Source: Erythrobacter sp. SCN 62-14 | GTDB lineage: Bacteria; Pseudomonadota; Alphaproteobacteria; Sphingomonadales; Sphingomonadaceae | DNA: 32,733 nucleotides | Direction: 5' to 3' | Assembly (NCBI GenBank): GCA_001724215.1 | Contig: MEDW01000021.1 | Location: 1-32,733 of the forward strand | Shown: in pieces, positions 1 through 32,733 of the stretch | Layout: every line of letters begins with the position of its first letter | Numbering within the stretch: position 1 is the stretch's first letter | Made by a program: the position numbers and the translations under genes | The notes under the pieces: generated by a model | What the model saw: only the letters and a program-made list of their open reading frames with translations | Databases searched by the model: none | What the model was told of the DNA's origin: nothing

Positions 1-78
1 GCCATGCGCGCATGCAAAACCGATCAAAGCTTCGCCGCCATGATCTATCTTGCTGCCGCAACCATCAATTCACGATGA
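1..78 (+). CDS. C-terminal end of a transposase-like protein (partial)
   Basis: An open frame enters the window at base 1 and ends at TGA 76-78, giving about 25 residues that end in YLAAATINSR. A stretch like KTDxSFxAxIxLAAAxIN is typical of the extreme C-terminus of IS5-type DDE transposases, so this is probably the tail of an insertion sequence whose body lies to the left. No terminal inverted repeat could be fixed because only one end is visible; CTAG motifs lie just downstream at about 94-111. The assignment rests on a short peptide only. A chance open frame or another protein's tail cannot be excluded. Confidence 0.4.
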   Translation, partial: AMRACKTDQSFAAMIYLAAATINSR

Positions 79-190
79 ATCCCCACAGGCCCTAGGCCAT
101 CTAGGAACACTGCGCACGTATGATGCTTTGCGCAGCCGCGCCAATTGCGCTAGCGCGGCGCTCCGCATGGCTTGAGGAGATTGTCAGGAA

Positions 191-928
191 ATGACCTATT
201 GTGTGGGCATGGTGCTCGAAAAAGGGTTGGTTCTGATGAGCGACACCCGCACCAATTCGGGCGTTGATAATATCTCCACCTTCCGCAAATTGTTTCACTG
301 GAACGTGCCGGGCGAACGCATGATTGCGGTGATGACGGCGGGCAATCTGGCGACAACGCAAGCGGTTATCAGCCAGCTGGAAGAGCGCACCAAGGCTCCT
401 GATGAACGCGACAACACGCTGATCAAGGGGCCAACCATGTTCAGCGTTGCCACCGAGATCGGAAGGCTGCTGCGAAACACCATCGAGGAAGCGCAGAAGG
501 TGAATGGCGATGCGGGGAAGGGCCGTTTTTCAGCAACCATGATCCTTGCTGGCCAGATCAAGGGCATGCAGCCGCGCCTGTTCATGATCTATCCCGAAGG
601 CAATTTTATTGAAGCCAGCTGGGACACACCCTTTTTCCAGATTGGCGAGACCAAATACGGCCGCCCGATCATAATCCGCGGCTATGATCGCGACATGAGC
701 TTCGAAGATGCCGTCAAATTGCTCATGGTTAGTTTCGATTCGACCTTGAAAGCGAACCTGTCGGTGGGGCTGCCGCTTGATCTGCTGGTGATTGGTAAGG
801 ATGAATTCGCCGCCACTCACGAACACCGCGTCACTGCTGATGATCCTTATTTTGACAGCATATCAAATGGCTGGAGCGACGCCTTGCGCAGTGCCTTTCA
901 CTCCTTGCCGTCCTATCGCTTTGGCTGA
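191..928 (+). CDS. Anbu-type proteasome-like peptidase
   Basis: A 245-residue Ntn-hydrolase of the Anbu (ancestral beta subunit) group, related to HslV and proteasome beta subunits. The protein begins MTYCVG; removal of Met would expose Thr2 as the nucleophile. Asp18 (in SDTRTN) and Lys33 (in FRKLF) fall at the proteasome catalytic positions corresponding to Asp17 and Lys33 of the mature chain. The length fits the family. There is a purine-rich GAGGA about 12 bases before the ATG. Anbu genes usually sit beside genes for an alpha-E protein, a circularly permuted ATP-grasp protein and a transglutaminase-like protein. None is visible here, and the left neighbour looks like a transposase end. The physiological substrate is unknown for the family. 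Function as a peptidase is inferred from the conserved residues. Confidence 0.85.
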   Translation: MTYCVGMVLEKGLVLMSDTRTNSGVDNISTFRKLFHWNVPGERMIAVMTAGNLATTQAVISQLEERTKAPDERDNTLIKGPTMFSVATEIGRLLRNTIEEAQKVNGDAGKGRFSATMILAGQIKGMQPRLFMIYPEGNFIEASWDTPFFQIGETKYGRPIIIRGYDRDMSFEDAVKLLMVSFDSTLKANLSVGLPLDLLVIGKDEFAATHEHRVTADDPYFDSISNGWSDALRSAFHSLPSYRFG

Positions 929-1087
929 TTGGGAGTGTGGCTGAAACTGCCATTTTGGTTTTAAGTCCAAAACTGAGTGAATTTCCCTAGGATTTCTGCG
1001 GGGGCAGGCCGGTAAGGTTACTTGGTAACCTCCGAATTGGGCCTAGTCGTGCGTGTGTTGCGACAAAGCGTGCGCAATCACAATGAC

Positions 1088-1708
1088 ATGACACGCAAAG
1101 CCCCCCTCCACTTCATCGATTCGTGCAGCCGTCAACGCGCAGAAATGGCGCGGATAGGTTTTGCCATGGGTCACCACTCCGAAGTCTACAGCGACATCTC
1201 GGAATTGTCCGTCCACCCGCCACGCGAAGGCATCATCATTGCCCGCGATACGGCTGAGGAAGGCGGCGTGGCGATGATCCTTGAACGGTTGAGCCGTCTT
1301 GGCATCTGGCTGCCATTGATCGCGGTTGAGGTTCAGCCTCGTCCTGGAAAAATCGTGGAAGCGATCAAGGCGGGGGCGCTGGATTATCTCTCCTTGCCAC
1401 TCGATCCGGAACGTTTCACGCGCTGCCTTGCCCGTGTCGGCCATGAGGCGGAAATGTTCGGCGCGGCGCGGCGCCGCATGATCGAGGCGCGCGAACGCAT
1501 CGCCACACTATCCACGCGTGAGCGCGAAGTGCTTGAATGGCTGGCGCGCGGCAGCAGCAACAAGGCGATTGCGCGCGAACTCGACATCAGCCCGCGCACG
1601 GTGGAAATTCATCGCGCCAACATGATGAGCAAGCTTGGCGCGCGCCATGCCGCAGAGGCGGTGCGTTTGCGGCTTGAAGCGGGTGCGGAAGGTGCCGCGC
1701 AGATGTGA
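1088..1708 (+). CDS. LuxR/FixJ-type regulator with degenerate receiver domain
   Basis: A 206-residue protein with an N-terminal receiver-like fold (about residues 5-120) and a C-terminal LuxR-type helix-turn-helix (about 140-197) carrying LSTREREVLEWLARG, NKAIARELDISPRTVEIH and MMSKLGA. That end is clear DNA-binding homology. The receiver is atypical. The region around Asp54 (IIIARDTAEE) does not align cleanly with the phosphoacceptor, and the usual Lys-Pro pair near the end of the domain is Leu-Pro (SLPLD, about 102-106). Phosphorylation-independent control is therefore likely but not shown. I chose the ATG at 1088. An in-frame TTG at 1022 would add 22 residues with no family likeness. No partner kinase is adjacent and the target genes are unknown. 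Confidence 0.75.
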   Translation: MTRKAPLHFIDSCSRQRAEMARIGFAMGHHSEVYSDISELSVHPPREGIIIARDTAEEGGVAMILERLSRLGIWLPLIAVEVQPRPGKIVEAIKAGALDYLSLPLDPERFTRCLARVGHEAEMFGAARRRMIEARERIATLSTREREVLEWLARGSSNKAIARELDISPRTVEIHRANMMSKLGARHAAEAVRLRLEAGAEGAAQM

Positions 1709-1800
1709 CCCACACGGTCCGCAGCGGCGCGCTGCTGTAAATACAACCCCGCCGCCGCTTCGGTGCCATCCCACAGGCACCGGAGCGGTGTTACTTTTGT

Positions 1801-1820
1801 CACAGCCGTTCGCGGCTGTG
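1801..1820. terminator. Perfect hairpin with TTCG tetraloop
   Basis: CACAGCCG and CGGCTGTG form an 8-bp perfect stem around TTCG, about 90 bases after the LuxR-type gene stop and 120 bases beyond the extensin-like gene stop on the other strand. It lies between two converging genes, so it may end transcription from either side. Neither side has a proper run of T, so efficiency is uncertain. Confidence 0.45.
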
Positions 1821-1837
1821 ATACAATCTAGGCATGG

Positions 1838-1864
1838 GCCCCCGCGATCGCGCTTTGCGGGGGC
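1838..1864. terminator. GC-rich inverted repeat between convergent genes
   Basis: GCCCCCGC (1838-1845) and GCGGGGGC (1857-1864) form a perfect 8-bp stem with an 11-base loop, 18 bases from the TTCG hairpin. It lacks a T-tract. Its position between convergent genes suggests a transcript-end or stabilising structure, which is inference. Confidence 0.3.
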
Positions 1865-1939
1865 GCCTACTTGGGTGGTGGTGCCTGCACGGCTTGCAAG
1901 ATGGCAGACCAGACACTCGCCACGGGTTTCCCGAGAGGT

Positions 1940-2656
1940 TTAGCGGCAGAACTTGGCGCCGGTGCCTTCAAGGTGGAAGTGATCGGCATGGGCGGCGTTG
2001 TATTCCGGCCCCAGCACTGTGCCAAAGCGCTTGCAGGCGCTGGAATGCACCACCCGCAGAAATTCGCGCACCGCTGGCGGGCCGCCATGCCAATCCCGTT
2101 TCAAGTCGATGCGCCTGCCATCTTCGAGAACAAAGCCCGACACATCAATCGCTTCGGCCCGGGCATGGGCTGACATGCGCTCTGTTCCTGCGATTCTGCG
2201 GCAGGCATAGCTGCCCATGGTTTCAACCCGAACAAGGCGGCTGCCGAGGATTTCCCGCGCTGCGCGGTCGACGCCGAAACGCGCCCATTCGCTGAAGGCT
2301 TTGGCGACCGAGCATTGCACCGGGCCGATATTGCTCACACCGAAGAATGATCCATCGCCGGCCAAGGCAGATAATTGCACTGTGCCCAGCTTGTTGCAGC
2401 CAGGCGCAGCATAAGTGTCGGGAACCGGCGTGAAGCGCGCACCGCTTGCCCCCAATTCGGTCATGCAAACCCGGTCATCGCCGCGCGGTGCATAGCTTTG
2501 CGGAGCCGAGGCCAAGCGCGGCGCAGGCGCGGTTTGGGATGTGGTGCTGCGTGCAGCCTTGCTGCTGCCTTTGCCCTGCGGCACCACGCCGCAACCCGCA
2601 AGCGCAGCGGCGCTGATCAGGAACACGAGGGTTTGGAGGCGTTTGGAAACTTGCAT
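1940..2656 (-). CDS. Extensin-like family lipoprotein
   Basis: A 238-residue protein starting at MQVSKRLQ. A hydrophobic signal segment ends in the lipobox LAGC (Cys22), so it is predicted to be a lipoprotein. The C-terminal two thirds match the extensin-like C-terminal domain found in many alphaproteobacteria: conserved Cys residues, CRRIAG, SAHARAEAIDVSGF, then VVHSSACKRFGTVLGPEYN and HADHFHLE. The arrangement of His and Asp resembles D-Ala-D-Ala carboxypeptidase/VanY-like metal sites, so a cell-wall role is plausible but unproven. An upstream in-frame start at 2689 would put 11 residues before the signal sequence and is less likely. It is transcribed alone, and a CtrA-like motif lies at 2681-2697. 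Confidence 0.8.
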   Translation of the reverse strand: MQVSKRLQTLVFLISAAALAGCGVVPQGKGSSKAARSTTSQTAPAPRLASAPQSYAPRGDDRVCMTELGASGARFTPVPDTYAAPGCNKLGTVQLSALAGDGSFFGVSNIGPVQCSVAKAFSEWARFGVDRAAREILGSRLVRVETMGSYACRRIAGTERMSAHARAEAIDVSGFVLEDGRRIDLKRDWHGGPPAVREFLRVVHSSACKRFGTVLGPEYNAAHADHFHLEGTGAKFCR

Positions 2657-2680
2657 CGCTCCGCAGTATCGCCAGAGAAT

Positions 2681-2697
2681 GGTTAACACCGCGTAAA
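2681..2697. promoter_or_regulatory. CtrA-like binding motif (weak)
   Basis: GGTTAA, seven bases, then TAAA. Read on the minus strand this is TTTA-N7-TTAACC, one mismatch from the alphaproteobacterial CtrA consensus TTAA-N7-TTAAC. It lies 25-41 bases upstream of the extensin-like gene start. Short motifs of this kind occur by chance. Confidence 0.25.
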
Positions 2698-2890
2698 CGA
2701 TTTGCCATGGTCGGCAATCACAAGCGGTGCCAAACTGACTCTTATCACAGTCTCTGACGGGCGGCAGCCCCCCGGAAGATCCGCCGCGACAGTCGCTTAG
2801 CGGCGCGGCTGATTGTGCCGGACCGGCTGCTGCGCTGTGTCAGTGCGTCGCCGCAGATTTGCTTAGCCACCCCGTCTCGCCTGCCGGTAC

Positions 2891-2912
2891 GGCTTGCAAG
2901 ACGGCGCGGCGC
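2891..2912 (-). repeat. Dispersed GC-rich element, typA-downstream copy
   Basis: GGCTTGCAAGACGGCGCGGC lies about 30 bases past the typA stop. It closely resembles the core of the direct repeats near 20232 and 20330, and partly matches 1891-1906 beyond the extensin-like gene stop. All copies lie in the 3' flank of genes or of ssrA. This is seen by eye only. Confidence 0.3.
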
Positions 2913-2942
2913 GAGCAGATGTCCCAGAGGCTTTGTAAAGGA

Positions 2943-4775
2943 TCAATCTTCCTTTTTGCGCCGCGCTTTCTTGCGTTCATGCGGGCACAGGATTGCCTTC
3001 CTCAGACGGATCGATTGCGGGGTCACCTCCACCATCTCATCATCGTCGATGTAGGCAATCGCTTGCTCCAAGCTAATCCGGCGCGGGGGCGTGAGGCGGA
3101 TCGCATCATCCTTGCCGCTGGAACGGATATTGGTGAGCTGCTTGGCTTTGAGCGGGTTCACTTCCAAGTCATCGGGCTTGGCGTTTTCGCCAATCACCAT
3201 GCCTTCATAGACTTTCATCTGCGGGCCAATGAACAGCGTGCCGCGTTCTTCCAGCGAATTCAGTGCATAGGCTACCGCCTCGCCGTCGCCGTTGGAGATC
3301 AAGACGCCGTTGATACGGCCTTCGATCGGGCCTTTATAGGGGCCGTATTTCTCGAACAGGCGGTTCATGATGCCGGTGCCGCGCGTGTCGGAGAGGAATT
3401 CGCCGTGATAGCCAATCAGCCCGCGCGAGGGGGCCGAAAAGGTGATGCGGGTCTTGCCCTGGCCCGAGGGGCGCATTTCGGTAAGGTCGGCCTTGCGGCG
3501 CTGCATCTTTTCGACGACCGTGCCCGAGTGTTCGTCGTCCACGTCGATGACGACAGTTTCATAAGGCTCCATGCGCTGGCCGTCTTCCTCGCGGAACAGC
3601 ACCTTTGGCCGGCTGATGCCGAGTTCAAAGCCCTCGCGGCGCATGGTTTCGATCAGCACGCCCAATTGCAATTCGCCGCGGCCTGCGACTTCGTAGCTGT
3701 CCTTGTCCTCGCTCTCGGTGACGCGGATGGCGACATTGGTTTCCGCCTCGCGCAGCAAGCGATCACGGATCATGCGGCTGGTGACTTTGCTGCCTTCGCG
3801 GCCTGCGAGCGGAGAATCGTTCACCGAAAAACGCATGGCGAGCGTTGGCGGATCGATCGGCTGGGCAGCGATGGGCTCTGACACCGAAGGATCGCAGATG
3901 GTGTTGGCAACGGTTGCCTTTTCAAGACCAGCGAGCGCGATAATGTCGCCTGCACGCGCCACTTCAACAGGCACGCGTTCAAGCCCATCAAAGCTCATCA
4001 GCTTGGTCGCACGGCCCACTTCGACAACCTTGCCGTCCATGTCGATGGCGTGGATCGGATCATTGACCTTGATCGTGCCCGACTGGACGCGGCCGGTCAG
4101 CACGCGGCCCATGAAATTGTCACGATCGAGCAGGGTAGCGAGGAAGCTGAACTTGGCGTCTGGATCAAGGCCGGGGGCGGGCACGTGTTCGACGATTTTG
4201 TTGAACAGCGGGGCAAGCGTGCCTTCACGCGCTTCCTGATCATCGCTGGCATAGCCATCGCGGCCCGAGGCAAAAAGAACAGGGAAATCAAGCTGTTCAT
4301 CATTGGCGTCAAGGCTCACGAACAGATCGAACACCTCGTCGAGCACTTCCTGCGGGCGGCCATCGGGACGATCAATCTTGTTGACGACGACGATCGGCTT
4401 CAAACCCAGCGCCAGCGCCTTGCCGGTTACGAACTTGGTCTGCGGCATCGCGCCTTCCGCGCTGTCCACCAGCAGGATCACGCCGTCGACCATGGAGAGG
4501 ATGCGCTCCACCTCGGCGCCGAAATCGGCGTGGCCGGGGGTGTCGACGATGTTGATGCGGGTGGTGTTGCCGTCTTGCTCCCACTCCACGCTGGTGCATT
4601 TGGCCAGAATGGTGATGCCGCGTTCCTTTTCGAGATCGCCGGAATCCATCGCGCGTTCCTCGACGCGCTGATTGTCGCGGAAGGTACCGGATTGGCGGAA
4701 CAGCTGGTCGACCAAAGTGGTCTTGCCGTGGTCAACGTGCGCGATGATCGCGATGTTACGCAGCGAGGATGACAT
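2943..4775 (-). CDS. typA: Ribosome-associated GTPase TypA/BipA
   Basis: A 610-residue translational GTPase of the TypA/BipA family. It binds ribosomes and is linked to stress adaptation and 50S assembly, especially in the cold. Seen directly: the G1 loop AHVDHGKTT (residues 12-20), the switch I region with RGIT, G3 DTPGHADF (78-85) and G4 NKID (132-135). EF-G-like domains II, III and V follow, with the family segments [18 protein letters not shown] and TRGTGIMNR. The C-terminus is basic ([10 protein letters not shown]). I prefer the ATG at 4775 ([10 protein letters not shown]) over the ATG at 4790, because the extra five residues are not family-like and GGAAC precedes the inner start. Length fits the family (about 605-615). 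It is transcribed alone. Confidence 0.95.
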
Positions 4776-4937
4776 TATCTTAGGTTCCATATGCGGGCCC
4801 GACCGGCATTGTTGATATGCGCTTTCGGGTCAAAGAGCTTGGGAAGCGTTAAGGCCCCCGCGCCCGGTTATGATCATTTTGTGGCGGGCTTGCGACAGAC
4901 AGCGCCGGTATGAGCGAAACACCGCCCGGCCGCTGTG

Positions 4938-4952
4938 TGTTGCATTGCAACA
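4938..4952. promoter_or_regulatory. Palindromic operator-like site 1
   Basis: TGTTGCATTGCAACA is a perfect 15-base palindrome (arms TGTTGCA/TGCAACA) in the 400-base gap between typA and the TonB-dependent receptor gene. A second site with the same half-sites lies at 5021-5036, so a dimeric repressor or activator site is likely. The regulator is not identified. Confidence 0.45.
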
Positions 4953-5020
4953 TGGGCGCGGCGCCTAGCGCAAGTGGGCGCGATCGGCAAGCGCTGCGGT
5001 GGCGCAGCCCTCGCGGCAAG

Positions 5021-5036
5021 GTTGCTTAAGTGCAAC
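5021..5036. promoter_or_regulatory. Palindromic operator-like site 2
   Basis: GTTGC, six bases, then GCAAC. It shares half-sites with the palindrome at 4938-4952, about eight helical turns away, and lies 140 bases upstream of the receptor start. A further GCAACATATTGC match overlaps its right side. The rest of the 4776-5175 gap holds no gene that I can support; it should contain the typA and receptor promoters. Confidence 0.4.
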
Positions 5037-5175
5037 ATATTGCGACAGACCGGGGAAGTTTTGCCCTATCCCGCTTGTCGGGATTGGGTCATTTGCCTAT
5101 CAACCTTTCTAGGGCTTGGGAGATCGCCGCCCGAAAGCGGCACGCCCAAGCTAGGGACTTAGGAGAGGAAAACTC

Positions 5176-7848
5176 ATGCGTTTTACCACCACCGGCATCG
5201 CCGGTCTGCGTCGCTTTACTCTGCTGGCAGGCGCGGCGGCGATTGCCTTGCCTGGCGCGGCCTTTGCGCAAAGCGCTGGCGATCAGGACGATGACGCGGG
5301 CGAGGTGCGCGGTAACGCCATTATCGTGACTGCGACCAAGCGCGCGCAGACGCTGCAGGATACGCCGGTTGCGGTTTCGGTGACTACAGCTGAAACCATC
5401 GAGCAGGCGCAGATCCGCGACATTGCCGATATCTCCTCGGTGGTGCCTTCACTGCGCGCTTCGACCTTGCAAAGCGCGTTTTCGACCACCTTCTCGATCC
5501 GCGGTTTTGGCACGGATGCCAACAATCTGGGTCTGGAGCCGTCGGTCGCCATGTTTGTTGACGGCGTTTACCGCAGCCGCGCCCTGGCCCAGATTTCCGA
5601 TCTTCCCAATCTTGAGCGGGTCGAAGTGCTGCGCGGCCCGCAATCGACACTGTTCGGCAAAAACGCCAGCGCAGGCGTGATCTCGCTGGTGTCGTCGGCG
5701 CCGTCCTTTAATCTCGAAGGCAATGCCGAAGTCTCTTACGGCAACTTCAACGCCTTTATTGCGCGCGGTTATATCACCGGCCCGATCTCTGATAATATCG
5801 CGGTGAGCCTTGCGGCCGGCGTGAACAAGCGCGATGGATTCATCACCAATGAATTCAACGGCGATGACATCAACGATCGCAACCGCTGGTACACCCGCGG
5901 GCAGATGCTGTTCGACAATGGCAGCAATTTCAAATTCCGCCTGATCGCCGATTACGATGAACTCGATGAAAAGTGCTGCGGTGTTGTCAACCTGCGCCAG
6001 TCGCCGGAAATCGGCCTGATCCAGCTGCTTGGCGGACGCGTTAATGCGCCGGGTACAGAACTTAACGACGTTGTGTTCTCTGACGTTGTGCCGCGTAACA
6101 AGGTGCGCAACTGGGGTATTTCCGGGCAGGCCGATTACGAATTCGGCGCCATGTCGCTGACCTCGATCACCGCCTATCGCGACACCTCGCTCAACGCTGA
6201 TCAGGATGTCGATTTTACCAGCCTCGCGCTCGCCAGCGGTGCGCAGATCGGTGATGCGAGCATTCGCGCTTTCACTCAGGAAGTGCGTTTGGCCTCTGAC
6301 TTCGATGGCCCGTTCAACTTCCTTGTGGGTGGTTTCTACTTCAAGGAAGACCTTGATGTGTCCGACCAGATCGTTTTCGGTCGCGACTTCCGTGCCTATG
6401 CCAATGGCTTGATCGTCGGTGCCAGCGAAGGCGCATTGAGCCTGCCTGCGGTGGAACAATTGCTGGGCGCAGCGCCGGGCACGTTCTTTGCCGAGGGGCA
6501 GGGCTTCTTCAACAGTTTCACCCAGGACAACGAGGCTTACTCGCTGTTCGGGCAGCTCGATTTCAAGCCGATTGATCGCCTGACTCTGACCGCCGGTGTG
6601 AACTACACCAATGACCGCAAGAACGTGCGCTCGAACAGCCGTTCGACCGATGCCTTCTCGCAGCTTAACCTTGATGATCCGGCCTTTGCCGCATCGCGCG
6701 CATTGCTGCTGACCCAAGGTGCGATCGCGCAAACTGTGGGGAATTTGATCGGGCTCGGCGGGCCTGCCGCTTCACAAGCTCAGATCGAAGGCTTTGCGGC
6801 TGCCAATCCTGCGGGTTTTGCGCAGGTCACTGCAGGAGCTCAGGCTTTTGCAGCAGCCAATGCCAACAACCCGGCTGCCAACCCCTTGGGCGCCCTGCGC
6901 GCCTTCCAGTTCCTGCCGCCGATCCTGAACATCCCCAACGCCGTTGAGGATGGCCGTACGCGCGATGACGCCTTTACCTACCTGCTGCGCGCCAGCTATG
7001 AGGTGACCGATACGCTCAACGCCTATGCCAGCTTCGCCACGGGCTTCAAGGCAAGCTCGTTCAACCTCTCGCGCGACAGCCGACCCTTGATGGGGGATTT
7101 TGCCGCGATCACTGCGCAAGGTCTTGCAACGCCGAACCTGCGTCCGGGCACGCGTTTTGCCCTGCCTGAAGAATCCACCGTTTACGAAGTGGGCCTGAAG
7201 GGCAACTGGAACTGGGCTGGCGCCAACCTGACTGCCTTCCTGCAGCGGCTTGAGAATTTCCAGGCTAACATCTTCGTCGGTGATTTCTTCGTCCTCGTCA
7301 ATGCGGGTGAGGTGGAGACCTTTGGGGTTGAATTCGAGGGCTTCGTGCGTCCGACCCGTGAACTGACACTTTCGCTGGCGCTGACCTATCTGGATGCCCA
7401 GTATAATAGCTTCGTCGGCTCGCCGGTGGGGGATCTGTCGGGGCGTCCGGTGGCCGGTGTTCACCCGTTGAGCGCCTCTTTCGGAGCGACGTGGGACAAG
7501 CGGCTCGGCAATGGTGATCGCTTGATCATCCGCGGCGATTATCAATATGATTCTGCCGTGCAGATCGTCGATGGTCTGGTGAACTTCATCGACCGATCGG
7601 TTCCGGGGGCGCCGGACTTCCAACCGGCGCTCGATGCGGCAAGGGCTTTCACGCGTGAAGTCAACAACGTGAACGCGTCGATCACCTATGCCTTGCAGAA
7701 TGGTCTGGAGTTCACCCTGTGGGGCCGTAATCTCTTGGATGATCGTTTCATCAACACGATCTTCCCGTCGGTGGCACAGGGTCAGGGCGTTTCGGGTTAT
7801 CCGAACCTGCCGCGCACCTATGGCGGTTTGATCCGCTACCGCTTCTGA
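5176..7848 (+). CDS. TonB-dependent outer-membrane receptor
   Basis: An 890-residue outer-membrane transporter. The signal peptide ends at AAFAQ (about residue 32), and a plug domain (about 45-170) contains IIVTATKR, SIRGFG, VDGVYRSR, VEVLRGPQSTLFGKNASAG. A long beta-barrel follows and ends in an aromatic residue (LIRYRF). The energising TonB system is not local. The barrel contains a TonB-receptor-like GRNLLDDRF segment near the end. An Ala/Asn/Gly-rich insert at about residues 519-580 probably forms an external loop. A vicinal Cys-Cys pair occurs near residue 272 (EKCCGV). A strong Shine-Dalgarno, AGGAGAGG, precedes the ATG. No enzyme or regulator gene is adjacent, so the substrate cannot be named. 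It belongs to the sphingomonad-type receptor expansion, often linked to plant-derived or xenobiotic compounds. Confidence 0.93.
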   Translation: MRFTTTGIAGLRRFTLLAGAAAIALPGAAFAQSAGDQDDDAGEVRGNAIIVTATKRAQTLQDTPVAVSVTTAETIEQAQIRDIADISSVVPSLRASTLQSAFSTTFSIRGFGTDANNLGLEPSVAMFVDGVYRSRALAQISDLPNLERVEVLRGPQSTLFGKNASAGVISLVSSAPSFNLEGNAEVSYGNFNAFIARGYITGPISDNIAVSLAAGVNKRDGFITNEFNGDDINDRNRWYTRGQMLFDNGSNFKFRLIADYDELDEKCCGVVNLRQSPEIGLIQLLGGRVNAPGTELNDVVFSDVVPRNKVRNWGISGQADYEFGAMSLTSITAYRDTSLNADQDVDFTSLALASGAQIGDASIRAFTQEVRLASDFDGPFNFLVGGFYFKEDLDVSDQIVFGRDFRAYANGLIVGASEGALSLPAVEQLLGAAPGTFFAEGQGFFNSFTQDNEAYSLFGQLDFKPIDRLTLTAGVNYTNDRKNVRSNSRSTDAFSQLNLDDPAFAASRALLLTQGAIAQTVGNLIGLGGPAASQAQIEGFAAANPAGFAQVTAGAQAFAAANANNPAANPLGALRAFQFLPPILNIPNAVEDGRTRDDAFTYLLRASYEVTDTLNAYASFATGFKASSFNLSRDSRPLMGDFAAITAQGLATPNLRPGTRFALPEESTVYEVGLKGNWNWAGANLTAFLQRLENFQANIFVGDFFVLVNAGEVETFGVEFEGFVRPTRELTLSLALTYLDAQYNSFVGSPVGDLSGRPVAGVHPLSASFGATWDKRLGNGDRLIIRGDYQYDSAVQIVDGLVNFIDRSVPGAPDFQPALDAARAFTREVNNVNASITYALQNGLEFTLWGRNLLDDRFINTIFPSVAQGQGVSGYPNLPRTYGGLIRYRF

Positions 7849-7866
7849 TCACTGTTCTCTGACAGC

Positions 7867-7907
7867 AAAAAAAAATGCCCCGCAGCATCCCGCTGCGGGG
7901 CTTTTTT
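7867..7907. terminator. Strong bidirectional intrinsic terminator
   Basis: A 10-bp perfect stem (GCCCCGCAGC 7877-7886, GCTGCGGGGC 7892-7901) with a 5-base loop. It is preceded by nine A and followed by six T, so it works as a rho-independent terminator on both strands. It sits between the receptor gene (plus) and the ABC permease gene (minus), which converge here. Confidence 0.95.
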
Positions 7908-7919
7908 GTTTGGCCGCCC

Positions 7920-10457
7920 TTACAATTCGCGCAGCGCGCGTGCGGGCTTAGCTTTGAGCAGCGGTAGCGATCCGGCCAGCGCGAACAGCAGCACCAGCGC
8001 AAGGCCAATGCCAAGCACACCTGTCACCACGCGCCAATCTGGCAGCCAGTCAAAGCTGAAAACGGCGGTTATAATGATCCACGCCAGCACCCCGCCCAGC
8101 GCCAAGGCGACAAGCGCCAGCAGGCCTGCGATCATGCCATATTCGGCCAATTGCAACAGCAGGATCTGACGGCGGCTCGCCCCCAGAACCCTTAGCACCA
8201 CGGTATCATAAGTGCGCGCGGCACGCGCCGCAGCAATCGCGCCGAGCAGCACGGCAAGACCTGCCAGCACCGTGACGGCGGCTGCTGCAAGGGTTGCCAG
8301 AGCCACCTGTTGCAGCAGCTTGCGACCCTCGACAATCAGCCCGCCGATTTCCACCACCGAGCTTGATGGAAACTCCTGCACCAGCGCGCGCAGCAAAGCG
8401 CCGCGTGCGGCATCATCGGCGCCATCGGGCAGATCGATTGTGGCCGAGAGATTATGCGGTGCATCGGCGAGCGCGTTGCGCGAAAACACCAGCGTGAAAT
8501 TGAAGCCGAGGTTTTCCCAGTCCACTTCGCGCAGGTTCGCAACCCGTGCGGTGCGTTCAACGCCAAGGATGCCAATAGTGATATAGTCGCCCACGTCCAC
8601 GCCAATTGCGCGGGCTTGCTCGGCATCGACCGAGACAAGCGGCTCGCCGCTGTGGAACGGGCTCCACCATTCGCCTGCCACCACGCGGTTGCCAAGCGGC
8701 ACCTGATCGGAATAGGTCAGGCCGCGCTCCCCGCGCAGCGACCATGCGCTGTCGGGAATCCTGGCCATGTCGGCAACGCGCGTCATCGCGTCTCTGGGGC
8801 CAAAGGCCAGCACCTTGCCGCGCAAAGTCGGGACAGTGCGAATGGTCGCCTCGGGAAAGTCTGCCTGCACCAGTTCGAAAAAGCGCGGCTCCTTGTCGCG
8901 CGGCACATCGAGCACGAAGTAATCGGGCGCTTCTTGCGGCACACGCTGCTGGATATTGCCGTCAATCGCGCTTTGCACTGCGGCGATCAGCACGAAGGCG
9001 GCAAGGCCAAAGCCGAGTGCTGTCACCAGCGCTCCGGTGGGCGCGCCGGGGCGGTGGAGATTGGCGAGCGCGCTTCTGAGGATCGGATTGGCAGGCCGCG
9101 GCAGCGCGCGCGCAGCGCGTTGCAGGGCCCAGCCGAGCCCCGCCAGGACCACCAAAGCGCCGCCTGCACCCAGCAGAAACCCGCCTGAGAGGCGCGGCTG
9201 TGCAGTCGTTGCGAGCGCCAGCGCCGAAATCGCCGCGAGGCCCACAGCGGTCGCCCCCAGCGCGCGCCAATCGCGTGCGAGCGGCGTGATGCCAGACCGC
9301 ATCAACGCCATCGCCGGGAAGGCCCGCGCACGCAGCAAGGGGGCAGCGGCAAAGGTAAAGGCGACCAGCAAGCCATAGCTTGCCGCCAGCACCAACCGCG
9401 CAGGTTTAATCACAAATCCGCTCTGAACCGGCAGCAAGCCTTGCAAGGCACCAGCCAGCAGCGGTGTCACCAAGACGCCCGCGGCAAGCCCCAAAGCGCT
9501 GCCGACCAGTGCGGCAATCGCAATCTGCAGCGCGTAGATCCGCACAATATCGAGCGAGGTCGCACCCAGCACCTTGAAGGTGGCAATGCTCGTGCGGCGC
9601 TGATCAAGATAGGAGGAGACGCCGCCTGCAATCCCGATCCCGGCAATCATAAGTGCGGCCAGGCCCACCAGCGTGAGAAAATCGCTCATCTGGCGCACAA
9701 ATCGATCCGCCCCCGGCGATGCGCGATCACGGGTGCGGATGGTAAAGCCTGCCGAGGGGAATTGCCCGGTGAGCGCCTCTTCAACCTCATCGGGCGCAGG
9801 GGCGCTGCTCATCAAGGCGATGCGATGCTTGCTTTGATAGAGCGAGCCGGGTTCGAGCAAACCAGCAGCGCGCGGGACGTTTTCAGCAACGACCACTGTC
9901 GGGCCAAGCTGAAAGCCTTCGGAGAGGCGATCGGGTTCGTTTTCGATCACGCCGGCGGCGCGCAGGGTGACCCCGCCGACGGAAAAATTGTCACCCACCG
10001 CAATGCCGAGCCGGTCGAGCGCTCCTTTGGCGAGCCATGCGTCCGTGCCTTGCGGAGCGCCGACGCTGCGCCCGTCTGTCAGCGTCAGCGTGCCAAACAG
10101 CGGCCATTTTGCATCCACTGCCTTCAATTCAACCGGCGCCGCGTTGTCACCCGCCAGCGCCATGGCTTGCAGGCGGTAGCCTTCAGAGACAGTGCCATAT
10201 TTTGCCAGAGCGCCGCGTTCCTCGTCGCTCAAGGCGCGTTGCCACAGCGCGACTTCGACATCTCCGCCGAGCAATTCCTGTCCGCTTGATGCCAGTTCGC
10301 GCTCGATTGCAGCGGTCAGCGTCCCGATCGCGGCCAGCGCTGCGGTGCCGAGGAAAATACACAGGACGAGCAGGCGCAGCCCTTTGAAGCGCGCATTCAG
10401 ATCACGCCGGGCAATCTGCCACACAGTAGCCCATGGAAGACGTGCCGAACCGCTCAC
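7920..10457 (-). CDS. FtsX/YbbP-like ABC transporter permease
   Basis: An 845-residue inner-membrane permease of the MacB/FtsX type. The layout is an N-terminal transmembrane helix (about 26-48, LLVLCIFLGTAALAAIGTLTA), a periplasmic domain, then a first FtsX block near 255-400 (LVGLAALMIAGIGIAGGVSSYLDQR). Central hydrophobic segments and a second periplasmic domain follow, and a second FtsX block lies at about 725-845 (LAVLLGAIAAARAARTYDTVVLRVLGASRRQIL). This duplicated architecture and length match YbbP. The start ATG overlaps the last bases of the ATPase gene by four bases, indicating translational coupling. With the neighbouring TesA-like esterase the set resembles the tesA-ybbA-ybbP cluster of other proteobacteria. 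The transported substrate is unknown; lipid or lysophospholipid handling is only a suggestion from the esterase. Confidence 0.9.
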   Translation of the reverse strand: MSGSARLPWATVWQIARRDLNARFKGLRLLVLCIFLGTAALAAIGTLTAAIERELASSGQELLGGDVEVALWQRALSDEERGALAKYGTVSEGYRLQAMALAGDNAAPVELKAVDAKWPLFGTLTLTDGRSVGAPQGTDAWLAKGALDRLGIAVGDNFSVGGVTLRAAGVIENEPDRLSEGFQLGPTVVVAENVPRAAGLLEPGSLYQSKHRIALMSSAPAPDEVEEALTGQFPSAGFTIRTRDRASPGADRFVRQMSDFLTLVGLAALMIAGIGIAGGVSSYLDQRRTSIATFKVLGATSLDIVRIYALQIAIAALVGSALGLAAGVLVTPLLAGALQGLLPVQSGFVIKPARLVLAASYGLLVAFTFAAAPLLRARAFPAMALMRSGITPLARDWRALGATAVGLAAISALALATTAQPRLSGGFLLGAGGALVVLAGLGWALQRAARALPRPANPILRSALANLHRPGAPTGALVTALGFGLAAFVLIAAVQSAIDGNIQQRVPQEAPDYFVLDVPRDKEPRFFELVQADFPEATIRTVPTLRGKVLAFGPRDAMTRVADMARIPDSAWSLRGERGLTYSDQVPLGNRVVAGEWWSPFHSGEPLVSVDAEQARAIGVDVGDYITIGILGVERTARVANLREVDWENLGFNFTLVFSRNALADAPHNLSATIDLPDGADDAARGALLRALVQEFPSSSVVEIGGLIVEGRKLLQQVALATLAAAAVTVLAGLAVLLGAIAAARAARTYDTVVLRVLGASRRQILLLQLAEYGMIAGLLALVALALGGVLAWIIITAVFSFDWLPDWRVVTGVLGIGLALVLLFALAGSLPLLKAKPARALREL

Positions 10458-11149
10458 GCCGGATTCCTGGTGTCGGAGACGATCCGCCCGTCGGCCATGG
10501 TCAGCACCCGCTCGCAGCGCGCGGCAAGGCTGGCATCATGGGTGATGATAAGCAAAGTGGCGCCGGTTTCCGCGCGGCGGGCCAGCAGGAGATCGACAAT
10601 CTCCGCGCCGGTTGCCGCATCAAGATTGCCGGTCGGTTCATCGGCAAAGATCAGCGCCGGACGCGGGGCCAGCGCGCGGGCAATCGCGACGCGTTGCTGT
10701 TCGCCGCCAGAAAGCTGGGTGGGGTAGTGATCAGTGCGGTGGCCAAGGCCCACGGCTGCCAGTTCTTCAAGCGCGCGCGGGGTGGCATCCTTGGCGCCTG
10801 CCAATTCCATCGGGGTTGCGACATTTTCCGCCGCCGTCATGGTGGGAAGCAAGTGAAAGGCTTGCAGCACAATCCCGATCCGTCCGCGCCTTGCCGCTGC
10901 CAACCCATCTTCATTGAGCCCTGCAAAATCCGCGCCTGCCACCATCAGGCTTCCGCCGCTGGCTCGTTCAAGCCCCGACAGCACCGCCATCAGCGAGCTT
11001 TTGCCCGAGCCCGAAGGGCCGAGCAGGGCGACCACCTCCCCGGTCGCAATATCAAGATCAATCCCGCGCAGCACTTCGACCGGAGCCGAAGCATTGCCGA
11101 GAGTAAGGGTCAGGTTTCGCGCACAAATTGCAAGAGAGGGGCTTGTCAC
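10454..11149 (-). CDS. ABC transporter ATP-binding protein, YbbA-like
   Basis: A 231-residue ATPase subunit. Walker A is GPSGSGKSS (44-52), the Q-loop is Gln96, the signature is LSGGEQQRVAIARAL (146-160), Walker B is ALIFADEP (165-172) with D-loop GNLD, and the switch His is H204 (ITHD). The sequence belongs to the MacB/LolD/YbbA group, which partners FtsX-type permeases, and the permease follows with a four-base overlap. Its start is only about 60 bases from the oppositely oriented esterase gene, so the two promoters share that short gap. Confidence 0.93.
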   Translation of the reverse strand: MTSPSLAICARNLTLTLGNASAPVEVLRGIDLDIATGEVVALLGPSGSGKSSLMAVLSGLERASGGSLMVAGADFAGLNEDGLAAARRGRIGIVLQAFHLLPTMTAAENVATPMELAGAKDATPRALEELAAVGLGHRTDHYPTQLSGGEQQRVAIARALAPRPALIFADEPTGNLDAATGAEIVDLLLARRAETGATLLIITHDASLAARCERVLTMADGRIVSDTRNPA

Positions 11150-11207
11150 GGGCTTCCGATGTCATAGGTGTGGGCCTGCAACAAGAACGATAAGGAAAGG
11201 CTCGCAG

Positions 11208-11951
11208 ATGCAGGCAGGCATTTGGTCGAATATAGGGCGTATGCGCGCCATTGCGAGTGCGAGCCTTGCAATTGTCGTGATGCTTGCCGGATGCAGCGGG
11301 AGCGAGGGCGACGAAGCCGCCACAGTCACCCGTGCACAGGCCGAAGCTGAGGCTGCTCCGCCGCCGATCCCGGTTATGGGACCAGAGCGGCGGGTCATCG
11401 CCTTTGGTGACAGCTTGTTTGCAGGATATGGCTTGAACGAGGGCGAGAGTTACCCTGATCGGCTCGAAGCCGCGTTGCGTGCGCGGGGGATCAATGCTGC
11501 AATCACCAATGCAGCCGTCTCGGGCGACACCACGGCTGCCGGGCGGCAAAGGCTGGCCTTCACCTTGGATGCGCAGGCGCAAAAGCCTGATCTGTTTATT
11601 CTGGAGCTTGGCGGCAATGATCTGTTGCGCGGCCTGTCCCCGCAGGAAACCCGCGCCAATCTTGCCGCCATGCTCGAAGAATTGCGCGCGCGCGGCATCC
11701 CGGTGCTGTTGATGGGAATGCGCAGCCCTCCCAATTATGGCTCGGATTATCAGGCGCAGTTCGATGCGATCTACCGCGATTTGGCCAAGCAATATGGCGC
11801 AGCTCTAATCCCCTTCTGGCTGGAGGATATCTACGAGGATCAAAGCCTGTTTCAGCCGGACCGGATCCACCCGACCGCCGAAGGAATTGAACGGCTGGTT
11901 GCCTCGACCATCGCTGCAGTGCGCGCGGCCTTGCCTGAGGATGATGCCTAG
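11208..11951 (+). CDS. TesA-like GDSL arylesterase lipoprotein
   Basis: A 247-residue SGNH/GDSL hydrolase. Block I is AFGDSLFAGYGL with nucleophile Ser69, the oxyanion Gly lies in the block II region NAAVSGDTT, block III is GGND (135-138), and the catalytic Asp218/His221 are in DRIHP. These match multifunctional acyl-CoA thioesterase I/lysophospholipase (TesA). The N-terminus has a signal segment ending in LAGC (Cys29), so the enzyme is probably membrane-anchored in the periplasm, unlike soluble TesA. The ATG at 11208 has AAGGAAAGG upstream. An ATG at 11241, with AGGG five bases away, gives a shorter signal peptide and is a real alternative. It is divergent from the ybbA-like gene. Its stop overlaps the recF stop on the other strand by four bases. 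Confidence 0.88.
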   Translation: MQAGIWSNIGRMRAIASASLAIVVMLAGCSGSEGDEAATVTRAQAEAEAAPPPIPVMGPERRVIAFGDSLFAGYGLNEGESYPDRLEAALRARGINAAITNAAVSGDTTAAGRQRLAFTLDAQAQKPDLFILELGGNDLLRGLSPQETRANLAAMLEELRARGIPVLLMGMRSPPNYGSDYQAQFDAIYRDLAKQYGAALIPFWLEDIYEDQSLFQPDRIHPTAEGIERLVASTIAAVRAALPEDDA

Positions 11952-13036
11952 GCGCGCTTGGCCTCGCCGCCACTTACCTGCCAGATCGCGGCTTCATCGA
12001 GGATGCGTTCAAAAGGCGCAAGCTCGGTCCCCGTCATCCACACCTGCGCGCGCCCTTTGGCGAGGCGGGCGAATAATTCGGCGCGGCGCACCGGATCAAG
12101 GTGGGCTGCGACTTCATCGAGCAACAGCACACTCGGACGACCGGCGGCCGCAAGCGCGCCGTGAGCAAGGGTGATCGCGATCAGCATCGCTTTCTGCTCG
12201 CCGGTTGAACAGGATGCGGCAGGCTGCCCGCTTGAGGCCATCACCACTTCCAGCTCGTCGCGCTGCGGCCCAGTGAGCGCGCGGCCTGCGGCTCGATCAC
12301 GCGGGCGGGCGCGAGCAAGTTCGTCGCGCAAACCCGCCGCATCCAGCGGCCCGCCGGGGTGCAAGGCGATGAGCGGCTTGGCAAAAGGTTCAGGCGGCAG
12401 GGCTGAGAGTTCATCGCTCAAGCGGCTGACCAGCGCTGCACGGGTGTGATGCAGCGCAGCCCCGTGTTCTGCGACCTGCGCTTCGATAGCATCAAGCCAT
12501 GCGGCATCGCCGCGTGCCTCCAGCAGACGATTGCGTTCGCGCAAGGCGGCCTCGAACTGCGTTACTCGGCGCGCGTGATCGGGCGCAATGGCGAGCGCCA
12601 TGCGATCAATAAAGCGTCGCCGCGCGCCTGCACTATCGGTGAACAACCCATCCATCGCCGGAGTCAGCCACGAGAGGGCCAACCATTCGCTGAGTGCACT
12701 GGCGCTGGCGGCTGCACCATTGATCCGCACCAGCCTGCGCCCCGGCTGGCTTGCCTCGGTGTAAGTGCCAAGCCGCGCGGAAAACTGCCCCTGTTCGATC
12801 AGGCTTGCCCCGATGGCAAAAGCTTGGGGGGGCTCTCCTGCAGCGGCCTTGCGCCCCAGATCGCCGAGCCCTGCGCGGCGCAGACCCCGGCCCGCGCCGA
12901 GCAGCGAGATCGCTTCCAGGAGGTTGGTCTTGCCCGCGCCGTTCGCGCCCACCAGCAGATTGAAATGCGCCGTCTCGCCCAGCTCGGTCGCGGCGTGATT
13001 GCGGAAATTGGCGATGGTGATTTTGCTGAGCGCCAT
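11948..13036 (-). CDS. recF: DNA replication and repair protein RecF
   Basis: A 362-residue SMC-like ATPase that acts with RecO and RecR to load RecA at single-strand gaps. The N-terminus (LSKITIANFRNH) is typical. Walker A is GANGAGKT (30-37), the signature-like region is STGEQKAML, and Walker B is VLLLDEVAAHLD, followed by QVWMTGTE. Length fits the family. In this genome recF is not next to dnaA, dnaN or gyrB. It stands alone, converging on the esterase gene with a four-base overlap of stop regions. An inverted repeat at 13093-13139 lies in its upstream region. Confidence 0.94.
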   Translation of the reverse strand: MALSKITIANFRNHAATELGETAHFNLLVGANGAGKTNLLEAISLLGAGRGLRRAGLGDLGRKAAAGEPPQAFAIGASLIEQGQFSARLGTYTEASQPGRRLVRINGAAASASALSEWLALSWLTPAMDGLFTDSAGARRRFIDRMALAIAPDHARRVTQFEAALRERNRLLEARGDAAWLDAIEAQVAEHGAALHHTRAALVSRLSDELSALPPEPFAKPLIALHPGGPLDAAGLRDELARARPRDRAAGRALTGPQRDELEVVMASSGQPAASCSTGEQKAMLIAITLAHGALAAAGRPSVLLLDEVAAHLDPVRRAELFARLAKGRAQVWMTGTELAPFERILDEAAIWQVSGGEAKRA

Positions 13037-13092
13037 AGCTTTTGAGCGGTTAGCCGGGGGCGGTCATGAAGGAAAGGGCGGCGCTTAAAAAG

Positions 13093-13139
13093 CACCCATC
13101 CCAAACCTTAGGAAATTTCCCCAAGCTTTCGGATGGGTG
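13093..13139. promoter_or_regulatory. Inverted repeat upstream of recF
   Basis: CACCCATCC (13093-13101) and GGATGGGTG (13131-13139) are a perfect 9-bp inverted pair. The 29-base loop itself holds the palindrome GGAAATTTCC (13111-13120). It could be an operator or a leader structure for recF or for the divergent peptide operon. The function is unknown. Confidence 0.35.
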
Positions 13140-13168
13140 AACGGTCGGTTTGCTCAGTGAAAGCAAGG

Positions 13169-13190
13169 AAATGGCAGAATTCCGCCATTT
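13169..13190. promoter_or_regulatory. Near-perfect 22-bp palindrome, possible activator site
   Basis: Arms AAATGGC and GCCATTT flank an eight-base centre containing GAATTC; 20 of 22 positions are symmetrical. It ends nine bases before the -24/-12 promoter at 13199. Its symmetry and location suit a dimeric regulator. Enhancer sites for sigma-54 activators more often lie 80-150 bases upstream, so a repressor or a second sigma-70 mode is also possible. Confidence 0.45.
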
Positions 13191-13198
13191 TTCGAGTT

Positions 13199-13214
13199 TG
13201 GCACACCTCGTGCA
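13199..13214 (+). promoter_or_regulatory. Sigma-54-type (-24/-12) promoter
   Basis: TGGCAC, five bases, then GTGCA. The invariant GG (13200-13201) and GC (13212-13213) are separated by exactly 10 bases as RpoN promoters require; one base differs from TTGCA. It points at the two small peptide genes and pspC. Psp systems are classically sigma-54-dependent, which supports the call. Confidence 0.6.
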
Positions 13215-13278
13215 AAGTGTTTTGCGTCCCCCGGGATGGTCCGGGGATCATGTGAAAACACACCAAGGAGTAACCCAA

Positions 13279-13392
13279 ATGTTCACCACCAACTTTGCTG
13301 ATCGCTTCGTCGCTGCCGCTTTTTCGGTCGTCATTTCCGCTGGCCTGCTCGCCTATGCGATCCTCCCCGCATCCCCCGCCATCATCGCCTGA
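13279..13392 (+). CDS. 37-residue membrane peptide, copy 1
   Basis: A 37-residue peptide starting MFTTNF and ending in ASPAIIA. It begins at an ATG with a good Shine-Dalgarno, AAGGAG, at 13265-13270. One hydrophobic stretch (about residues 10-31, AAAFSVVISAGLLAYAILPA) predicts a single membrane span. It is clearly paralogous to the next peptide: shared features are MF-x2-NF, AAFSV-x-ISA, AYAI-x-PASP and the same length. It lies about 55 bases downstream of the predicted start of the sigma-54-type promoter and upstream of pspC, so an envelope-stress role is inferred. I recognise no named family. Confidence 0.7.
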   Translation: MFTTNFADRFVAAAFSVVISAGLLAYAILPASPAIIA

Positions 13393-13433
13393 CGCCGCAT
13401 CCGCGCCCAAGGCCCCATACAAGGACACACACC

Positions 13434-13547
13434 ATGTTCGGCAACAACTTCTCGGTCCGCCTCGCTTCGGCAGCTTTCTCGGTGATGATCTCGGCGGCTT
13501 TCTTCGCCTATGCGATTATCCCTGCCAGCCCGAGCTTGATGGCGTGA
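13434..13547 (+). CDS. 37-residue membrane peptide, copy 2
   Basis: A second peptide of exactly 37 residues (start MFGNNF, end ASPSLMA), 41 bases after copy 1, with its own AAGGA (13421-13425). About 60% of residues match copy 1 and the rest are mostly conservative. The reading frame, length and Shine-Dalgarno are conserved although the DNA differs at many third positions. This indicates selection on the peptide rather than a recent duplication. The single membrane span is at about residues 10-31. It lies 60 bases upstream of pspC in the same direction, probably in one transcript. Confidence 0.7.
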   Translation: MFGNNFSVRLASAAFSVMISAAFFAYAIIPASPSLMA

Positions 13548-13607
13548 GCTTGGCCTGAGGCCAACTTCCCCCTAGCCTTGATCCATCGATACGAAGGAGT
13601 GCCCCAC

Positions 13608-13820
13608 ATGAACCAGATCACCCCCAATGACAGCAAGCCGCCGCGCGGCAGCTTCCGCCTCGACAAAGGCAATGCCAAGGTGTTTGGCGTGTGTTCGGGC
13701 ATCGGCAATTATTTCGATGTTGACCCGATGCTGGTGCGGATCGGCTTTGTCGCCGCCACGCTGCTGGGCTTTGGCAGCCCGGTGCTGATCTACCTCGCGG
13801 TCGCGCTGATCGCGGATTAA
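13608..13820 (+). CDS. PspC-domain envelope stress protein
   Basis: A 70-residue protein consisting mostly of one PspC domain: FRLDKGNAKVFGVCSGIGNYFDVDPMLVRIGF, then the hydrophobic VAATLLGFGSPVLIYLAVALIA. PspC proteins are inner-membrane components of the phage-shock response. They sense or relay envelope damage and, in enterobacteria, work with PspB to release PspF from PspA. It is shorter than E. coli PspC (119 residues) but similar to the small PspC-domain proteins of many bacteria. The ATG at 13608 is preceded by GAAGGAG. No pspA, pspB or pspF is nearby; the two small peptides take their place. Confidence 0.88.
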   Translation: MNQITPNDSKPPRGSFRLDKGNAKVFGVCSGIGNYFDVDPMLVRIGFVAATLLGFGSPVLIYLAVALIAD

Positions 13821-13883
13821 TTCCCAAGCTGCCCACCCACACCCTTGGCCTTCGCCGGGGTGAGGGCGGGGCGGGGCGCAGGG

Positions 13884-14666
13884 TTACATCGCGCTGATAC
13901 CGCCATCTAGCTTCAGTTCCGCCCCCGTCATGAAGCGGCTTTCATCGCTGGCGAGGTAAACCACCGCATTGGCGATATCATTGGGCTCGCCGACGAATTT
14001 GAGCGGAATCTGGCGGGCAAGCTTTTCCATCAGCACATCCTTATCAAGCGCGTGCGCGCGCGCTGTGCCATCAAGGATGGGCGTGTCTACAAAAGTCGGG
14101 TGCACCGAATTGCAGCGGATGTTCATGCCTTTTTTGGCGCAGTGCAAAGCGATGGATTTGGACAGCATCCACACCGCCGCCTTCGACGCATTATAGGCCG
14201 GCATGGTGTCGCTCGCGATCAGGCCGGCGATGCTGGAGATGTTGATGATCGATCCCGGCGCGTGTTCGCGCATCAACGGCAGGGCCTTTTGGCAGCCGTG
14301 GAAGATCGAATTAACGTTTATGTCAAAACAGCGCTGCCAATCGGAAAAATCGCAGGCCTCGATATTGCCGGGAACGCCAATGCCTGCATTGTTGACGAGC
14401 ACATTGAGCCCGCCCAGATGCTCGCGCGCGGCCTCTACTGCCGCTTCCCATTGGGCTGGATCGGTCACATCATGGCCGATGCCAAAGGCGGTTCCTGCGC
14501 CGATTTGTTCATTGATGATCGCGGCGGTTTCTTCTGCGCCAGCGGCGTTGATATCGGTTGCCAGCACCCGCGCGCCTTCTTCGGCAAGCCGGATGCAATG
14601 CGCGCGGCCAAGCCCTTGTGCAGCGCCAGTGACCAGCGCCAGTTTGCCCGCTACCCGTCCGCCCAT
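13884..14666 (-). CDS. SDR family NAD(P)-dependent oxidoreductase
   Basis: A 260-residue classical short-chain dehydrogenase. The nucleotide-binding motif is TGAAQGLG (13-20), a DV pair occurs near 66, the structural NNAG is at 92-95, and the catalytic set Ser145, Tyr158, Lys162 (YNASK) is intact. The C-terminus carries SRFMTGAELKLDGG, as usual. An acidic residue at the end of beta-2 (ATDIN, Asp38) favours NAD over NADP. The start has GGGAGAG nearby. It follows the Nudix gene by three bases and is the last gene of the minus-strand run that starts at lemA. The substrate is unknown; steroid or cyclic alcohol dehydrogenases are common relatives. Confidence 0.9.
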   Translation of the reverse strand: MGGRVAGKLALVTGAAQGLGRAHCIRLAEEGARVLATDINAAGAEETAAIINEQIGAGTAFGIGHDVTDPAQWEAAVEAAREHLGGLNVLVNNAGIGVPGNIEACDFSDWQRCFDINVNSIFHGCQKALPLMREHAPGSIINISSIAGLIASDTMPAYNASKAAVWMLSKSIALHCAKKGMNIRCNSVHPTFVDTPILDGTARAHALDKDVLMEKLARQIPLKFVGEPNDIANAVVYLASDESRFMTGAELKLDGGISAM

Positions 14667-14669
14667 AAT

Positions 14670-15260
14670 CTACTCTCCCAGATAATCTTTTGTCAGAAAC
14701 AGTGCGACCCGCACGTCCACTCCGTGGCCTGCTTCGCGCCATGCGGCAACAAAATCCGCCACCTCGTCTGCCGGAATGCGGTGAACAAGGATGTTTTCAT
14801 CGCCTTCGCCGCCGCCTTCGCTGATCTTTTCCAACTGGGTGGCGCGCAGCAAGGTGAAGCATTCGGAGATCATGCCGGGTGAGGAATAGAACTCGCCCAC
14901 CACTTCCAGCTTGCCTGCGCGGTAGCCGGTTTCCTCTTCGAGCTCGCGTGCAGCAGCGGCGAGCACACCTTCATCTTCCTCACCAGCAATATCGCCCACG
15001 AGACCCGCCGGAATTTCGAGGCAGAACCGGCTCAGAGGCACGCGGTATTGGCTTACGAAAATGACATGGCGTGTGCCATCAGCATCTTCATCAATCGCGA
15101 TGATTGCTGCGGCACGAATGTTTCGCGGGCGGCCGACATATTCCCACCGCCCGCGCTGTTTGGCGGTGATGAAGTCGCCCGGCCAGGCGATGGTCTCCGG
15201 CGCATCGGCATCTCGGTCGCGCACAAAGGCTGCCGCCGGGGGCATCAGGGGATGGGTCAT
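14670..15260 (-). CDS. Nudix hydrolase, ADP-sugar pyrophosphatase-like
   Basis: A 196-residue Nudix hydrolase. The catalytic box is seen as EGVLAAAARELEEETGY, with the REL-EE-TG core; the upstream Gly is displaced by a couple of residues relative to the strict consensus. The segments VFVSQYRVPLSRFCLEIPAG and FYSSPGMISECFTLLRA resemble ADP-ribose pyrophosphatases (NudF type), so cleavage of nucleoside diphosphate sugars is likely. It lies between the second TPM-domain gene (13 bases upstream) and the SDR gene (3 bases downstream), probably co-transcribed. No regulatory site was seen within the run. Confidence 0.85.
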   Translation of the reverse strand: MTHPLMPPAAAFVRDRDADAPETIAWPGDFITAKQRGRWEYVGRPRNIRAAAIIAIDEDADGTRHVIFVSQYRVPLSRFCLEIPAGLVGDIAGEEDEGVLAAAARELEEETGYRAGKLEVVGEFYSSPGMISECFTLLRATQLEKISEGGGEGDENILVHRIPADEVADFVAAWREAGHGVDVRVALFLTKDYLGE

Positions 15261-15273
15261 GGCGGAGCGTTTC

Positions 15274-15948
15274 CTAGATTTCGATCAGATCGTCGGGCAA
15301 TTGGTTCTTGTCGCCGGCAGGTTTGGGGAAGTGCTGGGCCAGCACAAAGCCGACATCGCGAACCCCTGCTGCCAAGCCTTCCGCGATGCAGCCCTGACGG
15401 ATTTCAGCAAGCATATCGCCCATCGCCTCGCCCCACACTTCGGGTGCGACCTTCTCGGCAATCGCGGTGTCAGCGACGATCTCGGCGCGGTGATCGGCAA
15501 GGCTGAGATAGATCAGCACGCCGGTGTGATTAATCGTGCGCTGCTCGGTCCCGGCCTTGAACAGCCGGATCGCGGCGGCATGGGCGCGCGCGGTCTTGAG
15601 CGCTCCCGGCACGAGCGCCAGTTTCAGCGGCTGATATTGCTGGGCCCCCAGCATTGCGAAGAAGGCAATCAGGCCCAAGGCAATCACCATGCTTGCAAGC
15701 TCTCCGGTCGTCCATTGATGGCCCCAGCCTGCCACCAGTCCATCCCACAGATCAAGGAAGGGGCGCGGCAGCAGCGCAAACAGGCTCATCACCGCAAAAC
15801 TGGCGCCGGCGGACCACATGAAGGCGACATCATTATAATGATCGCTCTGATCGGTGAGGATGGTGACGATTTCGCCGGACGTGTTCGCCTCGGCCTCGGC
15901 CACCGCTTCGGCCACCAGCGCGCGGCCGCGTTCATCGAGATAGGCCAT
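15274..15948 (-). CDS. TPM-domain membrane protein, second copy
   Basis: A 224-residue protein starting MAYLDERGR, with a TPM-like segment (ALVAEAVAEAEANTSGEIVTILTDQSDHY). A membrane hairpin follows (about 45-60 and 85-105), then a soluble C-terminal half (HTGVLIYLSLADHRAEIVADTAIAEKVAPEVWGEAMGDM). This matches the partner protein that usually follows YgcG-type TPM proteins. The ATG overlaps the stop of the upstream gene as ATGA, so translation is coupled. A longer frame upstream is only an Arg-rich shadow of the neighbour's glycine repeats. The role is unknown; some TPM proteins act in photosystem repair in plants, but that should not be carried over. Confidence 0.82.
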   Translation of the reverse strand: MAYLDERGRALVAEAVAEAEANTSGEIVTILTDQSDHYNDVAFMWSAGASFAVMSLFALLPRPFLDLWDGLVAGWGHQWTTGELASMVIALGLIAFFAMLGAQQYQPLKLALVPGALKTARAHAAAIRLFKAGTEQRTINHTGVLIYLSLADHRAEIVADTAIAEKVAPEVWGEAMGDMLAEIRQGCIAEGLAAGVRDVGFVLAQHFPKPAGDKNQLPDDLIEI

Positions 15949-16811
15949 CACCACCCTCCCGAGGCGCCGCCGCCTCCGAATGAACCGCCACCGCCGCCAA
16001 AGCCGCCGCCGAAACCGCCGCCGCCGCTGCCGCCACCTCCTGACATGGCGCCGCGCAGAATTGCATTGCCCACTTCCCACAGGATAATGGTGTTGGCTGC
16101 ATCGGCCGCCCCGCTCGATCTGCCAGACGAGGTGGGGCGTTCGCCCCAGGGGCCGGCGCCGCTGGCGGCATATTTGCGCGATTTGCCCGCGCGGATCAGC
16201 GGCAGGATGAAAAACAGGAACACAAAGAACAGGAAGAAAATCAGCCCCACCGGCACGCCGCCTTTACTGGCGCGCTTTTTGCCAGCTTGCGCAGCGATCG
16301 CCGCGGCTTCTTCCGGGTCCAATTGCAACTGGGCAATGATCGCGTCTGCGCCCGCTTCGATGCCGCCGGGAAAATCACCTTGGCGGAACCGCGGGATGAT
16401 CTCGTTCTGGATGATCAGCGCCGACAATGCATCGGTCAGATAGCCTTCGAGGCCATAGCCGACTTCAATCCGCACCCGGCGATCATTGGGGGCGACCAGA
16501 AGCAGCGCACCATCATTACGCTCTTTATCTCCGATGCCCCATGCCCGGCCCAGCTGGTAACCATAATCCGAGATGTCATAGCCGCCCAGATCGGCAACAG
16601 TGGCCACCACCAGCTGGCGCTGGGTGGTTGCTTCGAGTTCGGCAAGCTGCGCGGTCAGGCGCGCTGCGACCTCGGGCGGTAGGATGCCCGCTTCATCAAC
16701 CACGCGCCCCGTGAGTTCGGGAAATTTGGGCTGCGCTGACAGCGGAGCCGCCAGCAAAGCCAGCAGCCCCGCGACCAACGCGGCGATCAGTCCAAAACGA
16801 TGAGCTTTCAC
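15948..16811 (-). CDS. TPM-domain protein, YgcG-like
   Basis: A 287-residue protein with a signal peptide (ends about residue 26, LSAQ). A TPM domain (about 30-150) carries VVDEAGILPPEV, QLVVATVADLGG, NDGALLLVAPNDRRVRIEVGYGLEGYLTD and a region ending in GGIEAGADAI. A membrane segment follows at about 187-206 (LIFFLFFVFLFFILPLI). The C-terminal tail is very Gly-rich (about 258-287) with Phe and Ser spacers, as in many YgcG proteins. It stands between lemA and the second TPM gene. LemA-TPM-TPM is a recurrent bacterial grouping with a likely envelope role. The Gly-rich tail makes a strong Pro/Ala-rich shadow frame on the other strand. Confidence 0.88.
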   Translation of the reverse strand: MKAHRFGLIAALVAGLLALLAAPLSAQPKFPELTGRVVDEAGILPPEVAARLTAQLAELEATTQRQLVVATVADLGGYDISDYGYQLGRAWGIGDKERNDGALLLVAPNDRRVRIEVGYGLEGYLTDALSALIIQNEIIPRFRQGDFPGGIEAGADAIIAQLQLDPEEAAAIAAQAGKKRASKGGVPVGLIFFLFFVFLFFILPLIRAGKSRKYAASGAGPWGERPTSSGRSSGAADAANTIILWEVGNAILRGAMSGGGGSGGGGFGGGFGGGGGSFGGGGASGGW

Positions 16812-16821
16812 GATCGGTGTA

Positions 16822-17424
16822 TCAATTGCCGGTCATGTTCAGTGTCGGCGCCACGTCCGCCCCCGGTGTTGCGGCCTTGTAGGGCACCAAAGGCTTGGCG
16901 CCATGGATCACCTTGGCACCGATGATATCGGGGAAGGTGCGGATCGTGGTGTTATACTGGCGCACCGCCTCGTTGTAGTCGCGGATAGCAACTGCGATGC
17001 GGTTTTCGGTGCCTTCGAGCTGGCTTTGCAGCGCAAGGAAATTCTGGTTCGACTGGATCTGCGGATAGGCTTCAAAGCTCGCCAGCAAGCGGCCAAGGCC
17101 CTGGCTGATCTGGCCTTGTGCAGCAGCAAACTGCTCCATCTTGGCCGGATCATCCAGATCATCGGCAGTGATGTTGACGCTGGTGGCGCGGGCGCGCGCT
17201 TCGGTTACTTCGGTGAGGATCGCACGTTCGCTTTCGGCGGCACCCTTGGTGACTTCGGCAAGGTTGGGGATGAGGTTCGAGCGGCGCTGGAACTGCGCTT
17301 CGACATCGGCCCATTTGGCCTTGGCCTGCTCTTCGGCTGCCGGAACCGAATTGATCCCGCAGGCCGCAAGGCTGAGAGCGGCCATCGCGACAAAAGCGCC
17401 GCGCAGCATATTCGTGATGGTCAT
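16822..17424 (-). CDS. LemA family lipoprotein
   Basis: A 200-residue protein with a signal segment ending in LAAC (Cys22), so it is predicted to be lipid-anchored. The conserved LemA helices are evident: KWADVEAQFQRRSNLIPNLAEVTKG (about 40-65), Ala-rich helices, then AIRDYNEAVRQYNTTIRTFP near 155-175. The ATG at 17424 is preceded by GAGGAGA; an in-frame ATG 27 codons upstream lacks support. LemA proteins are long helical membrane-associated proteins of unknown biochemical role. It is the first gene of the minus-strand run, divergent from mscL. Confidence 0.9.
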   Translation of the reverse strand: MTITNMLRGAFVAMAALSLAACGINSVPAAEEQAKAKWADVEAQFQRRSNLIPNLAEVTKGAAESERAILTEVTEARARATSVNITADDLDDPAKMEQFAAAQGQISQGLGRLLASFEAYPQIQSNQNFLALQSQLEGTENRIAVAIRDYNEAVRQYNTTIRTFPDIIGAKVIHGAKPLVPYKAATPGADVAPTLNMTGN

Positions 17425-17606
17425 GGGGTGATTTCTCCTCAAGACGCCGGGTGCGAGAGGCGTGCCCAAGCGCAAATTGTGTTCTGTATTGTGGATATAG
17501 CACACCGCTTTGCCGGTTCAAGCGTTGCCGGGCGGTCCTGCGCCTTGGCAAGGTTAATTTTCGCTGCCAGACTTCAAGGCAGCGTTAACAACGGCAGGGG
17601 ATAGCA

Positions 17607-18044
17607 ATGCTTGCAGAATTCAGGGACTTTATCGCCAAAGGCAATGTGCTCGAACTTGCTGTCGCGGTGATTATCGCAGGCGCTTTTGGCACGATTGTCT
17701 CCTCGCTCACTGAAGATGTCATCATGCCTTTTGTCGGCTTTGTCTTCGGCGGCGCGGATTTTTCCAGCTACTTCATCCTGCTGAGCGTTCCGGCTGATTA
17801 TGATGGTTCGACCACCGATTATGCAGCCTTGAAAGAAGCGGGCGCGGCGATGATCGGCTATGGTGCGCTGGTGGCGGCGGCGATAAATTTCCTGATTCTG
17901 GCTTTCATCATCTTCCTGCTGGTGCGCTATGCGGGCAAGGTGCAAGCACGCTTTGCCAAGCCGCAAGAAGCCGCGCCTGAGGCTCCTGCCGGGCCGAGCG
18001 ACGTGGAACTGCTCACCGAGATTCGCGATCTGTTGAAGAAATAG
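17607..18044 (+). CDS. mscL: Large-conductance mechanosensitive channel MscL
   Basis: A 145-residue inner-membrane channel that opens at high membrane tension to release solutes during hypo-osmotic shock. The N-terminal helix MLAEFRDFIAKGNVLELAVAVIIAGAFGTIVSSLTEDVIMP contains the pore-lining TM1 with conserved small residues. A periplasmic loop follows, then TM2 (ALVAAAINFLILAFIIFLLV) and a C-terminal cytoplasmic helix ending LLTEIRDLLKK. CAGGGGA precedes the ATG. Six-base inverted arms (GCTGCC 17563, GGCAGC 17578) lie just upstream. An IS element begins 60 bases after the stop. Confidence 0.96.
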   Translation: MLAEFRDFIAKGNVLELAVAVIIAGAFGTIVSSLTEDVIMPFVGFVFGGADFSSYFILLSVPADYDGSTTDYAALKEAGAAMIGYGALVAAAINFLILAFIIFLLVRYAGKVQARFAKPQEAAPEAPAGPSDVELLTEIRDLLKK

Positions 18045-18065
18045 GAGCGTAGTGCGGCGCGCTCC
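18044..18065 (+). terminator. Possible mscL transcript-end hairpin
   Basis: GGAGCG and CGCTCC form a 6-bp stem directly at the mscL stop, but no T-run follows. A weak candidate only. Confidence 0.25.
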
Positions 18066-18099
18066 TTCCGGGGGCGCGTCCTCGGCGCTGCTTCCTTAG

Positions 18100-18103
18100 C
18101 TAG
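18100..18103. repeat. Target-site duplication, left copy (CTAG)
   Basis: CTAG lies directly left of the IS terminal repeat and is matched by CTAG at 19747-19750. A 4-bp CTAR-type duplication is characteristic of the IS5 group. Confidence 0.75.
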
Positions 18104-19746
18104 TCGTCCGTGAAGAAAGGGTCTGACGACGCGGTTGCGCAATTTCGGTTCGCCTGACCGTTTGAGGCTGGCGGTCGGTCACCATGGTGCAGTGGCGCGA
18201 GGACCGTTTGTATGGCGGATTAGCGGGCGATAGCGGGCTGCTGGGGGAGCCATGCCGCCAGAATGGCGCGCAAAAGCGCACCGAACCACGCGATCAGCAA
18301 CCTGAGATTGTGGCCTGCCGCAACCAGAATCGCGTTGATGGCGTCGCCTTCGGCACCCTTGAGGTGATTGCGCTCGAGCAGGCCATCAGACTTGGCATGA
18401 CCGATGATCGGCTCAATCGCATTGCGCCTACGCATCTCGCGCTTGATGGTGGGCGATGTGATGCCCCGCGTGTGGCTGATGAAGACCTCGGCCTCTCCCT
18501 TGTGGCCGTGCCCCCGGTACCCGCGGTCGACATAGGCGCGCTTGACCGTGATACCGGTTACGCGCTCGACTTGGGTGATCTGGCCGGTGAGCGTGTTACC
18601 ATCGAACGGATTGCCCGGCACAGTGTGCATACCCAGAATGAACTGGCCACCTTTGGCGCGGCGGTTGGTGACGGCAATCGAGGTCTTTACCCCGAACTCG
18701 TAGCGCGCCCGCGCCTTGCCCTTGGCGATGCATTCCACCTCGGGGGCATGCAGGGCATAGACCTTGTTCTTGTCCTTTGCCTGCCGGGTGCGCACCTTCT
18801 CGGCCAACTCGAGCGTCTCGGCAAAGGCGGCCCTGATGTCAGCACCCGCTTCACCCAACGCCTCGATCTTGCGGCCGATGTCGCGGGTCAACCGGCCCAG
18901 CCAGGTGCGCATCTTGCGCAGATGCCGCAGGGCCTGCTTGTGCCCCTTGCCATGGATCAGCCGGGCCACCTCGCGGCGGGCTTCACGGGCAAGCCGCAGA
19001 TAGGACTGGCGCAGCGCCAGTCCATGCTTCTTGGCAAGCCGGTTCAAGTGCTCCATCGCCCGCAGCAACAGGTGCGCATCCGTGGGATGCGCCACCGCCT
19101 TGGTTTGCACAGTCGTATCGACAGTGATCCGCTCGCAGGCATTTCTGTCCAGTGCGCCGTTTGCCAAGGCAAGGCGGATGGTCTCAGCCAACAGCAGTTC
19201 CAGCTCAGCCGCCCCGATCCGTCTGCGCCAGCGGCTCATCGATGACCGGTCGCACACCAGCTTGTGCCGGAAATACTCCTCGCCGCAGAAGAACTGCCAA
19301 TAGGGGTTCTCCACCCAGCGGGCGCACACCTCCTCATCAGAAATCCCCTCGATGTGCTTGAGCAGGTGCAAGCCGGCCATCAGCCGCGTGGGCAGGCCGG
19401 GCCGGCCCTTCTTCTCGTGGTAGAACCGTCCCCACGCCGCATCGAAGCGTTCCCAGTCGATCTTCTGCGCCAGCTTCGCCAGCGGATGATCGAGGTCGAT
19501 CATGTTGGCAAGCCACATCCGGAACATCTCGAATTCCGAAAGGGACGGCTTCTTCGGTGGCATCAGGAAACTCCTTGAATACCCCATCAGAATCACAACC
19601 CGCCCCAGGACGCCAGCCCCAACGCGCAACCGCATACGAAATCGCAAGGTTTTCGACAGATCCGGCGCGAAACCTGGCAAATCCGAATACTTCAAATCCC
19701 CGGGTAAATCCACGCTATCAGCCAGTTACGGGTTTTTCACGGGCGA
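18104..19746. mobile_element. Complete IS5-family insertion sequence, 1643 bp
   Basis: The left end begins TCGTCCGTGAAGAA. The right end, read inward on the minus strand, begins TCGCCCGTGAAAAA. The two match at 12 of the first 14 bases, forming imperfect terminal inverted repeats. CTAG duplications flank both ends. A single transposase gene fills the element on the minus strand. The intact ends, the intact frame and the clean target duplication indicate a recent insertion, here between mscL and ssrA. The surrounding ..TTAG/CTAG/CTAT.. sequence leaves the exact boundary ambiguous by a base or two. Confidence 0.85.
18220..19563 (-). CDS. IS5 family transposase
   Basis: A 447-residue DDE transposase. 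The N-terminal DUF772-like region is DRMIDLDHPLAKLAQKID-type (seen as MIDLDHPLAKLAQKIDWERF), followed by GRPGLPTRLMAGLHLLKHIEGISDEEV. The catalytic residues lie in ITVDTTVQTKA (first Asp), AYVDRGYRG (second Asp) and RRNAIEPIIGHAKSDG (Glu), with the terminal region AGHNLRLL. The start at 19563 (MPPKKPSLSEF) is chosen because AAGGAG lies seven bases upstream; longer versions would run towards the IS end. No frameshift is seen, so the enzyme is probably active. Confidence 0.92.
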   Translation of the reverse strand: MPPKKPSLSEFEMFRMWLANMIDLDHPLAKLAQKIDWERFDAAWGRFYHEKKGRPGLPTRLMAGLHLLKHIEGISDEEVCARWVENPYWQFFCGEEYFRHKLVCDRSSMSRWRRRIGAAELELLLAETIRLALANGALDRNACERITVDTTVQTKAVAHPTDAHLLLRAMEHLNRLAKKHGLALRQSYLRLAREARREVARLIHGKGHKQALRHLRKMRTWLGRLTRDIGRKIEALGEAGADIRAAFAETLELAEKVRTRQAKDKNKVYALHAPEVECIAKGKARARYEFGVKTSIAVTNRRAKGGQFILGMHTVPGNPFDGNTLTGQITQVERVTGITVKRAYVDRGYRGHGHKGEAEVFISHTRGITSPTIKREMRRRNAIEPIIGHAKSDGLLERNHLKGAEGDAINAILVAAGHNLRLLIAWFGALLRAILAAWLPQQPAIAR

Positions 19747-19750
19747 CTAG
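19747..19750. repeat. Target-site duplication, right copy (CTAG)
   Basis: Right-hand CTAG matching 18100-18103, directly outside the terminal inverted repeat. Confidence 0.75.
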
Positions 19751-19849
19751 CTATGTTGCAGAGCGCTTGGCGGCAGGCACCCTTATTCGATCGCCCCCTT
19801 GCGACGGCGTTGCGCCGGAACGATCGCGAGCACCCGCTCTTTCATCCAC

Positions 19850-19877
19850 TTCACATTAAGCTTACGCGCGCTATATG
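19850..19877 (+). promoter_or_regulatory. Likely ssrA promoter
   Basis: TTCACA (19850-19855), 16 bases, then TATATG (19872-19877), placing the start near 19883 at the acceptor-piece region of the tmRNA gene. The match to -35/-10 is moderate. The IS right end is about 100 bases upstream, so the promoter appears intact. Confidence 0.4.
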
Positions 19878-19882
19878 GGGTG

Positions 19883-20190
19883 TGTCGGGCGACCGACTAT
19901 GGCGATAAATTGCGGCGTGCAATAGGCACAACGGACCCGGGGGCAGTACCCGGCGGCTCCACCAGAAGCGGCGGCTCAACCGCATCTTCTGAAGGGGCCG
20001 AACCAGGATCGACGTGTGTTGAAAAGCGGTGTTTTCGCCCGGGCTGAGTAACCCGTTAAAGGCTCAAAACCCATAAGTGCCAACGACAACGAAGCACTTG
20101 CTCTCGCTGCGTAATGTGACGGCCTAACGGCCTGAATTTACAAAGCCTAGAGCGCGGTTGGACCGACCGGTCAACAGAACGGATACCGGG
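19883..20190 (+). ncRNA. ssrA: Two-piece (circularly permuted) tmRNA
   Basis: The gene order is acceptor piece, intervening segment, coding piece, as in alphaproteobacterial tmRNA. The acceptor piece ends in CGGCTCC-A-CCA (19954-19964). The coding piece begins GGGGCCG (19994-20000). These pair as a 7-bp acceptor stem with a G3-U wobble, the alanine identity pair recognised by AlaRS. The T-stem is perfect (19937-19941 with 19949-19953) and its loop reads GGCAGTA. The intervening segment 19965-19993 folds into a hairpin (AGAAG/CTTCT outside, GCGG/CCGC inside) and should be excised. After the conserved AACCAGGATCGACG segment comes the tag frame, 20079-20114, encoding ANDNEALALAA then TAA. With SmpB, tmRNA rescues stalled ribosomes and tags the product for proteolysis. 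The outer boundaries are approximate. Confidence 0.93.
20079..20114 (+). other. tmRNA proteolysis tag reading frame
   Basis: Resume codon GCC at 20079, then AAC GAC AAC GAA GCA CTT GCT CTC GCT GCG TAA. It encodes ANDNEALALAA, so with the charged alanine the full tag is A-ANDNEALALAA. The LAA end is the ClpXP-type recognition signal. ATAAGT before the resume codon resembles the determinant upstream of the frame in other tmRNAs. Confidence 0.93.
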
Positions 20191-20199
20191 GGCCCGGGG

Positions 20200-20296
20200 G
20201 AGCCTAGCAACAGAATCCCCCACCTTGGATTGGCTTGCAGACAGGCGCGGCGGTGCAACAGACGCGGCGGTCCTGCTCCCCCGCTACAAATGCGCG
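20200..20296. repeat. 97-bp direct repeat, unit 1
   Basis: Begins GAGCCTAGCAACAGAATC and contains ACAGGCGCGGCGG and GGCGGTCCTGCTCCC. It is about 80% identical by eye to the adjoining unit 20297-20394. It starts immediately after the tmRNA coding piece. No coding sense is convincing. Confidence 0.8.
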
Positions 20297-20394
20297 GAGC
20301 CTAGCAACGGCAATCCCCCACCTTGATAAGGCTTGCTGACAGGCGCGGCGTTGCCTCAAGCTCGGCGGTCCTGCTCCCGCGCTGGCAAAACACG
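20297..20394. repeat. 97-bp direct repeat, unit 2
   Basis: Begins GAGCCTAGCAACGGCAATC, abuts unit 1, and keeps CCCCCACCTTG, GCTTGC, GACAGGCGCGGCG and CGGCGGTCCTGCTCCC. The remaining bases to 20489 hold no gene that I can support. The unit may be the 3' flank of the small membrane gene on the other strand or a non-coding RNA. Confidence 0.8.
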
Positions 20395-20489
20395 CAGCCT
20401 TCGTAACGTCACTGCGCCCTATTGCTGCCTTTTGAGATTGTTGGGCCGCCTGACTGCAAAAGCGCGAGGCGGCCTCGCCGCCGCGCTGC

Positions 20490-20738
20490 TTATTCGCGGC
20501 GCTGATCTGCTGTGTGCAGCGCCAGTTCCTCTTCGAGCCTGAGGCAGTCGAGAATCTTTGCGCCCGCCAGAAACACCGCGCCCGTGGTTGCCAGAAACAG
20601 CAATTGGCCAGCAAATCCCGGGAAGTCCTGAAGATAGGAAGCGCCGCGCGAAGTCGCGCCCAGCGCCAGCGCGAAGATGATCGCATAGGCCTCAAAGCGG
20701 TTCTTGATCACGAATAGTCGTCCGATCTTCCGCAGCAT
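20490..20738 (-). CDS. Small membrane protein of unknown function
   Basis: An 82-residue protein starting MLRKIGRLFVIKNRFEAYAI. It has two hydrophobic segments (about 17-30, AYAIIFALALGATS; 45-62, LLFLATTGAVFLAGA) and a charged tail (LRLEEELALHTADQRRE). It looks like a conserved sphingomonad hypothetical protein found near ssrA, but I cannot name a family with certainty. It is on the minus strand, after astB by about 100 bases, and faces ssrA. No function can be inferred. Confidence 0.65.
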   Translation of the reverse strand: MLRKIGRLFVIKNRFEAYAIIFALALGATSRGASYLQDFPGFAGQLLFLATTGAVFLAGAKILDCLRLEEELALHTADQRRE

Positions 20739-20844
20739 AAGGCCTCATTACTCCGATCAGGCCGCCCGCCGTATCATCAACGACTCAGCGGCGGTGTTTC
20801 AACAGCCTAGGATTAACGCTGCAAGGCCGATCTTGGCAAATGCG

Positions 20845-22095
20845 TTAACCAAGTTCGGCAAGATCAAGCGCCGCCAACAAGGCCAGCCGTGCTGCAATGA
20901 CGCTGTCTGCCAAAACTTGTGAGCCAAGATCAGCAGGGTCGATTTGCTCGGGCCAATGGGCAGCGATGGTTCTTTCGAGGAGATCGGCCTTCGCCTCATC
21001 GAGCAAAAAGCGCGGATCGACTGTCTGGGGCGCACACACCACGCGCAGCCGCAGGCAGGCAGGGCCACCGCCATTGGCCATGGATTGCCGCACATCGACG
21101 GGGATGACCTGACGAATCGGGCCATTGCCAGCCAGCATTGTTTCAACCCAGCCCCATACGGCGGCACTTTCGCGGCATTCCTCGGGCACGATCAGCGCCA
21201 TCGTGCCATCAGGCAGGGTGAGGAGCTGGGCGTTGAACAGATAGGTGCGGATCGCCTCGGCGAGACTGACGGCGCTCGCGGGCACTTCGACCACCTCAAG
21301 CGCGGGGAACGCGGCACGCATCGCCTCATATGCGGCCGCCTGATCGGCAAAGGCCTCGGCATGGGTGAACAGCACGCGGCCATTGGCCACCGCCACCACA
21401 TCATTGTGAAACGCGCCTGCGGCAATCGCTGCCGGGTTCTGCTCGATAAACACCGTGCGCGCCGGATCAAGCCCATGCGCGCGCGCCACCAAGCGGCTGG
21501 CCTGTTCGTGCTGGCGAGCGGGGAAGGCGCCCCCCGCCTTGCCATAGACGAACACCGCGACGCCCGGCGCCCCGTGCTCCTCGCACAATCGCATGTGATT
21601 GGCCGCGCCTTCATCGCCAAAGCTTGCCGGGACAGGATCGTGGATCGTAAAGTGATCGCGATTGGCAAAAGCGACTTCAAGCTGCCGCTTGGTATCAGGC
21701 CATTCCTGCGCCCGGTGCAGCATGGTGACGAGGTTCGCAGGGGTCAGGTGGCACTTGCCATCGGCCGTGTCGGGCGCGGGGCTGACAGTCGCCGCGTTGG
21801 CGGTCCACATCGAGGACGCAGACCAGGGCGCAGCGCGCAGTTGCGCAGGCTCGCTCCCATCCAGTGCCAGCGCTGTCGCAAGGGCGCGGTTGGGGCGGGG
21901 CAGGGGGACGAAAAACCCCTGCACGCCGAGGCGCGCCAGGTTCCCGCGCATTTTGGCCACCCCCTGCAAGGCCGCCGCGCGCGGGTATGAGGGATCGCCC
22001 GCATGGGCGGCGCTCGCAATATTGCCGAGGCTGAGGCCGGCATAGTTGTGGGATGGCCCCACAATCCCGTCGAAATTGATTTCGGTAAGGCTCAC
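20845..22095 (-). CDS. astB: N-succinylarginine dihydrolase
   Basis: A 416-residue enzyme of the arginine succinyltransferase pathway. It converts N2-succinylarginine to N2-succinylornithine, releasing two ammonia and CO2. The family signatures are the N-terminal FDGIVGPSHNYAGLSLGNIAS, the segment FHNDVVAVANGRVLFTHAEAF with the catalytic His, and NGGGPACLRLRV with the nucleophilic Cys near 347. The start is GTG at 22095, whose last bases overlap the astA stop as GTGA and which has GGAG upstream. A GTG five codons earlier is also possible. It is the last gene of the visible operon M20 hydrolase-astA-astB. The pathway genes astC, astD and astE are not in the window. Confidence 0.95.
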   Translation of the reverse strand: MSLTEINFDGIVGPSHNYAGLSLGNIASAAHAGDPSYPRAAALQGVAKMRGNLARLGVQGFFVPLPRPNRALATALALDGSEPAQLRAAPWSASSMWTANAATVSPAPDTADGKCHLTPANLVTMLHRAQEWPDTKRQLEVAFANRDHFTIHDPVPASFGDEGAANHMRLCEEHGAPGVAVFVYGKAGGAFPARQHEQASRLVARAHGLDPARTVFIEQNPAAIAAGAFHNDVVAVANGRVLFTHAEAFADQAAAYEAMRAAFPALEVVEVPASAVSLAEAIRTYLFNAQLLTLPDGTMALIVPEECRESAAVWGWVETMLAGNGPIRQVIPVDVRQSMANGGGPACLRLRVVCAPQTVDPRFLLDEAKADLLERTIAAHWPEQIDPADLGSQVLADSVIAARLALLAALDLAELG

Positions 22096-23108
22096 CGCGC
22101 CACGCTCCACACTTCATCGCCTTCGCTAACGTCCAGCAGATCGGCACTGGCCGAATCAATGGCAATGCCGCCTTCGCCATCCAGCACCCGCGCGCCGAAA
22201 CAGGCGCGAAAAGTGCCGAGGTGGCCGGTGGCAAGGATTGCGCGTTCGCCTTCGCTGGCGTCCATGCCCGTGACCTGCGCGCTCACCGATCCGCGCACGC
22301 TTGTCACCTGATCGGTATGCGCCACCATGGTCGGCCCGCCATCGAAAATATCGACATAGCCATCATGCCGGAACCCTTCCAGTTCGAGCATCCGCATCGC
22401 CGCGCGGCCCGAAGGATGCGGCACGCCGATGACGCTGCGCGCATCCTCGCCCAGCATGGCGATATAAACGGGATGCTTGGGCATCAGGTCGGCGATGAAT
22501 TGGTTGCCGTTGATGGCGTTGAAATAATCCGCTTCCTGAAAATTCATCCCGAAAAAGCGGCCCGCAACCCCATCCCAGAAGGGCGAGCCGCCGCGTTCAT
22601 CGATGATGCCGCGCAGCTCGGCCAGAATGCGGTCGGCAAAGCGCGCCCGGTGCATTGCGATGAACATATAGCGCGAGCGCGCCAAAAGCAGGCCGAGCCC
22701 GCCGGCGCGTTCATTGGGATGGAGAAACAGTCCACCGACCTCGCTCGATCCTTCAAGATCGGTAACAAGGCTGAGCAATTCGGCGCGCACTGTGCGGTCC
22801 AATTCCTGCGAATACTGTGTCAGAGTGTTCAGGCGATAGGAATAGAACGGCCAGCGCTGGCCCACTTTGGTCATCAACTGGCAAGTGCCGCGCACCGCGC
22901 CCGTGCGCGCATTTTCGAGCACCAGCACGAACAATTCGTCAGCAAGGCTCGCCTCCTCGCGCTGGAAAGCTGCCTCGGCGCGTTCCAGCTTGCCTTTCAA
23001 CGACTTGCGATCGGGCGGTAGATTGGTGAAGCCACCGCCGGTCAGCTTGGCCATTTCGTAAAGCGCTTCCAGATCGGACACGCGGGCTGCACGCAAACGA
23101 AAACTCAC
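22092..23108 (-). CDS. astA: Arginine N-succinyltransferase
   Basis: A 338-residue enzyme that transfers succinyl from succinyl-CoA to the alpha-amino group of arginine, the first step of ammonia-producing arginine breakdown. The sequence shows the GNAT-like AstA fold with FRLRAARVSDLEALYEMAKLTGGGFTNLP at the N-terminus, SEVGGLFLHPNERAGGLGLLLARSRYMF in the acetyl-CoA-binding region, and SGRAAMRMLELEGF and EGERAILATG further on. The start codon is GTG at 23108, overlapping the hydrolase stop by four bases (GTGA). Length fits AstA (about 340). A single subunit is encoded, as in enterobacteria, not the two-subunit aruF/aruG form. Confidence 0.95.
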   Translation of the reverse strand: MSFRLRAARVSDLEALYEMAKLTGGGFTNLPPDRKSLKGKLERAEAAFQREEASLADELFVLVLENARTGAVRGTCQLMTKVGQRWPFYSYRLNTLTQYSQELDRTVRAELLSLVTDLEGSSEVGGLFLHPNERAGGLGLLLARSRYMFIAMHRARFADRILAELRGIIDERGGSPFWDGVAGRFFGMNFQEADYFNAINGNQFIADLMPKHPVYIAMLGEDARSVIGVPHPSGRAAMRMLELEGFRHDGYVDIFDGGPTMVAHTDQVTSVRGSVSAQVTGMDASEGERAILATGHLGTFRACFGARVLDGEGGIAIDSASADLLDVSEGDEVWSVAR

Positions 23109-24301
23109 GGCAAAGCTCCTTCAGCGAGGCGCTGGATAACACGGGCGGACAAGGCTGCTCGCTCTGCGAGGCTGGGGACAATAAGGTATTCAGCCGCGCT
23201 GTGGATTGCTCCGCCGCGCACGCCCATGGTGTCGACCACCGGCACGCCGCAGGCCGCGATATTGTTGCCATCACACACGCCGCCGGTCGATTGCCAGCGG
23301 ATGTCCTGCCCCAGTTCCGCGCCGCATTGGCGCACCAGATCGAACAATTTCTGCTCGCGTGCGTCCACCGGCTTGGGCGGGCGGGTAACGCCGCCGTGGG
23401 TGTGGCAGTGGACTTCGTGCGCGGCCTCAACAGCGGCGATCAGACGCTTGAAATCACGTTCAAAGGCATCGCCGGCCGTGGTTGATTTAGGGCGGATGTT
23501 GAAGCGCAACAGGGCATGATCCGGCACGACATTATTGGGCCCGCCGCCTTCCAGTTTGGCCGGGTTTATGGTGAGATCATCGCGCTCCAGCGCTTTCAGC
23601 CGCAAGATCAGATCGGCCGCGGCCACAACCGCGTTGCGCCCTTCGTGCGGATTGCGCCCCGCATGGGCCGAGCGCCCGGTGATCACCACCGAATAATTCC
23701 CCGTGCCGCCGCGTTCATGGGCCAGCGTCCCATCGGGGAGCGCTGCGGGTTCATAGGTCAGTGCCGCCAGCTTGCCCGCCGCCAGTTCAGCAATCAGATC
23801 GGCGCTGGCGAGCGAGCCTGTTTCCTCATCCGAATTGATGAGAACATCATAGCCCAAACTGCTGGCAGCACTCGATTCTTCAAAAGCCATCAGTGCCTGA
23901 AGCATCACCGCGATGCCGCCTTTCATATCGGCCACACCGGGGCCGCTCAGCGTATCGCTATCCAGCCAGCGCTGGTTCTGAAACGGGTGATCGGCGGGAA
24001 ACACGGTGTCCATGTGGCCGGTCAGCAGGATGCGCCGATTGGCATGGGGGCGCACACGCACCACCAGATGCTGGCCGTGGGGTTTTTCAAAGGCCGAACC
24101 ATCGGCGGCAATTGCGCTGACAGGCGCGGGATCGACAAGCTCGGCTGTGCCGGGGAGCACTGCGAAGGCTTCCTGTAACGCCTCGGCCTGACGCGCCAGC
24201 CCGCCAAGGTTGGCCGTGCCGGTGTTGATCGCGCTCCACGCCTCGACTTGTGCCAGCATCGCAGCGCTATCGATCGCAGGAAGACTGAAGCTTGGCATCA
24301 T
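23105..24301 (-). CDS. M20 family metallohydrolase in the ast operon
   Basis: A 398-residue M20/M28-clan amidohydrolase (ArgE/DapE/CPG2 type) with two-zinc residues: His96 and Asp98 in GHMDTVF, Asp125 in DMKGG, Glu159-Glu160 in DEETGS, and a late His in IHSAAEY. A dimerisation/lid domain sits in the middle (GRSAHAGRNPHEGRNAV). It is the first gene of the operon and is coupled to astA. That suggests a role with succinylated amino acids, perhaps removing succinate in place of AstE, but this is inference. Carboxypeptidase G2-like peptidases are the alternative. No clear Shine-Dalgarno is seen; the start ATG is doubled (ATGATG). Confidence 0.88.
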   Translation of the reverse strand: MMPSFSLPAIDSAAMLAQVEAWSAINTGTANLGGLARQAEALQEAFAVLPGTAELVDPAPVSAIAADGSAFEKPHGQHLVVRVRPHANRRILLTGHMDTVFPADHPFQNQRWLDSDTLSGPGVADMKGGIAVMLQALMAFEESSAASSLGYDVLINSDEETGSLASADLIAELAAGKLAALTYEPAALPDGTLAHERGGTGNYSVVITGRSAHAGRNPHEGRNAVVAAADLILRLKALERDDLTINPAKLEGGGPNNVVPDHALLRFNIRPKSTTAGDAFERDFKRLIAAVEAAHEVHCHTHGGVTRPPKPVDAREQKLFDLVRQCGAELGQDIRWQSTGGVCDGNNIAACGVPVVDTMGVRGGAIHSAAEYLIVPSLAERAALSARVIQRLAEGALP

Positions 24302-24422
24302 CTGCTTTCTCTAGCCCCACTTTGGAGCCTGTCCAACCCGTTGCAATCCCGTTGCCTGTGCGCCATAGGCGCAACCCGTCCTCTCCTCCCCAGGGATCAT
24401 GTGCACAACCACGAGGGCCATA

Positions 24423-26519
24423 ATGACACAGATGATCGAGCGCGCCGGATTGCAAGTTGACGCGGGTCTGGCGACTTTCCTTGAAAGCGAAGTGCTTGGG
24501 CCCCTTGGCCGCGAGTGTGAAGCCTTCTGGCAGGGCTTTGCCGCGCTGCTTAGTGAATTCGCGCCAAGGAATGCGGCTTTGTTGGCCAAGCGCGAGGCGT
24601 TGCAGGCCGAGATTGACGCATGGCACACGGCCCGTGCCGGAGAGCCGCATGATGCGGCAGCTTACAAGGCGTTCCTGACCGAGATCGGCTACCTCGTGCC
24701 CGAACCCGGCGATTTTCAGATCGGCACGCAAAACGTCGATCCTGAAATCGCCACTATGGCAGGCCCGCAACTGGTCGTGCCGATCCTCAATGCGCGTTTT
24801 CTGCTCAACGCCGCGAACGCGCGCTGGGGCAGCCTCTATGATGCTTTCTACGGCACGGATGCGCTTGATGCTGCGCCAGCCAAGCCGGGCGGTTATGACG
24901 CGGCGCGCGGGGCAGCGGTGATCGCGCGCGGGCGGGCGTTCCTCGATAGTGCTTTCCCCTTGGTGGAAGGAAGCTGGGCCGATCTTGCAGGCCGCGAGAA
25001 AATCGCGCTCGCCAATCCCGAACAGATGGTGGGCGAAACGCCCAAGGGTATCTTGCTGCGCAACAACGGCCTTCATGTCGAAGTGGTGTTCGATGCCAGC
25101 ACCCCGGTGGGCGCAACCGATACGGCCGGGATTGCTGACATCATGGTGGAAGCTGCGCTGACCACGATTGCGGATTGCGAAGATTCTGTCGCAGCGGTTG
25201 ATGCCGAAGACAAGCTGTTGGCCTATTCCAACTGGCTCGGTATTATTCGGGGCACTCTGGAGGAAAGCTTCGAGAAAGGCGGTAAAACGCTGACGCGCCG
25301 TTTGGCCGAGGACAAGCCTTACAAGGCGATGGATGGGTCTGCCCAAAGCCTGCCCGGCCGAAGCCTGATGTTTGTGCGCAATGTCGGCCATCTGATGACC
25401 AACCCGGCAATCCGCCTGCCCGATGGCAGCGAGATCCCCGAAGGCATCATGGACGCGGTGTTTACCTCCGCGATCAGCACGCTCGATGTCGAAGGGCACG
25501 GGCGCTTCGGCAACAGCCGCGCCGGCAGCATCTACATCGTGAAGCCCAAGATGCACGGGCCGGAAGAATGCGCCTTCACCAATGATCTCTTCGATTGCGT
25601 TGAAGACCTGCTGGGCCTCAAGCGCCACACCATCAAGGTCGGCGTGATGGACGAAGAACGCCGCACGAGCGCCAATCTTGTCGCCTGTATTTATGCGGTG
25701 CGCGACCGGATCGTGTTCATCAACACCGGCTTCCTTGATCGCACCGGCGATGAAATCCACACCTCGATGCGCGCTGGCCCGATGATGCGCAAAGGCGCGA
25801 TGAAGGGCTCTGACTGGCTCAAGGCTTACGAGGCGCGCAATGTCGCTATCGGCCTTGCGCACGGACTTTCGGGCAAGGCGCAGATCGGCAAGGGGATGTG
25901 GGCTGCGCCTGATCTGATGGGGCAGATGATGGTCGAGAAAATCGGCCACCTCAAGGCAGGCGCCAACACCGCATGGGTGCCGTCACCCACCGCCGCGACG
26001 CTTCACGCGCTGCATTACCACGCGGAAAACGTGTTTGAAATCCAGCAAAACCTGCCCGAACCCATGGGATTGGATGCGCTCCTCTCGATCCCGCTGGCCG
26101 ACGGGGTAAACTGGTCGGAAGCCGAGATTGCCGAGGAACTCGACAACAATTGCCAGGGCTTGCTTGGCTATGTGGTGCGTTGGGTCGATCAGGGCGTGGG
26201 CTGTTCCAAGGTTCCCGACATCAATGATGTCGGCCTGATGGAGGACCGCGCGACCTTGCGCATTTCCTCGCAGCATATCGCCAACTGGCTGCTGCATGGC
26301 GTGGTGAGCGAGGCTCAGGTGATGGACTCGCTCACCCGCATGGCCGCCAAGGTCGATGCGCAGAACGCGGGCGATCCGCTCTATCTGCCGCTGATTGGCA
26401 ATGAAGACGCGCCCGCTTTTTGCGCTGCGAAGGACTTGATCTTCAAAGGCGTCGAGCAGCCCAGCGGCTATACCGAACCGCTGCTGCACCATTGGCGGCA
26501 GGTCAAGAAGGCCGGTTAG
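24423..26519 (+). CDS. glcB: Malate synthase G
   Basis: A 698-residue monomeric malate synthase that condenses glyoxylate with acetyl-CoA to give malate. This allows growth on acetate or glycolate through the glyoxylate route. Isoform G signatures are plain: [30 protein letters not shown] with the active-site Arg region, [39 protein letters not shown] and [16 protein letters not shown]. The length is near the usual 720. The ATG at 24423 has GAGGG five bases upstream. An in-frame ATG at 24399 adds eight residues unlike the family start. The stop overlaps by four bases with the stop of the secreted-protein gene on the other strand. No aceA is nearby. Confidence 0.97.
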
Positions 26520-26863
26520 GTCAGCAGCAGATCAAGCACCTTGCCGCCTTTGACGAACAGGATGAGCACCTTGTCCTTTTCGTCGTCGGTGTCGCGCAGC
26601 TTGTACATGTGAGTGATTGTGCCTTGCGGGCCGGGGTTGGTGATACCCTCGCTGCCGAGCATTTTCTTGATGGCGGAGAATTTGGGATTGTCTGCAACGG
26701 CTTGGCGGATGGCCGCGCCGCTGAGCGAAAGCACCGCCACTTTTGATCCGTCGATCACGCGCACCCCGGGGGCGACTTCGGTAACGCCCGCCGGTTGTGC
26801 AAGGCCGGTTGCCGGAATGCTCAGCAAGCCGGCCAAGCCTGCGGACAGAAACGCTTTTTTCAT
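26516..26863 (-). CDS. Small secreted protein of unknown function
   Basis: A 115-residue protein with a Sec signal peptide ([23 protein letters not shown]) and a mature part of about 92 residues. The mature part contains [20 protein letters not shown], a likely helix ([13 protein letters not shown]) and a C-terminal beta-like [17 protein letters not shown]. No Cys is present. It is transcribed towards glcB, with the two genes sharing four bases at their ends. It follows ksgA by 70 bases on the same strand and may be read from the surA-pdxA-ksgA transcript or from its own promoter. I do not recognise a family. Confidence 0.7.
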
Positions 26864-26933
26864 GGTAATCTTCCCCCTTTACCCGTCTGATCATCGGGTT
26901 TGCGGCAACATACAAAGCGCGTGCGCGCCGCTG

Positions 26934-27755
26934 TCAGGACAGTGCCTTCGCAATTCCCACGAAATCTGCCACGCTGACTGTCTCGGCGCGGCGCGTTTCA
27001 TCGATGCCGAGGGCCGCGAGGGCCTCCAGCGCGCCCGGCACACCCTTGAGGCTCTGACGCAGCATCTTGCGGCGCTGGCCAAAGGCGGCCTCGGTGAGGC
27101 GTTCGAGCATCCTTGCGGACACCCCTTCCGGAGCCTCGGCAGGGGTCACATGGACAATCGCGCTCATCACCTTGGGCGACGGCGTAAAGGCGCTGCGGTG
27201 GACTTTCATCGCCAGCGCGGCCGCCGCGCGCCATTGGGCGAGCACGGCAAGCCTTCCATAGGCGTCCGACCCGGGCGCAGCAACGATGCGCTCTGCCACC
27301 TCGCGCTGGAACATCAGCGTCAAGGATTGCCATTGCGGCGGCCAAACCTCTCCCGAAAGCCAGCGCACGAACAGCGCGGTGCCGACATTATAGGGCAGGT
27401 TGGAAAGCACATGGAACGCCTCGCCGCTCATCAACGCCCCATGATCGAGCTTCATCGCATCGCCCTCGATCACGGTGAGCTTGCCCGGGAAGGCCTCGCC
27501 GAGTTCCGCCAAAGCAGGCAGGCACCGCCGGTCCATTTCAATGGCGGTGACCTCTGCACCCGCCCGCAGCAGGGCCCGTGTCAGCCCGCCGGGGCCGGGG
27601 CCGACCTCGAGCACGCGTGCGCCTGTCAGATCGCCGGGAATGCCCGCGATGCGCGCCAATAATTGTTCATCCAGCAGGAAATTCTGCCCCAGCGCCTTGG
27701 ACGCAGCCAAGCCGTGACGGGCAATCACTTCGCGGATGGGGGGAAGATCACCCAC
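26934..27755 (-). CDS. rsmA: 16S rRNA (A1518/A1519) dimethyladenosine transferase
   Basis: A 273-residue methyltransferase (RsmA, also KsgA) that dimethylates two adjacent adenines in helix 45 of 16S rRNA late in 30S assembly. Seen: REVIARHGLAASKALGQNFLLDEQL at the start, the SAM-binding GPGPGGLTRALL, acidic loop EMDRRCLP, GDAMKLD and the catalytic NLPYNVGT. A later region is RSAFTPSPKVMSAIV. The best start is GTG at 27755 (VGDLPPIREVI), eight bases inside the end of pdxA; a longer frame continues upstream but is only the pdxA shadow. The gene forms the third member of surA-pdxA-ksgA, the usual proteobacterial order. Confidence 0.95.
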   Translation of the reverse strand: MGDLPPIREVIARHGLAASKALGQNFLLDEQLLARIAGIPGDLTGARVLEVGPGPGGLTRALLRAGAEVTAIEMDRRCLPALAELGEAFPGKLTVIEGDAMKLDHGALMSGEAFHVLSNLPYNVGTALFVRWLSGEVWPPQWQSLTLMFQREVAERIVAAPGSDAYGRLAVLAQWRAAAALAMKVHRSAFTPSPKVMSAIVHVTPAEAPEGVSARMLERLTEAAFGQRRKMLRQSLKGVPGALEALAALGIDETRRAETVSVADFVGIAKALS

Positions 27756-28761
27756 GCGCCCGCGCCTGTGCCATTCCTGCCGCCATGCGGATTGCCGCCA
27801 CCATTGCGCCGGGATCAGCCACGCCCGTGCCTGCAATATCGAAAGCCGTGCCGTGATCGGGCGAGGTGCGGATGATGGGCAGGCCAAGTGTCACATTGAC
27901 GCCCTCGTCGAAATCGAGCGCCTTGACCGGGATCAGCGCCTGATCGTGATACATGGTGAGCGCTGCGTCATAGGTTGCGCGCGCGCGCGGCGTGAACAGC
28001 GCATCGCCTGGCACCGGGCCAAAGGCGTTGATCCCCTCGGCGCGCAGGGCAGCGATGGCTGGCGCGATAATGCGCTGATCTTCATCACCAAACTGGCCGC
28101 CTTCGCCCGCGTGGGGATTGAGCGCGGCAATCGCAAGGCGCGGGGCGGCAATCCCGAAATCGCGGCTGAGGGCGGCGGCCACGACCCGCCCCTTGTGGGT
28201 GATAAGCTCTGATGAAAGCAGTGCGGGAACCTCGGCCAAGGCAACGTGCACTGTCAGCGGCACAGCCCGCACGCTCGGCCCGGCCAGCATCATCACCGCA
28301 TCGCGGTAGGGCAGAGCGCAGGCATCGGCGAGAAATTCGGTCTGGCCCGGATAGTCAAATCCGATTGCTGCAAGCGCTGCTTTCGAGACCGGGGCTGTCA
28401 CCAGACCGCTCGCCACGCCTGAAAGCGCAAAGCGTGTCGCCCAACTGAGCGAGGCGAACGCCAGACGCGCGCCGTCGGTGCTTGGCGCACCGGGTGTGTA
28501 GCGCGCATCCAGCCCCGCCATCACCGGAAGGCCCGCCGCACTGGCAAACAGCGCCTCGGCAGGATCGGCAATCGGCACAAGCGGGCAATCAATCCCGGCG
28601 TGTTCGGCAGCAGCAGCCAGCACTTGCGGCCCGCCCACCACGAACAGCGGCGGCAGTGCGCCGGCCGCCTTCAGCCGCGCCCATGCGCCCAGAATGATCT
28701 CAGGGCCAATGCCCGAAGGATCACCCAGCGCAATCGCGAGCGGTTCTGAAAGCGTGCTCAA
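27748..28761 (-). CDS. pdxA: 4-hydroxythreonine-4-phosphate dehydrogenase
   Basis: A 337-residue enzyme of the DXP-dependent pyridoxal phosphate pathway. It oxidises 4-phosphohydroxy-threonine with NAD, giving 3-amino-2-oxopropyl phosphate for PdxJ. Signatures are ALGDPSGIGPEIILGAW at the N-terminus, VTAPVSKAALAAIGFDYPGQTEFLAD, LNPHAGEGGQFGDED and MYHDQALIPVKALDFDEGVNVTLGLPIIRTSPDHGTAFDIAG with the metal-binding His residues. The start overlaps the surA stop by four bases and its end overlaps the rsmA start by eight, so the three genes are tightly coupled. Confidence 0.96.
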   Translation of the reverse strand: MSTLSEPLAIALGDPSGIGPEIILGAWARLKAAGALPPLFVVGGPQVLAAAAEHAGIDCPLVPIADPAEALFASAAGLPVMAGLDARYTPGAPSTDGARLAFASLSWATRFALSGVASGLVTAPVSKAALAAIGFDYPGQTEFLADACALPYRDAVMMLAGPSVRAVPLTVHVALAEVPALLSSELITHKGRVVAAALSRDFGIAAPRLAIAALNPHAGEGGQFGDEDQRIIAPAIAALRAEGINAFGPVPGDALFTPRARATYDAALTMYHDQALIPVKALDFDEGVNVTLGLPIIRTSPDHGTAFDIAGTGVADPGAMVAAIRMAAGMAQARARG

Positions 28762-30110
28762 TTGTATTCGATATAGGCATCGTTGCGCAGATCGCGCAGG
28801 TAACGCTGGGCGCGCTTGTTGACGCGCTCTTGCTCGATCTGGTCCATGATGGCCGCGAAATTGGGTGCGCCTGCATCCTTGGGATCATCGCGCCCGCACA
28901 GCATGAGCACGCGCACGCCTTCTTTCACGCCGCCAAACAGCGGAGTGGTCTGACCGATCTGGAGATTGAGCAGCACATTGCGCAATTGTTCGGGCAGATT
29001 GGCGGCCAAGACTTGCTCGTTCGAGACAACCTCTGCGCCGACCGCTTCGCGTGCGCCTTCGGCATCAGCGCAGCCGCGCATGCCTTCAAGGAAATCGGCA
29101 AATTTTTCCACCCGCGCTTCAGCCGCCGCTTCTGTGGTGCCGGGGGGGAAAGTGATGGTGATCTGCTTGAGATTAAGCATCGCCTCAGCCGGATCGGCCA
29201 TCAGCACCTGGCGCTTGTTGATCAGATAGACGATTGAAAAACCGCCGGGAATTTCGATCGGGCCGTTCAATTGGCCTGGCTGCATCTGGCGCACCACATT
29301 GGCCAATTGGCTGGGCAATTGGCCGAGCCGCACCCAGCCGAGATCGCCGCCGACCACTGCCGTGGTCGCCTCGGAGAACTGGCGTGCATAGGCTACAAAG
29401 CTGCCGCCTGCCTCAAGCTGTTGCATGATCTGGCGCGCATTTTGCACCACTGCGGCGCGGTTTTCGGTTGTTGCGGAGAGGTAGATTTCACCCAGGCGAT
29501 ATTCATCCGTACCGCGCGATGCTTCGAGTCGGGCGAGGACATCGTTCACTTCTTCGGCCGAGACATTGACGAAAGGCATGATGTTCCGGCGCAGCAGATT
29601 TTCCCAAGCCATTTCGCCTTCGATCTGACGCTTCAAGGCCTTTGGCGAGGAGCCGGAGTTGATCAGATACTCATCCATCTTCTTCGGCTCGCCCTGAAAA
29701 TTCTGTTCGGCAAGCTGGGCGTAAGTCCGGTTGATTTCTTCTGGCTGAGGCGACACTTTCTGCGCCTCGGCGGCCTGAATCTTGAGCGTTTCGTCGATCA
29801 GGTTGCGCAGCACTTGCACGCGAAGGCGCAGCAATTCCTCTTCGGTAACATCCACATCACTGGCCGAAGTGACCAGTGCGACGCGTTCGTCAATATCTGT
29901 GCCAGTGATGACAAAGCCGTTCACGATCGCGGTGGCGGTGCGCACATCGGGGCTGGCTTTGCCAAACAAGGTGACTTCATCGGGCAGTCCGAACGGATTT
30001 TCAGCCGTAGGAACAGCCACGGTCTGAGCCGCTGCCGGAAGCATTGTTGCCGCTGCCAGGCCAGCCAGCGCCAGACCCGCACAGCCTTTGGTAATCGCCT
30101 TCAATGTCAC
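28758..30110 (-). CDS. surA: Periplasmic chaperone/peptidylprolyl isomerase SurA
   Basis: A 450-residue periplasmic protein that escorts unfolded outer-membrane proteins to the BAM complex. The signal peptide ends at AAAQ (about residue 29). A SurA N-terminal chaperone domain (about 60-185) contains NGFVITGTDIDERVAL and LRNLIDETLKIQAAE. A first parvulin domain (about 205-310) has YRLGEIYLS, FVAYARQFSEA, GGDLGWVRLGQLP and GPIEIPGGFSIVYL. A second, less canonical parvulin-like region (about 320-425) follows, and then a short C-terminal helix. In most proteobacteria lptD lies directly upstream. Here the upstream neighbour is instead an IS256 remnant, so the promoter must lie within 30111-30480 or the IS. 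Confidence 0.93.
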   Translation of the reverse strand: MTLKAITKGCAGLALAGLAAATMLPAAAQTVAVPTAENPFGLPDEVTLFGKASPDVRTATAIVNGFVITGTDIDERVALVTSASDVDVTEEELLRLRVQVLRNLIDETLKIQAAEAQKVSPQPEEINRTYAQLAEQNFQGEPKKMDEYLINSGSSPKALKRQIEGEMAWENLLRRNIMPFVNVSAEEVNDVLARLEASRGTDEYRLGEIYLSATTENRAAVVQNARQIMQQLEAGGSFVAYARQFSEATTAVVGGDLGWVRLGQLPSQLANVVRQMQPGQLNGPIEIPGGFSIVYLINKRQVLMADPAEAMLNLKQITITFPPGTTEAAAEARVEKFADFLEGMRGCADAEGAREAVGAEVVSNEQVLAANLPEQLRNVLLNLQIGQTTPLFGGVKEGVRVLMLCGRDDPKDAGAPNFAAIMDQIEQERVNKRAQRYLRDLRNDAYIEYN

Positions 30111-30368
30111 TGTGTAATCCCGTTCCGGTTCAAGCTTCGCGCGATCCCCATGGCGCGATTAATTCAGATTTGCCGTTTCTTTGCTGAATAGAAGCTGAGT
30201 TGGCGCGGTCGCCGCTTCGGTTCTTAACCAGCGCTTGTTGCGCCTTTAGACTCTTTTCCCAGCCCTGCCAATTGCTGTCACGCGGGGCAACTGATCGCGC
30301 CGGGAGCATTTTGCGATCAACCTGACCTGGGGTCGCGTCCCGGCCGGTGGTGTAGGTTCTGAGGGTAT

Positions 30369-30424
30369 CGCTGCTGGCCGGACGCGCGCTTTTGATATTG
30401 CGCTGTAGCGTCCGGCCAGTAGCG
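30369..30424. repeat. Long inverted repeat, probable IS ends
   Basis: Arms of 17 bases (30369-30385 and 30408-30424; core CTGGCCGGACGC / GCGTCCGGCCAG) match at 16 positions around a 22-base loop with GCGC at both ends. It lies upstream of the IS256-type fragment and downstream-facing to surA. It may be two abutting IS terminal repeats (a junction or nested insertion) or a terminator without a T-tract. The stretch 30111-30368 holds no supported gene. Confidence 0.5.
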
Positions 30425-30487
30425 CGGGTGGTCACCGTGGTTTTCGGATAGGTTTGGGTTGCAACCACTCGAACCTGGAGAACCACG

Positions 30488-30771
30488 ATGACCGATTCCA
30501 TGATGCACCTGCGCACGTGCGCACGCTGGTCGAGAAGGCCCCTGATGCAGATATTTTGCGCGAGATGATCTCGTATGCCGCCGGGCGGCTGATGGAGATG
30601 GAGGTTGGCGGCCTGACCGGCGCCGCGCACGGCGAGAAGTCCGCGAACCGGCTCGTTCAACGCAACGGCTACCGCGAGCGCGACTGGCAGACGCGGGCCG
30701 GGACAGTGGATCTGCGCATTCCAAAGTTGCGCAAGGGCAGTTACTTCCCGGGCTTTCTGAAGCCACGCCGT
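30488..30771 (+). pseudogene. IS256 family transposase, N-terminal fragment, frameshifted
   Basis: The start ATGACCGATTCCATG has GGAG nearby, and the fragment recovers the IS256/Mutator N-terminus: [51 protein letters not shown] and [18 protein letters not shown]. Similarity stops abruptly at 30771, about 95 residues into a protein normally near 400. The catalytic DDE part is missing. The start codon and the rest are in different frames because TGCGCACG is tandemly duplicated (30510-30517, 30518-30525). Removing one copy restores a single frame. It cannot encode a working transposase. Confidence 0.85.
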
Positions 30772-30870
30772 TCATGCGCTTCACGCGTTGAACTACAGCA
30801 TTATCTCTTGCGGCAACACTCCGATCATCACGATCAAGCAATACATAGAAAAGCAAGGAAAATAAGCCTG

Positions 30871-30892
30871 CCCCCTCCTTCAAAAAAGGGGG
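30871..30892 (-). terminator. Possible terminator beyond the histidine kinase gene
   Basis: CCCCCT and AGGGGG can form a 6-bp stem eight bases past the kinase stop on the minus strand, with an A/T-rich loop. Only a mixed T tail follows on that strand. The region 30772-30870 is not recognisable. Confidence 0.35.
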
Positions 30893-30899
30893 TTACGGT

Positions 30900-32612
30900 T
30901 CAAGAATGCTCAAATGCGGGGAGACAAAGACATACCTTGGTTCCGCGGCCCTGTTCGCTCAATATCTTTGCCGAGCCGCCAGATTGGTGAGCAAAGCCAT
31001 GCACTGTACTAAGACCCAAGCCGGTCCCTTTACCGACGTCTTTGGTCGTAAAAAAAGGCTCAAAGGCTCTTGAAAGAACTTCAGGGCTCATCCCGTCGCC
31101 ACTATCGCTAACCTCGATGTTAACATAGCGCCCAGGCCGCAGACTGTGGACCGAAGACTTCATACCTTCTTCAATGATCAGATTTTCGCAATATATTGCG
31201 ATTTCGCCGCCTCGTGGCATCGCGTCATTTGCATTCATCGCAAGGTTCATGATGGCTTGCTGAAGACCGTTTGCATCGACATCTGCATCCCACAGGTCAG
31301 CTGCACTTGATTGGGTCAAGCGTACGGACTCAGGCAGACCCGAGCGCAGCAAGGAAATCGTGTCGGACATGAGGGCATTAAGATCGACACGCGTGGTCTT
31401 GAGTTGGGTCTGGCCCGAAAAAGCCAAGAGCTGCCTTGTAAGAGTTGCTGCACTCTCCGCTGCTTGGCTAATCATCGTCACAGCTTCTGCATCTTCTTCA
31501 GCCAAGTTGCTCATCTCAAGGAATTCAGCATTGCCCAAAATGATCATCAGCAGGTTGTTGAAGTCGTGGGCGATGCCTCCCGTGAGCTTACCAACAGCTT
31601 CAAGCGCCCTTGCCCGTGTGTAGCCCTCGCGATTGCGTTTTTCCTGAGTGATGTTGCGCGCATTGCCGAGCATTCTGAAAACGCGACCGTCCGAGCCTCG
31701 CAAAACCGTCGCTTTGGCTAGGATGTCGATCAATTCTCCATCATTGCCTTCAAAGCGATAATCCACCTCCCAAGTGTCGCTGGTCGACTTGAGGAGGGTA
31801 CGGAATGACATGATAAGCTTGGGCCGATCTTCAAGGTGAACACGCTCGAACCAACTGCGCGCGTCCCCATCCGAACAATTATCGGAGATACCGAGCTTTT
31901 TGGGCCAGTCTTTGCTAATCCACCATGTCTGGTTAGCAAGATCGTAATCCCACAACACATCGCTTACGGTGTCGGCGATGATACGAAACCGCTCCTTCTC
32001 CAAACTGAGATCGGCCTCTGCAGCTATCATTTCACGCGTGGCCCTCTCGCGCAAAAGAGCCGCACAGACGAGGTCAGCGATCCACTTTAAGAGACTGACC
32101 TCTCCGGCAGCATAAGTGCGGTGCGAACGCACCGAGTCAAAGCCGACAAAACCCAGAAGGTTTTCAGCGGTAACCATCGGGACCACCAAGAGGGACTGAA
32201 TATCCTGAATTGCAAGAAATTCCCGCTCAAAGGACCGATCGTCGTCAAGCTCCATAACATTGGGTATGTGGATCACATCGCCCTTTGCCAGCGATGAGAT
32301 CCAGAACTCGAGCATATCGCGCGGAAGATTTTGCAGGTTTTGAATTTCAGGTTTGATACCTTCCGCACACCACTCATGTGTGTTCCTAGCTAAATCACCC
32401 GGAATGAACTCGAATATGTACGTTCGGTCCGCTCGAACGAATGTCCCTAGACGGGCAAGCGTGTCTTCAATCTTTGATTGAACCTCCCCTACAGAACAAT
32501 GAACCAGTCCACGCGAAATATCGGACACGAGCTCCTGCATAGCCGTAAGACGACCGTATTCTTCCAGCACCTTTTGCGCTGAGGGGCTTGTCTGCTGATC
32601 GGCTTGCGGCAC
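30900..32612 (-). CDS. GAF-PAS sensor histidine kinase
   Basis: A 570-residue soluble sensor kinase with no membrane span. It has a GAF domain (about 27-190, [39 protein letters not shown]), a PAS domain (about 205-325, [39 protein letters not shown]), an H-box ([14 protein letters not shown], His349) and an HATPase domain. The latter has N-box [10 protein letters not shown] (456-465), G1 DSGDGMS, F-box FEPFFTTKD and G2 GKGTGLGLS. It lacks the C-terminal receiver domain that many relatives of this H-box type carry. No response regulator is adjacent. The codon use looks more AT-rich than its neighbours. The start is a GTG at 32612 without a clear Shine-Dalgarno; a later ATG (32540) is possible. 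Confidence 0.9.
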
Positions 32613-32626
32613 AGGCTATCTCATCA

Positions 32627-32733
32627 TCAGGTTATCGCGGCGGAAACCCTAGCCTTCAGGCCGGGGCGGAAGCCGCGCTCCTTTTCTTGCATCCACACCA
32701 TGCGGATACCACATAAATTAGCAGGAGATTTCG
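32627..32733 (-). CDS. Possible C-terminal end of an unidentified gene (partial)
   Basis: On the minus strand a frame open to the window edge ends at TGA 32627-32629. About 34 residues are visible, ending GFRPGLKARVSAAIT. The stop is 15 bases before the kinase start. No family is recognised and chance is a fair alternative. Confidence 0.2.
   Translation of the reverse strand, partial: KSPANLCGIRMVWMQEKERGFRPGLKARVSAAIT

Follow-up and report, generated by a model that had tools for sequence, protein, structure and literature searches.

A putative satellite operon of the PspF/sigma-54 phage-shock regulon with genes for tandem 37-residue peptides and a mini-PspC in Erythrobacter

The window analyzed here, a stretch of 32,733 nucleotides from Erythrobacter sp. 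SCN 62-14 (assembly GCA_001724215.1, contig MEDW01000021.1, positions 1 to 32,733), carries a compact locus in which a 22-bp palindrome, a -24/-12 element, a likely transcription start and a 5' stem-loop precede two 37-codon genes and a 70-codon pspC. Its features, with those of the flanking genes, are as follows.

13169 to 13190, no strand assigned: near-palindrome AAATGGCAGAATTCCGCCATTT, self-complementary at 20 of 22 bases; candidate upstream activating site (UAS) for PspF
13199 to 13214, + strand: sigma-54 -24/-12 promoter, TGGCAC-N6-TGCA, with GG at 13200-13201 and GC at 13212-13213, exactly N10 apart
13225, + strand: probable transcription start, placed from promoter geometry 12 nt past the C of the -12 element
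13229 to 13246, + strand: stem-loop in the leader, at the 5' end of the mRNA, from the fold and from covariation in 73 leaders
13265 to 13270, + strand: Shine-Dalgarno sequence AAGGAG of peptide 1
13279 to 13392, + strand: micropeptide gene 1, MFTTNFADRFVAAAFSVVISAGLLAYAILPASPAIIA, 37 amino acids plus stop (codons 13279-13389)
13421 to 13425, + strand: Shine-Dalgarno sequence AAGGA of peptide 2
13434 to 13547, + strand: micropeptide gene 2, MFGNNFSVRLASAAFSVMISAAFFAYAIIPASPSLMA, 37 amino acids plus stop (codons 13434-13544)
13594 to 13599, + strand: Shine-Dalgarno sequence AAGGAG of pspC
13608 to 13820 (codons to 13817), + strand: mini-pspC, 70 amino acids, PspC domain only (PF04024)
11948 to 13036, - strand: divergent recF-like neighbor (Pfam SMC_N, RecF/RecN/SMC), in conserved synteny
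13884 to 14666, - strand: convergent short-chain dehydrogenase neighbor (Pfam adh_short), in conserved synteny

A sequence-only reading of this DNA had proposed the near-palindrome, the exactly spaced sigma-54 promoter, two tandem paralogous peptides and pspC as the third gene of the operon, and all four held: the peptides are identical at 22 of 37 residues (72 of 111 bases), and the third product scored 60.4 bits against Pfam PspC (gathering cutoff, 25). Against the equivalog model TIGR02978, the same protein reached 51.6 bits, below the cutoff of 104, and covered profile positions 7 to 59 of 121. A simple scan of positions 13000 to 13950 with one consensus returned no sigma-70-like promoter on either strand, and a simple scan of the same interval returned two terminator-like sites, both on the - strand. 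Elsewhere in the window, at 19846 to 20188 on the + strand, lies an alphaproteobacterial (permuted) tmRNA gene (Rfam RF01849, 226.6 bits).

That reading had also noted the absence of pspA, pspB and pspF, which is true of the neighborhood but not of the genome (a 136-contig, 2.8-Mb assembly, 95% complete), for all three, with a second pspC, are found on contig C102. There, pspF is divergent from a 63-amino-acid open reading frame (ORF), pspA, pspB, pspC and four small ORFs; PspF, PspA, PspB and PspC all score above their NCBIfam equivalog cutoffs, and the pspF-pspA intergenic region has the same palindrome and promoter as the window. The idea that the peptides stand in for missing pspA, pspB and pspF is ruled out by this canonical locus. 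The sigma-54 gene, rpoN, is encoded on contig C54. The four small ORFs 3' of pspC (L036 728-1957, - strand) are membrane- or coiled-coil-like, and one is weakly related to PspB (30 bits in NCBIfam, below cutoff), which suggests an expansion of PspB-like proteins. The first ORF of the psp operon, both here (L036 3600-3791, - strand) and in relatives, is hydrophobic, conserved and about 60 amino acids long, with the motif FWxSKLGxAAxASIAAM... and without a Pfam match; no homology of this 63-amino-acid ORF to the window peptides was detected (hidden Markov model score below zero, hhalign probability 0.1).

The link between the two loci was examined with a palindrome-plus-promoter pattern. At three or fewer mismatches, the pattern matched the 2.8-Mb genome exactly twice, in the window and between pspF and pspA, and the reversed pattern matched nowhere, so the combination is not a product of chance. 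The two promoters agree at 34 of 47 aligned bases, with TTTTTCGAGTTTGGCAC unbroken. A third, more diverged psp-type site, on contig C85 in front of a putative small RNA (sRNA), was missed by the pattern. Within the genus, 52 of 61 genomes carried the pattern and none of the 61 its reverse. Downstream of 42 distinct sites, which were chosen rather than drawn at random and lie mostly outside known arrays of peptide genes, were found a psp operon (16 sites), peptide genes (14) or the putative sRNA (10); of the remaining two, one had been separated from its peptides by inserted DNA, and the other, at a contig end, was followed by the apparent beginning of a peptide gene. One consensus is common to the three classes of site (psp operons, n = 16; sRNAs, n = 10; peptide arrays). 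Because the same palindrome and promoter lie between pspF and the psp operon, we read the locus as a second PspF-type operon, and its sequence fits best with a satellite of the PspF/sigma-54 phage-shock regulon.

The palindrome of the window sits directly beside the -24 element, its center about 45 bp from the predicted start; PspF sites in E. coli lie farther from the start. It might instead serve another activator, or none, in an operon that is sigma-54 dependent but outside the PspF response. Further enhancer-binding proteins are encoded in the genome (five TIGR02974 matches reported, five of 16 candidates having been scored), and PspF itself would bind here by analogy of sites. Yet the same palindrome recurs in the genome's own pspF-pspA region and at the 16 psp operons of relatives, which makes a different activator very unlikely, and regulation by PspF and sigma-54 remains our preferred interpretation.

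Recurrence of the peptides in related genomes, which the sequence-only reading had put forward for checking, was confirmed at several depths. With one query sequence (E ≤ 0.1), 32 of 61 genomes, the source genome included, proved to carry them, all within the genus (32 of 37, against 0 of 24 outside it). A profile search (E ≤ 0.001) gave 88 carriers among 397 family genomes, spread over 25 of 96 genera; in a class-level sample of 289 genomes, the only two carriers belonged to the source genus. Among genomes with informative titles, 95 stretches encode a relative, 79 loci being kept; judged by record title, Erythrobacter, Porphyrobacter and Qipengyuania account for most of the carriers, and some others are metagenome-assembled genomes. 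PspF scored above cutoff in 368 of the 397 family genomes and the peptides were present in only 88, so they are not required for the Psp response; they are a lineage-specific addition to it. Neither copy matched any Pfam or NCBIfam family at E ≤ 1, which includes the known small Psp proteins PspB, PspD and PspG on the assumption that these libraries hold models for them; PADLOC, PHROGs and solved structures likewise gave no match. A 40-residue member of the family has 24 matching proteins in public databases. Three of the four matches named by source (P0003, P0010 and P0014, of 36 to 37 residues) are labeled enoyl-CoA hydratase, a misannotation that cannot be right for proteins of this size. 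The best hits of our literature searches, with subscription journals largely outside their reach, included no paper on these peptides.

We assembled 119 distinct arrays, none contained in another, which are related sequences rather than independent events. They comprise 13 single-copy, 75 two-copy, 30 three-copy and 1 four-copy arrays, for 257 copies. A third, longer peptide type, mostly of 48 amino acids, is a clear relative (hhalign probability, 98%). Several genomes have more than one array, each behind the same promoter; the extra arrays (L037-L053 and others) lack pspC, and among them are units of a single peptide and the distinct subtypes FATAIVPASP and MTNTANNF. Three arrays are truncated upstream; of the other 116, 115 have a -24/-12 element 59 to 86 nt before the first ATG, and in these 115 the register of the palindrome relative to -24 is fixed. 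The proposed start at 13225, which follows from promoter geometry, gains plausibility from the conservation of the site and leader around it across arrays. In the sole array without an adjacent promoter (L041), an insertion has separated the peptides from their promoter and leader, which are found about 35 kb upstream. An insertion of about 35 kb between a sigma-54 promoter with its ribosome-binding site and the first peptide was located at L236-L237 (G021:C1, about 2687000-2722200); it carries two ORFs that resemble tyrosine recombinases by eye and an ORF of 4,854 amino acids.

Linkage to pspC, another expectation of the sequence-only reading, is common but not universal. A pspC-like ORF on the same strand lies within 1.8 kb past 92 of the 119 arrays, most often in the domain-only form of 71 amino acids (some starts in the list are misplaced). 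These 92 arrays have recF divergently upstream in 90 cases, the dehydrogenase nearby in 90, and both in 88. The 27 arrays that lack pspC also lack recF, and five of them have the dehydrogenase, which marks them as mostly separate loci; the promoter is kept at 25, the other two being truncated upstream. This distribution bears on whether the two ORFs are simply leader peptides that tune translation of pspC, as their position ahead of it in most arrays could suggest. The 27 arrays without a pspC-like gene rule against that role, and nonsynonymous change in the peptides is held down (see below), so that we consider it hardly credible; the peptides appear to be products in their own right rather than mere companions of pspC.

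Selection on the peptides, likewise anticipated from the sequence, is evident at two scales. Between the two copies in the window, synonymous change exceeds nonsynonymous change (pS, 0.657; pN, 0.247), with dS near saturation (1.56). Among 139 copies of exactly 37 amino acids, pairs with dS below 1 gave a median dN/dS of 0.31 at position 1 (1,557 pairs) and 0.28 at position 2 (1,315 pairs). By these sequence measures, the peptides form a real family on which purifying selection acts. When each peptide was compared with those of other arrays, its closest counterpart carried the same position label in 124.1 of 135 cases, which indicates that the duplication is old and that two paralogue types have been kept.

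The peptides have the makings of single-pass membrane proteins. A short polar N-terminal end, with Arg9 in 114 of 139 copies and a basic residue somewhere in positions 1 to 12 in 194 of 240 distinct peptides, precedes a hydrophobic stretch whose 19-residue hydropathy peaks are 2.28 and 1.94 in the window copies. Ala13, Ala25, Ala27, Pro30 and Pro33 are nearly invariant, and the C-terminal tail has no net charge in 231 of 233 peptides. Our favored interpretation, which we regard as probable, is that they are stress-induced, single-pass peptides of the inner membrane that work with the mini-PspC and PspA on damaged membrane. An almost invariant Ala-x-Ala box, scored in the 233 of 240 distinct peptides that have the motif, may be read in two ways, as a box for signal peptidase I or as a packing face of small residues. 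Its alanines are conserved at -3 (228 of 233) and -1 (229 of 233), position -2 varies (Y, T, A, G, M, S, F or V), and +1 is Ile in 228 of 233.

The main rival to the membrane-peptide interpretation takes this box at face value. The peptides would be signal-peptide-like precursors, in which a short n-region containing Arg9 leads into a hydrophobic core and signal peptidase I cuts after Ala-x-Ala. The tail set free, I-[IV]-P-A-S-P-x-L-x-A, roughly ten residues long, would reach the periplasm or the exterior and serve there as an envelope ligand or a stress signal. The pattern of the box agrees with such a site, and the tail is itself conserved (Pro30 in 132, Pro33 in 133 and Ala37 in 130 of 139 copies). 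The alanines could equally serve helix packing, however; Tyr is common at -2 (161 of 233), the n-region has a net charge of zero in 182 of 233 peptides, and so hydrophobic a ten-residue product would be unusual. We consider cleavage possible though unlikely. A broader version, in which the PspF regulon has been rebuilt so that arrays release I[IV]PASPxLxA after an Ala-x-Ala cut upon membrane damage to signal within or plug the envelope, with a PspF-driven sRNA alongside, strikes us as fairly improbable.

Small hydrophobic peptides in tandem behind a stress-type promoter also recall membrane-active peptides of the type I toxin or TisB kind, which would be induced by damage and lower membrane potential and growth. 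The E. coli stress peptide YohP does lower membrane potential and is reported to be protective (PMC12719787). Against a toxin, the scan of 13000 to 13950 with its one simple consensus gave no sigma-70-like antisense promoter, the peptide ends are mostly net-neutral, PADLOC and PHROGs gave no match, and two paralogue types have been kept apart in arrays that are mostly linked to pspC. This makes a toxin improbable, and we continue with the membrane-peptide interpretation.

For a six-pair leader stem in 73 leaders, picked as diverse from 114 distinct ones, 76.5% of cells were paired against 61.1% in shuffles, and 61 cells had changed on both sides against 19.6 (sd, 3.3); both measures drop when the partner strand is slid by one to three columns, although the stem was named by eye, which somewhat favors the hairpin. 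The number of leader pairs changed on both sides was not clearly above shuffles (equaled by 56 of 500), nor was that of further pair types (equaled by 154 of 500). RNAalifold gave no consensus structure for the leader alignment, and the single-sequence fold of the window leader was not more stable than shuffles (z, 0.72). Located at the extreme 5' end of the predicted mRNA, the stem could protect the transcript. First copies often have a longer ribosome-binding site, reading GGAGAC in 66 of 106 distinct leaders (background starts, 3 of 520) and GGAGACC in 40 of 106 distinct sequences (background starts, 0 of 520).

The third class of psp-type site precedes a conserved putative sRNA of about 115 nt, with its own -24/-12 promoter.

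L259 1501-1621 (G000:C85:4947-5067), + strand: putative sRNA in the source genome
L217, L218, L221, L222, L228, L229, L232, L233, L239 and L242: putative sRNA in relatives

It has the motifs AAUGGUCUUC and CCUGGU and a strong intrinsic terminator, and it lies about 12 to 15 kb from the psp operon in several genomes. Matches at E ≤ 0.001 occur in 93 of 328 family genomes, the weak ones perhaps to the terminator alone, and the loci searched gave no Rfam match. Pairing of this RNA with the peptide ribosome-binding sites was tried with 15 sRNAs, of which 14 were located and 10 had a peptide leader, and was not supported, cognate pairs hardly differing from noncognate ones (n = 10 and 90). For the loop motif, the values were -16.2 against -14.9 at copy 1 and -11.9 against -12.2 at copy 2; for the 5' motif, they were -10.8 against -10.9 and -9.1 against -8.8. 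The loop motif paired with the first-copy leader no better than with background starts in 9 of 10 genomes, and the 5' motif paired with it more strongly than with 95% of background in 4 of 10.

Taken as a satellite of the phage-shock regulon, the locus might work as follows. Damage to the inner membrane would lead PspA to release PspF, which would bind the palindrome beside the promoter and open the sigma-54 RNA polymerase complex. The mRNA, with its 5' stem-loop, would yield two inner-membrane peptides (one to four in relatives) in an N-in/C-out orientation, together with the mini-PspC. The peptides, of two distinct paralogue types, would pack through a small-residue helix face and, with PspC and PspA, keep the membrane sealed, in a role resembling that of PspB, PspD and PspG, the small Psp proteins. 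The envelope-stress module suggested by the sequence-only reading thus keeps its tie to the Psp system through the promoter, while induction by stress and a protective role would follow from that tie. The Psp response has been little studied in this bacterial group, in which a family of sometimes misnamed micropeptides is now tied by its promoter to envelope stress. Erythrobacter-type bacteria have a second, apparently phage-shock-controlled operon that likely widens the products of the stress response, and the regulon would consist of three recurring units, namely the psp operon, the peptide arrays and the putative sRNA. Paralogue types that stay distinct across arrays offer targets for the roles of very small membrane proteins under stress.

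Among known systems, TisB is a small stress membrane peptide similar to the window peptides in size, hydrophobicity and stress link. YohP (27 amino acids; PMC12719787) is alike in the same three respects. No sequence relation to either is shown, and the window peptides differ from both in their probable sigma-54 control and tandem paralogues. The putative sRNA has parallels in GlmY and GlmZ, listed as sigma-54-dependent sRNAs with the activator GlrR (PMC3844500); all lie behind a sigma-54 promoter, but the site of the putative sRNA is psp-type. In Zymomonas mobilis, PspF and the psp operon are described as stress-responsive in a review (PMC11186258), and other papers note duplicated pspB and other variants of the psp operon (PMC11237479) and two UASs for pspA with one for pspG (PMC3709507). 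The window protein shares the PF04024 domain of PspC but consists of that domain only, in 70 amino acids, and falls below the equivalog cutoff. The genome's own canonical operon resembles the window in its UAS, promoter and small hydrophobic first ORF (63 amino acids) and differs in encoding pspA, pspB and a full pspC above the equivalog cutoff. As in the PspF regulon of E. coli (pspABCDE plus pspG), one PspF would serve a main operon and a distant unit for small proteins. Here, however, that second unit comprises tandem 37-residue peptides and a mini-PspC instead of pspG, the arrays multiply, and the putative sRNA would form a third unit.
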